NCBI GenBank assembly: GCA_020630575.1
Contig: JAHDBD010000020.1
Location: 1-64,000 of the forward strand
Reading direction: 5' to 3'
DNA from: Bernardetia sp.
GTDB taxonomy: Bacteria > Bacteroidota > Bacteroidia > Cytophagales > Bernardetiaceae
DNA length: 64,000 nucleotides
A program made the position numbers and the translations under genes. The notes beneath the pieces are model-generated. The model saw only the letters and a program-made list of their open reading frames with translations. It did no database searches and was not told where the DNA came from. Positions 1 through 64,000 of the stretch are shown piece after piece (position 1 is the first letter of the stretch; each line of letters begins with the position of its first letter).

Positions 1-6
1 GAAGCA

Positions 7-37
7 CAAAGGTAAGAATCTTTATTTTAAAAACAAA
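7..37 (-). promoter_or_regulatory. Leftward promoter P1 (TTTG-N19-TACCTTTG)
   Basis: Read on the minus strand, the -33 box TTTG (34-37) is followed by a 19-bp spacer and the -7 box TACCTTTG (7-14). This is a perfect match to the Bacteroidota primary-sigma consensus TTTG/TAnnTTTG. It is the promoter nearest the window edge of a three-promoter array and would start transcription at about position 1. The target is outside the window. Confidence 0.75.
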
Positions 38-123
38 CTAAAATTTACATTTTATTTATTCTTTTTATTTCAACTCTTTATCTTTTTACTTACTTTTTCT
101 TTCAGCGTTTCTGAAAGGGAATG

Positions 124-155
124 CAAAGGTAAAACTTAATTTTTAAACTACCAAA
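124..155 (-). promoter_or_regulatory. Leftward promoter P2 (TTTG-N20-TACCTTTG)
   Basis: On the minus strand, TTTG (152-155), a 20-bp spacer and TACCTTTG (124-131), followed by GCATTCCC. It is the middle unit of the tandem array and shares its -7 box exactly with P1 and P3. Confidence 0.75.
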
Positions 156-235
156 TTTTATTTCTAAAATCTTTAAAGTTTTTTTTCGCTTTAAATCCTT
201 AACTATATTTGTCTCTTTTCCCTCGTTTGGGAGTG

Positions 236-266
236 CAAAGGTAAGAACCTTTTTTAATTCTGCAAA
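236..266 (-). promoter_or_regulatory. Leftward promoter P3 (TTTG-N19-TACCTTTG)
   Basis: On the minus strand, TTTG (263-266), a 19-bp spacer and TACCTTTG (236-243), followed by GCACTCCC. It is the most distal of three tandem promoters. Stacked identical strong promoters of this kind are typical of rRNA operons, so an rrn operon just left of the window is the natural inference. Confidence 0.75.
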
Positions 267-446
267 CTATTTCTATAAAAAAATAAGACTTTTTGAAACT
301 TTTTTAGGCTCAAATTTGTTACCGTCGTTTTGCAAATTTAGGTATATAACTGACTATTAATATTTTATATAAAAATCAAACTATCGCTATCTAAATCTGT
401 TACTTAAAATAGTAATCTATATATTTTTTAAACTAATATTTTTGTA

Positions 447-2339
447 ATGACATTTTTTATTCACTACAACCCTAAAGCATTTTTCAAGAAAAATGCTTTC
501 CTTCTTATATTTTCAGCAGTCTTATATTTTTGTTTATTTCCACTCTGTATAGCACAAATTGATAGCACAGTAAATGATACTTCTAATAAAAATGAACTTC
601 CTTCTAGTGATTTTATTGTGGATACTTTATTAGAGAGTGATAATGAACGTACATTTATTGGAGAATATAGTGACTATTATTTTAATATAAAGCAATTAAA
701 TAAGGGTTTAGCAAAACCTAAAGAGTTCATTAATTTACAAACACCACAAGCTACATTAGAACATTTCATATTGTCTTGTAAAGAGAAAAAATATGAATTA
801 GCTTCTCATGCCTTAAATCTAAACTTACTCCCACAGAAAATTCGTAAAGAAAAAGCTAGTATACTAGCAGAAAAGCTCTGCTATATAATCAATAAGAGGG
901 TAAATATAAATTGGGACAATTTGCCAGATAGACCTGATGGACAAGTCAATCAAAGTAGTGTAGGAAATAAATCTATTGCAGGAAAAGCACAGAAAAGTAT
1001 TCGTTTTGGCTCTCTCAATTTAGAAGGAAGAACTATCCCTCTGCGTTTAGACCGTGTAAAAGTGAAAGATCAATCTCCTGTTTGGGTAATTTCTGCTAAT
1101 ACAGTTGAAAATATTGAACTTTTATATGATGCTAACGCTCCCTCTAAGTTAAACCGTCTTATTCCAGATTGGGGAGAGTTTGAGTTTTTTGGTATTCAAG
1201 TTTGGAAAATAATAGGGTTAATAATCTTTGCTATTGCTTGTTATTTTCTTGGAAAACTGATTGCTTATATTATAAACTGGTTTGTACGTAAATCTGACAA
1301 ACATTGGGTAGACGAAATAGGAGATAAAATAGCTACTCCGATTGCTCTAGCGATAGGTGTTTTGGCTTTTTATTTTGTAATGAATAAGTTTCTTTCTATT
1401 TCAGGTTCTTTTTCGCCCATTTTTTATGCAGTCATGTTAGTTATTGTGATTGGGGCTTTTACTTGGCTTGTTTTAAGAGTCATTGAATATGTAATAGATA
1501 GAATTGCAGAAACACAAGTAGGGGATATTTCAGAGGAAGAAAATTTGGATTCTAGACGTTATTTAACTCATATTTCAGTTGCTCGTAGGGTCTTTACTTT
1601 TATTATTATTATTGTAGGAGTAGGCTTGGTTCTTTCTCAATTCGAATTTCTTCAAAATTTAGGTATTTCTCTAATGGCCTCTGCTGGAGTGGCTACTGTT
1701 GTTTTGGGTATTGCAGCACAGAGTACACTCGGAAATATTATTGCAGGAATGCAGATTGCTATTACAAAACCAGCCCGAATAGGAGATACTATTTATTTTG
1801 AAAATCAATATGGAACAGTAGAAGATATTCGTTTTACCTATCTAATTATTAAAACGTGGGATGAAAGGAGAGTAATTGTTCCTTTAAAACACTTTATAAC
1901 AGAACCTTTTGAAAATTGGTCGATGAATGATGCCCATCTCATGAAGCCAATAATGATTTATGCTGATTATAATATTGATGTAGAAAATATAAGAACAAAA
2001 TTTTCAGAATTATTGAAAGAGTCTGACAATTATGATGAAAAACAACCACCAAAATTACAAGTCATTGGAAGTTCGAAAGAAGGAATTGAAATGCGTGCTT
2101 TATGTAGTGCAAAAGATCCTTCAACAGCTTGGGATTTGCATTGTGATATTCGTGAAAAGTTAATGAAATACATTGCAGAACTAGAAAATGGAATTTATTT
2201 ATCTAAAGAAAGAATTCTTATTCAAGAAAATGAAAACATTCAAGAGTCTAAAGATAAGTCTGAGGTAAATCCTAAAACGGCTACTAATGGAGTTTTGAAG
2301 GAAGATAAAGAAGAATTTGAAGAGAAAGAGGAAAAATAG
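447..2339 (+). CDS. MscS-family mechanosensitive ion channel
   Basis: Small-conductance mechanosensitive channel of the inner membrane, predicted to release ions and osmolytes on hypo-osmotic shock. At 630 residues it is about twice the E. coli MscS length. A signal peptide or first membrane segment (about 17-36) precedes a periplasmic-type domain of about 200 residues. Membrane helices follow near 257-278, 298-316, 328-348 and 383-400, then the pore helix (about 411-440) with the Gly/Ala-rich pattern GVATVVLGIAAQSTLGN. The beta domain then carries ARIGDTIYF and GTVEDI, and the tail is Glu/Lys-rich. The ATG lies two bases after a TATTTTTG box, so the transcript may be nearly leaderless. A bidirectional terminator follows. 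Family assignment is firm; regulation is inferred. Confidence 0.93.
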   Translation: MTFFIHYNPKAFFKKNAFLLIFSAVLYFCLFPLCIAQIDSTVNDTSNKNELPSSDFIVDTLLESDNERTFIGEYSDYYFNIKQLNKGLAKPKEFINLQTPQATLEHFILSCKEKKYELASHALNLNLLPQKIRKEKASILAEKLCYIINKRVNINWDNLPDRPDGQVNQSSVGNKSIAGKAQKSIRFGSLNLEGRTIPLRLDRVKVKDQSPVWVISANTVENIELLYDANAPSKLNRLIPDWGEFEFFGIQVWKIIGLIIFAIACYFLGKLIAYIINWFVRKSDKHWVDEIGDKIATPIALAIGVLAFYFVMNKFLSISGSFSPIFYAVMLVIVIGAFTWLVLRVIEYVIDRIAETQVGDISEEENLDSRRYLTHISVARRVFTFIIIIVGVGLVLSQFEFLQNLGISLMASAGVATVVLGIAAQSTLGNIIAGMQIAITKPARIGDTIYFENQYGTVEDIRFTYLIIKTWDERRVIVPLKHFITEPFENWSMNDAHLMKPIMIYADYNIDVENIRTKFSELLKESDNYDEKQPPKLQVIGSSKEGIEMRALCSAKDPSTAWDLHCDIREKLMKYIAELENGIYLSKERILIQENENIQESKDKSEVNPKTATNGVLKEDKEEFEEKEEK

Positions 2340-2346
2340 GTTTATT

Positions 2347-2387
2347 AAAAAAGCTATTTTTTATAAAAAATTTAAAATAGCTTTTTT
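2347..2387. terminator. Bidirectional terminator between convergent genes
   Basis: Inverted repeat AAAAAAGCTATTTT (2347-2360) and AAAATAGCTTTTTT (2374-2387), with A/T runs suited to termination on either strand. It sits just after the MscS stop and overlaps the 3' end of the convergent hydrolase gene. Confidence 0.8.
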
Positions 2388-3305
2388 CCAAACATTTGGT
2401 TCTGCCATAACATAAGATTCGTGTCCTGCATTTATCCAAACTAATTCTTTTTTGTCATTTGTAGTAGCTAGATTTTTATATATCTTATCTATTTCCCAAT
2501 TTTTGACTCGTGCATCATTTTTTCCTCCCATCAGTAAAGTCGGAATAGTTACTTTTTTAGAATAATGTTGAGGATTATGAGTAAATGCCCAAAAGCCGTG
2601 TTGTAGTCCTCCCCAAAACATCAACCATTCAGCTAATCCTTTTGAAGGAACTCCCATCACTTCAAAACGACCTTTTACTGTTTGTTTCATTGTTGCAAAA
2701 GGACATTCTAAAATTAATTTATTTGCTTTGAGTTGATAAACAGCTATTGCTCTCAAAATTGAAGCTGCTCCCATTGATGAGCCATACAAAATAACATTTT
2801 CTGTATTTTGATTTATATAGTCAAAGGTTGCTTTCACGTCGTCAGCTTCATGATATCCCAATGAAATTTCTTTTCCTTCTGAACCTCCATGTCCTACAAA
2901 GTCTACTAGCAGGGTAGAATAACCAATTTGTCTGAAATAATCGGCTTCCAACTCGTATGAAGATTTACAACCTCCGTAGCCATGAAAAAGAATAACTGTT
3001 CCTTTTGAGTTTTCAACTTTATCATACCAACACTCTAAATTATATTCATTTTTTCGTGTGGGAATAAAAATAGTTTCTCGTGTAGAAGTAGTGTAAGAGG
3101 AAGTTATATTTTGAGATTTAGGCAAGGAAATTCCTCCTAAAAGTATTTTGAGTTTTTGAGAAAACGACAAACTTTCTGGAGAAAGTGAACGCTCACCGTC
3201 TGTAACATGCGTAAAATGATAGGCATGTTTGTAAACCATTACATTGGCAGCTACAAAGCCTCCCAAGAGTGTCCAAAAAATTGTCTTTTTAGTGTTTTTG
3301 TTCAT
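2361..3305 (-). CDS. Alpha/beta hydrolase (serine hydrolase, S33/BAAT-like)
   Basis: Predicted serine hydrolase with an N-terminal membrane anchor or signal segment, so probably periplasmic or membrane-attached. The alpha/beta-hydrolase hallmarks are in order: oxyanion strand LFHGYGG, then VDFVGHG, nucleophile elbow GSSMG (Ser near residue 177), acid in GGKNDARV and His in NAGHESYV. I start at the ATG at 3305 (MNKNTKK). An upstream in-frame TTG at 3335 would overlap the CHAT gene and is less likely. The gene begins 19 nt after the CHAT-protein stop on the same strand, so the two are probably co-transcribed. The substrate cannot be told from sequence; esterase, lipase or acyltransferase activity are all possible. 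Confidence 0.85.
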   Translation of the reverse strand: MNKNTKKTIFWTLLGGFVAANVMVYKHAYHFTHVTDGERSLSPESLSFSQKLKILLGGISLPKSQNITSSYTTSTRETIFIPTRKNEYNLECWYDKVENSKGTVILFHGYGGCKSSYELEADYFRQIGYSTLLVDFVGHGGSEGKEISLGYHEADDVKATFDYINQNTENVILYGSSMGAASILRAIAVYQLKANKLILECPFATMKQTVKGRFEVMGVPSKGLAEWLMFWGGLQHGFWAFTHNPQHYSKKVTIPTLLMGGKNDARVKNWEIDKIYKNLATTNDKKELVWINAGHESYVMAEPNVWKKAILNFL

Positions 3306-3324
3306 CAAAATAAGTTCAAATAAT

Positions 3325-6117
3325 TTATTTACCAATCAGAATAAAGGCAGCCCAATAGTAAGGAGCAGCAAATTTTTCACTTTCCAATAATGACAATTTA
3401 GCTTTTTGAAGAGACTTAGAATAATCTATTTTTTGAAAAGACAGAGTTGAAGATGTATTTGTTTTCAAATTTTCTAAGTTATTCTTATAAAAAGCAGTAG
3501 CTAATTTATTGGTAGCTTCATCACTTACTTGCCAAAGCGAAACGTTAAGGTTCTTAGCTCCTGCATAAAACCATGCTCTTGTAAGTCCCACAATTCCCTC
3601 TCCTTTCGAAGTTTTTCCTAAACCTGTCTCACAGGCTGACATCATCACCAATTCTGCACCTACTTCTAAAGCATAAATATCAGAAGCAAAAAGACTTCCT
3701 GTACTTCCATCAGTATTGGTTAGGAATATTTGAGATAAATCTGGATTTTCTTCATTTACCTTTCCGTGTGTAGCCAAATGAATGAATCGATAATTTTTTA
3801 AGGAGTCTGAAAATAAAATTGATTTATCAGCTTTTTCGTAAGTATAAAGTGAGGTAGAAATATTTTTTTGATTAAAAATAGAATTAATCTGTTTTACTTC
3901 CTCTGCTGTACCATTCAAATTTGGCAGTGCATTGCTTTGAAAGTTAACAGGAGCAAAAAGAAAAATTGATGAGTTTGTAGATTGATTAATTTCACTTTCT
4001 TCTATAAAAAGAGTTGCTGAATAGCTATAACTAACTGTATGCTTTTTGATAAGAAAAGGTAATTTAGAGTAATCTTCACTTTCTATATTTGTATTTTTGT
4101 CTGTAATTTGTTCTGTAAACAATGCTTCAAAAGGAATTTTGCCCATATTTCCTTCTGGAATAATAACTACTTTTTGAATTATGGAAGGAATATCAAAAAA
4201 TAATAGTTGATTACTTAGTAAAGAAGAAGACTCTATAAAATCGCCGTAACTTTGAAACTCAATGCTATTCCTGAAATAAACTAAATCACTTTCTAAATCT
4301 TTTTCATCAATTGTGTTTACTTCTAGTTTATTTTTGGTAATAAGAAAGGCATAAATTTGTGGATTGTTTCCTTGATTATAGGTTTGAGCATATAATAATA
4401 AAGCTGTTTTTTCATCTAGTTTTTCTTGAATTTTTGCAACATCAGCTATTTGTGTATTATATTTTAAAGAAAAATAATTTGGATATTGCTTTTCTAAAAG
4501 ACTTGTAAATTCTTTGGCTTGGCTTTGATAATAAATAAGCTGTGAACGCAAATGAAGCAAAACAGAATCTTTGACTGTATTGTCTGAGATAGGATAAGTT
4601 TGAATTTGCTGCTCAAAATAAGTGATTTGAGTCTGAATATCTTGTTCTTTTTGTAAAAGTGAATCTGGAATTCCTGCAAAATGTTTGGCTTTTGTATCAG
4701 CAATAGCAGCTAACAAAACAGAGGCTTTATTTCTTTCAGCAAAATAAAAAGCCTGTTCTTTATATTTTTGTTTTTGTAAAGGAAACTCACTAATTGTATA
4801 AGAAATTCGCAAACCTGTTTCATAAATTTCTGTTGCACGGTTTCCTAATGCTATTTTATCTTGTTTGTTGGTTCTAAGATTACGAATAGTCGAAATAAGT
4901 TCATCAGCCACTAATAAAATTTCAATAGCATCTTTCAAATCATTTAATAAAAGTGTTTTTTCATTGTATTTTCGTTCTAAAGTACGAGCTTTCAAAGAAA
5001 GAGAAAGCAATAAAATATCAGCATTTAGATAATCGGTCGGAAGAGGATTTTCATCTATTTTTTTTGATTGAAATTTTAATGTATTTGCTTGAATAGCTTT
5101 TTGATAAAAGTGTAATGCTTTTGAAAACTTTTCTTTGGCTTCATAAATTGTTCCTAATTGATTATAAACTGTAGCAATATCTGGATGTTTTTGTCCATAA
5201 TTATTTTGATAAATCTTGAGTGCCTGCATTTCATAGTTCTCTGCTTGCTCAAAATAATTTTGCAAAAAAGAATTTTGACCTAAATTATTCATTACAAATG
5301 CTTTAGCAAGTTCATTATGAGAGTTCTCAAAAGAATTTAATGCTTTCTTAAAATAATCTTCTGCCAAAACATAACTTTCTTGTTCCCTCAAAATTATTCC
5401 CAAATTAATCCATGTATAGGCTAGTTTATTATTTAATTCTGTGTTGTTAGGATTTTCTTTTTGAAGTTTATCATAAATATACTGACTCATTTTATAGTAC
5501 TCTTTTGCATTTTCAGGAAGCTGGCTGGTAAGAATCAAACCAAAGTTATTGTAAGCATCTGCTACTTCTTCTGTATTTTCGCCTATTCTATTTTGTGCTA
5601 TCAGAACTGACTGTTCGGCAAAAGAACGTGCTCTCGTCAAATTCCCAGATTGCCAAAGTGCAATGCTCATACTTTTATTAAGTTGTAGAGCTTGCTTTGC
5701 AGACAAACTTTCAGTATTACTTAATTTTTGAGAATTTGTATAGGCTTCTTCAAAAAATTCTAGTGCTTTACTTATATCTCCCTCGTACAATGCAAATTCA
5801 CCTTTTGTATGAGTGGCTTGAATAGCCAAGGCAGGTTGTTGTTGATAAACAGATTTTGGAATCTCATTTAACTTTGAGAGCCGTTTTTTAGCTTTATCAA
5901 TATTTCCATTTTGAATATAAAAACGAACTAACTCAGCGTGTGTATCTAAAAATTCTTTCCAAGAATTGGACTTTTGATATGTTATTAGATTATTTTCTAG
6001 ATTTGAAATTACGTTTTGTGTAGAATCTATTGTAGTAATTTGAGCAAAAAGGTTATTTGAAAATACTATTCCTGTTGAAAGGAGTAAAGAAAACACAAAA
6101 GAAAGAGCTAATTTCAT
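3325..6117 (-). CDS. Secreted TPR-CHAT protein (caspase-like peptidase)
   Basis: This 930-residue protein has a signal peptide (about 1-25), a long array of tetratricopeptide repeats (about 30-400, with NNLGLIL- and YNQLGTIYEAKEKF-type units), a helical linker and a C-terminal CHAT domain (about 600-930). CHAT domains are caspase-like cysteine peptidases of clan CD. The expected His-Cys dyad is present: HLATHG (His about 784) and MSACETG (Cys about 829), followed by GEGIVGLTRAW. CHAT proteins with TPRs act in sensing and self-activation systems, such as the TPR-CHAT partner of type III-E CRISPR effectors, but no such genes are nearby. A hydrolase gene follows 19 nt downstream. The domain call is firm; substrate and trigger are unknown. 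Confidence 0.9.
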   Translation of the reverse strand: MKLALSFVFSLLLSTGIVFSNNLFAQITTIDSTQNVISNLENNLITYQKSNSWKEFLDTHAELVRFYIQNGNIDKAKKRLSKLNEIPKSVYQQQPALAIQATHTKGEFALYEGDISKALEFFEEAYTNSQKLSNTESLSAKQALQLNKSMSIALWQSGNLTRARSFAEQSVLIAQNRIGENTEEVADAYNNFGLILTSQLPENAKEYYKMSQYIYDKLQKENPNNTELNNKLAYTWINLGIILREQESYVLAEDYFKKALNSFENSHNELAKAFVMNNLGQNSFLQNYFEQAENYEMQALKIYQNNYGQKHPDIATVYNQLGTIYEAKEKFSKALHFYQKAIQANTLKFQSKKIDENPLPTDYLNADILLLSLSLKARTLERKYNEKTLLLNDLKDAIEILLVADELISTIRNLRTNKQDKIALGNRATEIYETGLRISYTISEFPLQKQKYKEQAFYFAERNKASVLLAAIADTKAKHFAGIPDSLLQKEQDIQTQITYFEQQIQTYPISDNTVKDSVLLHLRSQLIYYQSQAKEFTSLLEKQYPNYFSLKYNTQIADVAKIQEKLDEKTALLLYAQTYNQGNNPQIYAFLITKNKLEVNTIDEKDLESDLVYFRNSIEFQSYGDFIESSSLLSNQLLFFDIPSIIQKVVIIPEGNMGKIPFEALFTEQITDKNTNIESEDYSKLPFLIKKHTVSYSYSATLFIEESEINQSTNSSIFLFAPVNFQSNALPNLNGTAEEVKQINSIFNQKNISTSLYTYEKADKSILFSDSLKNYRFIHLATHGKVNEENPDLSQIFLTNTDGSTGSLFASDIYALEVGAELVMMSACETGLGKTSKGEGIVGLTRAWFYAGAKNLNVSLWQVSDEATNKLATAFYKNNLENLKTNTSSTLSFQKIDYSKSLQKAKLSLLESEKFAAPYYWAAFILIGK

Positions 6118-6258
6118 AAGTTAAGTTATTTTTCAATTTATAATAATCTTTTTCTAAGATAAAAGTAATAATTTCTATACTAATTACTATTTACTCTAAA
6201 TAAACAGAATAGTTTGTAAAACTAGCAAAATACTTTATTATTTTATTGAATTAATTAT

Positions 6259-6296
6259 AAAAAAAGCCATTCAAATTAAATTGAATGACTTTTTGA
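6259..6296. terminator. Terminator downstream of TPR gene
   Basis: Hairpin AGCCATTCAA (6265-6274) with TTGAATGACT (6281-6290), flanked by an A-run on the left and T's on the right. It lies between the 5' region of the CHAT gene and the 3' end of the minus-strand TPR gene, and would end transcription of the latter. Confidence 0.7.
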
Positions 6297-6316
6297 AATT
6301 TTTAAATTATATTTTC

Positions 6317-7840
6317 TTATTCTTCTACTTCTTCCTCCGTCACTTCCTCATTTTCATCATTGAGACCTTCTTCTGCTGCTGTATTTGGATCTTCTACCGA
6401 AATACTAGCAATTTCGTACTTGGAAGCAGGACTAAATGCTGGACTCAAAATAGCAGCTTTCTTGAGATTTTTAACAGATAAAGCATATTGTTTACCTCTA
6501 TGTTGGAAAATACCCAACGCAAATGCAGCCATAGCACGAGCGTTTCTGTTAATCTGAGGTGTACTACTAATTGCCAAAAGCAATGACTCAGCTTCTACAT
6601 CATCACCTACTTTTTGTAAAGCAAGAGCTTGATAGAATAAAACCAATGGGTTTTTAGGGTTAAAAGCAGAGTATTGACGAGAATATTCTAAAGCATCATC
6701 ATAATTAGCAACTTCTAAATATGTTTTGGTAAGTTTGAAATACACCTCTAACTTTTGAGAAGTATTAAGCATGAACTTTCTTGGATCTTGATCTCCTTCT
6801 AACTTACCTGTACGTGCTTTTTCATCCATTTCTAAACGAAAATTTAGTTTTTGTATCAAAGTATCTTTTGCAGCTTTATCTTCGATATAAACTTTCAATT
6901 CTTGTGCATCTGGAAAAGGATCTTTCATCGCAATTACTTTTTCCAAAAGAATTTTTGCATCATTAAACTCATATACTTTTGAATAGCCATCAGCTACTTT
7001 CATCAAAAACTCTGGACTAAACTCTTTAGAACGAGCTGAAAACTGACTTCCTTTTGTAATTTTGCTAAAAGCTCTCTCTGCCTCAGCATAATTACCTAAT
7101 TGAAAATGAGTATAACCTAACTCATAGAAATCTTTATCATAACCAATTCCTGTTTCACCTCCTGTAATATCCATGAGTTGACTCATTAGGTCAAGAGCTT
7201 TTTCATGATTACCTATTGTATTCTCATAACGAGCTTGTAAATAAAATAAATCAGGCATCCCTGGAAATAATTCGTTTGCACTTTTTATATATTTTCCTGC
7301 TCCTTCTATATTTCCTGTACGAAAAAGCAGATCAATAGTACGGAATTGATAAGCAAACTTTTCTCCGTCATCTTCTGCAAGAGCTATAATTTTCTCATAC
7401 ATACTAACTGCTTTATCATAATCCTTTTTTTGCTTATATGTATTAGCAAGCATTTCATAAGCAGGGATATAATTTTCTTTTCTCTCTAAAACAGATTGAA
7501 AACAAGTTTCTGCTGCTGGATAATTACGACCTTCATAATAACACATACATTTATTATACAGATATTCTAAATTATTAGGTTCTTTAGCAATCGCTTTGTC
7601 ATAGAAAGGAATCGCTTGTGGAAATTTTTGAGTCATACGCAATTGTTCGGCAACAACATACTCATCTAATCCTTCCCCTTTATTAGAACGAGGCAAAGTA
7701 TGTGTTTCATCCACATCAGTAGTATCTGTTTCGTCTTGTGCTTCTACAACACTAACTGAAATAAAGAAAAAACTACATAAAATAGCTAAAAATAAACAGC
7801 CTTTTGACAGCTTGTTTGGGGTTTGTTTGAGTGTTTTCAT
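6317..7840 (-). CDS. Secreted tetratricopeptide-repeat protein
   Basis: A 507-residue protein with an N-terminal signal peptide (hydrophobic core about 15-33, ending VEAQ), so exported to the periplasm or outer membrane. The body is TPR units, for example FYDKAIAKEPNNLEYLYNKC, AAETCFQSVLERKENYIPAYEMLANTY and YDKAVSMYEKIIAL. The tail is strongly acidic (Glu-rich). TPR scaffolds mediate protein-protein contacts, and no catalytic motif is visible. The gene is single, bounded downstream by a terminator and upstream by a roughly 270-bp gap. A TATATTTG box on the minus strand at 8026-8033 may be its promoter, although no clear -33 box is seen. Specific role unknown. Confidence 0.8.
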   Translation of the reverse strand: MKTLKQTPNKLSKGCLFLAILCSFFFISVSVVEAQDETDTTDVDETHTLPRSNKGEGLDEYVVAEQLRMTQKFPQAIPFYDKAIAKEPNNLEYLYNKCMCYYEGRNYPAAETCFQSVLERKENYIPAYEMLANTYKQKKDYDKAVSMYEKIIALAEDDGEKFAYQFRTIDLLFRTGNIEGAGKYIKSANELFPGMPDLFYLQARYENTIGNHEKALDLMSQLMDITGGETGIGYDKDFYELGYTHFQLGNYAEAERAFSKITKGSQFSARSKEFSPEFLMKVADGYSKVYEFNDAKILLEKVIAMKDPFPDAQELKVYIEDKAAKDTLIQKLNFRLEMDEKARTGKLEGDQDPRKFMLNTSQKLEVYFKLTKTYLEVANYDDALEYSRQYSAFNPKNPLVLFYQALALQKVGDDVEAESLLLAISSTPQINRNARAMAAFALGIFQHRGKQYALSVKNLKKAAILSPAFSPASKYEIASISVEDPNTAAEEGLNDENEEVTEEEVEE

Positions 7841-8035
7841 AAAAGTTAAATTTGGTTTCTTTGGTTTTTATATATCGTTTTATTTTGTACTACTTCATTT
7901 ATATAAAAAATAGTCATTCTTATAATTGTATAGATGGTAATGAATTCTATAACAGTATAGACAAAAACTTTACCTAATTAGTTTAAGTGTGATTTAGTAC
8001 AAACACATTTAAAAATTAATATACACAAATATAAG

Positions 8036-8068
8036 AAAAGGCTTTTCGAAAACATCGAAAAGCCTTTA
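8036..8068. terminator. Terminator of the 8112-9278 gene
   Basis: Near-perfect stem AAAGGCTTTTCGA / TCGAAAAGCCTTT (8037-8049 and 8055-8067) with a short loop, placed about 45 bp past the minus-strand stop codon. Confidence 0.8.
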
Positions 8069-8111
8069 CAAAAGTATTTAATTTATTCTTATTTTTCTTT
8101 TCTACTATTTT

Positions 8112-9278
8112 TTATTCTTGTGGTTCGATTTTGACAACAAAAGGAGTAGAAAGTCTATTTTTATTATCTTTGAAACGGACATATAAAGTCTTTGTATTTG
8201 AGCGTAACTTTTCTTCTGTCATAAGTGCTGGCTCATAGGTGTTCCATTTGCTACCTTTAAATTCTTCTGTATCTGAAACCATATATTCTGTTGCACCTAC
8301 TGCATAAATACGCATTTGTGCGGTACCTTCTTCTATTTTTGCAGGATTAACTGATACACCGACAGCAAGAGGCTGACGATCTAATGTATCTGTCATACTT
8401 GCCCAAGAATACATAACTAAATTATTTACCATAGAATAAGTAGCACTTTTAAGGTTTTCTCCTTTTTCCATAGTACGCAAATACTGAATGTAGTTTTCCA
8501 CAGCATCTTCATGTTTGCCCAATACTTGATATACATCTCCTAATGTATATAAAATACTTGCTACTTCTGGATTTTCTAATCCTACTGCTTCAATGGTTTG
8601 TAGAGATAGTTCTTCTGCTTCTACATAATTACCAATATTTAAATTGAGTTGAATCTGACTTCCTAAAGCATCTAAATATTCTTTTGATTGAGTACCTTCT
8701 GCTTTTACTACTTGATCAATGTACATATTCAAATATTTTTGAGCACTTTCATAATCATATTGTTGCTCATAATGTTTGGCCAAAAACTTTTGATATTTAG
8801 AGTCTCCTGCTTTGGCTTTTTGTGTAGCTTCTTCTAAGTTAGAAAGTAATACATTTTCAAAATACAAATCAGATTCACTACGGTCTCCTTCTTGAAGATT
8901 AATTACTTCTGTTCCTTCAGGAAGAGCTTCAAAAACTAAATGAAAATATTGCACACTCATCATTTTACATTGAATTACACCTGGTTCTGCTGCTGTAATT
9001 CTTAACAATGGATATTTTGTATCATCAACCATCATCTTAAAGGCATGAATAGACCCTTTTTCGTGTAAAGTATATTCTAAACCTTCATAACAAGTCAATT
9101 CCATTTGAAAGACAGTGCTATCTGATGAGGTTTCAATTTTAGAAATTGTAATATATTCGCTGTTTGTTCCTGCAACAATAGGAGTATCTATTGTTTTTTG
9201 TGCAGAAACAAAAGGCACTATTGCAGTAGTAGCAATGAGAGTAAAACTTAAGGCGAAATAGCGTAAAATATTATTCAT
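8112..9278 (-). CDS. Exported TPR-containing protein, function unknown
   Basis: A 388-residue protein with a signal peptide (about 1-26, ending FVSAQ). An N-terminal beta-rich domain (about 27-145) is followed by a TPR-like region (about 150-280, with QKYLNMYIDQVV and LGDVYQVLGKHEDAVENY). The C-terminal part (about 300-388) resembles an Ig-like or chitobiase-type beta domain (TAQMRIYAVGATEYMVSD). It neighbours another secreted TPR gene but has its own terminator. I do not recognise a named family. The extracellular or periplasmic location is inferred from the signal peptide. Confidence 0.7.
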   Translation of the reverse strand: MNNILRYFALSFTLIATTAIVPFVSAQKTIDTPIVAGTNSEYITISKIETSSDSTVFQMELTCYEGLEYTLHEKGSIHAFKMMVDDTKYPLLRITAAEPGVIQCKMMSVQYFHLVFEALPEGTEVINLQEGDRSESDLYFENVLLSNLEEATQKAKAGDSKYQKFLAKHYEQQYDYESAQKYLNMYIDQVVKAEGTQSKEYLDALGSQIQLNLNIGNYVEAEELSLQTIEAVGLENPEVASILYTLGDVYQVLGKHEDAVENYIQYLRTMEKGENLKSATYSMVNNLVMYSWASMTDTLDRQPLAVGVSVNPAKIEEGTAQMRIYAVGATEYMVSDTEEFKGSKWNTYEPALMTEEKLRSNTKTLYVRFKDNKNRLSTPFVVKIEPQE

Positions 9279-9678
9279 AAAAAAGGCGTGTAAAATACTG
9301 TAAAAGTGTATTAGTTTTGAGAGAATAGAATGATAATGTTTAACTTAGATTAAAATCTAATCATAAAACAAATATAAGATACTAAAATTTCAATTAAAAG
9401 TAATGTTTTGAGAATGGTTCTAATAAAGAGTAGAAAAAGTTTTCTCGTTCAATTAACAAGATAATCGTTTAGTTGCAAATTGGCAAACATTAAGCCATTA
9501 TTTCTTTGCTAATTAGCTTTTATATAAAAGTAGTAACGTCTTAGCAATTAAAAATGTAGTTTGGTTTTTATTATCTTTGTTAGATTTTGGGATTCAATTT
9601 CGAATTTAAGCTATTCTTAATCCTAACAGTTGTTTTGACTTTATCCTTGTACCAAAAATAAATACAGAAAACCCGTTT
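9279..9678. other. Divergent intergenic region upstream of gldF
   Basis: This 400-bp AT-rich spacer lies between divergent genes. A minus-strand TATATTTG box at 9369-9376 could serve the TPR gene, and a plus-strand TATCTTTG at 9572-9579 could serve gldF. Neither has a well-placed TTG -33 box. No other gene or repeat is seen. Confidence 0.5.
9572..9579 (+). promoter_or_regulatory. Candidate -7 box for gldF
   Basis: TATCTTTG matches TAnnTTTG, but no TTG sits 19-20 bp upstream. It would give a leader of about 90 nt before gldF. Confidence 0.35.
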
Positions 9679-10407
9679 ATGTTTAATTTATTCTTAAAAG
9701 AAATACGCTCTTTTTTTAGCTCACTAATTGGTTACATTGTTCTTATCATTTTTTTGATAGCCATGGGACTTTTTGTATGGGTTTTTCCTCAAACAAGTAT
9801 TTTAGAATATGGTTTTGCTGATTTGTATCCACTTTTTTCGGTTGCACCTTATATTTTTTTGTTTCTGATTCCTGCCATTACCATGCGCTGTTTTGCAGAA
9901 GAAAAACGTGCAGGAACAATGGAACTGCTCTTTACTCGTCCTATTTCTGACTGGGAAATTATCTTAGGAAAATATTTAGCTGCTTGGGTTTTGGTTTTGT
10001 TTGCACTTCTTCCTACATTGATTTATTATTATAGTGTCTATCAGCTTGGAAATCCTGTTGGTAATTTGGATAGTGCAGCCTTTGCAGGTTCTTTTATCGG
10101 ACTTATTTTATTGGGTGCAGTTTTTACAGCAATTGGCGTTTTTGCTTCTTCGCTTACCGAAAATCAAATTGTAGCTTTTATTATTGCTGTATTTCTGTGT
10201 TTCTTTTTATATGAAGGTTTTACATCGCTTTCTGGTCTGAATGTTTGGTCAGATACAGCTTATTTTATTAGTCAGTTAGGCATAGACTTTCATTATCAGT
10301 CACTGAGCAAAGGATTAATAGATTCTCGTAACTTGTTATATTTCTTTTCGTTGATTATCTTAATGCTTGGTTCTACACAACTAGTTTTGAGTAGCCGAAA
10401 ATGGTAA
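9679..10407 (+). CDS. gldF: Gliding-motility ABC transporter permease GldF
   Basis: Integral-membrane permease of the GldA-GldF-GldG ABC transporter, needed for gliding motility in some Bacteroidota. The 242 residues contain six predicted helices, starting with FNLFLKEIRSFFSSLIGYIV, which matches the usual GldF opening. The ABC-2-type motif CFAEEKRAGTMELLFTRPIS, coupling membrane and ATPase parts, lies at about residues 74-93. Later helices include FIGLILLGAVFTAIGVFASS. gldG normally follows immediately; here two small unrelated genes follow instead. The length is normal for GldF and the gene looks intact. Confidence in the GldF-type permease call is high. Confidence 0.88.
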   Translation: MFNLFLKEIRSFFSSLIGYIVLIIFLIAMGLFVWVFPQTSILEYGFADLYPLFSVAPYIFLFLIPAITMRCFAEEKRAGTMELLFTRPISDWEIILGKYLAAWVLVLFALLPTLIYYYSVYQLGNPVGNLDSAAFAGSFIGLILLGAVFTAIGVFASSLTENQIVAFIIAVFLCFFLYEGFTSLSGLNVWSDTAYFISQLGIDFHYQSLSKGLIDSRNLLYFFSLIILMLGSTQLVLSSRKW

Positions 10408-10560
10408 AGTTCAGTTATCAGTAAGTAGTTAGGCAAATAATTTACCTTTCCCTCTATTAGTGTTTTTTAGGTTTGTTAGATTTATGTGTCTTTGTTCTTA
10501 CAATTAATGATGACAGACTGAAACTCAAGAACATGAAAATAATTAGAATGAGTATACAAT

Positions 10561-11001
10561 ATGAACGAGATAAACTTTTTAAAGGCAAATAATTTCTCTG
10601 ATGCTATTAAATTACTTGAAAAGTATGAAAATAGAGAGATAGCTTTGAGAAACTTTATTATAAAAAACAGTGAGGAAAATGGTATTATTTTATTGTCTAT
10701 GCTTTTAGATATTGCATATCGTAAAAACAATTCATTTTGGTTTCAAAATATAGCTTATTTATATTCATTTTGGTTTGATAATATAGACGGAGCGCAAAAA
10801 ACTTCACTATTTTATTTTATTAAAGCTCATGAGTTGAGTCCGAAAGATGAAAAGATTCTTGAAGCAATTTTAGATTTCCAACTTCCTCCAGAAATAATAC
10901 TTACTCATCAAGAAGCTATTTTTTTTACTAAAAAAATATTAGAAATTAATCCTAATAATGAAAAAGCTCTTAGAATTATAAAAATGGATAACAGTGCTTA
11001 A
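10561..11001 (+). CDS. Small TPR-like hypothetical protein
   Basis: A 146-residue protein with no signal peptide, so probably cytoplasmic. It is helical, and the C-terminal half resembles a degenerate TPR (ALRIIKMDN, and AHELSPKDEKILEAILDF, where a residue run of Pro-Lys-Asp ends a helix). It lies 153 bp after gldF, where gldG is normally found. It has an ATG start, and its composition is even more AT-rich than its neighbours. I recognise no family. Confidence 0.5.
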   Translation: MNEINFLKANNFSDAIKLLEKYENREIALRNFIIKNSEENGIILLSMLLDIAYRKNNSFWFQNIAYLYSFWFDNIDGAQKTSLFYFIKAHELSPKDEKILEAILDFQLPPEIILTHQEAIFFTKKILEINPNNEKALRIIKMDNSA

Positions 11002-11024
11002 TAATTTAGATAATTTGCTTTAAC

Positions 11025-11055
11025 TCACCATTCATAATTCACCATTCAATAAATT
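11025..11055. repeat. TTCACCATTCATAATT-type repeat abutting a start codon
   Basis: A degenerate repeat of TTCA(C/T)-containing heptads (CACCATTCATAATTCACC..) ends directly at the ATG at 11056. The same sequence, reverse-complemented, abuts the start codon at 50022, and related TAATTC units flank 63539. Confidence 0.55.
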
Positions 11056-11343
11056 ATGCTCCGTTTTATCGATTACGTATTTTTTCTTACCACTTACAAA
11101 GAAGCAGGTTCTATCAACCGAGTTGAAGATGTGAGTTATGTTATTCAAGGTTATTTGATGGCAATGCAAGACGAAAAATTGAACGAATTTATGTTTAATT
11201 TTAGTTCTTTTATGTGTGCAAAATTAGGCATTGGAGATAGAATAGAATGGAGTAAAGTTATTCGTTTCAATGCACACTCCGATATTCATTCTTTAGAGCT
11301 TTTTGAAAACTTTTTTAGAGATTATGTAGATAGCATAAACTAA
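11056..11343 (+). CDS. Hypothetical 95-residue protein
   Basis: A short protein beginning MLRFIDYVFFLTTYKEAG and ending with a Phe-rich helix. There is no signal peptide and no recognised motif. It follows the preceding small gene by 54 bp, and that gap is a TTCACCATTCA-type repeat running right up to the ATG, leaving no room for a conventional ribosome-binding site. The coding potential is plausible (mixed composition, internal Trp/Cys/Gly) but the function is unknown. It may be co-transcribed with gldF and the preceding gene. Confidence 0.5.
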   Translation: MLRFIDYVFFLTTYKEAGSINRVEDVSYVIQGYLMAMQDEKLNEFMFNFSSFMCAKLGIGDRIEWSKVIRFNAHSDIHSLELFENFFRDYVDSIN

Positions 11344-11519
11344 ATACATATAATCAACTAAAAAAATACCCTCGCCCCAAAATAATATATTTTTTGTTAC
11401 TAAATTGCGTATCTATTATTTTATAGAACAAAATCATACATTATATTTTTTACAATACAGACAAACAATCACTACAAAATCAATTATCATTTTATTATAT
11501 CTTTATGCAAAATAAATCT

Positions 11520-14500
11520 ATGAAAAAAATAATTTTCTTACTCTTAACAGTAAGTTTTATTTTACCTACTTATTCCCAAGCACAAAATAAAACAGGTTGG
11601 GAATTTATACAACAAAATGACCATCAAAAAGCTCGTCAAGCCTTCCAACAGACACTAGAAAAAGATAGCACTGATGCAGAAGCTAATAAAGGAATGATTT
11701 TTCTTTCAGAAGTAGAAGGAGATACACAAGGATATTATTTACACCTCAATAGATTGATGCGTCATCATTGGGATGAAAATTATTATGATGTTTTTAAAAG
11801 ACAAATTTCAATTTCCTATTCTGATTTAAAGGAAAAAATGTATGATAAAAATGGAAATCAAAAGATGTCTTCTCGTTTTTATGTAAGTCCTTCACTTTTT
11901 GAAGCCTACAAAGAATTTACAAGAAGAGAGTTTGAGAAAAGTAAAGCCTCTTTTGCCAAAATTCATAATCGTTTGTATTGGGCAACAATAAATGGCTTTC
12001 CAAATATAAATGGCTATGGCTACACTGTTGAATATCCTGTTGAAAAAGAAGCCTTTAACCCAAAGGGAAGCTACAAAATCATTACAGATGAAAAACTATC
12101 ATGGGAAATATTACCTTATTTTCAATATGATGGTGATATTTACCTTGACCAAACAGAAGGTGTTCATTATGCCAATACTTTTTTTAGTGTAGACAAAGAA
12201 CAAGAAATTGATTTTCGTATTACTCGTTCCTATCCAATCAAAATTTGGTTAGATGGAAAAGAAATTTTTGCTTCTCCAAAAACAATTTCAGCACATTATG
12301 ATGCCGAACGCATTTCTATGAAATTACCTGCTGGAAATCACAGAATTTTGATAAAATATGCTGTAGCAAGATATTTTAAAGGAGGTTCAGGTTCTTCTGA
12401 ATTAGACTTTGATGGCATGAAAAGTATAGATTACAACTATGAGGCAGAAGAGGAAGATGATAAAAAGAAGAAAAGCACTATCGAAAGACTAGAAGAAGAA
12501 GAAGATAATTATTATCCATATTATCAAAGAAATCTTTTTATTCGTTTGACAGACAAAAATGGCATCGCTATTCCGTTACAGGCTTATAAAGATCCAGTTA
12601 CGTATTCGGTAGCAACAAATTTTGAAAACTCTAAAACAACAAGTTTAGAAACATTAGAATACTTCAAAAATTTAGTAACTAAAAATGATAGTGAAAATAT
12701 AAATTCATTTTTTGATTATTATATGTTGATTCAGTCTCATTTGTATTATTCAAGAGGAGAAGAGTTAGAAGAGTTTTTTGCTAAAAAAGTAGAGCAAAAT
12801 CCAAATTCAGTTTATTTCAAATATTTAGCTGCAAAAGTCTATAATGAAAATAACAAGACGGAAAAGAGTTTTGATTTAATGGGAACATTTGACCAACAAA
12901 AAACACCTATTTTCACCCTTCTTTACAAAGATTTGAAAGAAATTGATGCAGAAAATCAAAGCGAAGAATACGAAGAAAAATTAGATCAACTAGACCAAAT
13001 TAGTCGTTCTAACTTTGATGTCATTCAAAGAAAACTGCGTTTTTATGACCAAAAAGGACGTAAAGATGAGCGAATTGCGTATGCTAAAAAAATGGTAAAA
13101 GAATATCCTCTTTACTCTCAAAGCCTGCAAAGATATATTGATGATAAAGACAATCGTCCAGAAGATTATTATCAAAATCAGCAAAAAGATAAAAAAGATG
13201 ATGACAAAGCTAAAGAGAAAGATTATAAAAAAGCTCTCAAAAAATACTTTGATGTAGGCACTTACAAAAAGCTAATTGCACTCTATAAAAAAGATAAAGA
13301 AGTAGAGAAAGTATTAGAGCTTTATGATGAAATGATTGTTGTTAAACCTAATGAAAGTTGGTTGTTATATCAAAAAGCAAATTACTTGTATTCGAAAGAA
13401 CGCTATGAGGAGGCAATGACAACTATCAAACAAGCGATTCCGATTGACCCAAATTCTAGTGGAATTTATGAAATGATAGGTGATATTCATAGTGATAAAG
13501 GTGACAAACAAACTGCTCTTACCTATTATAAAAAAGCACAGCAACTATCAACTAGTCAAAATTCGTATGAGTTGGATAACAAAATCGAAAAAATTGAAGG
13601 TGAAAAGCAGTATAAAAACAAATTTGAAACTCCTTCTTTTGATGAGTATAAAGCCAACTACGAAAAATTATCTAAAACGGAGGCTTTCAAAAAAGAATAC
13701 AAAGATGCCGAATCAATTATTTTAGGTTACAATCGTGATGTAATTTGGAACGATACTGCAAGAGCCACTTATTTTTATAGCAATATTATGATAAAAATAT
13801 TGACTGAATCGGGTGCAAAACTTTGGACACAATCTAACTTTGACCTTTTAGGAAGAGTTACAAGTGCAAAAGTAATTCGTGAAAATGGTACAGAAACTCG
13901 TCCAGATGTACAAGGTTCATTTATTATCTTTAAAAATTTAAAAGTAGGTGATATTATTCAAGTAGAAGGAATGGCAAGTTGGAGTACAGTTTCCGAACTT
14001 GGAAATAATTTAGGAATTAGTAGCTACATTCCTTTCCCTGCTCCAATTTTATCAGCTAAATTAGAGTTTTTGATTCCTCAAAATAGAAATCTTTTTTATG
14101 AAAGTCATAAATTAGACGGAAAATTAAAAGTCAGTAATCGTGAAGATGGATTAGCTTCTTATCGTTGGGATTACGAAAACATTCCGATTCCGATAGCAGA
14201 AAATGCAATGGTTGATGATTTGGAATACTATCCTGTTTTGAGAGTTTCAACGACAGAAGACTGGGGGATTATTGTAGATTGGTACAAAGCCAAAACTTAC
14301 CAAAAATTAGAATCAAATTATATTATTGATGACATTTTAAAAAATATTATTAAAGATGGAATGACTGAAAAACAAAAAATTGAAACTATCTTCAATTATA
14401 TTTCTCAGAACATCAATTATTCTTCTACAAGTCTTTTGCAGTCGGGTTATATTCCAAAAGATAGCGACCTTACGTGTTCTTCAAAAATTGGAGATTGTAA

Positions 14501-15440
14501 AGATGTGGCAACCATTATGATTACGATGCTTAGAAAAATTGGTATAGAATCATATTATGTTTTGGTAAAAGTAAACGAAAATACACAGCCGTTTATGCCA
14601 TTAGAAATGGAGTTTAATCATGCTATCGTAGCTTATTATTTAGATGGTAAAATAAATTATTCTGACCCAACAACTGATTTTTATCCATATTATTCACTCA
14701 ATGAAGGTGATACAGAAGCGTGGGCATTGCTTATAAAAGATGGCGAAAACAAAGCCTTCCGTTTGCCTCCTAATCATACCGATTCTACCAAAACATTTAC
14801 GCAGTATGATGTAACAGCAGTTTTAGATGAATTCAATACGCTTGATTTGGAAGTAAAAACCACTTATACAGGTCTTGTAGCTGGAAGATGGCGTTCAACA
14901 ATGGAATTAGAGTCAAAGGATAATTTACCAAATCATATCATCTCTAGTTTGGGAAGTAGCGCATTTAGAAATCTTGAATTAGATGAATATGATTTTGATA
15001 AAGTAGAGAATATTTCTGTTCCTTTAGAAGCAAATTATCAGTTTCATGCTAGAGAATTTACAGACGATGTAACAGGAATTTATTTTATGCGTTTGCCTTT
15101 TGTAAAAACGGTTGAAGCTGATGTTGCCATTTATGGAAGTGAGCGAACCAATGCAATGGATATAAAAACTTTTACATTTGCACAACCTCATATTCAGCGT
15201 ATTACTGTAAAAATGAACAAAAATTTTGCTGTCAAAAAGTTACCTCAAAATGTAAATTATGACACAAAATTTGGAACTTACACACTCAAATTAAAGCAAA
15301 CAGCAGAAGGATTGTACATTGAGCGTTTTGTTCACTTCAAACAAACTCGTATTGAACCATCTGAATTTAAAGCCTTCAAAGAATTTTATTTGCAACTTTT
15401 GAAATACGATAATTTGAAAGTTCTCTTACAGCAAAAATAA
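11520..15440 (+). CDS. Secreted TPR / DUF3857 / transglutaminase-like protein
   Basis: A large exported protein of about 1306 residues. The ATG at 11520 gives a clean signal peptide (MKKIIFLLL.. to about 22); an ATG five codons upstream is possible. TPR-like repeats occur near residues 20-70 and 620-700 (LLYQKANYLYSKERYEEAM). A DUF3857-type beta domain (about 720-930) is followed by a transglutaminase-like core. Its catalytic triad is visible: Cys in GDCKDV (about 993), His in FNHAIV (about 1034) and Asp in YSDPT (about 1049). DUF3857 and transglutaminase-like domains occur together in Bacteroidota surface proteins; peptidase or crosslinking activity is untested. A charged linker (EEEDDKKKK) lies near residue 315. 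A terminator follows at 15510. Confidence 0.85.
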   Translation: MKKIIFLLLTVSFILPTYSQAQNKTGWEFIQQNDHQKARQAFQQTLEKDSTDAEANKGMIFLSEVEGDTQGYYLHLNRLMRHHWDENYYDVFKRQISISYSDLKEKMYDKNGNQKMSSRFYVSPSLFEAYKEFTRREFEKSKASFAKIHNRLYWATINGFPNINGYGYTVEYPVEKEAFNPKGSYKIITDEKLSWEILPYFQYDGDIYLDQTEGVHYANTFFSVDKEQEIDFRITRSYPIKIWLDGKEIFASPKTISAHYDAERISMKLPAGNHRILIKYAVARYFKGGSGSSELDFDGMKSIDYNYEAEEEDDKKKKSTIERLEEEEDNYYPYYQRNLFIRLTDKNGIAIPLQAYKDPVTYSVATNFENSKTTSLETLEYFKNLVTKNDSENINSFFDYYMLIQSHLYYSRGEELEEFFAKKVEQNPNSVYFKYLAAKVYNENNKTEKSFDLMGTFDQQKTPIFTLLYKDLKEIDAENQSEEYEEKLDQLDQISRSNFDVIQRKLRFYDQKGRKDERIAYAKKMVKEYPLYSQSLQRYIDDKDNRPEDYYQNQQKDKKDDDKAKEKDYKKALKKYFDVGTYKKLIALYKKDKEVEKVLELYDEMIVVKPNESWLLYQKANYLYSKERYEEAMTTIKQAIPIDPNSSGIYEMIGDIHSDKGDKQTALTYYKKAQQLSTSQNSYELDNKIEKIEGEKQYKNKFETPSFDEYKANYEKLSKTEAFKKEYKDAESIILGYNRDVIWNDTARATYFYSNIMIKILTESGAKLWTQSNFDLLGRVTSAKVIRENGTETRPDVQGSFIIFKNLKVGDIIQVEGMASWSTVSELGNNLGISSYIPFPAPILSAKLEFLIPQNRNLFYESHKLDGKLKVSNREDGLASYRWDYENIPIPIAENAMVDDLEYYPVLRVSTTEDWGIIVDWYKAKTYQKLESNYIIDDILKNIIKDGMTEKQKIETIFNYISQNINYSSTSLLQSGYIPKDSDLTCSSKIGDCKDVATIMITMLRKIGIESYYVLVKVNENTQPFMPLEMEFNHAIVAYYLDGKINYSDPTTDFYPYYSLNEGDTEAWALLIKDGENKAFRLPPNHTDSTKTFTQYDVTAVLDEFNTLDLEVKTTYTGLVAGRWRSTMELESKDNLPNHIISSLGSSAFRNLELDEYDFDKVENISVPLEANYQFHAREFTDDVTGIYFMRLPFVKTVEADVAIYGSERTNAMDIKTFTFAQPHIQRITVKMNKNFAVKKLPQNVNYDTKFGTYTLKLKQTAEGLYIERFVHFKQTRIEPSEFKAFKEFYLQLLKYDNLKVLLQQK

Positions 15441-15452
15441 AAAATGTTTTTA

Positions 15453-15480
15453 TCGTTGGTGGAAACGCCAAAAATGGCAA
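15453..15480 (+). repeat. Dispersed hairpin element, copy A
   Basis: TTGGTGGAAACGCCAA forms a hairpin and is followed by AAATGGCAA. It is one of seven intergenic copies of an element whose fullest core is ACACCAACAACGGCAA. It lies 12 bp past the DUF3857 gene stop. Confidence 0.6.
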
Positions 15481-15509
15481 TTTTACCTTTAAAATTTTAA
15501 ATAAATAGC

Positions 15510-15549
15510 AAAAAAAGTCTTAATTCTGAAAAGAGTTAGGGCTTTTTTT
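15510..15549 (+). terminator. Terminator after DUF3857 gene
   Basis: Stem AGTCTTAATTCT (15516-15527) pairs with AGAGTTAGGGCT (15532-15543) through G-U wobbles around a GAAA loop, followed by seven T's. It resembles an intrinsic terminator. Confidence 0.8.
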
Positions 15550-15679
15550 GTGTATCATAAATTTGAATATCACTCTTTTGTTGAAACCATAATGCAAAAC
15601 TTCAATCCAAAAGCTCATTATTAGATAAGTTACTTATACAAACTATATTATTTTAAGAAAATAAATTGTACTTTTGAAA

Positions 15680-18379
15680 ATGCAAAAAAACATTTCTTCT
15701 ACTTATTCTTCAAAAATTATAGAATCTATTATTTCTTCATTTTCGCCTTATCAAAAACGTTTTTTTCAAGATATTCTAACACTTCATTACGGACAAAATG
15801 AAACTCAAAACCGTATTACCAGCAATCTTCTGATCGAATACAAAAACAAAAAAACTAATTTTGGTAGAGAAAAATGGGTTTATTTTTCTTCTTATATTTC
15901 GTCTTATTCTATGCGAGATGTTTTGTTGTATGCAAAACTGAATGGTTTTGATGAAGTAGTCTTAAGAATAATGGCAATGATAGCTTATTTTCAGAAAAAT
16001 GAGGAAGGACAAAAAGATTTTTTTATAGAAGTTTTACAGACACTTCAAGATGCAACTTTTTTCTTTGAATTTTATACAGCATCTTTTGAAAAACCATTTC
16101 CAAACTCTCTCAAAAAATCAATTCGATTTTGTCTAGAAAATAAAACAAAAGAAGACTTTACTATTTTTTTTAAAGACTTTCCACATAAGAAAATGCTTTT
16201 GGCTGACTGTTTGAATATCTGTCGCCCAAGATTAAATAATGAAGTAGATACTACTTTTTTAAAAGAAAATTTTAAATCAAAAATACCTGTAAAGAAATGG
16301 AAACAAGAACTTACAGAAGCACATTTAGAAAAAGGCTCATATCAAGAAAAACGAAATAAACAAAGTCAGCTTTGGAAAGATTTTGTTGTGAATGATAGGC
16401 TTTCTAGCCAAGAAATTTTAGAAGAATTGCCTTTGATTTTCAAAAATTCGCCTAAAACCGTAAAATTAGCTTTAGAAAAATTACAAAATAAATTAAACCA
16501 AACTACACCAGACGAAAGTGAAAATATAGAATTAGCTAACAAACTTTCGCCATTTCAGATTCTTGAAAGCTATAATCAAATTCATAAAGCGTATGTAAAA
16601 CGAGTACACAGAATTTTGCATACCCAAGAATTTGTAGAAAGTATTGTTGCCGAACAAGAAGAAGAACTTCATCGTTTGCAAGTAGCTTCAAAACGTATTT
16701 TCAAAAAGTGGGAAGGTGAGCTTTTTTTTGGTGGCTATCATCGTCTGATGCTTATTTTTCACGAATTAGACGAACAACAACGCCTATTTTTTACTCAAAT
16801 CAATAAACCTAATTTGCAACAAGCACCTAAGCAGATGGCGCAAATTATGCAAAGAAGTGTACAGATTGATAATTTACTTTCCACTTTTGAAGAAAATTAT
16901 TTGAGTGAGCTTCCTCCCTCTTTGGTTCAGCAAGAAGGATGGAGAAAAATAGAACGACAAGCACTCAAAAATTTACGTCGTAAAGTAGGCTTTTTTGGAG
17001 AACTAGCAGACGTTTTTTATTCTGAAAAGATAGAACAAATCAAACGCCTTTATTTTTATTCGCCAGAAGAAATACAAGATGTTTTGAAAGAAATTGCTAT
17101 TCACTTAGAAGAATTAGAAGATACAATTTTGCACAGAATTCGTGGCAGAATTGCAGCCTTTAAAGATATTCAAGAGCTTTATTTGGAACAAGCACGCCCA
17201 CCTATGCAGGCAGCTTTACAGGAAATGTTTGAAGTAGCTAAAGGAGTAAGCGAGCATTTGACAAAACAACTAAATCAGGCTCAAAAGCAACAAAAAGAAC
17301 ATTTAGAAAATAATTCAGATTCAGACAGTGATAATTCATCTAATTTATTAGGGGAAGTAATTGAAAAGAATTTGAGTAAAAAACAGAAGCAAAAAGTAAA
17401 AAAAGGAGTTAGTTTAGAGGACTTTCAATCAATTTATGAGAACAAAGTACGTCAAACCTATTGGGATAAAACAAAAGAAAACCAAAAGGAAGAATTATCT
17501 GCGTTAAGAAATGAATTGAGAAATCAGTTAGAAGATGCACGAAAAACTATTCAAAATATCATTCAGGTAACAAAAGAAGATATAGAAAATACACTTTCAA
17601 AGGCACGAAAACAACTTGCTTCTATTTACCAACAAACAGCACAAGAAGAACGAGAAATGATTCCTTTTTTTAAAGAAATTAGAGGAAAAGTAGAACGTAT
17701 TTTCGAACGCAAACCTTTTGAAGAGGATTTCTTAACGCTTTATCCAGACCTTACAAAAGCAAATGATATTCAGAAAGGATTATTAAAAGAAATTTTGCCT
17801 CATACTATTCAAAATATTTCAAGGCTCAATAATAAAAAGGATAATAAAAGGTTTTCAAAGACACTGATAATTTTGGACGAAGCTCTGACAACAGAAGCCC
17901 AATCATTAGAAAAAGCAAGTTGGCTGAGTGCTTTTATTTTTCAAAATTCTAGTAGAAATTCGGTTAGCTCACATAATTTGATTCATTTAAAAATATTGAG
18001 TGAAGATGCTTTAAACACCTATTATACTCAAAATCAGAAAGATACAGCAGCATTTCAACACCGTTTGCAAGATGCTATGATGAATTACGCTACTTCTGAA
18101 AAAGGAAACCTATCGGTAGCTCTTCGTCGACTTATTCAAGATAAAGAAGCCTATTCAAGAATTATTCTTTTGAGTAAATGGACAGAGAAACAACCTCCTT
18201 TTCCTTTCAAATTACTAAAAGAATATCGACAAAAGCATCGTATTTCGCCTTGTGTTTTTCTAGTAAACCTTCAACCTAACCTCTCGCCACAGCTTCGCCT
18301 ACGTAGAAATGGTGTTTTTGCAGTACAAGGAATTTATGAAAACTTAGTAGACTGGGTTTTAGAAATGGAATGTTTGTAA
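15680..18379 (+). CDS. Ro60-like TROVE protein with long coiled-coil insertion and degenerate vWA
   Basis: An 899-residue protein whose ends match the two halves of Ro60/Rsr RNA-binding proteins. The N-terminal alpha-solenoid (about 20-315) carries TROVE-like segments: MRDVLLYAKLNG, FFFEFYTASF..NSLKKSIRFCLEN, MLLADCLNICRPR, LWKDFVVNDRLS and LSPFQILESYNQIHKAY. Residues of about 320-720 are charged helical/coiled-coil sequence (LEEQ/KEELSALRNELRNQLEDARK type). The C-terminal end (about 728-899) follows the Ro60 vWA order: TLIILDEALT, GNLSVALRRLI, LLKEYRQKHRI, VQGIYENLVDWVLE. The DxSxS metal motif is reduced to DEALT. Typical Ro60 homologues are about 530 residues. The ATG at 15680 lies three bases after TACTTTTG. 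I infer a ring-shaped RNA-binding protein; no Y RNA was recognised nearby. Confidence 0.6.
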   Translation: MQKNISSTYSSKIIESIISSFSPYQKRFFQDILTLHYGQNETQNRITSNLLIEYKNKKTNFGREKWVYFSSYISSYSMRDVLLYAKLNGFDEVVLRIMAMIAYFQKNEEGQKDFFIEVLQTLQDATFFFEFYTASFEKPFPNSLKKSIRFCLENKTKEDFTIFFKDFPHKKMLLADCLNICRPRLNNEVDTTFLKENFKSKIPVKKWKQELTEAHLEKGSYQEKRNKQSQLWKDFVVNDRLSSQEILEELPLIFKNSPKTVKLALEKLQNKLNQTTPDESENIELANKLSPFQILESYNQIHKAYVKRVHRILHTQEFVESIVAEQEEELHRLQVASKRIFKKWEGELFFGGYHRLMLIFHELDEQQRLFFTQINKPNLQQAPKQMAQIMQRSVQIDNLLSTFEENYLSELPPSLVQQEGWRKIERQALKNLRRKVGFFGELADVFYSEKIEQIKRLYFYSPEEIQDVLKEIAIHLEELEDTILHRIRGRIAAFKDIQELYLEQARPPMQAALQEMFEVAKGVSEHLTKQLNQAQKQQKEHLENNSDSDSDNSSNLLGEVIEKNLSKKQKQKVKKGVSLEDFQSIYENKVRQTYWDKTKENQKEELSALRNELRNQLEDARKTIQNIIQVTKEDIENTLSKARKQLASIYQQTAQEEREMIPFFKEIRGKVERIFERKPFEEDFLTLYPDLTKANDIQKGLLKEILPHTIQNISRLNNKKDNKRFSKTLIILDEALTTEAQSLEKASWLSAFIFQNSSRNSVSSHNLIHLKILSEDALNTYYTQNQKDTAAFQHRLQDAMMNYATSEKGNLSVALRRLIQDKEAYSRIILLSKWTEKQPPFPFKLLKEYRQKHRISPCVFLVNLQPNLSPQLRLRRNGVFAVQGIYENLVDWVLEMECL

Positions 18380-18407
18380 TGAATTGCATTATTTTCTCTA
18401 AACATAA

Positions 18408-18427
18408 ACATGGTTTTAACCCTGTTT
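18408..18427. repeat. TTTTAACCCTGTTT repeat, degenerate copy
   Basis: The sequence CATGGTTTTAACCCTGTTT matches the right half of a perfect hairpin at 36652-36671. The left arm is decayed (ACATGG instead of ACAGGG). Confidence 0.4.
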
Positions 18428-18535
18428 TTATTTTTGTAGTACCCCAAAGGAGCAGCGTTGCCAATTTTTATGCACCAAAAAATGTCTATTAGTATGGTCT
18501 TAAAGATAGTTAAAATATAAAAAAGCAAATAGAAA

Positions 18536-18592
18536 CACAAAAAAAAGACTTGCAAATAAGATAAATTATAAATTTATAGTATTAACAAGTCC
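18536..18592 (-). terminator. Terminator of rpmH
   Basis: On the minus strand, GGACTTG pairs with CAAGTC across a loop that itself contains ATAAATTTATAAT-type pairing, and eight T's follow. It lies about 75 bp past the rpmH stop. The long loop lowers certainty slightly. Confidence 0.6.
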
Positions 18593-18664
18593 TAATTTAT
18601 CTTCACTTTGGTTTAACTTTAGTTTATCAAAGTAGTAGAAACACTAGAGTAGTTAGAGTAATTC

Positions 18665-18820
18665 TTATTTGTGTGTACGCTCGTCAGAAACAGTAAGTTT
18701 ATGACGTCCTTTTGCACGTCTAGCACGAATTACATTACGTCCTCCTGGAGTTTCTGTACGTGAACGAAAACCATGTTTGTTTTTACGCTTACGTTGCGAA
18801 GGTTGAAAAGTACGTTTCAT
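18665..18820 (-). CDS. rpmH: 50S ribosomal protein L34
   Basis: A 51-residue, highly basic protein of the large ribosomal subunit. The translated sequence opens [20 protein letters not shown], followed by [19 protein letters not shown] and ends in a short SDERTHK tail. This is an unmistakable L34 of normal length. A strong promoter is predicted at 18981-19011, giving a leader of about 155 nt. The RNase P protein gene rnpA, which usually follows rpmH, is absent; the downstream region holds only a terminator and repeats before the convergent TROVE gene. Confidence 0.97.
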
Positions 18821-18980
18821 AATGGTATAGATTTAAATAATTTAAGAATATTAGAAATTAGAATCAGAATTTAAAATCAGTAGAGCTAATTATAAATTTT
18901 GACAAATCTCAAAAATTATATTTTTATGCTATAAGCATTATTCCTAAATCGCTTTACAAATATTTTAAAATAATGAAGGG

Positions 18981-19011
18981 CAAAAGTACAAAAAGACTAG
19001 CGTATCTACAA
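18981..19011 (-). promoter_or_regulatory. Strong promoter for rpmH
   Basis: On the minus strand, TTG (19009-19011), a 20-bp spacer and TACTTTTG (18981-18988) match the Bacteroidota consensus. The inferred start near 18974 gives an AT-rich leader of about 155 nt before rpmH, long enough for ribosomal autoregulation, although no specific structure was recognised. Confidence 0.65.
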
Positions 19012-19034
19012 GAATTATTTAAAATTATTTAGTT

Positions 19035-19673
19035 TTATCTTTCTACAAGCATTTTATTAACTTCTGTACGTTGTGCTGAACGAAAATGAACAAAATATTC
19101 TCCATTCTGCCAACCATTAATATCAATAATCAGAGGTGATTTATCAGCTTCTACCGAAAAATATAAAACTCCATCAGCATCATAAATCTGAACTGTTGCA
19201 TGCAAATCTGTACTTGGCAAATGAATCTTGATATATGAAGTTTCTACTGTAGAAGGCACAAATTGATTAGAAGCCAGTGTAAGAATTACATCAACAGGCA
19301 TAATATCAGAATAAGTAGTTTTGCCAGCCGTATTAAGAATTTTTAAGCGATAATGCAGACGAGAAGCAAATGCTTTTTTATCTACAAAAGAATAATATTC
19401 TATATCGTTGCTCTGAATAGTTTCGATAGTTGTAAAATTACGTCCATCAATACTTCTTTCTACTTCAAAATAAGAAACAGGAACTGTTTCAGCAGCCGAT
19501 TTTAATTGCCATCGCAAAATAACTGTCTGTGGAGAAGTGGCTTGTGCCTGAATACTCACTTCTTGTGCATAACTATCAGCGTGTGTATGGAAAGCACAAA
19601 ATAGCAAAATCAGAAAACAGCCTATACTATGTACAAGAGGATTAAAAGAAGAATATATATATTTTTTTCGCAT
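19035..19673 (-). CDS. Exported protein with T9SS-type C-terminal domain
   Basis: About 212 residues from the ATG at 19673 (MRKKYIYSS); a TTG 15 codons upstream is less likely. A signal peptide lies at about 12-36. The middle (about 40-125) reads like the fibronectin-like domain common before T9SS sorting signals: VILRWQLKSAAE, YFEVERSIDGRNFT, HYRLKILNTAGKTTYSDI. The C-terminal 80 residues (IYDADGVLYFSV, GWQNGEYFVHF, VNKMLVER) match the type A sorting domain pattern, ending KMLVER. It therefore looks like little more than a secretion and anchoring module lacking a catalytic domain. It is either a small surface protein or the remnant of a larger one. Confidence 0.65.
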   Translation of the reverse strand: MRKKYIYSSFNPLVHSIGCFLILLFCAFHTHADSYAQEVSIQAQATSPQTVILRWQLKSAAETVPVSYFEVERSIDGRNFTTIETIQSNDIEYYSFVDKKAFASRLHYRLKILNTAGKTTYSDIMPVDVILTLASNQFVPSTVETSYIKIHLPSTDLHATVQIYDADGVLYFSVEADKSPLIIDINGWQNGEYFVHFRSAQRTEVNKMLVER

Positions 19674-19890
19674 AGCCGTTTGGTAGAATTGAGAAACTAA
19701 TTGATTTATTAAATTCAAGATAGTTTCAAATAAATAGTATTGAATAAGATAGCATTTTTTGAAGAATAAGTATTCTTACTCTAAACTAAAATAGTCAGAA
19801 TTTATACCAATAACCCTATAAATCGGATTATAGTATAGTAAAAAACATATTTTTCGATAAAGCCATCTTACTCAGCTACAAAATAATCGT

Positions 19891-21012
19891 TTACTTCTGT
19901 AAAAAAGGAAACTTTTTTACCTCAGCTTTCATTCTTTTTCCTTCTCTTACTTCTACAAAAATTTCACTTCCTGCTTTTGTAAAGTCTTTTTGGAGATATG
20001 CCATTCCGATAGACTTACCCAGTGAAGGTGATTTTGTTCCAGAAGTAACTTCTCCAATCTGATTTCCTTCTTCTTCTGTATCAAAAATTTTATGATGTTG
20101 TCTTGCAATTCCTTTATCCAAAACTTCAAAACCTACCAGTTTTTTAGTAACTCCTTCTTTCTTTTGAAGCTCTAAGGCTTCACTGTTGATAAACTTTTTA
20201 TTGAATTTGGTTATCCAGCCAAGTCCAGCTTCTAAAGGTGAAGTAGTGTCGTTTATGTCATTTCCATACAAACAAAAACCCATTTCCAAACGGAGTGTAT
20301 CTCTTGCTGCCAATCCAACAGGAATAATTCCGTGTGCTGCTCCACTTTCCAAAATAGCATTCCAAACAGCAACAGCATTTTCATTGCTTACATAAATTTC
20401 GAAACCTCCTGCACCTGTATAACCTGTATTTGAAATAATTACATTTGGCACACCTGCAAAAGTATCTTTCACAAAATGATAATATGGAATTTCTTTTAAG
20501 TTGGCTTTTGTAAGAGGTTGAAGCGCATCAATAGCCACTGCACCCTGAACAGCAAAAAGACTAATGTTATCTGAAATATTTGTCATTTCTACACTTTCAG
20601 GCTTATATTTCATAAGCCAGTTCCAATCTTTTTCGATATTAGACGCATTGACAACCAAAAAATAATCATTTTCTGCCATTTTATAAACTAACAAATCATC
20701 TACAATTCCACCTTTATCATTTGGAAAACAAGAATACTGAACTCTTCCATCATAAAGTGTAGCCACATCATTTGAAGTTACATATTGTAAAAAAGCCTCA
20801 GCTTCTTCACCTTTTACAGAAAACTCGCCCATATGTGAAACATCAAACATACCTACTTTTTCACGAACAGCATGGTGTTCAGTAGTTTGAGAAGCATACC
20901 AAACAGGCATTTCATAACCAGCAAAAGGAATCAGTTTTGCACCTAAAGCTGTATGCACATCGTGCAAAGCAACACGTTTTAAATCTGTTGAAATAGAAGA
21001 ATCTTGAGCCAT
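19891..21012 (-). CDS. gcvT: Aminomethyltransferase (glycine cleavage T protein)
   Basis: GcvT transfers the methylene group from aminomethylated H protein to tetrahydrofolate and releases ammonia, in the cytoplasmic glycine cleavage system. The 373 residues are full length and carry the folate-binding GCV_T domain: LHDVHTALGAKLIPFAGYEM, VREKVGMFDVSHMGE, NTGYTGAGGFEIYV, PVGLAARDTLRLEMGFCLYG. The C-terminal barrel domain has GEVTSGTKSPSLGKSIGMAY. The gene stands alone; gcvH and gcvP are not nearby, as is common in Bacteroidota. No glycine riboswitch was recognised upstream. Confidence 0.96.
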   Translation of the reverse strand: MAQDSSISTDLKRVALHDVHTALGAKLIPFAGYEMPVWYASQTTEHHAVREKVGMFDVSHMGEFSVKGEEAEAFLQYVTSNDVATLYDGRVQYSCFPNDKGGIVDDLLVYKMAENDYFLVVNASNIEKDWNWLMKYKPESVEMTNISDNISLFAVQGAVAIDALQPLTKANLKEIPYYHFVKDTFAGVPNVIISNTGYTGAGGFEIYVSNENAVAVWNAILESGAAHGIIPVGLAARDTLRLEMGFCLYGNDINDTTSPLEAGLGWITKFNKKFINSEALELQKKEGVTKKLVGFEVLDKGIARQHHKIFDTEEEGNQIGEVTSGTKSPSLGKSIGMAYLQKDFTKAGSEIFVEVREGKRMKAEVKKFPFLQK

Positions 21013-21224
21013 TTTAATTATATGTTTATTGTGTTAAAATCAAATGTCTATATATAAACACAAAAATAGGTATTTTTTTGGAATGGTTGATTTTGAAAAT
21101 ACGTTAATTTTGTAAGTCTTTGCTAGAATAAATTAGAATATAATCCTCAAATTAGGTAATCTTTGCTTTTATTCGTTTTTTTGCATTCCATTTAGACCAA
21201 AAGCAATTCCCAAAAAGTAAAACT

Positions 21225-22079
21225 ATGCAAACTCCAAACGACGATAAAAACAGAAACGACGATTATAAAGATTCGAAAAGTAATTTTAAAGAAAAAAAAG
21301 ACTATACTCATTCAAGACAGAATAGAAATCAAAGACAAACTACTTCTAATTTTATTTTTGGTTGGCATCCTGTTTTGGAGGCACTTCGAAGCGACAAAAC
21401 TATCGATAAAATTTTAGTAGAAAAAGATTTTAAAAGTGAAGAAATGACAGAACTGATGCAGCTTGTAAGAAAGCAAAGCATTTATGTTCAGCGAGTTCCT
21501 GTTGAAAAGTTGAATAGAGTTACACGAAAAGCGCATCAAGGCGTAGTTGCTTTTGTGTCTGAAATTGATTTTGTTCCCTTAGAAAATATCGTTGCAGGAG
21601 CTTTTGAAGCTGGCAAAAATCCATTGATTTTGATTTTGGATAGAATAACAGATGTTAGAAACTTTGGTGCAATTGTTCGTTCGGCAGAATGTACAGGTGT
21701 AGATGGAATTGTAGTTCCGACACGCTTAACGGCTCAAATGGGCGCAGATGCTGTCAAAACTTCAGCAGGCGCACTTATGCACATGCCGATTTGTAGATAT
21801 AGAAGTTTGGTAGGCGCAGTTAATTTTTTGAAAGAATCAGGTTTGAAAGTAGTTGCCTGTACTGAAAAAACAGACACACAGATTTATGATTTGGAATTAG
21901 ATATGCCTTTAGCAATTGTGATGGGTTCAGAAGAAGTAGGAATTTCGGAAGAAGTGCTAGAAGTAGTAGATGAAAGAGCTAGTCTTCCTATGGTAGGAAA
22001 AGTAGGTTCGCTCAATGTTTCTGTTGCGACAGGTGTAGCTTTATACGAGGTAGTTCGTCAAAAATCAATTACGAATTAA
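21225..22079 (+). CDS. rlmB: 23S rRNA (guanosine-2'-O-)-methyltransferase RlmB-type (TrmH/SpoU family)
   Basis: SpoU-family 2'-O-ribose methyltransferase predicted to modify 23S rRNA using S-adenosylmethionine. A charged, disordered N-terminal extension (about 1-40, Asp/Lys/Asn-rich) precedes the substrate-binding domain (FIFGWHPVLEALRSDKTIDK) and the knotted catalytic domain. Motifs are ILDRITDVRNFGAIVRSAEC (motif 1), IVMGSEEVGI (motif 2) and SLNVSVATGVALYE (motif 3). The 284 residues are somewhat longer than E. coli RlmB because of the N-terminal tail. A TAATTTTG box lies at 21105-21112. rRNA specificity is inferred from family resemblance. Confidence 0.9.
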   Translation: MQTPNDDKNRNDDYKDSKSNFKEKKDYTHSRQNRNQRQTTSNFIFGWHPVLEALRSDKTIDKILVEKDFKSEEMTELMQLVRKQSIYVQRVPVEKLNRVTRKAHQGVVAFVSEIDFVPLENIVAGAFEAGKNPLILILDRITDVRNFGAIVRSAECTGVDGIVVPTRLTAQMGADAVKTSAGALMHMPICRYRSLVGAVNFLKESGLKVVACTEKTDTQIYDLELDMPLAIVMGSEEVGISEEVLEVVDERASLPMVGKVGSLNVSVATGVALYEVVRQKSITN

Positions 22080-22130
22080 AAATTACGACCTAAAAAAGCA
22101 GCAAAGCTAATTTTCTAAAAAATAAAAATA

Positions 22131-22187
22131 CAGTTACAGTAAATTAGTATTTTACTGGTAACTGTTTACTGATAACTGATAACTGAC
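22131..22187. repeat. Tandem ACTGATA-type repeat ending at a start codon
   Basis: Units of ACTGATA/ACTGTTT occur in tandem (TTTACTGATAACTGATAA) and end one base before the ATG at 22188. A near-identical block precedes pyc at 27309. The repeat occupies the position where a ribosome-binding site would sit. Confidence 0.65.
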
Positions 22188-23369
22188 ATGTGGAGTTTTT
22201 GGGAAAATAAATCATTTAAAAAATACGACTATATTATTGTCGGTGCTGGCATTACAGGACTTTCGACGGCTGCTAGTCTCATCGAAAAAAATCCAAAGGC
22301 TAAAATTGCTGTTTTAGAAAGAGGTTTTTTGCCTACTGGAGCAAGCACTAAAAATGCAGGTTTTGCCTGTTTTGGAAGTCTTTCAGAAATTGCTTCCGAC
22401 CTAGAAACCATGAGCGAAACTGAGCTTACAGACCTTGTAACAAATCGTTTACAAGGACTTGAAAAATTGCGTAATCGCTTAGGAGATAAAAAAATAGGCT
22501 ATAAAAATTATGGAGGATATGAACTTGTTTTGGATAAACAAATTCCTTATATCAATGAGTTAGATAAAGTAAATCAGCTTTTACAGCCCATTTTTAACGG
22601 ACAAAATGTATTCAAAACCAAAGACGGCTTAATAGAAGGCTTTGGCTTTAATGCTCGCCACGTCAGAAGGATTGTCTATAATCGCTTTGAGGCACAAATT
22701 CATACAGGAAAAATGATGAAGTCGCTTTTAAATTATGTCCAAAAGAGAGGCGTTACTGTTTTTACAGGCTGTGAAGTAACAGATTTTGAAGATGTACAAA
22801 TAGAAGGAAAAGCAGGAAAAAACAATGTATCTGTAAAAATCAAAAATCCTTTACAAAATGAAGATGCAAATTTTCCAGACATCGAACTTACTGCCTCAAA
22901 ATTAGCCATTTGCACAAATGCTTTTTCTAAAAAACTCATTCCAGATTTGGATTTGCAAGCAGGACGAGGACAAGTTTTGGTAACAAAACCCTTAAAATAT
23001 TTACGTTTTAAAGGCACTTTTCACTTAGATGAAGGTTTTTATTATTTCCGAAATTTTGGTAGAAGAATTATTTTAGGAGGAGGAAGAAATATGGATTTTG
23101 AAGGCGAAACAACCACAAAATTAGAAACTACAGAACTAATTCTTGAAGATTTAAAATCAAAACTAAGTGAGATTATTATTCCAAAACACAAATTTGAAAT
23201 TGAAACCACTTGGGCAGGAATTATGGCTTTTACAGAAAGTTCAAAAACAAAAATCCCACTCCTTCAAAATTACTCTAAAAATGTTGTTTTAGGAGTTCGT
23301 TTAGGTGGAATGGGAGTTGCTTTGGGAAGCAAAATTGGAGAAGAAATAGCTGAAATGATGGAAAATTAG
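22188..23369 (+). CDS. FAD-dependent oxidoreductase (DAO family)
   Basis: A 393-residue flavoprotein of the D-amino-acid-oxidase/glycine-oxidase fold. The FAD-binding Rossmann motif is IIVGAGITGLSTAASLIE (about 13-30), followed by an acidic residue in AVLERG and by GASTKNAGFACFG, the usual flavin-contact loop. The C-terminal flavin motif is GVRLGGMGVALGSKIGEEIA. Such enzymes oxidise amines or amino acids; the substrate is not predictable here. The gene starts directly at the end of an ACTGATA repeat, and the downstream neighbour is convergent. No signal peptide is seen, so it is likely cytoplasmic. Confidence 0.9.
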   Translation: MWSFWENKSFKKYDYIIVGAGITGLSTAASLIEKNPKAKIAVLERGFLPTGASTKNAGFACFGSLSEIASDLETMSETELTDLVTNRLQGLEKLRNRLGDKKIGYKNYGGYELVLDKQIPYINELDKVNQLLQPIFNGQNVFKTKDGLIEGFGFNARHVRRIVYNRFEAQIHTGKMMKSLLNYVQKRGVTVFTGCEVTDFEDVQIEGKAGKNNVSVKIKNPLQNEDANFPDIELTASKLAICTNAFSKKLIPDLDLQAGRGQVLVTKPLKYLRFKGTFHLDEGFYYFRNFGRRIILGGGRNMDFEGETTTKLETTELILEDLKSKLSEIIIPKHKFEIETTWAGIMAFTESSKTKIPLLQNYSKNVVLGVRLGGMGVALGSKIGEEIAEMMEN

Positions 23370-23470
23370 GACTTATAAAACAGGACATGGGAATTGGGAA
23401 ATACAGAAATTCAACTTCTATTTGTTTCTAATTTATCATCTCCATTTTCTAAACCCCATTGCCTAATTCC

Positions 23471-23974
23471 TTACTTTGCTCCAAAAACTTGTGTCCAGTA
23501 ATTACTTTCTCTACCCAAACCCATTTCTTGAAAATTTGGATTCATGATATTTCTACAATGTCCTTCACTATCTATCCAGCCTTCAATAACTGATTTTTCG
23601 GTGGTATAACCTTCTGCAATATTTTCTCCGTAAGTTCTCCAATCATAGCCTTGTCTTTCTAGTCTTTCTCCTGCACTTGAACCATCTTTTCCTGTGTGTG
23701 AAAAATAGTTTTTATCATTCATATCTTTGCTATGAAGATAAGCCGTTTTGGCAAGGGTTTCATTCCAAGTAATTGTTCCTACTGCTGGCATTTGTTCATT
23801 TCCACACGTACAGCCCTGTGTTCTGTATTCATTTACTAATTTTACTAACTCTTGGGCATCTACATTAAAATTATCTTGATTTGGTGCTATTTCCTCCTCT
23901 TGATTTTGACAGCCGAAAGCACCAAATAAGAGAAAAACAAAAAGAGAATAAAACTTAAAATTTTGATAATTCAT
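23471..23974 (-). CDS. CAP-domain lipoprotein (SCP/PR1, YkwD-like)
   Basis: About 167 residues from the ATG at 23974, chosen because it gives a lipoprotein signal peptide with lipobox FGAFGC. An upstream in-frame GTG would place 23 extra residues before it. The CAP domain (about 40-165) has the expected cavity residues: AYLHSKDMNDKNYFSH, GENIAEGY, GWIDSEGHCRNIMNPNFQEMG and the final WTQVFGAK. CAP proteins are secreted and of varied function (protease-like, lipid or wall binding). The gene is single and convergent with the FAD enzyme gene. Confidence 0.92.
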   Translation of the reverse strand: MNYQNFKFYSLFVFLLFGAFGCQNQEEEIAPNQDNFNVDAQELVKLVNEYRTQGCTCGNEQMPAVGTITWNETLAKTAYLHSKDMNDKNYFSHTGKDGSSAGERLERQGYDWRTYGENIAEGYTTEKSVIEGWIDSEGHCRNIMNPNFQEMGLGRESNYWTQVFGAK

Positions 23975-24184
23975 AATAGAATATAGTTTGAATTGTAGAT
24001 ATTTTTTAGCAAAAAAGCAAATAGTTTGCCTAAACAACGCCACTAGAAAATATTTTTAAACAACAAGTTAAAACATCAATGAAATAGACTGGTTTTTGAA
24101 AGAGTATAATTGAGTGATAAAACCTTTTATAAAAAAAAGAAGTTTTTAATTAATACCCTTTTTTCCCTTTCTAAATCAAAATTT

Positions 24185-24634
24185 ATGCTCTACCAAAATA
24201 CACGCAAAACATTTTTAATTGAAGAAGTTATACTAACAGACAAGAATACATCAGAAAATCAAGAAGCAAAACAAAAGAAAGTTTTGAAACTCTATCTAAT
24301 CGGACGACTGACTGTTGAAGAACACAGAGAAGGTTTCGAAACTTATTTAGAATTGTTCAAAGAAGGAAATTATAACTATGCTATTTTTGACTATTTAAAA
24401 TTGGAATATGACCCACCTCAATCAAGAGCTTGGTTTGTAACCAGTTATGTTCCTCGTTATGGAAAAGAACTCAAAGAAAGAGAATGTTATTTGGCATTAT
24501 TAGAATCTCAAAATTTATTTCAAAAAATGACAACTTCTCTCATCACCTCTTCAGTTCAAAAAGTTTATAAAACAATTCATATATCTTTTTTTAAAAATTT
24601 AGAAGAAGGCGAAAAATGGCTTCTAAGTCAGTAA
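24185..24634 (+). CDS. STAS/SpoIIAA-like cytoplasmic protein
   Basis: About 149 residues from the ATG at 24185; an in-frame TTG at 24110 is a less likely start. The fold pattern resembles the STAS/SEC14-like group in Bacteroidota: KLYLIGRLTVEEHREGFETYLEL followed by YNYAIFDYLKLEYDPPQSRAW and a C-terminal FKNLEEGEKWLLSQ, which is the usual closing motif. It has no signal peptide. Such proteins are thought to act in regulation or lipid-like ligand binding, but nothing specific can be said. ligA follows about 130 bp downstream on the same strand. Confidence 0.55.
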   Translation: MLYQNTRKTFLIEEVILTDKNTSENQEAKQKKVLKLYLIGRLTVEEHREGFETYLELFKEGNYNYAIFDYLKLEYDPPQSRAWFVTSYVPRYGKELKERECYLALLESQNLFQKMTTSLITSSVQKVYKTIHISFFKNLEEGEKWLLSQ

Positions 24635-24689
24635 AAAAGCAATAAAAAAATCGTAAATTTGGAAAAAAATGTCTTACTCTCTAGAGTGA

Positions 24690-26795
<2,106 letters not shown>

Positions 26796-26938
26796 AATTC
26801 AGGATTTTGCAAAACAAAATAATTAAAGTTATCTGATAGGAACAGAAAAACCAATAAAACTTATTAAACAGTGTATTTAAGAATAAGTAATTGAGCTAAA
26901 TAGTTGGAGAGTATTTTCCACCTTTCTACTCCTCTCTT

Positions 26939-26958
26939 CCCACGATTAAAATCGTGGG
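26939..26958. repeat. CCCACGATT palindromic repeat, copy 1
   Basis: CCCACGATTAAAATCGTGGG is a 9-bp stem with an AA centre. Its exact reverse complement recurs at 52683-52702, also intergenic. Confidence 0.7.
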
Positions 26959-27260
26959 TTTTGTTATATGTAATTCTGCCCAATTACTTAAAAAAATAAC
27001 TTTTACTTTTTTATAGTATAGAGATTATAAATTACACTTTGTAAAAAAAAGTATTTTTTGCCTTTGTAAATATCTCACTAACGACCTAAAACTATTTCTC
27101 AAATTCTTTTATCAAAGAAAATTCTGTAATAATAGTTGTGTAGTTTTAGATTTTGATTTGATAAAACTCTTTTTTTATCTAATTTTAAAAAATTAACACC
27201 AAACACAATACACTAAAGCATTCTTTACCTTTCCTATTACACAATTAGCATTTATTATTT

Positions 27261-27307
27261 TACTGTATTCTTACTAGTAGCTGATAACTGTTTACTGATA
27301 ACTGATA
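27261..27307. repeat. ACTGATA-type repeat ending at pyc start
   Basis: The block CTGATAACTGTTTACTGATA continues as ACTGATAT and ends at the ATG at 27309. It closely matches the block before 22188, though the two genes are unrelated. Confidence 0.65.
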
Positions 27308-27308
27308 T

Positions 27309-30300
27309 ATGCAAAACGAAAACATAAAAAAACTAGACCGTATTCTAGTGGCTAATCGTGGAGAAATTGCGATTCGTATTCTTCGTGCAGCTTCTGAACT
27401 AAATATCCGAACAGTAGCAATTTATACTTATGAAGATAGATATTCTTTACATCGTTATAAAGCTGACGAAGCTTACCAAATTGGAGCAGAAGATGATCCT
27501 TTGAAACCCTATTTGGACATTGAAGAAATTATTGCACTTGCAAAAGCAAAAAAAATTGATGCCATTCATCCTGGATATGGCTTTTTATCTGAAAATGTAA
27601 ATTTTGCACAGCGTTGTCGTGAAGAAGGGATTATTTTTGTAGGTCCTTTGCCAGAAGTTATGAATCAATTAGGCGATAAAGTAGCTGCAAAAGTAATTGC
27701 TCGTCGTGCGCTAGTTCCTGTAATTGAAGATAGCAAAGACCCTTTGAGTTCTGCCGAAGTAGCCGTTAAAGAAGCCACTAGAATTGGTTATCCTGTCATT
27801 ATAAAAGCTGCTGGTGGTGGTGGTGGACGTGGAATGCGTGTTTGTCATGATGAACCTACTTTAGTAAAATCGTTCAAAGAAGCAAAAAGTGAAGCAAAAA
27901 AAGCCTTTAATGATGATAGAATTTTCTTAGAAAAATATATCGATAACCCAAAGCACATCGAAGTACAGATAATGGCTGATAATTATGGAAGAACCGTTCA
28001 TTTGTTTGAGCGTGATTGTTCTGTACAACGTCGTTTCCAAAAAGTGGTAGAAGTTGCGCCAAGTCTAACACTTTCTCAACCTACAAAATATGCGCTTTAT
28101 GATTATGCTTTATCGATTGCAAAAGAAGTAAAGTATAATAATGTTGGAACGGTTGAGTTTTTAGTAGATGCTGACGAAAATATCTATTTTATTGAGGTAA
28201 ATCCAAGAGTTCAGGTAGAGCATACTATTACTGAAGAAGTTACAGGAATTGATATTGTTCGCACTCAAATTCTGATTGCTCAAGGTTATCCACTGACAGA
28301 TAAGCGAATTTATATTCATAGTCAAGCCGATGTGCCTTGTAATGGTTTTGCTATTCAATGTCGTATCACAACCGAAGACCCAGCTAATAATTTCAAGCCT
28401 GATTTTGGTTTAATCGTAGCTTACCGTTCTGCTGACGGTTATGGAATTCGTCTTGATGCAGGAAACTGTTATACAGGCGCACGAATTTCTCCATTTTTTG
28501 ATCCAATGCTTATCAAAGTTTCAGCAAAAGGGCGCACTCTTTGGGGGGCTGCTGTTCGTTTACATCGTGCTTTAAGAGAATTCAGAATTAGAGGTGTAAA
28601 GACAAATATTGATTTTCTTTTAAATGTAATTTCTCATCCAGAATTCCAAAAAGGAGAAGCTACAGTGAAATTTATTGATAATTATCCAGAGCTTTTCGAA
28701 ATGCCTCGTCGTTTTGATAGAGGAACAAAAATGCTCCGTTACATTGCCGAAACTACTGTAAATGGAAATGAGAGTGTAAAGAAATTAGACCCAACAAAAA
28801 CATTCAGAACACCAAAAATTCCAGATTTTGATAAAAAATATCAAAATAAATTTCCTAAAGGAACAAAAGATAAATTAAATAAATTAGGAAGAGAAGAGTT
28901 TTGCAAATGGCTCAAAAAAGACAAAGCCATTCATTATACAGATACAACTTTGAGAGATGCTCATCAATCTCTTTTGGCTACTCGTGTTCGTCCGTATGAC
29001 ATGCTTGCTGTTACAGAAAGTTTTGCCAAAAACCATCCAGAAGTATTTTCGTTGGAAATGTGGGGAGGAGCTACTTTTGATGTTTCGATGCGTTTCTTGC
29101 ACGAAGACCCTTGGGAACGTTTAAAAAATATCCGTAAAGCTGCACCAAATATTCTTTTACAGATGTTACTTCGTGGTTCGAATGCAGTAGGTTACAAAGC
29201 CTATCCTGATAATTTGGTTATAAAGTTTATTGAAGAAGCATCTGAAAATGGTATTGATATTTTTAGAGTTTTTGATTCCTTAAACTGGGTTGAAGCTATG
29301 AAAGTAAGTATCAAAACTATTCGAAAGCACACCAATTCACTAGCAGAGGCTTGTATTTGTTATACTGGTGATATTATTACTAATCCACAAGGAAAGTATA
29401 ATTTGCAGTATTATTTAGATTTGGCTAAAAAATTAGAAGACGAAGGAGCGCATATTTTGGCAATTAAAGATATGGCAGGACTTCTACGTCCGTATGCCGC
29501 CGAATTACTGATTTCCAAACTCAAAGAAACAGTTCATTTGCCTATCCATTTGCATACACATGATACTTCTTCTATTCAGTCTGCAACTTATTTGAAGGCG
29601 ATTGAAGCAGGAGTTGATGTTGTAGATGTTGCCTTGGCTTCTATGTCTGGTTTGACTTCTCAGCCTTCTTTCAACTCTGTTGTGGCAGCGATGGAAGGAC
29701 ACGAGCGTGAGCAAAAAATATATTTACCAAAACTCAATTCTTTTTCAAACTATTGGGAAGATGTAAGAGAATATTACTATCCTTTTGAGTCTGATTTGAA
29801 GGCAGGAACAGCAGAGGTTTATGAACACGAAATACCAGGAGGACAATATTCAAATCTACGTCCACAAGCCGAATCGTTAGGTTTGGGAGATAAATTCCAA
29901 GAAATAAAGAAAAATTATGCTGTTGCAAATGAGCTTTTTGGAGATTTAATTAAAGTAACTCCTAGTTCGAAAGTGGTTGGTGATTTTGCTTTGTTTATGA
30001 CAGCAAATGGCTATACAAAAGCTGATATTTTGGAAAAAGGCGAAACAATGTCTTTTCCAGAATCGATAAAAGAAATGATGCGTGGAGATTTGGGGCAGCC
30101 ACAAGGAGGTTTTCCAAAGAAAGTTCAGAAGATTATTCTCAGAAAAGAAAAACCTTTTACAGAACGTCCGAATGCACATTTAGAGCCTATTGATTGGGAA
30201 AAAGAATGGAAATCATTTAAGAAAGAATTCAAAAATGCAAATGAGTTAGATTTGCTTTCTTATTTATTATATCCAAAAGTATTTACAGATTTTTATAACA

Positions 30301-30770
30301 CAACTCAAGAATTTGGCGATGTTTCAATTCTGCCTACCAAAATTTTCTTTTATGGCATTCAGCCTAACGAAGAAATTATGGTAGATATTGCTGAAGGAAA
30401 AACACTAATTATCAAACTGCGTTCTATCAGTCAGCCTGACGAAGATGGAATGAAAACAGTTACTTTTGATATGAATGGACAAATTCGTCGTGTCAGAGTT
30501 TTGGATAAGAGTTTGAAAATAACAAAAATCTCTAATCAAAAAGCAAGTGCAACCGAAGATGGAGAAGTGGGTTCGCCATTGCAAGGAAAAATAGCTGAAG
30601 TTTTGGTAAAAGAAGGTGACACTGTAAAAGCTGGAGATTCTCTTTTTGTGATTGAAGCCATGAAAATGGAAACTACTGTCAGTACGCCAAAAGCAGGAAA
30701 AGTTAAAAAGATTGTTTTAGCTGGTGGTTCGATGGTCGAACAAGAGGATTTGGTTATTGTGGTGGAGTAA
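27309..30770 (+). CDS. pyc: Pyruvate carboxylase
   Basis: A single-chain biotin enzyme that carboxylates pyruvate to oxaloacetate with ATP and bicarbonate (anaplerosis, gluconeogenesis), in the cytoplasm. The 1153 residues have all four regions. Biotin carboxylase (about 1-460) has HPGYGFLSEN, the ATP-grasp loop AAGGGGGRGMR and VEVNPRVQVEHT-type residues. Carboxyltransferase (about 540-820) has TTLRDAHQSLLATRVR and WGGATFDVSMRFL, with HLHTHDTSS as metal ligands. Next come the PYC-specific tetramerisation region and the biotinyl domain with EAMKMET (Lys about 1119). Full length, no disruptions. Its start codon abuts an ACTGATA repeat, and a terminator follows at 30824. Confidence 0.97.
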   Translation: MQNENIKKLDRILVANRGEIAIRILRAASELNIRTVAIYTYEDRYSLHRYKADEAYQIGAEDDPLKPYLDIEEIIALAKAKKIDAIHPGYGFLSENVNFAQRCREEGIIFVGPLPEVMNQLGDKVAAKVIARRALVPVIEDSKDPLSSAEVAVKEATRIGYPVIIKAAGGGGGRGMRVCHDEPTLVKSFKEAKSEAKKAFNDDRIFLEKYIDNPKHIEVQIMADNYGRTVHLFERDCSVQRRFQKVVEVAPSLTLSQPTKYALYDYALSIAKEVKYNNVGTVEFLVDADENIYFIEVNPRVQVEHTITEEVTGIDIVRTQILIAQGYPLTDKRIYIHSQADVPCNGFAIQCRITTEDPANNFKPDFGLIVAYRSADGYGIRLDAGNCYTGARISPFFDPMLIKVSAKGRTLWGAAVRLHRALREFRIRGVKTNIDFLLNVISHPEFQKGEATVKFIDNYPELFEMPRRFDRGTKMLRYIAETTVNGNESVKKLDPTKTFRTPKIPDFDKKYQNKFPKGTKDKLNKLGREEFCKWLKKDKAIHYTDTTLRDAHQSLLATRVRPYDMLAVTESFAKNHPEVFSLEMWGGATFDVSMRFLHEDPWERLKNIRKAAPNILLQMLLRGSNAVGYKAYPDNLVIKFIEEASENGIDIFRVFDSLNWVEAMKVSIKTIRKHTNSLAEACICYTGDIITNPQGKYNLQYYLDLAKKLEDEGAHILAIKDMAGLLRPYAAELLISKLKETVHLPIHLHTHDTSSIQSATYLKAIEAGVDVVDVALASMSGLTSQPSFNSVVAAMEGHEREQKIYLPKLNSFSNYWEDVREYYYPFESDLKAGTAEVYEHEIPGGQYSNLRPQAESLGLGDKFQEIKKNYAVANELFGDLIKVTPSSKVVGDFALFMTANGYTKADILEKGETMSFPESIKEMMRGDLGQPQGGFPKKVQKIILRKEKPFTERPNAHLEPIDWEKEWKSFKKEFKNANELDLLSYLLYPKVFTDFYNTTQEFGDVSILPTKIFFYGIQPNEEIMVDIAEGKTLIIKLRSISQPDEDGMKTVTFDMNGQIRRVRVLDKSLKITKISNQKASATEDGEVGSPLQGKIAEVLVKEGDTVKAGDSLFVIEAMKMETTVSTPKAGKVKKIVLAGGSMVEQEDLVIVVE

Positions 30771-30783
30771 AGTTTGTAATGTA

Positions 30784-30808
30784 ATTGGTAAGACGCCAAA
30801 AACGGCAA
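30784..30808 (+). repeat. Dispersed hairpin element, copy B
   Basis: TTGGTAAGACGCCAAAAACGGCAA: hairpin TTGGT/CGCCAA followed by the GGCAA end. It lies 14 bp past the pyc stop. Confidence 0.6.
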
Positions 30809-30823
30809 GATTATTTTACAATT

Positions 30824-30863
30824 TAAACCCTAGTTTTTCTATTTTTAGAGAATCTAGGGTTTA
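30824..30863 (+). terminator. Terminator after pyc
   Basis: Stem AAACCCTAG (30825-30833) and CTAGGGTTT (30854-30862) with a T-rich loop, placed about 55 bp past the stop. Confidence 0.65.
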
Positions 30864-31043
30864 TTTAAGTAATTATAGGCTACAATTTTGTTAATATAAG
30901 TATGATTTTATATTTCTGATGCGTTTTATAGTTCCCCTAAGTATTTTTCAAGAACAGGAACTTCGTCGCTATTTATCTAATTGTGATAAGCAACTACTTA
31001 TCAGTTTAATCTATGAAATCCGTGTTTCATTGCATTTTTAGTT

Positions 31044-32147
31044 TTAAAATTCCATTTTTTCTTCAATCTGATTCATAAATTCTACTTTTTCATCGACATG
31101 AAAAGCCAAAACTTCAAATTCTTTATTTATTCCATAGATACCATTTAGTTTTGCTTTTTCATGAAGACTAATTATAATATTGTGCTGTTCAAGATTTCCT
31201 AAAGGAGAAAGTTTTTGATATAATTTGATTTGATCCTTACTTTCTATTCCCTCTATTTCTAATAATTCTTCCAGTGATTTTTCAGAAACTTCTATTGATT
31301 TAATATTTTTTATTTCAATTTCGGTTTCACTCATTATGCCATAACGCAAGTAAAGTGTGTCATTTTCTATCAAAATTGGTCTTTTTGAAAATGATTTTGC
31401 AAAAGCAAGAAGTTGAAAGCCTGTATAAATACTTAAAATAGTCAGAATCCAAGCTACTACAACACTCCATTGAGTCAGCAATAAATGAATAGCAATCGTT
31501 TCAATAGCAATAATAAAAACTAAAGCTCCCAAAAGCCCAACTGTCCCATTGTTTTTGTGATAGGTAAATTCTTTTAGAGAATTTATTTTGATTTTTCTCC
31601 AGTTAATAACTGAATAATAAACAACTGCTATTTCTGTAGCTAATAAAGAAGCAGGTAGTTTTGGTAAAATTTCCTCACAACTGTTTCTCAAAACTGTAAA
31701 AAAGTCAAAAGAAATGTCAGTGGTATTTTTATCTAAGTCTACCTCATAATTTGCCTTCAAAGCTCTATATTTCTTAATGGCTCTGCTAACTTTCCAAATT
31801 ACTACACTCAAAACACTTAGTTCAATTACAGGAAAAAAGTAGGTTTTGAAAAGTTGTAGATAAACTTGGTTTTCTTTCGGCAGGAAATATAATCCTAAAA
31901 AAAGACCTGCAATCATCAAAGTAATAGCTGTCAGATTAGAAATTTTAGTTTTTCGAATTGCCAAAAAGTAAATAATCGGAATTGTCAAAACAAAATCAAT
32001 ACTGATAGCTAAAGTTAAATTATCTGATTGAGGGAGAAAATAAGGAGATTGAATAAAAAAAATAAGACTTACTAAAAGAAGTACAGGAATAAAAAGTAAT
32101 AGAAATTGCTTATTATTTTTCCAATTTTGAAGAATTGTAGCAGTCAT
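31044..32147 (-). CDS. Six-helix membrane protein of unknown function
   Basis: A 367-residue inner-membrane protein. Predicted helices lie near 16-33, 47-64, 73-89, 102-119, 203-224 and 229-249. A soluble loop of about 80 residues separates the fourth and fifth helices. The last 110 residues are soluble (LIENDTLYLRYGIMSETEIE, ISLHEKAKLNGIYGI) and resemble a bacterial PH-type domain, as seen in small membrane regulators. I recognise no named family. It stands alone, with pyc convergent to it and a separate leader. Membrane topology is inferred from hydrophobicity only. Confidence 0.65.
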   Translation of the reverse strand: MTATILQNWKNNKQFLLLFIPVLLLVSLIFFIQSPYFLPQSDNLTLAISIDFVLTIPIIYFLAIRKTKISNLTAITLMIAGLFLGLYFLPKENQVYLQLFKTYFFPVIELSVLSVVIWKVSRAIKKYRALKANYEVDLDKNTTDISFDFFTVLRNSCEEILPKLPASLLATEIAVVYYSVINWRKIKINSLKEFTYHKNNGTVGLLGALVFIIAIETIAIHLLLTQWSVVVAWILTILSIYTGFQLLAFAKSFSKRPILIENDTLYLRYGIMSETEIEIKNIKSIEVSEKSLEELLEIEGIESKDQIKLYQKLSPLGNLEQHNIIISLHEKAKLNGIYGINKEFEVLAFHVDEKVEFMNQIEEKMEF

Positions 32148-32241
32148 AATTTTGTTATTTTAAATTTGTTTGTCAAGAAAACCCTTATAGTTTGAACGTA
32201 AAAAATCCATTTAAAGATTAGGTTATTTTTAATTTTTTCAT

Positions 32242-32281
32242 AAAAAAACGACTACCAATTTAAAAATTGATAATCGTTTTT
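32242..32281 (-). terminator. Terminator of pilin-like gene
   Basis: On the minus strand, AAAACGATTATCAATTTTT pairs with the facing arm around a short loop, followed by CGTTTTTTT. It lies about 35 bp past the stop of the 32315-32938 gene. Confidence 0.8.
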
Positions 32282-32314
32282 ATAAAAAATCTATACAAGA
32301 AAGATTTATTTTGT

Positions 32315-32938
32315 TTACTTATCTTCCCAGTTACCTACTGTAGAAACCTCATTTAGAGAGCCAAAACGTAAGAATTTTGTACGACGGTTTAGGCTTTCGT
32401 CAGAACGCTCTGGATTAACTGGAAAAGGATCAATTACTTCGATATAATCAGCCATAATATCTGTTTTTCCAGTAGGTTTTTTCTCTACAAACATCTTGAA
32501 TTGCTTGTCACCTTTTCCTGGAATATATTCCATACTATCTAAGCTAAAAGTAGGTCTTCCATCTTCAAAAACACTATTAATTGCAGGTACTGTACCAAGT
32601 GTATCATAAATAGTACGAACACTATCACCTAAGTAATACGTTTCAAGAGTACGAATTTTGTCTTTCGGAATTACAATTTCTTTTTTACTGACGTTGTAAA
32701 TGACACCTTCTTTCATAAATTTTTCTAAGTCGTCCCAACTAGCAGCGTATCTTCCATAACGTAATTGATATGTTTTTTGAGCTTCACGAATGATTTTGAG
32801 ACGTTCGATGACACGAGCTTCAGATTCTATAATAAGAGCTTCTTGTTCTATACTTGTTTTGATAGTGTCTACAAGAGCATATGCAAGTACAGCAGCACAA
32901 AGCCAAAAGACAACAGTAAAAATGGTTCGTTTTTTCAT
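32315..32938 (-). CDS. Single-pass membrane protein with pilin-like N-terminus
   Basis: A 207-residue protein. One N-terminal membrane helix (about 6-26) is followed by a long amphipathic helix. The motif LKIIREAQKTYQLRYGRYAA and SWDDLEKFM is typical of pseudopilin or type IV pilin-like folds (AQxxYxxxxGxY), although no prepilin peptidase cleavage site is evident. The rest is beta-rich and mentions no catalytic motif. It follows pdhB on the same strand with a 127-bp gap containing a hairpin. Function unknown. Confidence 0.6.
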   Translation of the reverse strand: MKKRTIFTVVFWLCAAVLAYALVDTIKTSIEQEALIIESEARVIERLKIIREAQKTYQLRYGRYAASWDDLEKFMKEGVIYNVSKKEIVIPKDKIRTLETYYLGDSVRTIYDTLGTVPAINSVFEDGRPTFSLDSMEYIPGKGDKQFKMFVEKKPTGKTDIMADYIEVIDPFPVNPERSDESLNRRTKFLRFGSLNEVSTVGNWEDK

Positions 32939-33024
32939 GTTTTAAAAGAAAAGTAAATTTTGAAATTCAGTATATGACTGTAAATTTCGTTATTTTATTG
33001 ATAAATCAAAATAATTTTAGTGTT

Positions 33025-33059
33025 TAAACCTATAAGGTTTGACAAACCTTATAGGTTTA
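33025..33059. repeat. Perfect inverted repeat TAAACCTATAAGGTTT
   Basis: A 16-bp perfect stem (33025-33040 and 33044-33059) with a GAC loop sits six bases past the pdhB stop on the minus strand. It may work as a terminator for pdhB or belong to a REP-like family. Only one copy is in the window. Confidence 0.7.
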
Positions 33060-33065
33060 GAATAA

Positions 33066-34046
33066 TTAACTAACATAAGTTACATCTTTGATAGCTTCAA
33101 TAGTACGTTTCACATTTGGCAAAACAGCTTCAATAAGTGTAGGTGCATAACTCAAAGGAACGTCCATAGAATTTACTCTACGAATAGGAGCATCTAAATA
33201 ATCAAAAGCGTGGCGTTGAACATTATAAGTAATATCAGTTGCAATAGAAGCTAATGGCCAAGCCTCTTCCACAATTACCAAACGATTTGTCTTTTTTACA
33301 GACTTAATAATAGCAGCATAATCAATCGGACGAACCGTTCTTAAATCTATTATCTCAACTGAAATCCCTTCTTTTTCCAATTCTTCGGCAGCTTGTTGAG
33401 CTACTTTCAAAATTTTGCCAAAAGAAACAACAGTTACATCTGTTCCTTCACGTTTTACATCAGCTACGCCCAAAGGAATCAAATATTCTTCTTCTGGAAC
33501 TTCGCCTTTGTCGCCATACATCATCTCAGATTCCATAAAAATGACAGGGTCATTATCACGAATAGATGATTTGAGCAAGCCTTTTGCATCATACGGATTA
33601 GCTGGAACAACTACTTTCAAACCAGGTGTATTGGCATACCAATTTTCGAAATTTTGAGAGTGCTGTGCCCCTAACTGTCCTGCATTTCCTGTTGGTCCAC
33701 GAAAAACAATCGGTGCGCCATACTGTCCTGCTGACATAGCTAGTGTTTTGGCTGCCGAGTTGATAACTTGGTCAATAGCAACTAATGAAAAATTAAAAGT
33801 CATAAATTCGATAATCGGACGTAAGCCGTTCATCGCTGCTCCAACGCCAATTCCTGCAAAACCAAGTTCGGCAATTGGTGTATCAATGATACGCTTTTCG
33901 CCAAACTCTTCTAACATTCCTTGACTGACTTTATAAGCTCCATTATATTCTGCTACTTCTTCTCCCATCAAAAAAACGCTTTTATCACGACGCATTTCTT
34001 CGTTCATGGCTTCACGTAAGGCTTCTCTAAATTGAATTACTCGCAT
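33066..34046 (-). CDS. pdhB: Pyruvate dehydrogenase E1 component, beta subunit
   Basis: Forms the alpha2beta2 E1 that decarboxylates pyruvate using thiamine diphosphate and acetylates the E2 lipoyl groups, in the cytoplasm. The 326 residues match E1-beta: REALREAMNEEMRRDKSVFLMGEEV, AELGFAGIGVGAAMNGLRPI, EFMTFNFSLVAIDQVINSAAK, GAQHSQNFENWYANTPGLKV and EEAWPLASIATDIT. The metal and ThDP-facing residues lie in the expected segments. pdhA is not in this window; separate alpha and beta genes are usual in Bacteroidota. The related branched-chain E1 beta is possible, but the sequence fits PdhB best. Confidence 0.93.
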   Translation of the reverse strand: MRVIQFREALREAMNEEMRRDKSVFLMGEEVAEYNGAYKVSQGMLEEFGEKRIIDTPIAELGFAGIGVGAAMNGLRPIIEFMTFNFSLVAIDQVINSAAKTLAMSAGQYGAPIVFRGPTGNAGQLGAQHSQNFENWYANTPGLKVVVPANPYDAKGLLKSSIRDNDPVIFMESEMMYGDKGEVPEEEYLIPLGVADVKREGTDVTVVSFGKILKVAQQAAEELEKEGISVEIIDLRTVRPIDYAAIIKSVKKTNRLVIVEEAWPLASIATDITYNVQRHAFDYLDAPIRRVNSMDVPLSYAPTLIEAVLPNVKRTIEAIKDVTYVS

Positions 34047-34298
34047 AAATTTTTATAGTATGAGCTAATATCTTTTGAAAATATAGCTAGTGTGTATAGG
34101 TCTGTTTTGTTTTAAATTTCGTTTGTAATGGTAAATTTACAGAATATAGCCAAATAAGAAAATAAAATTTGTGTCTTTCTCAAAATCTTTTTTATTCTAT
34201 TGATAAAATCTTCAATAAATTTTATGAGAGTTTTTCTTTTGTATAATCCGTTTTTTCAAAGAAAGTAACATTTTTTTGTAAAAAATAGAAATTAATTT

Positions 34299-34320
34299 TA
34301 ATGTGAACTTGGGATTAGAA
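34299..34320 (+). repeat. Solo end of the GTGAACTC element
   Basis: TAATGTGAACTTGGGATTAG matches the left end of the element at 51659-51781. The right end is missing, and a hairpin-element copy begins 21 bp downstream, so this is probably a decayed copy. Confidence 0.5.
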
Positions 34321-34341
34321 ATAGTTTTTTATGTCTGTGTC

Positions 34342-34366
34342 ATCGGTGAGACACCAAAAACAGCAA
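34342..34366 (+). repeat. Dispersed hairpin element, copy C
   Basis: ATCGGTGAGACACCAAAAA and CAGCAAG: stem CGGTG/CACC with an AGA loop, then the conserved GCAA end. Confidence 0.55.
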
Positions 34367-34508
34367 GCAATGATTGAATTTAGAATAGGTTAATCAAATT
34401 TGTTTCAAAAATATTTCTGTATTCTTTCACCTATTTAACTTATTTGATTCAAATAGGTAAGATTTTTATACTCAATTACAACATATCTATCTAAAATAAA
34501 ATTAGACC

Positions 34509-34620
34509 TTGTCACGGTTTATATTTATGGTAGTTCAAACATCTTGTCTGAACACAAAAAGCAGCATTTTATCCTACTTTAGCAGTCTGAAAGACTGTTA
34601 TACAAAAATAACCGTGATAA
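34509..34620. mobile_element. MITE-like element with TTATCACGG terminal inverted repeats, copy 1
   Basis: 112 bp bounded by TTGTCACGGTTTATATTTAT and, inverted, TTATCACGGTTATTTTTGTAT. Inside are two hairpins: GTTCAAAC..GTCTGAAC near 34532-34552 and CAGTCTGAAAGACTG near 34583-34597. A second copy (53527-53636) shares the ends and the order of internal sequence. There is no coding capacity. Its right end is 18 bp before the start codon at 34639. Confidence 0.65.
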
Positions 34621-34638
34621 CCTTTATTAAATCTACTT

Positions 34639-35685
34639 ATGAAAAAACTACATTTTATCTTTCTATTTTTAGTCTTCTTATCTTTTTCTGCCTTTGCTCA
34701 AGAAGATTTGGAGCTATTCCAGCCTTTACCTACCAGTCTTCAAAAGATAACAGCAGTTCAATATTACATTTATGAAGGAGATACAACATCTGTAAACTTC
34801 CTTGAATATAATTTTGATAGAAGAAAAAATCTAACACGTTGGGAATATTTTCCTTATCATGTGCGAGAAGAATTAAAATATGATTCTTTAGATAGGGTAA
34901 TAGAAATTGATGGACTTTATGGAGAAAGTTTTGGCAATGGAATAATCAAGTATTACTACCCTTCTAAAAATCAAAAAATAGAAATTCATGATAAAATGGG
35001 TTATTATAAATATATTAAATCAGATTTTGAATTTTATGAGAATGAAGATTTAATACATGTAGAAATTACCTATGATTCTACTTTTAATCTTATAGACTCT
35101 AGTAATGCTATAAAAACAACCCAAACTAAATACTATTATGATAATGATGAAAATAAAATAGGTCATTTGGTTCTTTTAGGAGATGAACATATTCTTATTG
35201 AGAAAGTAGAAACAAATTATCAGCAACGGCAATTAATAACTGACGAAATATTCAAATTTGATAATTCATCTATTAAACAAACTTATCAAGCAAACTTAGA
35301 GAGTTATGATTATATTTTGGAGGGAGAGTTTAAAGGTAAAGTGGCAAAAAAAACAGTAAAATATATTTATGATACTGATACTACAAAAAATGAAATACAA
35401 TTCGCATATAAAAAGATAGATTCACTAAGCAATATCCAAGAACAAAAATATTTTACTGGCTATTCTGATGATAAAGAATATTTACAAAATACCGTAACAG
35501 AGAGAAAGTATTTTAGAAATGGAAAACTAACAAGAATCAATAAATATTTTTATCGTTATAATCGTTTAATTGCACTTGAAGAATATCATATATCAGAAGA
35601 AGAAAAATCAGAACCAAAGCTAGAAAGCTGGACAGAATATAGTTACTTTTTATACCCAAAAACAAAAGATAAAAAAAGAAAATAA
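34639..35685 (+). CDS. Secreted hypothetical protein
   Basis: A 348-residue protein with a clear signal peptide (about 1-20, ending SAFAQ). The mature part is Tyr/Asp/Lys-rich and beta-rich, with recurring patterns such as Y(E/D)xDTT, YNFDRRKNLTRWEY, LKYDSLDRVIEI and KYYYDNDENKIGHL. These resemble the YD/RHS-like repeats that many Bacteroidota lipoprotein-like proteins carry. There is no membrane segment and no T9SS tail. Function unknown. A MITE-like element ends 18 bp upstream, so its expression may depend on sequences within or beyond that element. Confidence 0.65.
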   Translation: MKKLHFIFLFLVFLSFSAFAQEDLELFQPLPTSLQKITAVQYYIYEGDTTSVNFLEYNFDRRKNLTRWEYFPYHVREELKYDSLDRVIEIDGLYGESFGNGIIKYYYPSKNQKIEIHDKMGYYKYIKSDFEFYENEDLIHVEITYDSTFNLIDSSNAIKTTQTKYYYDNDENKIGHLVLLGDEHILIEKVETNYQQRQLITDEIFKFDNSSIKQTYQANLESYDYILEGEFKGKVAKKTVKYIYDTDTTKNEIQFAYKKIDSLSNIQEQKYFTGYSDDKEYLQNTVTERKYFRNGKLTRINKYFYRYNRLIALEEYHISEEEKSEPKLESWTEYSYFLYPKTKDKKRK

Positions 35686-36011
35686 GAACACATAAATGAC
35701 CAACAGTCATTTTATTTCCAATCATTTAAAATTTTCCCAAAAAAGACTTCTTTTATTAAAAAAATTGGAACAAAATTATGTTTTCGATAAAAATAAGCGA
35801 AACTTTTAAGTATCTATACAAAAAAGTTGTATTTCTCTGTAACATATCGTTACTTTGTGTCGTTATTAGTATGCAAGCATAACAAATAAACTCTTCTTAG
35901 TGTGTGTAGAAAGTTTGATTGTTTCAGTAACTTAGTTATCCTTAAAAAATACAAATTACTGACTTGCAGTACAATTTTTTATTCCAAACAAAAACCTTTT
36001 ATTTCAATCTT
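35686..36011. other. Leader region of the phasin-like gene
   Basis: 326 bp. A near-consensus promoter is possible: TTG near 35826 with TTACTTTG near 35859, one base short of TAnnTTTG spacing. It would leave a leader of about 140 nt. Nothing else is recognised. Confidence 0.4.
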
Positions 36012-36389
36012 ATGGAAGATTTATTAAAAAAACTCGTTTACACTGGTGTTGGTGTAGTATCAATGACTGCTGAGAAATTACAAGAAGCTGTTGACAAATT
36101 AGTTGACGAGCGTAAAATGTCTGCAGACGAAGGCAAAAAATTAGTAGATGAATTTTTTGACACTACTGAAGAAAAGAAAAAAGAATTCGAAACTCAACTT
36201 TCTTCTATCGTAGAGAAAATTGTTCGTTCTTTCAAATTTGCTTCAAACAAAGAAGTATCTGAACTTACTGATCGTATCAAAACATTAGAAGCTCATGCTG
36301 GTATTGTTGGTGAAGTAGAACAAAGCGAGAAAAAAACAGTTAAGAAAGCCCCTGCAAAATCTGCTGCTAAAGTTGTATCTGCAAAGTAA
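36012..36389 (+). CDS. Phasin-family-like protein
   Basis: About 125 residues from the ATG at 36012 (MEDLLKKLVYTGVG); the in-frame ATG 16 codons earlier is less likely. The body is helical with the phasin-like pattern LVDERKMSADEGKKLVDEFF and a coiled coil ending in VSELTDRIKTLEAHAG. The C-terminus is a Lys/Ala/Pro-rich tail (KKAPAKSAAK), like PhaF-type granule proteins that bind nucleic acid. Phasins coat polyhydroxyalkanoate granules, but no pha genes are nearby and the same fold appears in Bacteroidota proteins without known granules. A granule or nucleoid role is inference. Confidence 0.7.
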   Translation: MEDLLKKLVYTGVGVVSMTAEKLQEAVDKLVDERKMSADEGKKLVDEFFDTTEEKKKEFETQLSSIVEKIVRSFKFASNKEVSELTDRIKTLEAHAGIVGEVEQSEKKTVKKAPAKSAAKVVSAK

Positions 36390-36438
36390 TTTACAAACGC
36401 ATTACTTTTTTACAATTTAGCAAGTAGCTAAAATATAT

Positions 36439-36513
36439 AAAGCCAAATTTTTATTCTTTTTTCTTATATTCATTTATACAGAAAGTCAAAGAAATAAGAA
36501 TTTGGCTTTTTTG
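36439..36513 (+). terminator. Terminator after phasin-like gene
   Basis: AAAGCCAAATT pairs with AATTTGGCTTT across a long loop that contains further pairing (TTATTCTTTT with AAAGAAATAA), ending in six T's. Confidence 0.6.
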
Positions 36514-36611
36514 ATTCAGAATGTGTAATTTTATGTAACGTATCCTTTAGGATACCAAAATGTACTGTACCTTTTATTACAGCGTAACATAATTTTGTTT
36601 GTATTTTACTA

Positions 36612-36638
36612 TTGTCAGTGGAGACTCCGACAATGGCA
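36612..36638 (+). repeat. Dispersed hairpin element, copy D
   Basis: TTGTCAGTGGAGACTCCGACA followed by ATGGCAGA. It keeps the partly paired arms and GGCA end of the family but is the most diverged copy. Confidence 0.45.
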
Positions 36639-36651
36639 GAATTATAAATTG

Positions 36652-36671
36652 AACAGGGTTTTAACCCTGTT
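36652..36671. repeat. AACAGGGTT hairpin repeat
   Basis: AACAGGGTTTTAACCCTGTT is a 9-bp stem with a TT centre. A degenerate copy is at 18408-18427. Confidence 0.55.
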
Positions 36672-36731
36672 TTACATACAAACCAATTTATACTACACAG
36701 TATTTATAGGTGCAAAAAATGTATAAACTAT

Positions 36732-38447
36732 ATGTTTTTTCAGAATACCGTCAAAAATATAAATCGCCTTAGACAATTAATTCAAGTTTTATTGAAGTAC
36801 GGTTTTGAAGATATTGTAATGAATACACCTCTTCAAAAACTTATTCCACCAAAAACTACACTTACTTGGACAAACAATGAGGACGGTGAAAGTGAAGCCT
36901 TGATGGTTTTCTCTACTCGTTCGGAACGCCTTCGAATGGTTATTGAAGAACTAGGTCCTACTTTTGTAAAATTAGCACAAGTATTGAGTAACCGTCCAGA
37001 TTTTATTCCTGAAGATTTAATTGTTGAGTTTAAGAAATTACAAAATAGTGTTCAATCTTTTGACACTACAATTGCTAAAGAAATTATTTTCATAGAAACA
37101 GGACAAACGACTGACGAACTGTTCCAATTTTTTGATGAAGTGCCTATTGGTGCAGCTTCCATCGGACAGGTTCATCGTGCTAGATTACATACAGGAGAAG
37201 ATGTTGTAATAAAAGTTCAGCGTCCCAATGTTCGTGCAAAAGTAAAAACTGACCTTGCTCTTTTGTTAGAGTTTGTACGACTTACAGAAAGTTTTTTTGT
37301 TTCGGCAGGTATCCTAAATCCATTAGAAATAGTAACTGCTTTTGAGAAAACCATGCAAAAAGAACTAGATTACATGACCGAAGCAAGGCACATGGAACAG
37401 TTCAGAAAAATGTATAAAGAAAAAAGAGACGAGTTTCATATTCCAAAGCCTTATTTAGATATTTCTACCTCAAAAGTATTAGTAATTGAATATGTAAGTG
37501 GTTGCAAAATTACAGATGTAGCACAACTTGAAGCGTGGGGACTTGACCCAAGACGTATTGCTGAGAGAGGAATGGATATTTATCTAACACAAATCTTTGA
37601 ATACGGACTTTTTCATGCAGATCCACACCCTGGTAATATATTGATAAAACCCAATGGTCAGATAGTTTTATTAGATTTTGGGATGGTAGGAAAACTCATG
37701 ACACATCAAAAATTTGCTTTTGCAGGTGTATTTATTAATCTAGCCAAACAAGATGCTCGGGGAATGGCTTCCAACCTTCGAAAACTTGCCATTGATAGTG
37801 AGATAGAAGACATGCGAAGTTTTGAATATGATTTACACGAATTGATAGAAGAGTTTGTCGTCTTAGATGCTGCTGGCGATATGGGAATGGCAGATTTGAC
37901 AGAAAGATTACAAAAAATCATTTATAATTATAAATTAGAAATGCCAGGAGTGGTATTTTTAATTTTACGTGCTTTGGTTATTTTAGAAGGAATTGGAAAT
38001 ACGCTACATCCAGATTTTCAGAGTTTGGAATATATTCGTCCTTATGGCGTAAAGATTTTGGCAGAAGAATATTCAGTTTCTAATGTAAATTCAGAGCTTT
38101 CTTATACACTAACCGAATTTGGAGGACTTTTATACAATTTTCCTTCTGAGCTTCGCTATATTCTCAAAAAACTACGAAAAGGAGAATTTAATTTTGATAT
38201 AAAAATCCAAGCTGACGAGCCTATTCTTAGAAAAGCTGAATCAATTTCTAATCGTTTTACCTTTACCATGCTCATTTGTGCTTTAGTTCTTTCGGCTACA
38301 ATTGCTCTAAATGCAAACTTTCCAGATTACCTCAAAACAGATGGAGGAATTCCTTATCTAAGTCTTTTGGGATATGGATTAGCTATTTATTTAGCTGTGC
38401 TTTTATTCTTATTGATTGTTCGAAGTAATATTGGAGGAAATAAGTAA
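36732..38447 (+). CDS. UbiB/ABC1 (AarF) family atypical kinase
   Basis: A 571-residue membrane-associated atypical kinase of the ADCK/UbiB family, thought to support isoprenoid-lipid or quinone biosynthesis. Motifs in order: the KxGQ-type helix (LGPTFVKLAQVLSNRPD, here KLAQ rather than KxGQ), the Ala-rich loop PIGAASIGQVHRARL, catalytic Lys in VIKVQRP, ExD in ELDYMTEA, HADPHPGNILI and metal-binding LDFGMVG. Two C-terminal membrane helices (about 515-535 and 545-565) anchor it. The length and order are normal for the family. It is single and convergent with the cNMP/MinD-like gene. Membership is firm; the exact lipid target is unknown. Confidence 0.93.
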   Translation: MFFQNTVKNINRLRQLIQVLLKYGFEDIVMNTPLQKLIPPKTTLTWTNNEDGESEALMVFSTRSERLRMVIEELGPTFVKLAQVLSNRPDFIPEDLIVEFKKLQNSVQSFDTTIAKEIIFIETGQTTDELFQFFDEVPIGAASIGQVHRARLHTGEDVVIKVQRPNVRAKVKTDLALLLEFVRLTESFFVSAGILNPLEIVTAFEKTMQKELDYMTEARHMEQFRKMYKEKRDEFHIPKPYLDISTSKVLVIEYVSGCKITDVAQLEAWGLDPRRIAERGMDIYLTQIFEYGLFHADPHPGNILIKPNGQIVLLDFGMVGKLMTHQKFAFAGVFINLAKQDARGMASNLRKLAIDSEIEDMRSFEYDLHELIEEFVVLDAAGDMGMADLTERLQKIIYNYKLEMPGVVFLILRALVILEGIGNTLHPDFQSLEYIRPYGVKILAEEYSVSNVNSELSYTLTEFGGLLYNFPSELRYILKKLRKGEFNFDIKIQADEPILRKAESISNRFTFTMLICALVLSATIALNANFPDYLKTDGGIPYLSLLGYGLAIYLAVLLFLLIVRSNIGGNK

Positions 38448-38468
38448 AGAATAAGAATTGTTGAGCAA

Positions 38469-39872
38469 TTAAATAATCGTCATTTTCTTATCAATTTCTA
38501 AAGCCATTGCTTCTTGTTGTAATTCTACTTTTAGCATTTTTATATAATCTACTACTTCATCAAGGTATTTATTCATGTCTTTTTGGGTAACGTAGGTATG
38601 AACTACATATACTTTTTCATCTACCAAACCTGCTTTTTCGCTATTCCAAACACCTTTTGCTTCTTTGCTTGTTGCTCCTCCAAAACGTTCTGCCAAAAAT
38701 TTGAGTGTTTGTTCGACATACTTAGTTGTATCAATTGGTTTATCAACTGAAATAGTGGAAGGAATAAAAACGCCAATTTGATGTGTTCGTTCCAAACGGT
38801 CTATAATCGCACCTAACATTTCTTCTATTGGACGAGGAATTTTGTAGTTTGCATCTTCCGAATCTACAAGTAAAGGCAAATTTGGAATATAAGGAACATC
38901 AAAATCTGAACCTGCTTTAATTTTTGTTTTCTCGTGTTCTGGACTACAACGATTGATAATAGTAAAAATGGTAGCTTCATCACTTCGCACATGGTCACGA
39001 ATTTGTTTTTGTAATTTTGGAACCACATGCATCGCTTCCTCCAAAGGTGGTGAAACAATAATAATCTGATTGACAAACTCCAGTAGCATTGCCAAATTCT
39101 CATCAATGTACGTTTGATTTTTTAGTGTGATGATGATGTTTTCATAATCTGACATCATCGAATCTAAAAATAAAGTTAGACGAGCAGAAAGTGGTAAATC
39201 GGTATTTTCATCTTGAGAAAGCAAAATATCATAGCCTGCATTATGGTTATAAATCTTTGCTCTTTTACGAATATTCAAATCCGAAATCAAATTCTGAGGT
39301 GTTGGGTACTCTGTATAAACAGTTGTTTGTTTGGTCTGTGCGTGTAAAATACGAGCCAAAGAGTTTCCAATATTTGTTCCTCCTGCGTTTGGCGTAAGAC
39401 TAAAAACCAAAATCAAACGAGCCTTTTTTGATGCTCTTGTTTGTCTTCGATTTGATTCTACCAAATATTTCCCTAACATTTTACAAAGACCAATTCCGAT
39501 TTGAGGATAATCGTACATCATCTGTATAAAATCATCTCGCTGAATAACCAACACATCAACATCGCTCAATGCCGAAACGGTAGCTGAACGAGGTTGATTT
39601 TCTAATATTCCTACTTCTCCAAAGGTATTTCCTGCCATTAGATAAGCAAAAATCTGTTCTTTTCCACTAGCAATAATTTTCTTTACTGCCACAATTCCGT
39701 TGATAATCAAATACAAACTATCACTTGCCTTTCCTTGCCAAACAACCGTTTCATCAGGAAAAAACTGACGCATTTTTGCCTTTGCAGCTATTTTTTCTAG
39801 TGCTTCTTGAGGAAGTGAAGTAAAAAGAGGAGATTGTTTGAGCGATTCTACTTTATTAATTCTATCTATCAC
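38469..39872 (-). CDS. cNMP-binding domain fused to a degenerate MinD-like domain
   Basis: A 467-residue protein with a GTG start and no signal peptide. Residues of about 10-140 form a cyclic-nucleotide-binding domain (ETVVWQGKASDSLYLIING, NTFGEVGILENQPRSATVSA, the phosphate-binding cassette). A middle domain (about 155-380) has the SIMIBI/MinD layout: LILVFSLTPNAGGTNIGNSLA in the P-loop position, but no Lys or Thr/Ser of a true Walker A. It is followed by YENIIITLK and QIIIVSPP. This pairing resembles the linker in patatin-like neuropathy-target-esterase proteins, but no patatin domain is present. The last 80 residues (VYVVHTYVTQKDMNKYLDEV) are unassigned. It may be a signalling sensor lacking ATPase activity. 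Confidence 0.7.
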   Translation of the reverse strand: MIDRINKVESLKQSPLFTSLPQEALEKIAAKAKMRQFFPDETVVWQGKASDSLYLIINGIVAVKKIIASGKEQIFAYLMAGNTFGEVGILENQPRSATVSALSDVDVLVIQRDDFIQMMYDYPQIGIGLCKMLGKYLVESNRRQTRASKKARLILVFSLTPNAGGTNIGNSLARILHAQTKQTTVYTEYPTPQNLISDLNIRKRAKIYNHNAGYDILLSQDENTDLPLSARLTLFLDSMMSDYENIIITLKNQTYIDENLAMLLEFVNQIIIVSPPLEEAMHVVPKLQKQIRDHVRSDEATIFTIINRCSPEHEKTKIKAGSDFDVPYIPNLPLLVDSEDANYKIPRPIEEMLGAIIDRLERTHQIGVFIPSTISVDKPIDTTKYVEQTLKFLAERFGGATSKEAKGVWNSEKAGLVDEKVYVVHTYVTQKDMNKYLDEVVDYIKMLKVELQQEAMALEIDKKMTII

Positions 39873-40004
39873 AGGAATATTTTTTTAAAAACGTTTGGGT
39901 AGGAATACAAATATTAGAATGAATTTTAAAGTTACTATTTTTCTTAGTAAAATGGTAGAATTATTTTTTATGTTTGTATTTTAAGCAAAATTGAAACGAC
40001 TAAT

Positions 40005-40023
40005 CTAAGCGTCTTCGCTTGAA
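40005..40023. repeat. Degenerate AAGCG hairpin
   Basis: CTAAGCGTCTTCGCTTGAA: stem AAGCG/CGCTT with a TCTT loop. It shares the AAGCGTC..GCTTGAA core with the 40-bp palindrome 900 bp away. Confidence 0.4.
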
Positions 40024-40044
40024 TTTTAATATAAAAATAAAAAA

Positions 40045-40869
40045 ATGACTTATACTTTTTCTCAAATTACATCTTACTTAGAATCTATTGCTCCACTCAA
40101 TTTCCAAGAATCTTATGATAATTCTGGACTTTTGGTGGGAAATCCAAATACAGAAATTAAAGGAATTTTGGTGTCTTTAGATACTATAGAATCCGTTATT
40201 GAAGAAGCAAAAGCAAAAAACTTCAATCTAATTGTAGCACATCATCCTATTATTTTTAGAGGTCTAAAAAGCCTTACAGGAAAAAATTATATTGAAAGAA
40301 CGGTTATAAAAGCCATTCAAGAAGGCATCGGAATTTATGCCATTCATACCAATTTGGATAATATTCAAAATGGAGTAAACGCCAAAATAGCCGAAAAAAT
40401 AGGACTTATAAATACACAAATTTTATCTCCAAAACCTAATATTTTTCATAAAGGAAATAATGAAACTCAAAACGTAGGCTCTGGAATGATTGGGGAATTA
40501 TCAGAAGCCATTTCTGTCACTGCTTTTCTAGCAAATCTCAAATCAAAAATGAATTTGCCTTTGATAAAACATACTAGCTTAAAGAATTTCAGGGATAGAA
40601 AAATAAAGAAAATTGCTATCTGTGGTGGTGCAGGAAGTTTTCTTTTAAAAGAAGCTCTCAAAAAAGAAGCTGATTTTTTTATTACAGGAGATTACAAATA
40701 CCACGAATTTTTTGATGCAGAAGATAAAATTGTAATTTGTGATATTGGACACTATGAAAGTGAAGTTTTTACGAAAGATTTATTAGTTGATTTTCTTCAA
40801 GAAAAATTTTCAGATATAAAAATTATAGCTTGTGAAACGAATACAAATCCAGTAGAATATTATTTTTAA
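40045..40869 (+). CDS. Nif3-like dinuclear metal-centre protein
   Basis: A 274-residue NIF3/YbgI-family protein that forms hexamers around a two-metal centre; proposed to be a GTP cyclohydrolase-type or general metal hydrolase, but the role is unproven. Hallmarks are present: PLNFQESYDNSGLLVG, LIVAHHPIIFRGLKSLTG (metal-binding His pair), IYAIHTNLDNIQNGVN, ITGDYKYHEFFDA and CDIGHYESE near the C-terminus. Many Bacteroidota homologues are about 365 residues and carry a PII/CutA-like insertion; this one is the short form. A TATGTTTG box lies at 39969-39976. A perfect 40-bp palindrome lies 33 bp downstream. Confidence 0.9.
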   Translation: MTYTFSQITSYLESIAPLNFQESYDNSGLLVGNPNTEIKGILVSLDTIESVIEEAKAKNFNLIVAHHPIIFRGLKSLTGKNYIERTVIKAIQEGIGIYAIHTNLDNIQNGVNAKIAEKIGLINTQILSPKPNIFHKGNNETQNVGSGMIGELSEAISVTAFLANLKSKMNLPLIKHTSLKNFRDRKIKKIAICGGAGSFLLKEALKKEADFFITGDYKYHEFFDAEDKIVICDIGHYESEVFTKDLLVDFLQEKFSDIKIIACETNTNPVEYYF

Positions 40870-40901
40870 GAAATTATTAGGGAAAAATTTGTAATTTTGA
40901 T

Positions 40902-40941
40902 ACACAACTCGTTCAAGCGTCGACGCTTGAACGAGTTGTGT
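40902..40941. repeat. Perfect 40-bp palindrome
   Basis: The left arm ACACAACTCGTTCAAGCGTC (40902-40921) equals the reverse complement of the right arm exactly, with no loop. It lies between the convergent Nif3 and bifunctional-nuclease genes, next to a separate A/T-flanked terminator. Cruciform-forming; it may belong to a REP-like family, with a weak relative at 40005-40023. Confidence 0.85.
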
Positions 40942-41016
40942 GTAAAATCCTCTACAATTATTTTAAGTTCGGAATTCATTTAAAAATAAAGGTTATTTTA
41001 TTAGTTTTTATCCAAC

Positions 41017-41057
41017 AAAAAAGTCTATCAAAAAATTATAATTTGATAGACTTTTTT
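41017..41057. terminator. Bidirectional terminator after bifunctional-nuclease gene
   Basis: AAAAAAGTCTATCAAA (41017-41032) pairs perfectly with TTTGATAGACTTTTTT (41042-41057). It lies 20 bp past the minus-strand stop codon. Confidence 0.85.
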
Positions 41058-41076
41058 AAAATTCTTTTTGGAAAAA

Positions 41077-41685
41077 TTAATTTCGCTTATTCATTTCATC
41101 TCTAATTTTGGCAGCTTTTTCATAATCTTCATCTGCCACAGCTTTTTCCATTTCAGCTTCTAGTTCTGTTACAGACATAGCTTCTAAAGAAACAGCTTTT
41201 TTCTTTGTTTTCTTTTTCTTGGGTTCTTTTGCACTTTCTTCTTGTTCTAATGCTTCTCCTTCTTCCGAATTTGTAGTGGTGATTCCTGCTTCACGCATAA
41301 TAGTATCGGTTGTAAAGATAGGTGCATCAAAACGCAAACCGATTGCAATGGCATCAGAAGGGCGTGCATCTACAATTACTTTTTTGCCTTCACGCTCATC
41401 CACATAAATCATTTCTGCATAAAAAATACCTTCACGAAGGTCAGAAATTACGATTTCATTGAGTTTAAATTGAAATTGAGTTGCTAAAGATTTGAATAAA
41501 TCGTGCGTCATGGGACGGGTAGAAGTAACTTTTTCTATTTCTATGGCAATTGCCTGTGCTTCAAATCTACCTATAATAATAGGTAAACGGCGATTACCTT
41601 CTTCTTCTTCCAAAATTAAGGCAAAAGAATCGGATTGAGATTGACTAGAGGAAAGTCCTAATATTTGTAAGCGAATTTTGTTCAC
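41077..41685 (-). CDS. Bifunctional nuclease (BFN) domain protein with UVR motif
   Basis: A 202-residue cytoplasmic protein with a GTG start. The DUF151/BFN domain occupies about 1-135: RLPIIIGRFEAQAIAIEIEK, THDLFKSLATQF, VDARPSDAIAIGLRFDAPIF. Some plant homologues have RNase and DNase activity. An Ala/Lys/Glu linker (about 145-170) leads to a C-terminal UvrB/C-type motif, AVADEDYEKAAKIRDEMNKRN. The same two-domain layout is common in Bacteroidota. A possible role is nucleic-acid processing or metabolism; untested. It is divergent from purC. Confidence 0.88.
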   Translation of the reverse strand: MNKIRLQILGLSSSQSQSDSFALILEEEEGNRRLPIIIGRFEAQAIAIEIEKVTSTRPMTHDLFKSLATQFQFKLNEIVISDLREGIFYAEMIYVDEREGKKVIVDARPSDAIAIGLRFDAPIFTTDTIMREAGITTTNSEEGEALEQEESAKEPKKKKTKKKAVSLEAMSVTELEAEMEKAVADEDYEKAAKIRDEMNKRN

Positions 41686-42078
41686 AAGTTCGAGGTGTAG
41701 AAGTGATATAAAAAATTATCTTTATGAAAATACGATTTGTCTATCTTTATTGTATCTAAAATATGGCTATTTATGCCTAAAAATCACGTGCAAAACTACA
41801 AAAAAATGTTTTGAAAGCCTAAAGTTTTTAAAACTCAAAAATAGGAGTTTGTTAGTAAATTTCATTTTACTACCTAATTTTCTTTCAAAATTTATTATAT
41901 TTCTAAGAAACTTCTATATAAACTTGAAAGTCTTTATAAAGTTTGATGTATTTTTGTGAAAAACAAAGATTTTAAAATTCAAATAGAATAATTTAATTGA
42001 ATAAACAAAATCACTCTTTTTAGAAACAACTTGATTTATCAATTTAGATAAGTTAGAACAAAACTTTAAGATACCTAT
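41686..42078. other. Divergent intergenic region before purC
   Basis: 393 bp, very AT-rich. It contains a good plus-strand promoter for purC (41924-41956). On the minus strand a TAGTTTTG box (41791-41798) may serve the BFN gene, though no -33 box is placed. An open frame across it has no convincing coding character. Confidence 0.55.
41924..41956 (+). promoter_or_regulatory. Promoter for purC
   Basis: TTG (41924-41926), a 22-bp spacer and TATTTTTG (41949-41956). The predicted leader is about 115 nt. Confidence 0.5.
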
Positions 42079-43083
42079 ATGACTTCTAAATCTTCTTTAA
42101 AAGATTCTACATTAGATTCAGATTCTAAAATGAAATTTAAAAACCAAACTGATTTTTATCAAGGAAAAGTAAGAGATGTATATTCTTTTCCAAATTTTGT
42201 AGCAATGGTTGCCTCTGATCGTATTTCTGCGTTTGATGTAGTTTTGCCAAAACCAATTCCTTATAAAGGTCAAGTTTTGAATCAACTGGCAGCCTACTTT
42301 CTTGAAAATGCAAAAGATATTGTTCCAAACTGGTTCGAAACAAGTCCACATCCACAAGTCAGTATTGGAAAAAAAGCTAAAACACTACCTGTCGAAATGG
42401 TGATTCGTGGTTATTTGGCTGGACATGCTTGGAGAACTTACAAAGAAGGAAAAAGAATTCTTTGTGGTGTAGAATTACCCGAAGGAATGAAAGAAAATGA
42501 TAAATTTCCAACTCCTATCATTACACCTTCTACAAAAGCTGAAAATGGAGCGCACGATGAAGATATTTCAGAAGCAGAAATTTTGAAACAGGGCTTAGTT
42601 ACAGAAGCACAATGGAAGAAAATGGTAGAATATACACATTCCCTTTTTAGAAGGGGAACTGCACTTGCAGCCGAACGTGGTCTTATTTTGGTAGATACAA
42701 AATATGAATTTGGTGTCTATGTTGATGAAACTGAAAATAATGAAGACAGAGTAATTTTAATAGATGAAATTCATACGCCTGATTCTTCCCGTTATTTTTA
42801 TTCAAAAGAATATCACGAAAAACAGGAAAAAGGAGAACGTCAGAATCAACTTTCTAAAGAATTTGTAAGAGAGTGGCTCATGGAAAATGGTTTTCAGGGA
42901 AAAGAAGGACAAAAAATTCCTGAAATGACTCCAGAGGTTACTGAAAGAATTTCTCAACGCTATTGTCATCTTTATTTTTTACTGACAGGAAAAGAATTAG
43001 ACAAAAATCCTGATTTAATGAATGAAAAAAGCATTGAACAGGCAATTGTCAGTTATCAATCTTCTTTAGTTGGTGGTAATTAG
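42079..43083 (+). CDS. purC: SAICAR synthetase (phosphoribosylaminoimidazole-succinocarboxamide synthase)
   Basis: Ligates aspartate to CAIR with ATP in step 8 of purine synthesis. The 334 residues begin with about 20 extra Ser/Asp/Lys-rich residues before FYQGKVRDVY. The fold's motifs follow: KVRDVYSFPNFVAMVASDRI, AFDVVLPKPIPYKGQVLNQL, VEMVIRGYLAGHAWRTYKEG, PTPIITPSTKAENGAHDEDI (substrate loop) and LILVDTKYEFGVYVD..ILIDEIHTPDSSRYF. This long form is nearer the eukaryote-like PurC of Bacteroidota than the 240-residue E. coli enzyme. It is the only purine gene here. Confidence 0.96.
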   Translation: MTSKSSLKDSTLDSDSKMKFKNQTDFYQGKVRDVYSFPNFVAMVASDRISAFDVVLPKPIPYKGQVLNQLAAYFLENAKDIVPNWFETSPHPQVSIGKKAKTLPVEMVIRGYLAGHAWRTYKEGKRILCGVELPEGMKENDKFPTPIITPSTKAENGAHDEDISEAEILKQGLVTEAQWKKMVEYTHSLFRRGTALAAERGLILVDTKYEFGVYVDETENNEDRVILIDEIHTPDSSRYFYSKEYHEKQEKGERQNQLSKEFVREWLMENGFQGKEGQKIPEMTPEVTERISQRYCHLYFLLTGKELDKNPDLMNEKSIEQAIVSYQSSLVGGN

Positions 43084-43233
43084 TAAACAGTAACTAGTCA
43101 GTTTCATTTTCATATAGAAATTGTTTGAGAATAAAGAAATAAGTTTCATTTTTTCATTCTTAAACAGTTTCATAAGTTATTTTAATCAATGAGATTTTCG
43201 TATTTTTTAGTTTTTAACTCATAATTTTTTATA

Positions 43234-44307
43234 ATGAAAAGAATACTATTTCCTCTTTTAGCTTTATTGATTGTATCAGGTGTGTATGCCTACATGCGAA
43301 CGGATATTTATAAATTTTCAGAGAAAGATTTGAAAGTCATCCATGATACTGACCGAATTGCTGTTCAATTTGTGGCAGAAAAAAGAGTAAAAAATAATGC
43401 TTTTATAGAAAAATTTAAAAATTATTTAGATGAAAATGGAAAAGCAAGCATTGGTATAAATACGTTGCAACGAATCAAACAAGTACAGACACTTTCTTCT
43501 GACCTATTGCAACAAAGTAATGAAATACGAGCGCAATGGCTTCAAAACCCTGATGAAAAACCAACAGATTTGTTACTTAAATTTGCAGAAGCACAAAAAG
43601 AATATATTTCTAAATTAAGGAGCTTTACAGAAATTTCTATCTCTAATTCTGAAATTTTGAATCCTCTTTTTACTGACCCTACAAAAACTTCTTCTTCTAT
43701 TTCTGATGATGAATCAGAAAATGAGTCAGAACAAGTAAGAAAAAATGCTTTCGAAGTAGAAGAATTTGCAGCTTATTTTGATAATCTTCCTGTTGCTGTT
43801 CGTTTGTATACGCTTACTTCCATTGATGCAGCAATTGCCAACCGAGAAGCAGAAGCAATTTATTATATTAGTCAGAAAATAGAATATCCTGTTTTTGAGA
43901 TAAATAACTTAATAAGTATTGTTACACCAAGTGAAATTGTGCTTTCAGAAGGAAATATGTATCAAGCAAAAATGAAAGTAGTGGGTGTTTCTTCATTTAA
44001 CAAACCTCAATTAGAAGTAGAAAATGAAAATATGTATCAAGACCTCAAAACACAGGAAAAAAATGGAATCATAAATATTTCTTTTGTTGCACAAGCAGAT
44101 GATTATGATGAGCGTGGACTTGCTTTCAAAACATGGACTGCTAAAGTTAAAATTCAGCTTCCAAACGGTAAAGATTCTACATTCGTTTTGCAAGAAAACT
44201 ATATTGTTCGTAAAAATAGAAATGGGCTGTCTAGTTCGCCAACTCCTACTGAAATAAATCCAAATGAAACAAATATTATTTATGATGAACCGAGTAATAT
44301 TGAGTAG
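43234..44307 (+). CDS. GldM-like protein (gliding/T9SS-related), stand-alone
   Basis: A 357-residue protein with an N-terminal membrane or signal segment (about 3-21). The region from about 180 to 260 resembles GldM, the inner-membrane/periplasmic component of the type IX secretion motor: EFAAYFDNLPVAVRLYTLTSIDAAIANREAEAIYYISQKI, with a following VxPSEIVLSEGNMYQAKMKV segment that matches GldM's periplasmic D2 start. Full GldM is about 520 residues and follows gldK and gldL; none is adjacent here, and the protein is shorter. It is probably a paralog. The fold call rests on local motif resemblance and should be tested by profile search. Confidence 0.5.
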   Translation: MKRILFPLLALLIVSGVYAYMRTDIYKFSEKDLKVIHDTDRIAVQFVAEKRVKNNAFIEKFKNYLDENGKASIGINTLQRIKQVQTLSSDLLQQSNEIRAQWLQNPDEKPTDLLLKFAEAQKEYISKLRSFTEISISNSEILNPLFTDPTKTSSSISDDESENESEQVRKNAFEVEEFAAYFDNLPVAVRLYTLTSIDAAIANREAEAIYYISQKIEYPVFEINNLISIVTPSEIVLSEGNMYQAKMKVVGVSSFNKPQLEVENENMYQDLKTQEKNGIINISFVAQADDYDERGLAFKTWTAKVKIQLPNGKDSTFVLQENYIVRKNRNGLSSSPTPTEINPNETNIIYDEPSNIE

Positions 44308-44324
44308 AAATTTATTTTAAAAGA

Positions 44325-44356
44325 TTTGTATAACAAATCCCAAAAATGTATTTTTG
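44325..44356 (+). promoter_or_regulatory. Promoter for the tyrosine recombinase
   Basis: TTTG (44325-44328), a 20-bp spacer and TATTTTTG (44349-44356): a close match to consensus. Because the -7 box overlaps the first codons after the ATG at 44346, translation from this transcript must begin downstream, for which GTG at 44394 is the first suitable in-frame start. Confidence 0.6.
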
Positions 44357-44393
44357 TATAAACTTCTTTAAGTCAATTATACAGCAAAAATAC

Positions 44394-45542
44394 GTGGAAA
44401 ATACAAACACAAATCAGTCTTTACGAACGGTTTCAAAAAATAATTTTGGTATCAACCAAACTATTACTTATTTCGAAAAATCTCTTGAAAAACCTCATAA
44501 TTACGTCCGAATAGCAAAGCAGTATCTAGTCTTTACTATGGAGTTTAATTTTGCTATCGACAAAATGAGCTTAGACATGTTTGTGGAAAAAAAAGCAGCT
44601 GTTTACAAAACTGCGTGCAGAAAATTCTTGAAATTTGCGCAAAAAAATGATATTCATAGAGTGTATGATGACACCACACCAAATTATAAAGGAAATAAAT
44701 ATGTATTGGCTTTCCTTGCCAATGCACAATTAAGTGAAAATAGCAAAGAAACCTATTCTAGAGCATTGCAAGAATTTTATTCTTTCATGAATGCGAAATC
44801 TCTTCCTCCTAATCGTACAACTGTTTTATCATTTGTTCAGCAATGCAAAAATAATGGACTGAGTCCACATACCACAAATACATATTTATCAGCCATAAAG
44901 CAGTTTGTACAGTTTTGTGTTTTGAAGCGAGAAGATTTGAAAATAGAAAAAAAGTTAGTAGAGCAAATGCGTGATGTAGCCTATGTAAAAGTATTGAAAA
45001 CAGGAGGAACAACAAAAAAATACGCTAAAGATTCGCTCACAGAACAAGAACGTACTCATTTATTAAAAACCATTACCAACTCAAAGGATAAAGCAATTAT
45101 CGGACTTATGGCATATCAAGGTTTGAGAACGATTGAGGTAGTGCGTTTGTCGTGGAAAGATATAAAAGTGCAAGAAGGAAAAAATTACTTAGCTGTTTGG
45201 GGAAAAGGACGAGAAGAAAAAGAACTCATTCCACTTTTACCAGAATGCCACAAGATTTTGATTGATTATCAAATGTCTATCACTCGTCCAGAGGGAAGTA
45301 TGTTTGATTTTAAGGAAACAAGTAGCATCAGAAAAATTACAAATAAATGGCTCACTATAGCAGGATTAAAACGTGAAAATGTTTCTGCACACAGTTTGCG
45401 CCATACTGTTGCACAGCTTATGCTTGATAAAGGAATTCCAAAACCAATGGTTCAGCGTTTTCTACGACACAAATCTGAATCTATGACAAGCACCTACACA
45501 GCAAAACAAGAAGATAGAGAGTTTTTGAATTATGAGTTTTGA
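44394..45542 (+). CDS. Tyrosine recombinase / integrase
   Basis: Site-specific recombinase, about 382 residues from GTG at 44394 (VENTNTNQ); an ATG at 44346 lies inside the promoter. The N-terminal SAM-like/core-binding domain (about 95-195) is followed by the catalytic domain with all key residues: Arg in QGLRTIEV, Lys in GKGREEKE, HxxR in HSLRHT, His in FLRHKS and the nucleophile Tyr in STYTA. It resembles XerC/D-type proteins or integrases of small elements. No other mobile-element genes, attachment sites or tRNA are adjacent, so it may be a solitary domesticated recombinase. A decayed gene follows. Confidence 0.9.
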   Translation: MENTNTNQSLRTVSKNNFGINQTITYFEKSLEKPHNYVRIAKQYLVFTMEFNFAIDKMSLDMFVEKKAAVYKTACRKFLKFAQKNDIHRVYDDTTPNYKGNKYVLAFLANAQLSENSKETYSRALQEFYSFMNAKSLPPNRTTVLSFVQQCKNNGLSPHTTNTYLSAIKQFVQFCVLKREDLKIEKKLVEQMRDVAYVKVLKTGGTTKKYAKDSLTEQERTHLLKTITNSKDKAIIGLMAYQGLRTIEVVRLSWKDIKVQEGKNYLAVWGKGREEKELIPLLPECHKILIDYQMSITRPEGSMFDFKETSSIRKITNKWLTIAGLKRENVSAHSLRHTVAQLMLDKGIPKPMVQRFLRHKSESMTSTYTAKQEDREFLNYEF

Positions 45543-45552
45543 AAGAAGAATA

Positions 45553-45809
45553 ATGGAAAAAGTAAAATTTGATCAAAAGAAAAACAGTATATTGATAAGC
45601 CTTTTAAAGGCTAGTACATTCATCTTAGTACAAGATATATTTATGATAGAAATGTATATATTGATTTGAGGTTGTTCCCTACATGGGTTTATATAATAGG
45701 TGGTATATATATGTTTTTTGTACCTATACTTTGGAGGAATATGAAAACTTTAGAAGGCTTATTATGTATTACAAATGTCATATTGAGTTTTTTTATATAC
45801 CCTTATTAG
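45553..45809 (+). pseudogene. Frameshifted small membrane-protein gene
   Basis: An ATG at 45553 opens MEKVKFDQKKNSILISLLKAS and then stops near 45667. A second frame, without its own start, continues from about 45620 as TRYIYDRNVYIDLRLFPTW and then a hydrophobic segment (VYIIGGIYMFFVPILW), ending at 45809. Read together with one shift near 45615-45635 they give a plausible protein of about 85 residues with two membrane segments. Family not recognised. The rest of the 45543-46046 gap shows no gene. It could be a sequencing error or true decay beside the recombinase. Confidence 0.4.
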
Positions 45810-46046
45810 TAAAATTTCTTTTAACATATCCTCATCTGTTTATAGTTAAGTAACTTTACTCATTTGGTGCAATATTTCCAACTTATGCCTACTATTTTTT
45901 CAGCATATACAGACGAAAAAACAAGTACAAAATAGAATCTTGACTTAGAATAATATAATATTTTCGTATTTTAGAATAATCATTTCCTTTGAGCAAAAAT
46001 GACAAATATTTAAATCTTATAATTTTTATTTTATAACTACCTCTTC

Positions 46047-47540
46047 TTAGATAATTTTCTCCAACACATCAGCAATTTTTCTATCATTCGAAAGACGAGG
46101 AACTTTATTTTGTCCTCCTAGTTTTCCAATTGATTTCATGTAGGTTTGGAAACCATCAGCAGGAAGAGGACGAATAACTAACTTTCTCAAAATCGAACCT
46201 CTTATCAAATCATTGTAATAAGAATTGAGTTCTTGTAGTTTATTATCCAAATCTGTTGAGAATTTTTCTAAATCATTGGGCTGATTTTCAAAAGCTATAA
46301 ACCATTCGTGGTAGGGCAATCCTTCTTTTGGCGTAACTTGTGGTGCAACCGTAAACTCTGTTGTTCTTGTTTCTAGGTTTTTGTCTAAAGCAAAACGCAA
46401 AGCCTGTTCTACTTCACTTCCAATGACATGTTCTCCAAAAGCAGAAATAAAATGTTTTATTCTCCCAGAAAAAATTATTTTATAGGGGTCTTTACTTACA
46501 AATTTGATTGTATCTCCAATGCTATATCCCCAAAGTCCTGCATTGCTATTCAAAATTAAAGCGTAATTTTTATCTAATTCTACTTCTGAAATGCTCAGAC
46601 GAGGAGGGTTTTCATCATAAAAATTTTCAGCAGGAACAAACTCAAAGAAAATTCCACTATTCAAAAGCAATAAAAGTGAGTTATCGTTTTGGGAATTTTG
46701 ATACGCAAAAAATCCTTCTGAAGCTGGAAAAGTTTCGATAGAATCAATTTTCTCTCCAATAGATTCATAAATTTTATTTCTATAAGGTTCAAAATTAACT
46801 CCTCCATAAACAAACAAATCAAAATTTGGAAAAATATCCTTGATTCGTTTTCCATTTGTTCGCTCGTGTAAACGGTCAAAATACATCTGTACCCAAGGTG
46901 GAATTCCAGAAATCAAAGACATATCAGAATGGATAGTTTCGTCAATGATTTTATCTAATTTTTGCTCCCAATCTTCAATACAATTTGTTTCATAAGAGGG
47001 TTTTTGATTGGTTCTGAGATAAGAAGGAACATGATGATTTACAATTCCTGAAAGCCTTCCCAACGGAACTCCTGCTTTTTCTTCCAAAACAGGACTTCCC
47101 GACAAGAAAATCAAACTTTTATCTAAAAACTGACTTTTTCCAGTTTCATGAATATAACACAAAAGTGCATCTCTAGCCGAATTGATATGATTTGGAATAG
47201 AATCTTTTGTAATCGGAATATATTTTGTTCCTGATGTAGTTCCTGATGTTTTGGCAAAATACAAAGGTTTTCCTTTCCACAGAACATTTTGTTCTCCTTT
47301 CAAAATACGATCAATATAAGGACGTAAATCTTCATAATCATTTATGGAAACATTCTTTTTGAAGTCTTCATAATTTTTGATGTCACCAAAATTATGCTCT
47401 TTTCCAAAAGCTGTATCTTTAGCTTCTGCAACTAGCTTTTGCAACCATTGATGTTGAATTTTTTCCGAATTTTGAATCCATTTTTTTTGCTGACTTACAA
47501 CATAAGAAGCAAAGGGACGAGAAAGAAGAGAACGAATCAT
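46047..47540 (-). CDS. GH3-family acyl-adenylating protein
   Basis: A 497-residue member of the GH3 (auxin-responsive promoter) family, which adenylates carboxylic acids and transfers the acyl group to amines. The nucleotide-binding motif LYFAKTSGTTSGTKYIPIT (about 93-111), the FVYGGVNFEPYRNKI region, ETFPASEGFFAYQ and IKHFISAFGEHVIGSEVEQA match the ANL-like fold. Bacterial GH3 homologues have no settled role; amide synthesis is inferred. It is the last gene of a five-gene minus-strand string (rluA-type, coaD, TPR/PBP1, yqgE, GH3), with 54 bp and a hairpin-element copy separating it from yqgE. Confidence 0.9.
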   Translation of the reverse strand: MIRSLLSRPFASYVVSQQKKWIQNSEKIQHQWLQKLVAEAKDTAFGKEHNFGDIKNYEDFKKNVSINDYEDLRPYIDRILKGEQNVLWKGKPLYFAKTSGTTSGTKYIPITKDSIPNHINSARDALLCYIHETGKSQFLDKSLIFLSGSPVLEEKAGVPLGRLSGIVNHHVPSYLRTNQKPSYETNCIEDWEQKLDKIIDETIHSDMSLISGIPPWVQMYFDRLHERTNGKRIKDIFPNFDLFVYGGVNFEPYRNKIYESIGEKIDSIETFPASEGFFAYQNSQNDNSLLLLLNSGIFFEFVPAENFYDENPPRLSISEVELDKNYALILNSNAGLWGYSIGDTIKFVSKDPYKIIFSGRIKHFISAFGEHVIGSEVEQALRFALDKNLETRTTEFTVAPQVTPKEGLPYHEWFIAFENQPNDLEKFSTDLDNKLQELNSYYNDLIRGSILRKLVIRPLPADGFQTYMKSIGKLGGQNKVPRLSNDRKIADVLEKII

Positions 47541-47557
47541 AATTTGATAATTATAGT

Positions 47558-47583
47558 GTTAGCAAAGACACCAACAACGGCAA
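47558..47583 (-). repeat. Dispersed hairpin element, copy E, in 5' leader of GH3 gene
   Basis: Plus strand GTTAGCAAAGACACCAACAACGGCAA contains the conserved ACACCAACAACGGCAA core. Relative to the minus-strand gene it lies 17 bp before the ATG at 47540, the same arrangement as copies F and G. Confidence 0.7.
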
Positions 47584-47594
47584 GTCTGTTTTAC

Positions 47595-48170
47595 TTAATT
47601 TAAACGTGGGTCAGTTGGATAATTTGAATAGATTTTATATTTACCTCCCATTTCTTGTAAAATTGCACTCCAAAGCTGTTCTGGTTCGTGTTCAAACATA
47701 ATTTTAGGATTTACTTTTGATATAATCCACGTATTGTTTTCTAATTCAGCATCCAGTTGCAACTCTGACCAACCACTATATCCCACAAAAAAACGACAAT
47801 TTTGTTCTGTAATTTTTCCTTTTAAAGCAAGTGTTTGAAGATGTTCAAAATCTCCTCCCCAAAAAATATCTTCTGAAATAGTAAGGGATTCTTTGAGCTG
47901 AGTCAGCGTATGTAAAAAGTGCATCGTGTTTTGTTCGACAGGCCCTCCTACAAATAGTCTATTTTCAATTTCTAATAAATCGGTGGCTTCACTCACACTA
48001 ATTTCAGTCGGACGATTGACAACTAACCCAAAAGAACCTTCTTCTGAATGCTGACACACCAAAATTACAGTTCTATCAAAATTTGGGTCATCTAGTAAAG
48101 GTTCTGCCAACAAGAAATAACCTGCTTGTATGGCATTATCATCATTAAAAGGAGAATCAAAAAATTGCAT
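47595..48170 (-). CDS. YqgE/AlgH family protein
   Basis: A 191-residue UPF0301 protein of unknown function; family members are linked genetically to regulation or envelope stress (AlgH). Hallmarks: AGYFLLAEPLLDDPNFDRTV at the N-terminus, GSFGLVVNRPTEI, FVGGPVEQNTMHFLH and GYSGWSELQLDAELENNTWI. The full family length is present. TATTTTTG on the minus strand ends one base before the ATG at 48170, suggesting a nearly leaderless own transcript within the string, as well as readthrough from the PBP1-like gene 94 bp upstream. Role unknown. Confidence 0.93.
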   Translation of the reverse strand: MQFFDSPFNDDNAIQAGYFLLAEPLLDDPNFDRTVILVCQHSEEGSFGLVVNRPTEISVSEATDLLEIENRLFVGGPVEQNTMHFLHTLTQLKESLTISEDIFWGGDFEHLQTLALKGKITEQNCRFFVGYSGWSELQLDAELENNTWIISKVNPKIMFEHEPEQLWSAILQEMGGKYKIYSNYPTDPRLN

Positions 48171-48188
48171 TCAAAAATATAGTTTGAT

Positions 48189-48218
48189 GTTGTTAGTCAT
48201 GACACCAACAACAGCGAA
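48189..48218 (-). repeat. Dispersed hairpin element, copy F, in 5' leader of yqgE
   Basis: GTTGTTAGTCATGACACCAACAAC has near-perfect inverted arms, then AGCGAA. It is the clearest hairpin of the family and lies 18 bp upstream of the yqgE start. Confidence 0.7.
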
Positions 48219-48264
48219 GTAAATAGAAATAAGATATTGAAAAATGTAAATCAGCAATTGTATA

Positions 48265-50022
48265 TTAATCTTTATAAAAATGATTTACAATTTCTAAACG
48301 ATTATTTACAAAACGAAGTAAAGGAACAAGTTGGTTGTCCTTTGATTCATAATAATTTTGACCTATCATTACTTTTCCATCTCTAAAACGTTCTTTTTGT
48401 AATTGGCTTTCAAAATTTACTCCATATTTATACATCGTTTTTCCAAAAAAGTAAAGCGATTCGTAACCTACATACGCATATTCGGAAGGCAAAAGGTTTG
48501 TTTTGTTGATATATTTTGTAACGAACTCCTTATTTTTTAGAGGACTGACATAATCTGTATAGATAAAAAATACTGATCTATCCATAAAATCATTCATATC
48601 AATTTGGTCAAATTTGAGCCAGTCTTTATCTATAAAAAGAGGAATATCTACCATAGATGTTTTCAAAACACTGATTACAGAACCTGCCACAGCTAATTCA
48701 GAACTTGCAACAAAAATATGTGCTGTTGTATCTCCTTCTGGCTTTTTGAATGTTTCACCTTCTCTTAATCTTGGAGGCTTGGAAGCTATTGGCTTTAAAA
48801 TAGAATTTATTTTATTAAATGTACTTTTTCCAGCACTGACTTTCTCAAAAGCCATTATTTTTCCTCCTTTTTCTTCTACTATTCTTTTATAAGCATAAGC
48901 TAATGTAGAATCTTTACGAGAATCTCCATAAATAATATAAGCTTTATCTGCATTCAGAGAGTCAAAAGAATAATTGGCTACAGCTTTTGCTTGTGTATGA
49001 TAACTTGGCTCAAAAAGATAGGTGTTTCTTTTTCCTTCAATTACATCAGGAGTATAAGAAAGAGGATTTACCATATTGATACCATTTGTTTGTGAAAAAT
49101 CTGAAACTAAAGGAAATGTAGTTGGGTACAAAGGTCCAAAAAACATATCTATATTTTTCATAGCAGGAAGTCCTACTAAACGTCTTACATTATTTGCATC
49201 ATTTTCTGTATCAAAAGGTAATAAATTAATTGTTATTCCTTCATTTTTTAAGTCTTCTTGTGCTACTTTCATTCCTTCGTACAAATCTAAAAATGATTGT
49301 ACTTCACGAGCCGAACTTTCATTTTGCAACCTAAAAGGAAGCATTACAGCTACATTATATTCTTTCTTTTTTATTATTTTGTCAGGTGTCAAATATTGCT
49401 TTTTTTGATAAGGTGAGGTATAACCATAAGCAAACTCAATATCTTTTAATAATTTTTTATCTTCTTCTGAGAGTTCTCTTTGAGCTGCAACTTTATCAGC
49501 TAGAGCTTCTGATAAAGTACGATCTTTTGAGAATTTTTGATATAATAATTTAAGTTCTGCAATTGATTTTTTGGGTAAAAAAGTAGATTTCAAGTTTTGT
49601 ACAGCAGTGCGTAGTTTTGATCCTTTTACTTCTTCTAACCACGTCATGGCTTGTAATGATTGGTCTTTTTCGAAAGCAATTACTCCACCTAAATAAAGCA
49701 TCTCTTGAAACTGGTCAGAAGAAAGACTTGCATCTTTTGCTTTTACTAAAAGTTCACTAATTTTTGCATAAGCTGTTGCAAGGTCTCCTCCTTTGTAGCT
49801 TGCCATCGAATACAGATAACTTGCTGGAAAGAAAAAACTATTACTAGGATTGTCTTGCATTGCCATAACTAAACTCTGACGAGCAGCAGAATAATTTTTG
49901 TTGGCAAGCTCTGTTTTACCTTTTTGGTAATAACTATTATAATCTACTTGAGCAAAAGAAGATACTGAAGACAAAGTAAATAGCAAACTAGCTATTATAC
50001 TCAAAAATAAAGTAAAACGCAT
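48265..50022 (-). CDS. Exported TPR plus periplasmic-binding-protein type 1 domain (LpoA-like layout)
   Basis: A 585-residue protein with a signal peptide (about 1-24). N-terminal TPR-like helices (about 27-200: YYQKGKTELANKNYSAARQSL, YLYSMASYKGGDLATAYAK) lead to a type 1 periplasmic-binding domain (about 225-585: KKEYNVAVMLPFRL, GPLYPTTFPLVSDFSQTNGI, AYIIYGDSRKDSTLAYAYKR, HIFVASSELAVAGSVI). This TPR-then-PBP1 order matches LpoA, the outer-membrane activator of a cell-wall synthase in gamma-proteobacteria; Bacteroidota homologues are often called ABC substrate-binding proteins. There is no lipobox. It lies 99 bp after coaD. Ligand unknown. Confidence 0.75.
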   Translation of the reverse strand: MRFTLFLSIIASLLFTLSSVSSFAQVDYNSYYQKGKTELANKNYSAARQSLVMAMQDNPSNSFFFPASYLYSMASYKGGDLATAYAKISELLVKAKDASLSSDQFQEMLYLGGVIAFEKDQSLQAMTWLEEVKGSKLRTAVQNLKSTFLPKKSIAELKLLYQKFSKDRTLSEALADKVAAQRELSEEDKKLLKDIEFAYGYTSPYQKKQYLTPDKIIKKKEYNVAVMLPFRLQNESSAREVQSFLDLYEGMKVAQEDLKNEGITINLLPFDTENDANNVRRLVGLPAMKNIDMFFGPLYPTTFPLVSDFSQTNGINMVNPLSYTPDVIEGKRNTYLFEPSYHTQAKAVANYSFDSLNADKAYIIYGDSRKDSTLAYAYKRIVEEKGGKIMAFEKVSAGKSTFNKINSILKPIASKPPRLREGETFKKPEGDTTAHIFVASSELAVAGSVISVLKTSMVDIPLFIDKDWLKFDQIDMNDFMDRSVFFIYTDYVSPLKNKEFVTKYINKTNLLPSEYAYVGYESLYFFGKTMYKYGVNFESQLQKERFRDGKVMIGQNYYESKDNQLVPLLRFVNNRLEIVNHFYKD

Positions 50023-50026
50023 AAAT

Positions 50027-50056
50027 AAATTATGAATGGTGAATGATAAATTATAA
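50027..50056 (-). repeat. TTCACCATTCATAATT-type repeat abutting the start at 50022
   Basis: On the minus strand, ATTCACCATTCATAATTTAT precedes the ATG at 50022, mirroring the repeat before 11056. Confidence 0.5.
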
Positions 50057-50121
50057 ACTACATAGAAATAGCAATAAAATACTACTGATTTAGAAATTAA
50101 TTGTTTGCTAGTAGTTGATTG

Positions 50122-50622
50122 TTATTTAATGATAGGAGGTAATTGATAAGGCACAAATTTGCTTACATCTTGTCCGTAACGATATAATTCTCTTACAATA
50201 GAAGAACTGATAAAGGTATATTCAGGAGAAGTAATCAGAAATACAGTTTCAATATCTGAATCTACATGTTTATTAGCTTGTGAAATGGGTGTTTCATACT
50301 CAAAATCAGTAGTATTCCGAATTCCACGAAGAATAAACCTTGCGCCATTTTTCTTTGCAAAAAGTGCTGTTAGTTCAGAATAGACTTGTACCTCAATATT
50401 CTTTTCATCTTTAAATGTTTGTTGTATCATTTTTTCCATTGTTTCTAAAGGAAAAAAACGTTTTTTGGTACTATTAAATCCAATAGAAATAATAATTTTA
50501 TCAAAAAGATGAAGTCCACGTCTTACCACATCTTCATGTCCTTTTGTAAATGGATCAAAAGAACCTGGAAAGATAGCAATACGTTGTTTAGATTGTGTTT
50601 GTGTGTTATTTTCTTTCTCCAT
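50122..50622 (-). CDS. coaD: Phosphopantetheine adenylyltransferase
   Basis: CoaD transfers AMP from ATP to 4'-phosphopantetheine, the fourth step of coenzyme A synthesis, in the cytoplasm. The 166 residues show the nucleotidyltransferase motif FPGSFDPFTKGHEDVVRRGL (T/HxGH form) and ISSSIVRELYRYGQDVSKFV near the C-terminus, where the second signature binds phosphate. Length is normal, with a short N-terminal Gln/Lys extension. It starts 20 bp after the pseudouridine-synthase stop, so the two are probably co-transcribed. Confidence 0.96.
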   Translation of the reverse strand: MEKENNTQTQSKQRIAIFPGSFDPFTKGHEDVVRRGLHLFDKIIISIGFNSTKKRFFPLETMEKMIQQTFKDEKNIEVQVYSELTALFAKKNGARFILRGIRNTTDFEYETPISQANKHVDSDIETVFLITSPEYTFISSSIVRELYRYGQDVSKFVPYQLPPIIK

Positions 50623-50642
50623 AATAGCTTTTTTTGATGAGA

Positions 50643-51383
50643 CTACATTGAATGCAAATATGCTAATTGTTTGTCTTTAATATTAAAATCATCTAAAGTT
50701 AAGAATTCTTCCCAAAATGGATTTTGAGGTAGAGCAGCCACACAAATTAAAGGTTCTTTTTTGACAGGATGAATAAAATTAATTCTTCGTGCATGAAGAT
50801 TTATGTTTCCATCTTCATTAGCTTTTTTATAGCCATATTTTACATCGCCACGAATAGGACAACCAATTGCAGCCAACTGAACACGAATTTGATGAGGTCT
50901 TCCAGTAAGAGGTGTAACTTCTAACAAATGAAACATATTTAGTTTTCCAACATATCTATATTTCAACTCTGCTCGTTGTGCCTTTCCTTGAGGTTGGTCG
51001 TAGGCTTGGGTTGTATTTGTTCTTGAATCTTTTTCAAGATAATGAATAAGTTTGTCTTCTTTATTAGGAGGTCTGCGTTTTACAACTGCCCAATATACTT
51101 TATTAATATCTCTATCTCTAAAAAGTTTGGACATACGTTCTAGTCCTTTTGAAGTCTTGCCAAGCACCACAACGCCACTTACAGGACGATCAAGACGATG
51201 CACCAAACCACAAAAAATATTTCCTGGTTTGTCATATTTTACTCTAATATATTCTTTTGCTACATCTACTAACGAATCATCGCCTGTATTATCTCCTTGA
51301 GAAAGCAAACCTGCTGCTTTATTAACGATAAGTAAATGATTATCTTCGTAGATAACTCGGAACGGTTTTTCTGTAATTGCCAT
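50643..51383 (-). CDS. RluA-family pseudouridine synthase
   Basis: A 246-residue RNA pseudouridine synthase. The catalytic Asp lies in GLVHRLDRPVSGVVVLGKTS and the family motifs follow: LFRDRDINKVYWAVVKRRP, LEVTPLTGRPHQIRVQLAAI and GDVKYGY with the final NLHARRINFIHP. There is no S4 domain, so it is the compact form. The target RNA (23S rRNA or tRNA) is not evident. It heads the minus-strand string; the hairpin-element copy G lies 13 bp upstream of its ATG and TATTTTTG is at 51439-51446 without a clear -33 box. Confidence 0.92.
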   Translation of the reverse strand: MAITEKPFRVIYEDNHLLIVNKAAGLLSQGDNTGDDSLVDVAKEYIRVKYDKPGNIFCGLVHRLDRPVSGVVVLGKTSKGLERMSKLFRDRDINKVYWAVVKRRPPNKEDKLIHYLEKDSRTNTTQAYDQPQGKAQRAELKYRYVGKLNMFHLLEVTPLTGRPHQIRVQLAAIGCPIRGDVKYGYKKANEDGNINLHARRINFIHPVKKEPLICVAALPQNPFWEEFLTLDDFNIKDKQLAYLHSM

Positions 51384-51395
51384 TTTGTATAAATT

Positions 51396-51424
51396 GTGTT
51401 ATTGATAATGATACCAACAACGGC
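51396..51424 (-). repeat. Dispersed hairpin element, copy G, upstream of RluA-type gene
   Basis: GTTATTGATAATGATACCAACAACGGC: conserved ACCAACAACGGC core with a weak left arm. It has the same orientation and a similar distance (13 bp) to a minus-strand start codon as copies E and F. Confidence 0.65.
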
Positions 51425-51658
51425 TTAATAAATTCACACAAAAATACAGATTATTTGTTTAAAAAAATGAATATACGAAAATTAGATGATTTTACTTTCT
51501 TGAAACACAAAAACACAATAACTACGTATTTTTTAATATATTGATTGACAGCAATTTACACTTCAATCAAGATAAATTATATTCAAAAGCCATTAAATTT
51601 TCTCAAAATAGTAATAATCGAAAAGTTAGTAATCAAAAATAACATTGCTTTTCTATAC

Positions 51659-51781
51659 TAACGTGAACTCGGTATTAGATATTTTTGTTCACTGTCGCAC
51701 ACCTCAAATGAGTAACATAAAACTCATTTGAGCAGCCACAAATAAAAAGATTGTTTAGTTTTCAATCCTGAGTTCACGTTA
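51659..51781. mobile_element. MITE-like element with TAACGTGAACTC ends
   Basis: 123 bp with terminal inverted repeats: TAACGTGAACTCGGTATTAG on the left and, inverted, TAACGTGAACTCAGGATTGA on the right. A strong internal hairpin CTCAAATGAGT/ACTCATTTGAG lies at about 51703-51732. A 3-bp TAC sequence flanks both ends and may be a target duplication. No coding capacity. A solo left end is at 34299-34320. Confidence 0.65.
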
Positions 51782-51873
51782 TACTAGAAAATTTCTAACT
51801 TCTATGGTTACTAAATTAATTTTGAGAATATTTATTCTGATTATTATTGATTTTTTAAAAAACCTACCTTTTC

Positions 51874-52374
51874 TTAAATCAATCCAAACTGTGTATAATG
51901 ATGCTTAAAATGTTTATAATGAAAAATTAAAGTTTCTTGTGCGTGTAAATCACCTAAAAAAGGATTAAAGTTATAAGCATCTTCTTTCCCTTGATACACT
52001 TCAAAAAACCGTTCTAAAGAAGATAATAATTTTGATTTTGCCTCATCTAGTGACGCATTTGTATAGTCTGGCAATCCAAAACGAAAAACAGGATTATCTA
52101 AATTTCTAGCCATAGGCTCTAATGAATAAATTAGTGCATTTTTAAATGCTTCTTGATTAGAATTAGGAGGAATGGGTGGTGCTTTTTTTATAATTGTTGA
52201 ACCAATAACAGCCGTATAAAGATGTTCTATCATGTGTTGAGGAGTCATTTTTCCCCAATGAGGTTTTTTTGTAGCTAAAAGTTTTGATGTAGCTGCTGGA
52301 ATGGTGGTCTGTAAAAAAAGCTTTGCTTCTGTAATTCTATGAGGTTCTAAAATTAGTGTAGAGTTAGCATTCAT
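51874..52374 (-). CDS. DinB/DUF1569-like protein
   Basis: A 166-residue cytoplasmic protein resembling the DinB-like four-helix bundle family, many of which bind a metal via three His residues. Candidate ligands are in MTPQHMIEHLYTAVIGST (about 44-61) and HYKHFKHHYTQFGLI at the C-terminus. The region WGKMTPQHM and the final helix are the usual DUF1569 signatures. Substrate unknown; related proteins have thiol-dependent or hydrolase roles. It is a single gene with long gaps either side. Confidence 0.65.
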   Translation of the reverse strand: MNANSTLILEPHRITEAKLFLQTTIPAATSKLLATKKPHWGKMTPQHMIEHLYTAVIGSTIIKKAPPIPPNSNQEAFKNALIYSLEPMARNLDNPVFRFGLPDYTNASLDEAKSKLLSSLERFFEVYQGKEDAYNFNPFLGDLHAQETLIFHYKHFKHHYTQFGLI

Positions 52375-52712
52375 TATGTTTAGCTGAATTTTTGAGTAAA
52401 AGAATAATCTAAATTTCTATTTTTGCATACGGAAATTGAAAAATAAAGTTTTTTATCTTTGATTGTAGATTAAATTTTAGAGCTATTTGAGCAAAAAACT
52501 TGATGCTAGGTTTTGTTGTATTTACAAGTATACAAAATAAAAAGTATAGCTCTAACTTAAGCCTCAAGTCGTGGCAAACTATAGAAAGAATGATTGTTTT
52601 CTAACATAAAAGCAAATGGAATTCATTACTGATGTTGCACAATAGTAATATTTCTGCAAATTAGTTGCAGAAATAAATGAAACCCACGATTTTAATCGTG
52701 GGAAAACATGTT
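52375..52712. other. Intergenic region with palindrome
   Basis: 338 bp. It contains the second CCCACGATT palindrome (52683-52702) just past the SDR stop and two plus-strand TAnnTTTG boxes (TATTTTTG near 52419 and TATCTTTG near 52454) with no gene downstream on that strand. No coding region seen. Confidence 0.5.
52683..52702. repeat. CCCACGATT palindromic repeat, copy 2
   Basis: CCCACGATTTTAATCGTGGG, the exact reverse complement of the copy at 26939-26958. It lies 11 bp past the SDR stop and could act as a terminator there. Confidence 0.7.
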
Positions 52713-53465
52713 TTAAATATCTCCAAGTTGTGGACGCATAATAATTTCTTCTATAACCGTTTGTTTTGAAAGTGAATAAGCAGAAAAAATAGATTCAGCA
52801 ATATCACTTGAAGGCATAAAACGCTCCTGAGGCAAACCCGAACCTTCCCAACTTGATGTATAAGTAGGCCCTGGCATAACAGAAGTAACTTTTATATCAT
52901 GTTCTTTGAGTTCTTCACGCAGAACTTTTGTCATGCCATGAAGTGCAAATTTAGAAATACAATAACTTCCACCATTTGGATAAGCTGTAATGCTTGCTGT
53001 CGAACAAATATTAAATAAATGACCACTTTTTCGTTCTACTAAAATAGGAACTAACATTCTCGTTAGATGGTAAGCACTAAAAAGATTCGTATGTATTTGC
53101 ATTTCAAAACTACCTTCTTCCTCTTCTAAGATTTTGCCTGGAATAAAAACACCTGTATTATTTACCATTACTTCAAAGCCTTTGGTAGTGCTATTTTCCT
53201 TTTTTGCTTCTTTCTCGTTGAGTAAAATGATTTTCTTTGCGTATTCTCCAAAAGAAATAATATCTTCTTTTTTAGATAAGTCAGCTTGTCGATAATATAA
53301 AACAACAGGATTTTCTTTGGTAGAATAGTTGCCTTCTAATTCTTCTTTGAGCGCAAAAAGTTCTTCATTATTTCTTGAACATGTGATTACATCATGTCCG
53401 TTTTGCATAAATTTTTCTAAAATTGCTTTACCAATTCCTTTTGTTCCTCCAGTTACGAGTATCAT
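52713..53465 (-). CDS. Short-chain dehydrogenase/reductase
   Basis: A 250-residue classical SDR oxidoreductase. The NAD(P)-binding motif is TGGTKGIG (about 5-12), NNTG follows VMVNNTGVFIPG, and the catalytic Ser-Tyr-Lys set is present as ICSTAS and YCISK. The C-terminal PGPTYT is the usual SDR cofactor turn. Substrate unknown. The insertion KKENSTTKG near residue 90 is unusual but does not touch the catalytic core. No operon partner. A MITE-like element lies 62 bp upstream. Confidence 0.93.
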   Translation of the reverse strand: MILVTGGTKGIGKAILEKFMQNGHDVITCSRNNEELFALKEELEGNYSTKENPVVLYYRQADLSKKEDIISFGEYAKKIILLNEKEAKKENSTTKGFEVMVNNTGVFIPGKILEEEEGSFEMQIHTNLFSAYHLTRMLVPILVERKSGHLFNICSTASITAYPNGGSYCISKFALHGMTKVLREELKEHDIKVTSVMPGPTYTSSWEGSGLPQERFMPSSDIAESIFSAYSLSKQTVIEEIIMRPQLGDI

Positions 53466-53526
53466 AGTTTCTTTTTAATTTTTTGGATTTGAATATTTTT
53501 AATAAAATAATTATTATCATTAAACT

Positions 53527-53636
53527 TTATCACGGTTTATATGTAAGCTAGTTCAGACTTCCAGTTTTAACATCAAAACAGTATTTTATCAAATTCAACA
53601 ATCTAGAAGACTGGTATACAAAAATAACTGTGATAA
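53527..53636. mobile_element. MITE-like element with TTATCACGG terminal inverted repeats, copy 2
   Basis: 110 bp bounded by TTATCACGGTTTATATGTAAG and, inverted, TTATCACAGTTATTTTTGTAT. It shares the order of internal blocks with copy 1 (AGTTCAGAC, CAAAACAGTATTTTATC, TCTAGAAGACTGGTATACA). Its right end is 22 bp past the dynamin-like gene stop. Confidence 0.65.
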
Positions 53637-53658
53637 AATTTATTAAGTATTTTAAAAA

Positions 53659-55383
53659 CTAAATCAACTCATCTAAAATTTTCTCTAATTCTCTATCAAT
53701 TGTTTCATATTGATTTTTGAGTTCTAGGATTTGTTTTTGTTCCATTTCCATTAGCAAATCAAAATCTTTGAAGTTTGCATCGATTTGATTTTTTAGATTG
53801 GCAATGTAAGTAGAGAGTTTTAGATAAATTTCTTCTTTGAGAGCTTTTTTTCCTTGGCTAATCTGCTCTCTATATTTCTGCATAATCTTCTGTTTTTTGA
53901 CCATTACCGTAACGCCTGTAAAAAGTAGACCAACAGCCGTAATAATCCCACCTGTAATATCAAAAACTGCACCTTGTGTCAAGACTGTCAAAGCAACACC
54001 TACGATTGCCAATCCTCCACCTGCTGCAAAATCAGTTGCAAAACTAGTGTCTTTTGGAAACAAATCTTTATGAACAAAATTTTCAGTTTCTTTGGTAAAC
54101 TCATGAAATTCGGTTTGTAAATCTTGTAAAACTCTACTTCTACGGTCAGCAATATCTCCAAAAATAGCATGATTTTCTTTCAAAATTTTTGGACTATTAT
54201 TGAGCTGTAAGTCAATCATTTTTGCCATTTGCTGAATAGTATCTGCAATAGCTGTAATTCCTTCCCCAAGTTTGTCGGTTAAGGTTTTGGTAAGATTGCG
54301 TTCCAAATCTTGTGCTACACGCTCAAACCACACTTTTACAGATTCTTTATCTGAAAGCATTGATTTAAAAGATTTTCCTAACAAATTAATAGGATTTAAT
54401 CCTTTACTAATTTCTTGTTCGGTTTCTCGTGTGATATTTTCATAAGCACCCAAAATGTTTTCTATCAAAACATCGACTTGATACAACGATTTTTTTTCTT
54501 GGTCGTTGAGTGTTTTCTTTACTTCTAGTCTGAATTTACTATCTGCTTCAAGCTGTTTTTCTCTAAGACTTACCCCTTCTTTTATTCTTGAAAGAATGGT
54601 TTTTGAAGTATCAATATTATTTTTGAGCTTCAAAAGTGGAGCACGTCCTCCTGTTATATTGTCTTTTATGTATTCTCTTATTCCTGCAAAATTACTTTCT
54701 TCATGTTTTCCTTCTTGTTCTAATTTAGCAGAAACAGCAAAAATTTGAGGTTCTAATAATCCTTTTTTTTCTGCGTGTTTTCGTACTCCTTCAATATTTG
54801 TGTTTAAATCAGTTTCATTTAATAAATCAGATTGTTGAAGAACAAAAATTATTTTCTTTCTCCAATCTTTATGAATAAAATCAAAAAAATCCCAACTAGA
54901 TTGTCGATATGGATTTTTAGCTTCAAAGACAAAAACAATCAAATCTGATGAAGGAATAAAATCTTCTGTAATTTTTTGGTGTCCTTCCGAAATAGCATTT
55001 GTACCTGGGGTATCAACAATAGCAATCTCTTTCAAAATCTCAACAGGTAAAAGAATCTTTTTCAGATGTGGATTCATTACCATAATTTGCTCTTCTTCGC
55101 CATACAAAATCTGCTGAACCGTATCTGTACAAGGATCTGGTGCAACTTTACAAATATCTTTTTCAGTTTCTAAAAGTGCATTGACAAAACTACTCTTTCC
55201 TGCTTTTACTTCACCTACAACTACAAACATATAGGGTTCGTTGATGCGTTGACGCAGTTCACTAACCGTACTAGAAAGCTCCTTACTCTGAATATCTTGA
55301 GTGAGGTTATGTAGATTTTTTATAGTTTCATCTAAACGAAGACGAAATTTTTGAAGGCGTTTGTCTATAATGCGACTTTTCAT
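53659..55383 (-). CDS. Dynamin-like GTPase
   Basis: A 574-residue bacterial dynamin-family GTPase, predicted to remodel or guard membranes. The G domain (about 50-290) has the P-loop GEVKAGKSSFVNAL, switch-type Thr in DPCTDTVQ, DTPG in AIVDTPGTN and LQQSD as the base-recognition element. A long helical stalk (about 290-430) is followed by a hydrophobic pair (about 465-505, LAIVGVALTVLTQ and TAVGLLFTGVTVMV) that would insert into the membrane. The C-terminal helix returns to the GTPase. Single-gene context; partners often occur in pairs but none is here. Confidence 0.9.
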   Translation of the reverse strand: MKSRIIDKRLQKFRLRLDETIKNLHNLTQDIQSKELSSTVSELRQRINEPYMFVVVGEVKAGKSSFVNALLETEKDICKVAPDPCTDTVQQILYGEEEQIMVMNPHLKKILLPVEILKEIAIVDTPGTNAISEGHQKITEDFIPSSDLIVFVFEAKNPYRQSSWDFFDFIHKDWRKKIIFVLQQSDLLNETDLNTNIEGVRKHAEKKGLLEPQIFAVSAKLEQEGKHEESNFAGIREYIKDNITGGRAPLLKLKNNIDTSKTILSRIKEGVSLREKQLEADSKFRLEVKKTLNDQEKKSLYQVDVLIENILGAYENITRETEQEISKGLNPINLLGKSFKSMLSDKESVKVWFERVAQDLERNLTKTLTDKLGEGITAIADTIQQMAKMIDLQLNNSPKILKENHAIFGDIADRRSRVLQDLQTEFHEFTKETENFVHKDLFPKDTSFATDFAAGGGLAIVGVALTVLTQGAVFDITGGIITAVGLLFTGVTVMVKKQKIMQKYREQISQGKKALKEEIYLKLSTYIANLKNQIDANFKDFDLLMEMEQKQILELKNQYETIDRELEKILDELI

Positions 55384-55881
55384 TAGGCTTTCTTACTATT
55401 TTTAGAGATTAAAAGAGAAAAATACATTAACAAACAGTCTGCTCGTTGTATTTTTTACGAAAGCTACTAAAAAAGATAGACAATACCATAGATTTGATTT
55501 AGTAATTAGGGCAAATGCATGAAAATAATGATAGTTTTATTTGTTTAGCTTAAAGGTTATTTTTGATTTAAATAAGAGTATTTGAATCAAAATAGCTTAG
55601 CTTACGTGTCCTTATTTTAGGATTTTTCTGCAAAACTTTTGTTTTTTTCTTATTTTGTAATAACTAGTTTCAGCATGATTGTTTTTACTTTGTTTAGTGG
55701 CGTAAATTTTGGAATACATATGGGTTTAACAAATAGTCTATAAATTGGGTTTTGAAACTAATCCTTATTCATTAATTTGTTATATTTCAAGCTATTAGCA
55801 TAAATTTAATCATTGTTGTCATTGTAAGAATATTTTTTTTGCTTCTTATTTTTATATAATTCATAACAAACAGTATTTATC
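55384..55881. other. Intergenic region before the T9SS cargo gene
   Basis: 498 bp between divergent genes, AT-rich. No convincing TAnnTTTG/TTG pair, repeat or RNA was recognised. Confidence 0.5.
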
Positions 55882-58800
55882 ATGAGAAAAATTTTATTAT
55901 TTATTTTATTTTGTCTGTACTTTGGATTTAGCTCTTTGAGCTATGGACAATTTTACCCTGGAGGCATGGGAGGAGGTGCTATGCCTTTTTGGTTTTTGCC
56001 TTCTCAAGCCTATACCACAGGAGTTTTTCCCTACCCAGTACCAACTAACGGAAATGATGTGCAGATTTGGATAGATAATGCCCTTGTTGTGGGAGGTTCT
56101 AATGATGCTACACCTGAAGCAAATCCTCCAAACTATAATAATACAGGTATTTATGGGAATGCATCTGTTTTATTTGATAGGGCTAATTCTGAATGGCTTA
56201 CTATGGCAGATGACAACTCTATAAACGGTTCGATACATAATGAAAAGTTGATGTCTTTGGCTTTTAATACTAATGATGTTACTTTAGCGAGGCAAATGAT
56301 TTTTGAAGAAGGAGGAACTACTAATGGAATGAGTATCTATCTTTTACAAGATGTTTTGTATGTAGCAATATGGAATTATGGAGCTGCTTGGGCAGACATT
56401 CCAGGAAGTACAGTATTTCCAGCTGGAGAAGATTATTTTCTTTTGACAGCTACTATTACCCCCAATACAGATTATTTAGTTACATTACTATATGATAATA
56501 ATTATACTAATACATTAAGAGGCTTTTTGAATGGAACACCAATGAGTATTTTAGATGGAGGTATTACAAGAACATCACTTCCTGTAGGGACTTTTGCAGC
56601 TCATGGTGGTGATATAGGAATTGGAGCTGTCAATGATAATACAAAAGTATATGATATAGTAGCAGGCAATGACGTTAATGTAAATTCAACAGGAGAATAT
56701 TTTGATGGACGTATCGGAGAAATTACATATTATAATAATGGTTCGAATGTAGCTCGTAAGATAGTAGAAAATTATTTTTCTACTAAATATGCTTTTACAC
56801 TAGCAACAGATGATATGTTTCCTGAAAATCCTTCTTTTAGAAGTCAAATGATAGGAATAGGACAAGAAACAACAAACTTAACAGGAGATAGAATTTCTTC
56901 CAACATACAAAGTAGTGGAGGCTTTTTTATTCAAAATATAGATTTTTTTAAAGATAATAGAGATTATGTATTTGTAGCTCATAACTCTGGTGTAGGAACA
57001 ACGCCTTTGGGTGTAGGAGAATATTCAAATCGTCTTTGGTTGGTGGAAGTCACTGATGTAAATAATAATGACGGCAATTTGCGAGTGAGTTTTGATTTAG
57101 GAGGTTTGAGTCTTGCTTCTCCTGCTTGTGTAAATAGTGCTGATCAATACTACTTAAGAATCAATGGCGTAAATACTCGCCTTGGAGCAGGCACATATAA
57201 TCCTGTTTCTCAAACAATTACTTTTATAGTTCCTGCTAGTGAGATAGATGGCGCACAAATTACTATTGGTGTAAATGATACTACTATACCTACTTCAGAA
57301 GCAGGTTTATGTAATAATGGTTGTGATGATGATGGAGACGGTTTAGTAGATTGTTATGATGGAGATTGTAATGGTAATTCTGCTACTCCAGATTCTACTT
57401 GTGATGATTATTATTATGGACAAGTTCCACCAGACTGTGTTCTGCCTAACACGCCAGACCCAGATATTACAACTACTATCCAGTTTGAAACTGATGATAT
57501 AGATTTTGAAGTAGAGCAACGTGGAGGTGTTTTTATTGGCGATGTTGTTCCTGATACATGGTCTGAATATGCAGCGAATGGAATTACAGGAGAAGAGGCT
57601 ATCCATTCAGAAGTGGTCGCTAAAAACCCATACAATACACCTTATACAGCAGGTCCTAAAAATGGACAGGCTCGTAGTCCTTATATTTATATTTATTCAG
57701 GAGATGATGGAAGATTGCTTCAGAGAATACCTACTCCTGTTACAAATAAATTTAGTATGCTTGCTCTAGCTGATGTGGATAGTGATGGTAATGGAGATAT
57801 ATTTGTTACGGGCAATGATAGAAGAATATATCGCTTTGAGTTTGACCCAACTCTTCAATTATACGATATTGCTGTTCCAGCAGTTGGAACTCAACCTATT
57901 AATAATTGGGTAGCACAATCTTCTGTTTTGGTAGCTAATTCTGAAATGTCTCCTGCTCTAGCAGATTTTGACCAAAATGGAGTGCCAGAGGTATATGTTG
58001 GAAATTCCATTTATAATGCTGTTACACTAGCCAATTATATTGCACCAAATAATACTTTGAGTTCAGGAAATCATCCAAATGATAATACAGCAGCTTTTCC
58101 AGTAGCTTATGATGTTTTTTCTCCTTCTGATATTGTACCTGCTACTGGCGTTGCTTGTGGTGGAGATTGTCAGGGTTTAGAACTTGTTACAGGAAACAGA
58201 GTATATGCTGTAAACCTAACAGCAGGTACACTTACTTTACTTTCTTCTGCACCTGCTAATATTACTGATGGACGTGCAAGTGTGGCTGATATGGATAATG
58301 ATGGACGTGTAGATGTGGTTACTTGTGGATATGATAACACAGGTACTGCTGCTGGAGCTATTTTTATTTGGAATCCACGCACACAAGCACAAATGGGCAC
58401 AACTTTCAAATTAACAAATGGAGGACAAGTTACAACTATTGGTGGTCGTCCTAATCTAGCAGATATAGATGGAGATAGAATGCTAGAAATTGTAGTGGGA
58501 GGACGCAATCGCCTTTATGCTATTGAAACAGATTCGGATGCAGATGGATTTTTTGGTCCTGCTCTTGCTTTGAAATGGGTAGGAATTACAGACGAAACTT
58601 CTGACCGTACAAGTGGCTCTACCTTTGATTTTAATGGAGACGGAATTTCAGAAGTAATTTATAGTGATGAAGCTGATGTAATTATCTTTAATGGAGCAAC
58701 AGGAGCAGTAGTTGAGAGAGTCGTGTCTCTATCAGGTACTCGTAGTGAGTATCCAATTGTAGCAGATGTAGATAAGGATGGACTTTCTGAACTTATTGTA

Positions 58801-60054
58801 ACTTCCCAAAACCAAAATGGACCAGATGATAATGCTATTGGTAGAGTAACTGTTTATGCCTCTGGTTCGGGTAGCCCTTGGGTTAGTTCTCGTCCTGTGT
58901 GGAATCAACATACTTATCTTATTACTAATGTAGAAGATAATCTTACTATTCCTTCTAATCAACAGAATCATATACAACCAGGGTATGTAGCAGGTCCTCC
59001 TGCTCAAACAGGTCCTCTAAATTCTTTTATAAGACAAGTATCTTCTTTTGATAAAGATAATAATTCGCTTACACCAACAGGAAATCTGGTAATAACAACT
59101 ATTGATGCTACGCCTGCAAGTTCAGGTGGAGATGTAGATTACTCAAGCTGCTTACCTACTGGTGAAATTATTATTTCAGTTACAGTAACTAATGATGGAG
59201 ATGCAAACTTGCCTGCAAGTACACCAATTACATTTTATGATGAAAATCCATTTAGTTCTAATTCAAATATTTTGAATGTATTGACTTTAGGTATTGTATT
59301 AGCTCCTGGAGCAACACAAACTTTATCTTTTTCTATAAATGTAAATGGAGGTAATTTTAATATGTATGTATTGGGTAATATCGATGGAAATGCAAATCCG
59401 TTACCTCAATATGCAGTAGATGATACTGGTATATATGAAAATGGAGAGTGTGATTATAGCGATAATGGACAACCAACCTTTATAGATGAGTGTCTTCTTC
59501 CAGTAGAACTTATTTCTCTCTATGCTGAAAATCTATCTAAAAAAGTAGTGGTTCACTGGGCAACAGCTACTGAGTTAGATAATGATTATTTCTTAGTAGA
59601 GCGTGCAGGAGAAGATTTACAGTTTAAAGCTATTGGAAAAGTAGTTGGTAAAGGAACAAGAAATGAGCGCACCGATTATTTATTTAATGATTATGAACCA
59701 TTATTAGGAACTGCCTATTATAGACTTAAACAAGTAGATTATAATGGCAAATGGACTAATACAAAAGCTGTTTCGGTTACACGTACTACAAATAATCTTC
59801 CTCCAGCACTTTATCCAAATCCAAATAAAGCTGGAAGAGAACTCTATATGCGTGGTTTTGTAGACGCTTCAATGATAAAACAACTCAGAATAATGAGCAT
59901 TACAGGACAAGAAGTAAGCTCTAACATAGAAGTAAAATCTGCATCTGACGGAATTGTTGTGATTAATTTACCAAAATCACTTTCAAAAGGAATTTATATT
60001 TTAAATATAGCAACAGATTTTGGAGCAGAAAACTTCAAATTTGTGATAGAATAA
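55882..60054 (+). CDS. Large surface/secreted protein with FG-GAP repeats and T9SS sorting domain
   Basis: A 1390-residue protein. After a signal peptide (about 1-22, ending SYGQ) comes a concanavalin-like region (about 60-300), then a Cys/Asp motif CDDDGDGLVDCYDGDCNG (about 479-496) typical of calcium-binding loops. FG-GAP/VCBS-like propeller repeats occupy about 600-1060 (LADVDSDGNGDIF, ADMDNDGRVDVVTCG, FDFNGDGISEVIY, VADVDKDGLSELIV). A CARDB-like beta domain (about 1075-1195) leads to the fibronectin-like VELISLYAENLSKKVVVHW domain. The type A sorting domain ends GIYILNI..ENFKFVIE. It is probably exported by T9SS and either anchored or released; the ligand is unknown. A terminator follows. 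Confidence 0.9.
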   Translation: MRKILLFILFCLYFGFSSLSYGQFYPGGMGGGAMPFWFLPSQAYTTGVFPYPVPTNGNDVQIWIDNALVVGGSNDATPEANPPNYNNTGIYGNASVLFDRANSEWLTMADDNSINGSIHNEKLMSLAFNTNDVTLARQMIFEEGGTTNGMSIYLLQDVLYVAIWNYGAAWADIPGSTVFPAGEDYFLLTATITPNTDYLVTLLYDNNYTNTLRGFLNGTPMSILDGGITRTSLPVGTFAAHGGDIGIGAVNDNTKVYDIVAGNDVNVNSTGEYFDGRIGEITYYNNGSNVARKIVENYFSTKYAFTLATDDMFPENPSFRSQMIGIGQETTNLTGDRISSNIQSSGGFFIQNIDFFKDNRDYVFVAHNSGVGTTPLGVGEYSNRLWLVEVTDVNNNDGNLRVSFDLGGLSLASPACVNSADQYYLRINGVNTRLGAGTYNPVSQTITFIVPASEIDGAQITIGVNDTTIPTSEAGLCNNGCDDDGDGLVDCYDGDCNGNSATPDSTCDDYYYGQVPPDCVLPNTPDPDITTTIQFETDDIDFEVEQRGGVFIGDVVPDTWSEYAANGITGEEAIHSEVVAKNPYNTPYTAGPKNGQARSPYIYIYSGDDGRLLQRIPTPVTNKFSMLALADVDSDGNGDIFVTGNDRRIYRFEFDPTLQLYDIAVPAVGTQPINNWVAQSSVLVANSEMSPALADFDQNGVPEVYVGNSIYNAVTLANYIAPNNTLSSGNHPNDNTAAFPVAYDVFSPSDIVPATGVACGGDCQGLELVTGNRVYAVNLTAGTLTLLSSAPANITDGRASVADMDNDGRVDVVTCGYDNTGTAAGAIFIWNPRTQAQMGTTFKLTNGGQVTTIGGRPNLADIDGDRMLEIVVGGRNRLYAIETDSDADGFFGPALALKWVGITDETSDRTSGSTFDFNGDGISEVIYSDEADVIIFNGATGAVVERVVSLSGTRSEYPIVADVDKDGLSELIVTSQNQNGPDDNAIGRVTVYASGSGSPWVSSRPVWNQHTYLITNVEDNLTIPSNQQNHIQPGYVAGPPAQTGPLNSFIRQVSSFDKDNNSLTPTGNLVITTIDATPASSGGDVDYSSCLPTGEIIISVTVTNDGDANLPASTPITFYDENPFSSNSNILNVLTLGIVLAPGATQTLSFSINVNGGNFNMYVLGNIDGNANPLPQYAVDDTGIYENGECDYSDNGQPTFIDECLLPVELISLYAENLSKKVVVHWATATELDNDYFLVERAGEDLQFKAIGKVVGKGTRNERTDYLFNDYEPLLGTAYYRLKQVDYNGKWTNTKAVSVTRTTNNLPPALYPNPNKAGRELYMRGFVDASMIKQLRIMSITGQEVSSNIEVKSASDGIVVINLPKSLSKGIYILNIATDFGAENFKFVIE

Positions 60055-60073
60055 AATTCAAAATTTAATTATC

Positions 60074-60108
60074 AAAAAAGCCTTTACAGATTTTGTAAAG
60101 GCTTTTTT
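60074..60108. terminator. Bidirectional terminator between convergent genes
   Basis: AAAAAAGCCTTTACA pairs with TGTAAAGGCTTTTTT, with a GATTT loop. It lies 20 bp past the cargo-gene stop and 33 bp from the nuoC stop. Confidence 0.85.
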
Positions 60109-60140
60109 ATGCAATATTTTCTAAAATAGAAATCGTTATG

Positions 60141-60623
60141 CTAATAATCTACTTTTATTCCATGATAATTTTCTTGTGTTTTGTAATCTTTTCGAAGTGG
60201 AAAACCTTCCCAATCAGCAGGCATTAATAATCTTCTAAGGTCTGGATGATTTTCAAACTGAATTCCTATCATATCAAAGGCTTCTCTTTCATGCCAATCA
60301 GCAGCCTTCCAAATTGAAGTGAGGGAATCTACAACAAGATTTTTGCCTTCATGTGCTAACAAAATAGCTAAAGTAATAGAATGCTCAAACGGATAGGAAT
60401 AGAGTTGATAAATGACTTCAAAAGAATTTTCATTATCTAATGCTGTAATACAAACTAGGTTATCAAAATACAGCCTATCGTCAGTATGTAGAAAATGAGC
60501 AATTTCTAAGAGAGATTCTTTTTTTTCTATCAAAATACGAGGTTGTAGCGTTTCTGTATTCTGAACTGAAATAGAATCTTGAAATTTTTCTTGTAAAGTG
60601 CTTGCTAATTCTTCAAAAATCAT
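60141..60623 (-). CDS. nuoC: NADH-quinone oxidoreductase subunit C
   Basis: A peripheral-arm subunit of respiratory complex I, on the cytoplasmic face of the inner membrane, where it joins NuoB and NuoD near the quinone site. The signature is unmistakable: [20 protein letters not shown] followed by [18 protein letters not shown]. The 160 residues are normal for NuoC, which stands alone here (not fused to NuoD). It lies 15 bp downstream of the DUF2339 gene, so the two are co-transcribed. No nuoB or nuoD is beside it; the next gene downstream is convergent and unrelated. Confidence 0.94.
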
Positions 60624-60638
60624 AATTGAAACAATAAG

Positions 60639-63539
60639 TTATTCTTCTTCATCACTTTGTGAATCTTCCATTTTGTTGGGAGCTTTCTCTTGAGAAGGAG
60701 GGCGTTGTTGAGAAGTCGGACGAGGTGTTGGAGGTGGAGGCAAATCAGCTAATTCATCTCTTTCCTTTTTCTTGTCTTCTGCATCCATTTCTGAACCAAT
60801 ATTCCTGTTTGGATTTGGGTTCATTCTATTTTTAGTTTCATGGGTTGGTTGTCTCTCAGAAGAAATTCTTCCTGTTGGTTTTGGTCTAGGAGTTTCTGTT
60901 TCAGAAGTATTTTGATAAATTTCTTGTAATTCTCCTTCCATGACAATCTTTTTGAGTTGATTGTATTTCCAGCCAATACGCAACAAAATTGCACCAATAA
61001 TAACAAAAGTAATAATTCCTTCGACTCTTCCCATTTGCCAAAAATCCCAAGCAAAAAACTTTAATAACAAGACAACAAATAAAATAAGGGCAAACAAACG
61101 CACTTCTTTTATTTTGTATTTCATTCCTAAAGTAATTGCTGTTACTGATAACAAAGCCCATAAAATAGGATAGCCAAACTGACTATTGGTTTGTAAAATA
61201 GCATCTTTTCCTTCTATTCCATCACCAATATCATAGAAAATCCAAACTACTGTATTGCGAAGCTCTAAAGATAAATAAGCCACTACAGCAAAGCATAAAA
61301 TATAAATTGTTGTTGCATAAACAACAGATTTTTCTCCATCCTCATAATAAACATCACGAGTAAGTAAAAGCAAACCAAAAAGAGTAATAAAAAGATTGAG
61401 ATAATGTCCTAAGTATTGAGAAAGTGCGTTGCTATTGGTTAACCAGTGTGATTCTGCTGATTTTGTACGAATATGTTCTAAAAGCAAATCCATAGCTTGA
61501 GGTTGAACTAATCCTAAATATACAAAAGCCATCAGAAAGACCATTCCTCCCATAATTTGCATTACTCCATTCCATTTTACTGTTTTGGCAAATTGCCACA
61601 CACCAACAGCATAAATGATATTGAAAAGTCCGATGAGAATAAGTCTAAAATCATTACTTCCAAAATTATTTGATTTATGAATAATGAGTTCTAAATTTCC
61701 TATCAAAAATAAAACAAGAAGCATAAAACCACCTAAAAAATTGGTATACATTCCTACTGTTATGAACCCAATATCTTCTTCTTCGTCTTCATCTTTTAAT
61801 AGATAAATAGAAAATGCAAGTCCGACCATCGTTAAAAGACTGCTCAGAACTGCACCATTTAATAAAAATCGCCTTGTCAAATCATTTTCATACGACCAGT
61901 ATAAATCTAAAAACCAAACTACAATAGAAGCTCCAATCAAAAACATAGAAGCTGTTTTGAAAACGCTCATTTGTGAGCGAACACCTACCCAAATCAGTAT
62001 TACACCTTCAAAAACAAAACAAATATTGATATATTCTTTGTCTACAATAAGTGGAATAGCGATGGTAAAAAATAAGATGGTATAGCCAACAACAGTATAA
62101 AAAAGTTTTACATCTGCACTATCTGACTTATAAAGAAGGTAAGAATAAATAGAGTTGAAGACTGCCAAACCAAAAATAAACACTCCTAAATAACCAAAGC
62201 TATCAATTTGATAAAGCACATAAGAAATAATAATAACATAAGAAATCACATTTGCCAAAAGCATAGTATAATTAAATCCTTTCAAACGCTGTTTTGTACC
62301 CATACTATAAACTACATTCATTAAGAAAAATGTAACATAATAGAGAGTAGAAAATACAAGAGCTGTAAGCGCATTATTTCCGACATTAAAATCAGCCAAA
62401 AATACCCAAACATCAAAAAGAAATAAAGAAGCTATAAAAGTAAAAACATTAATATTACCCCATTCCTTTCGATGTGCAATACCTAAAGCAATGATATTTA
62501 ATAATAAAAGATAAGTAAAAAGGGCAAAATAATTAGTCGATTCAAAGCCTACAACAACAAAAGCAGTAACATATCCACCCACAATAGAAATTAAGGCAAG
62601 TGTTTTCCGATTATGTGCAATAGCTAAAATAACAGCTATCAATGTGATTAGTAAGTTTATTGCATACGCCCAAATCTGACTACCAACCGAATAATATTCA
62701 AAAAGCAAGCTGGCTGAATAATATAAGATTATCATTCCACCTACCAAGTAAGTTGCACTCAAACTTTTGCTGCTATTTCTCTGACGATGTGAAAGTGCCA
62801 AAAGAATTCCTCCTACCGAAAACCCAATAAATAGCTGTCCTATATTTCCAATAAAACCAGCATCAATACCAAAATTGATAAGCATAATGATACCCAAAAT
62901 AAGCATTCCAATACCTATTTTGTTGAGTAAATTCTCTCCTAAGTATTCTTCTAATCCTTTCTTACTTTGGCTATAAATATTTTCTAATGCACGAGTTTGG
63001 TTTTGTAATGTGACTCCTTTAGGTTGGTAACGAGAATCAGGCTGACTTTGTCTTTGTTGTGGCTCTCCTTCTTCATCTTCTCCAAAAACTTTTAGATATA
63101 CTTTTCGTCCTCTACCTACCATATCGCCTGTTTGGCGTGGTGCTTCTCGTGTTCCTTTATATTCTTTTATTTTATTTTTATAAATACGTTGTGCCAGCTC
63201 ATCATCTTCAATGGTAAGGTCACTCATCTGACTAAGATGATGATAAATAGGGTCTTTCTTTACATTTTCTTCATAATCTTTATCAAAACGACGTAAATAA
63301 GAACGAGTTTCCTGTATTTCTTCTCTAAATCCTTCAGCAACTTTCAATAAATCACTAGCTTCACTATCTTTATTTTGAGTAGAAGATTGTGAAGTATATC
63401 TTTTGGGAACAAGATTTTTTGGAAGTTGATTTAACTTCTCGTCAAATTTTTGATTGGGAAATTTTTCGTTTTCTTCTTCAAAATTATCTTGTCTTTTTTT
63501 GGAATTATCAGGATTTTTAGGATTGTTTTTTTCGTTCAT
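60639..63539 (-). CDS. DUF2339 polytopic membrane protein
   Basis: A 966-residue inner-membrane protein. An N-terminal cytoplasmic region (about 1-200) is charged with a coiled coil (LLKVAEGFREEIQETRSYLRR). About two dozen membrane helices follow (from about 205 to 870), beginning NKIGIGMLILGIIMLINFGIDAG, the usual DUF2339 opening. The C-terminal 90 residues are Pro/Glu/Arg-rich and disordered (PPPPTPRPTSQQRPPSQE). The family is widespread and its function is unknown. It precedes nuoC by 15 bp. TAATTC-type repeats lie just upstream of its start. Confidence 0.88.
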   Translation of the reverse strand: MNEKNNPKNPDNSKKRQDNFEEENEKFPNQKFDEKLNQLPKNLVPKRYTSQSSTQNKDSEASDLLKVAEGFREEIQETRSYLRRFDKDYEENVKKDPIYHHLSQMSDLTIEDDELAQRIYKNKIKEYKGTREAPRQTGDMVGRGRKVYLKVFGEDEEGEPQQRQSQPDSRYQPKGVTLQNQTRALENIYSQSKKGLEEYLGENLLNKIGIGMLILGIIMLINFGIDAGFIGNIGQLFIGFSVGGILLALSHRQRNSSKSLSATYLVGGMIILYYSASLLFEYYSVGSQIWAYAINLLITLIAVILAIAHNRKTLALISIVGGYVTAFVVVGFESTNYFALFTYLLLLNIIALGIAHRKEWGNINVFTFIASLFLFDVWVFLADFNVGNNALTALVFSTLYYVTFFLMNVVYSMGTKQRLKGFNYTMLLANVISYVIIISYVLYQIDSFGYLGVFIFGLAVFNSIYSYLLYKSDSADVKLFYTVVGYTILFFTIAIPLIVDKEYINICFVFEGVILIWVGVRSQMSVFKTASMFLIGASIVVWFLDLYWSYENDLTRRFLLNGAVLSSLLTMVGLAFSIYLLKDEDEEEDIGFITVGMYTNFLGGFMLLVLFLIGNLELIIHKSNNFGSNDFRLILIGLFNIIYAVGVWQFAKTVKWNGVMQIMGGMVFLMAFVYLGLVQPQAMDLLLEHIRTKSAESHWLTNSNALSQYLGHYLNLFITLFGLLLLTRDVYYEDGEKSVVYATTIYILCFAVVAYLSLELRNTVVWIFYDIGDGIEGKDAILQTNSQFGYPILWALLSVTAITLGMKYKIKEVRLFALILFVVLLLKFFAWDFWQMGRVEGIITFVIIGAILLRIGWKYNQLKKIVMEGELQEIYQNTSETETPRPKPTGRISSERQPTHETKNRMNPNPNRNIGSEMDAEDKKKERDELADLPPPPTPRPTSQQRPPSQEKAPNKMEDSQSDEEE

Positions 63540-63548
63540 ACTATTTTC

Positions 63549-63622
63549 AATTATGAATTAAAAATTACGAATTACGATGCTTTATAATTTAGAACATAAC
63601 ATAATCCGTAATTCATAATTAA
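63549..63622. repeat. TAATTC-type repeats upstream of DUF2339 gene
   Basis: ATTATGAATTAAAAATTACG at 63551-63570 is answered by CCGTAATTCATAATTAA at 63606-63622, an imperfect inverted arrangement. Related units lie at 22069-22089. Confidence 0.5.
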
Positions 63623-63626
63623 ATTA

Positions 63627-63998
63627 TTATTTTACAGAACTTTCTTCAGGTTGTCTCCAAAGTTCGCTTACTTCTTTTTTGTCTAAAACGAGCAAAAGAC
63701 GAACAGGGTTAGGAATAAAAACCAAGCGAGCATCCATTTTTGGAGCTTTTTGTACTTCAAACTGCACTGCATCTTGTGGTTTAAAACTATACTGCTGTCC
63801 GTGTTCGGTTTCCTCTAAAGGAGAATAATTACGAGCAATATAAGCAATAGGAGAAAGGACATCTAAACTTGGGCTATGTTGTTCATACAAATCTTCCAAA
63901 ATATCTTCTAAATACTCACCATAGTTTTCTAAGAAATCATCTTCAAATTCGTGTAATTTTTCTTCTGCATCGTCATAAGTTTCGTCGTTATAATCCAT
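63627..63998 (-). CDS. Acidic hypothetical protein at the window edge
   Basis: 123 residues from the ATG at 63998, which lies 2 bases from the window end, so a longer N-terminus cannot be excluded. The first 50 residues are very acidic (DYNDETYDDAEEKLHEFEDD), and the rest is mixed alpha/beta (FEVQKAPKMDARLVFIPNPVRLLLVLDKKEV). No signal peptide or motif is recognised. It lies 87 bp before the DUF2339 gene on the same strand, separated by repeats. Confidence 0.5.
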   Translation of the reverse strand: MDYNDETYDDAEEKLHEFEDDFLENYGEYLEDILEDLYEQHSPSLDVLSPIAYIARNYSPLEETEHGQQYSFKPQDAVQFEVQKAPKMDARLVFIPNPVRLLLVLDKKEVSELWRQPEESSVK

Positions 63999-64000
63999 AT

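Follow-up and report, generated by a model that had tools for sequence, protein, structure and literature searches.

Ro60 is an old and widespread RNA-quality-control ring, for which Y RNA serves as both tether and gate. In Ro60/Rsr the ring is closed and takes up RNA ends in its hole. Proteins of the Ro60/Rsr type are about 500-540 amino acids long and have no large insert before the vWA domain, and Lys170 and Arg174 presumably contribute to the Y-RNA site of Ro60. An H187S mutant of Ro60 does not bind Y RNA (PMC11277228), and in Deinococcus radiodurans a Y RNA tethers Rsr to PNPase (PMC4726728). The Ro60 of the Thermus phage phiLo (9l5y) and the TROVE protein 9kop are likewise about 500 amino acids long, with DVSGS present and no large insert.

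Here we analyzed a gene for a far longer, TROVE-like protein in the window, a 64,000-nucleotide stretch of a Bernardetia sp. genome (Table 1). From the sequence alone, the gene had been predicted to encode a Ro60-like protein that is split by a coiled coil of roughly 400 residues, has a degenerate vWA metal site and perhaps acts as an RNA-tethering scaffold. Our search of the open-access literature found no paper on such an insertion in a TROVE or Ro60 protein.

Results

Of 59 genomes searched, seven yielded the long gene: six belong to a single genus, one of them being the genome that holds the window, and the seventh (G007; 35 % identity) represents a second genus of the family. All six same-genus genomes searched thus have it, and an order-wide search of 390 genomes found the long form in eight, from two of 129 genera. 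Same-genus copies share the start MQKN, and their reading frame is whole except in a single copy with a stop close to its end. One scan of viral contigs gave 126 pattern matches and no relative of the long form, which is limited so far to two genera of one bacterial family. In addition, the C-terminal 33-34 residues of the long protein recur on their own close to the end of a short contig (L008, G005:C82:4863-4964), perhaps as an assembly artefact.

Table 1. Positions in the window of the long gene and of the segments and motifs of its product.
Feature	Positions	Strand	Basis
CDS of the 899-aa long TROVE-like protein	15680..18379, stop included	+	ORF list (ATG at 15680, last stop base at 18379), orthologues, shared start
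TROVE-type helical repeat region, residues ~81-314	15920..16621	+	hhalign P 1e-10; phage TROVE stretch up to 73 bits; pLDDT 65-96
Arg182-Pro183 at TROVE HP motif (Ro60 His187)	16223..16228	+	
EELPL (248-252) replacing TROVE motif RNLRN	16421..16435	+	
Inserted segment, residues ~315-711	16622..17812	+	Homology ends, spacing; ends uncertain by ~10-20 residues
Insert part 1 (315-461) with several shorter helices	16622..17062	+	Modelled secondary structure, low confidence
Insert part 2, long helix 462-544, IRGRI at 487-491	17063..17311	+	Model, pLDDT ~50-67
Residues 545-578, variable Ser/Asp-rich linker 546-556 and short helices	17312..17413	+	Identity, model
Insert part 3, long helix 579-676, IRGKV at 667-671	17414..17707	+	Model; motif in 8/8 rows
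Ro60-type vWA domain, residues ~712-899	17813..18376	+	hhalign P 3e-7; strand/helix order; pLDDT 75-95; Ro60 and vWA structures
DEALT (733-737) replacing MIDAS DxSxS	17876..17890	+	
Thr805, aligned with MIDAS Thr, kept in 8/8 rows	18092..18094	+	
Lys833 replacing distal MIDAS Asp	18176..18178	+	

Profile comparisons bore out the TROVE assignment and the order of the segments. The repeats (~81-314) and the vWA domain (~712-899) are collinear with TROVE/Ro60, and the first ~80 residues of the long protein have no TROVE match. By hhalign, residues 1-320 aligned with a probability of 97.0 (P 1e-10; residues 82-311 against TROVE 70-301), residues 690-899 with 93.1 (P 3e-7), the middle part, residues 290-700, with 0.3, and the full chain in global mode with 98.3. 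Reversed family alignments, used as a control, gave 0.1-0.3 %, and the best of 100 seven-column block shuffles scored 37.5 (N part), 24.9 (C part) and 24.4 (middle) against real scores of 83.0, 55.7 and 18.1, respectively. When only 17 canonical Ro60s were used, the alignments were weak, with P values of 0.02 and 0.0011. An hmmsearch profile built from 31 Bacteroidota Ro60/TROVE proteins, the divergent L081-L086 included, recovered all eight rows of the long family at 24-56 bits (window copy 48.0), with separate N- and C-terminal stretches in each of the seven same-genus rows and, in the G007 row, an N stretch alone at 24.2 bits with no significant C stretch. When 242 distinct ORFs were ranked with this profile, 38 scored below E 1e-99 and the seven same-genus copies came next (42.7-56.2 bits), followed by vWA-bearing ORFs at no more than 15.6 bits; the G007 copy, cut to its first Met, scored -1.0 bits. 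A second profile, made from 76 phage-type TROVEs, gave 50.3 bits for the window copy and up to 27.6 bits for vWA-bearing ORFs, equal to the cut G007 copy. Conversely, the family profile recovered 128 of 153 phage-type TROVE ORFs at E<=1e-3 (duplicates included; best E 4.4e-27), and an ordinary TROVE (L081) as single query hit one place in the window's genome, the long gene (E 1.3e-4, 22 % identity). A different vWA protein of ~550 amino acids (L037-L043), with a weak CoxE-like vWA match, is present in seven of nine genomes of the family; the Bacteroidota profile scores it at 12-16 bits and the phage-type one at 23-28 bits.

Public models did not recognize the long protein. Pfam TROVE (PF05731; gathering score 23 bits) did not list it at E<=10 and had no match at E<=1 anywhere in the window's genome, neither the Pfam TROVE and vWA models nor a PDB sequence search matched it, and Pfam, NCBIfam, PADLOC and PDB sequence searches with the protein or the family returned nothing near cut-off. 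This lack of Pfam and PDB sequence matches is what an unrelated helical protein that merely resembles TROVE would give; however, the profile, reciprocal and single-sequence searches with their controls reject such a protein, and we give that reading practically no weight. A FastTree analysis of 172 N-terminal columns separated the family from the closest TROVE row by 2.7-3.3 substitutions per site and left the branching position of the family poorly defined. Judged by its sequence, the long protein is a divergent TROVE/Ro60 homologue. It is not a Ro60 orthologue, and we do not file it as Ro60 because it has neither an intact MIDAS nor the Ro60 length and no Y-RNA-like neighbour turned up at the loci scanned.

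Structure modelling was consistent with this assignment. AlphaFold2 run with phage TROVE rows gave confident repeats and vWA domain (pLDDT per 10-residue block 65-96 over residues 81-310 and 75-95 in the vWA), in a model that took in 55 TROVE rows and whose Ro60 fold is therefore partly by construction; run with three close rows and without TROVE rows it gave a pLDDT of 39. The ten best PDB matches to the model were all Ro60/TROVE, at a high rmsd to Ro60 structures (9-11 A) and low Foldseek TM-scores (0.17-0.18 by query, 0.27-0.30 by target), from a fold list made up of TROVE and vWA that is uninformative on the fold of the insert. Overall, the original observation was confirmed and its interpretation partly supported.

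We next compared the residues that mark the metal site and the TROVE repeats. The C-terminal motifs and DEALT lie where they had been placed in the protein. At the position of DxSxS, seven of the eight family rows have DEALT and one has DGVLA, such that Ser is replaced at position 735 by Ala in seven rows and Val in one, and position 737 is Thr in seven and Ala in one. The distal MIDAS Asp is Lys in six rows, Thr in one and Leu in one, and Asp733 and Thr805 are preserved in all eight; in these counts the G007 row is placed by the family alignment alone. The usual MIDAS residues are thus lost across the aligned family, as predicted, and by sequence the MIDAS motif of the long protein is broken. 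With Asp733 and Thr805 kept and Thr737 as a possible ligand, the vWA domain could still bind metal weakly.

The hallmarks of the TROVE repeats are altered as well. The columns of RNLRN are each 92-100 % conserved across 107 TROVE proteins; seven rows of the long family have E-(E/Y)-L-P-L in its place and the eighth has gaps there. The HP motif reads RP in six of eight rows and HP in two. No Lys is aligned with the K of aKY in the eight rows (one a gap), in a region where the alignment is uncertain and Lys165 lies three residues on. Among conserved positions, two of 17 alignable polar ones and six of 18 nonpolar ones are kept in at least 6/8 rows, counted on an alignment made part by part that leaves DxSxS, the distal Asp and all conserved columns before 144 unscored.

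The predicted insertion between TROVE repeats and vWA was confirmed: the conserved Pro of PFR and the first MIDAS Asp stand 442 residues apart in the long protein, against 40-83 (median 49) in a set of 164 distinct TROVE proteins drawn from 228 loci, which makes the net gain ~390 residues (~390-400). Homology to the three best short TROVEs (L136, L147 and L140) stops on the N-terminal side at residue 309-314 of the long protein and restarts at 712-715 against L140 and L147, and hhalign puts the C start at 696. Within the insert, the motifs IRGRI (487-491) and IRGKV (667-671) are each present in all eight family rows, and hhalign between its halves found no duplication. Searched alone against 296 genomes of the phylum, the insert matched the window's gene and, weakly, nine other sequences (~15-17 bits, E 0.002-0.01), all in other long ORFs, which we take as helix look-alikes. 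A canonical-type Ro60 at another locus (L080:919-2508) carries ~20 extra residues at the junction matching the large insert; therefore this site tolerates insertions.

The insert was modelled at pLDDT ~40-70, with two long helices of 83 and 98 residues, together ~180 residues, plus shorter helices, all at low confidence. Hydrophobic residues recur with a period of 3.65 in both long helices (P 0.000 and 0.001 from 2000 shuffles) and of 3.50-3.60, not or barely significant, in four shorter ones, by a crude Fourier test that is not a coiled-coil predictor; a heptad coiled coil is expected to give 3.5. A heptad coiled coil over 400 residues accordingly appears unlikely. Of the original claim, the length of the insert stood and the coiled coil was overstated; the projecting arm is partly supported, by the insertion site and the two low-confidence long helices. 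The period of 3.65 would also suit lipid- or surface-binding amphipathic helices with an apolipoprotein-like 11-residue periodicity, making the protein a membrane-surface scaffold, and apolipoprotein matches were indeed obtained (Pfam Apolipoprotein, weak, at E 0.007; apolipoprotein E at E 7.7). However, both are far below cut-off and typical of long helices, and any bundled amphipathic helix gives ~3.6, so we regard a membrane scaffold as improbable.

We also determined how strongly each segment is constrained, using Nei-Gojobori dN/dS over residues 1-300, 301-545, 557-690 and 691-899. Between the window and G003, dN in these four segments was 0.105, 0.017, 0.012 and 0.048 (dS 0.60-0.99); the corresponding values were 0.129, 0.035, 0.066 and 0.118 for window-G001, 0.229, 0.060, 0.080 and 0.120 for window-G002, and 0.192, 0.076, 0.068 and 0.132 for G001-G002. 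The N part is the fastest-evolving segment, and dN in the insert is 2-9-fold lower within the genus. Several dS values exceeded 1 or were undefined, chiefly in comparisons with G007, to which the identities of the four segments are 25, 40, 42 and 27 %. The linker 546-556 (11 residues) varies freely, with 27-91 % identity in the genus pairs measured; this linker excepted, dN is well under dS in all four segments within the genus. Within the genus, the strongest constraint thus falls on the insert rather than on the TROVE repeats, a conservation that could stem from helix packing instead of docking. A decaying, functionless Ro60 paralogue would account for the lost hallmark motifs and for the 2.7-3.3 substitutions per site, but purifying selection speaks strongly against a pseudogene, as do the occurrence in 6/6 same-genus genomes and the frame intact in all but one; we rejected it and consider decay very improbable.

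A search for Y-like RNA beside the long gene, proposed with the original prediction, was negative at all six loci. Within window positions 15000-19900 there was no YrlA or tRNA match at E<=5, with seven weak matches to other families, and the five other long-gene loci gave no match at E<=0.5; at two of the loci scanned the gene lies ~320 (L117) and ~190 bases (L005) from a contig end, and in G005 the flanking gaps are ~80 and ~60 bases against the 114 positions of the YrlA model. A Y-like RNA could lie outside Rfam or elsewhere in the genome. Genomes without a Ro60 match had best YrlA scores of 24.8 (G000, 84.5 % complete), 28.3 (G003) and 28.0 bits (G005), which we take as background because 13 of 14 control genomes also had a YrlA match at E<=1; 28 bits is not conclusive.

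All four canonical Ro60 loci scanned in this family (L009, L013, L014 and L023) had YrlA or tRNA-like matches nearby at E<=0.5, YrlA itself at L014 and L023 only (31-43 bits, below the 69-bit gathering score), and in a whole-genome scan of G002 YrlA-like matches of 34-44 bits adjoined Ro60. At a strict threshold, ten Ro60/TROVE loci yielded tRNA matches in four and YrlA in none, and L081-L083, scanned at this threshold only, had no YrlA. Phage-type short TROVE loci had YrlA matches in 16 of 26 cases (4/6 and 12/20; one overlaps a tRNA match); at L140, the best relative, there were four tRNA matches but none to YrlA. Viral contigs often encode TROVE proteins (L136-L295; two scans confirmed 311 and 277 stretches, of which the top 80 per scan were retained), and YrlA-like RNA or tRNA genes adjoin many of the 26 viral loci scanned. 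At two further loci of this genus (L133:5888-10444 and L134:3527-8142) a canonical Ro60 lies ~2 kb from a 345-aa ORF resembling, by eye, an Rnl2-type RNA ligase, and YrlA-like matches fall in the interval. Other YrlA-like clusters (25-36 bits, all under cut-off) occur at G002:C19:36027-37130 (L131) and G007:C13:8656-9090 (L132), with no Ro60 gene in the 12-13 kb around them, and are possible free-standing Y RNA arrays.

Six neighbours of the long gene were searched with Pfam and comprise an ABC-2 transporter-like protein, a TPR protein, a TPR/transglutaminase protein, GcvT, a SpoU-type RNA methylase ~2.8 kb downstream and a Por secretion tail match below cut-off. Gene order is common to the window and G003 on both sides and to G084 downstream. 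No neighbour is common to all loci compared, and no partner is visible in the neighbourhood.

These results bear on whether the protein is a working RNA-quality-control Ro60, with a ring that binds misfolded or single-stranded RNA and an arm that brings PNPase, a helicase or an RNA ligase. Such a role would be in keeping with the retained TROVE scaffold, the basic N (+6) and C (+9) parts and the His at the place of His187 in 2/8 rows, and the tethering of Rsr to PNPase by Y RNA (PMC4726728) is a precedent in logic. On the other hand, RNLRN, the K of aKY and, in 6/8 rows, the residue at the His187 position differ, evolution is fastest in the N part, and, the SpoU-type methylase notwithstanding, none of the six neighbours searched is an RNA-repair gene and Y RNA matches beside the gene are lacking. 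We consider this reading possible but unlikely. Because several of the TROVE hallmark residues have been exchanged and the scanned loci lack a Y-RNA-like match next to the gene, RNA binding should not be assumed, and the RNA-tethering role first suggested is not supported so far.

Discussion

We read the long protein as a divergent TROVE-superfamily scaffold that has lost its metal site and hallmark residues and carries, before the vWA domain, a helical insert of ~390 residues as a partner-docking arm, and put the probability of this reading at about 0.6. Since the insert presumably begins and ends side by side, at a single junction of the scaffold, the simplest picture is a hairpin or bundle that projects from the ring as an arm beside the vWA domain. 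Ring and vWA domain would form the base of this arm, the vWA holding the ring by a metal-independent contact in which Lys833 may pair with Asp733 at the place of the metal. The arm itself would be the working surface and dock a partner, most likely a protein or RNP; docking is suggested because the insert is the most constrained piece and the repeats change faster. It is doubtful, although it would fit the absent Y RNA neighbour and the changed residues, that by analogy the built-in protein arm took over the job of Y RNA, tethering or gating. The family thus provides a naturally occurring case in which to ask what in the Ro60 machine is scaffold and what can be exchanged, and it shows that the junction before the vWA domain can carry a large module.

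Among known proteins, the phage-type short TROVEs L140, L147 and L136 share collinear repeats and vWA with the long protein and include its best family match (up to 87.7 bits), and the short Bacteroidota TROVEs L081-L083 score 44-50 bits to the long family. However, L140, L147 and L136 are 470-490 amino acids long and have no insert, and unlike the 899-residue protein the short phage-type and Bacteroidota TROVEs keep both the MIDAS SGS and RNLRN. Canonical Ro60/Rsr (PF05731; D. radiodurans Rsr 2nvo; same-genus copies of ~506 amino acids) also lacks the insert; it coexists with the long form in G001, G002, G004 and G007, and Y-RNA- or tRNA-like matches adjoin the canonical copies, whereas none are near the long form. 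The likeness to RYPER (Rsr-Y RNA-PNPase), an analogy only, would lie in the principle that something tethers a second machine to a Ro60 ring – a tether that is RNA in RYPER and, as proposed here, would be a protein arm in the long protein.
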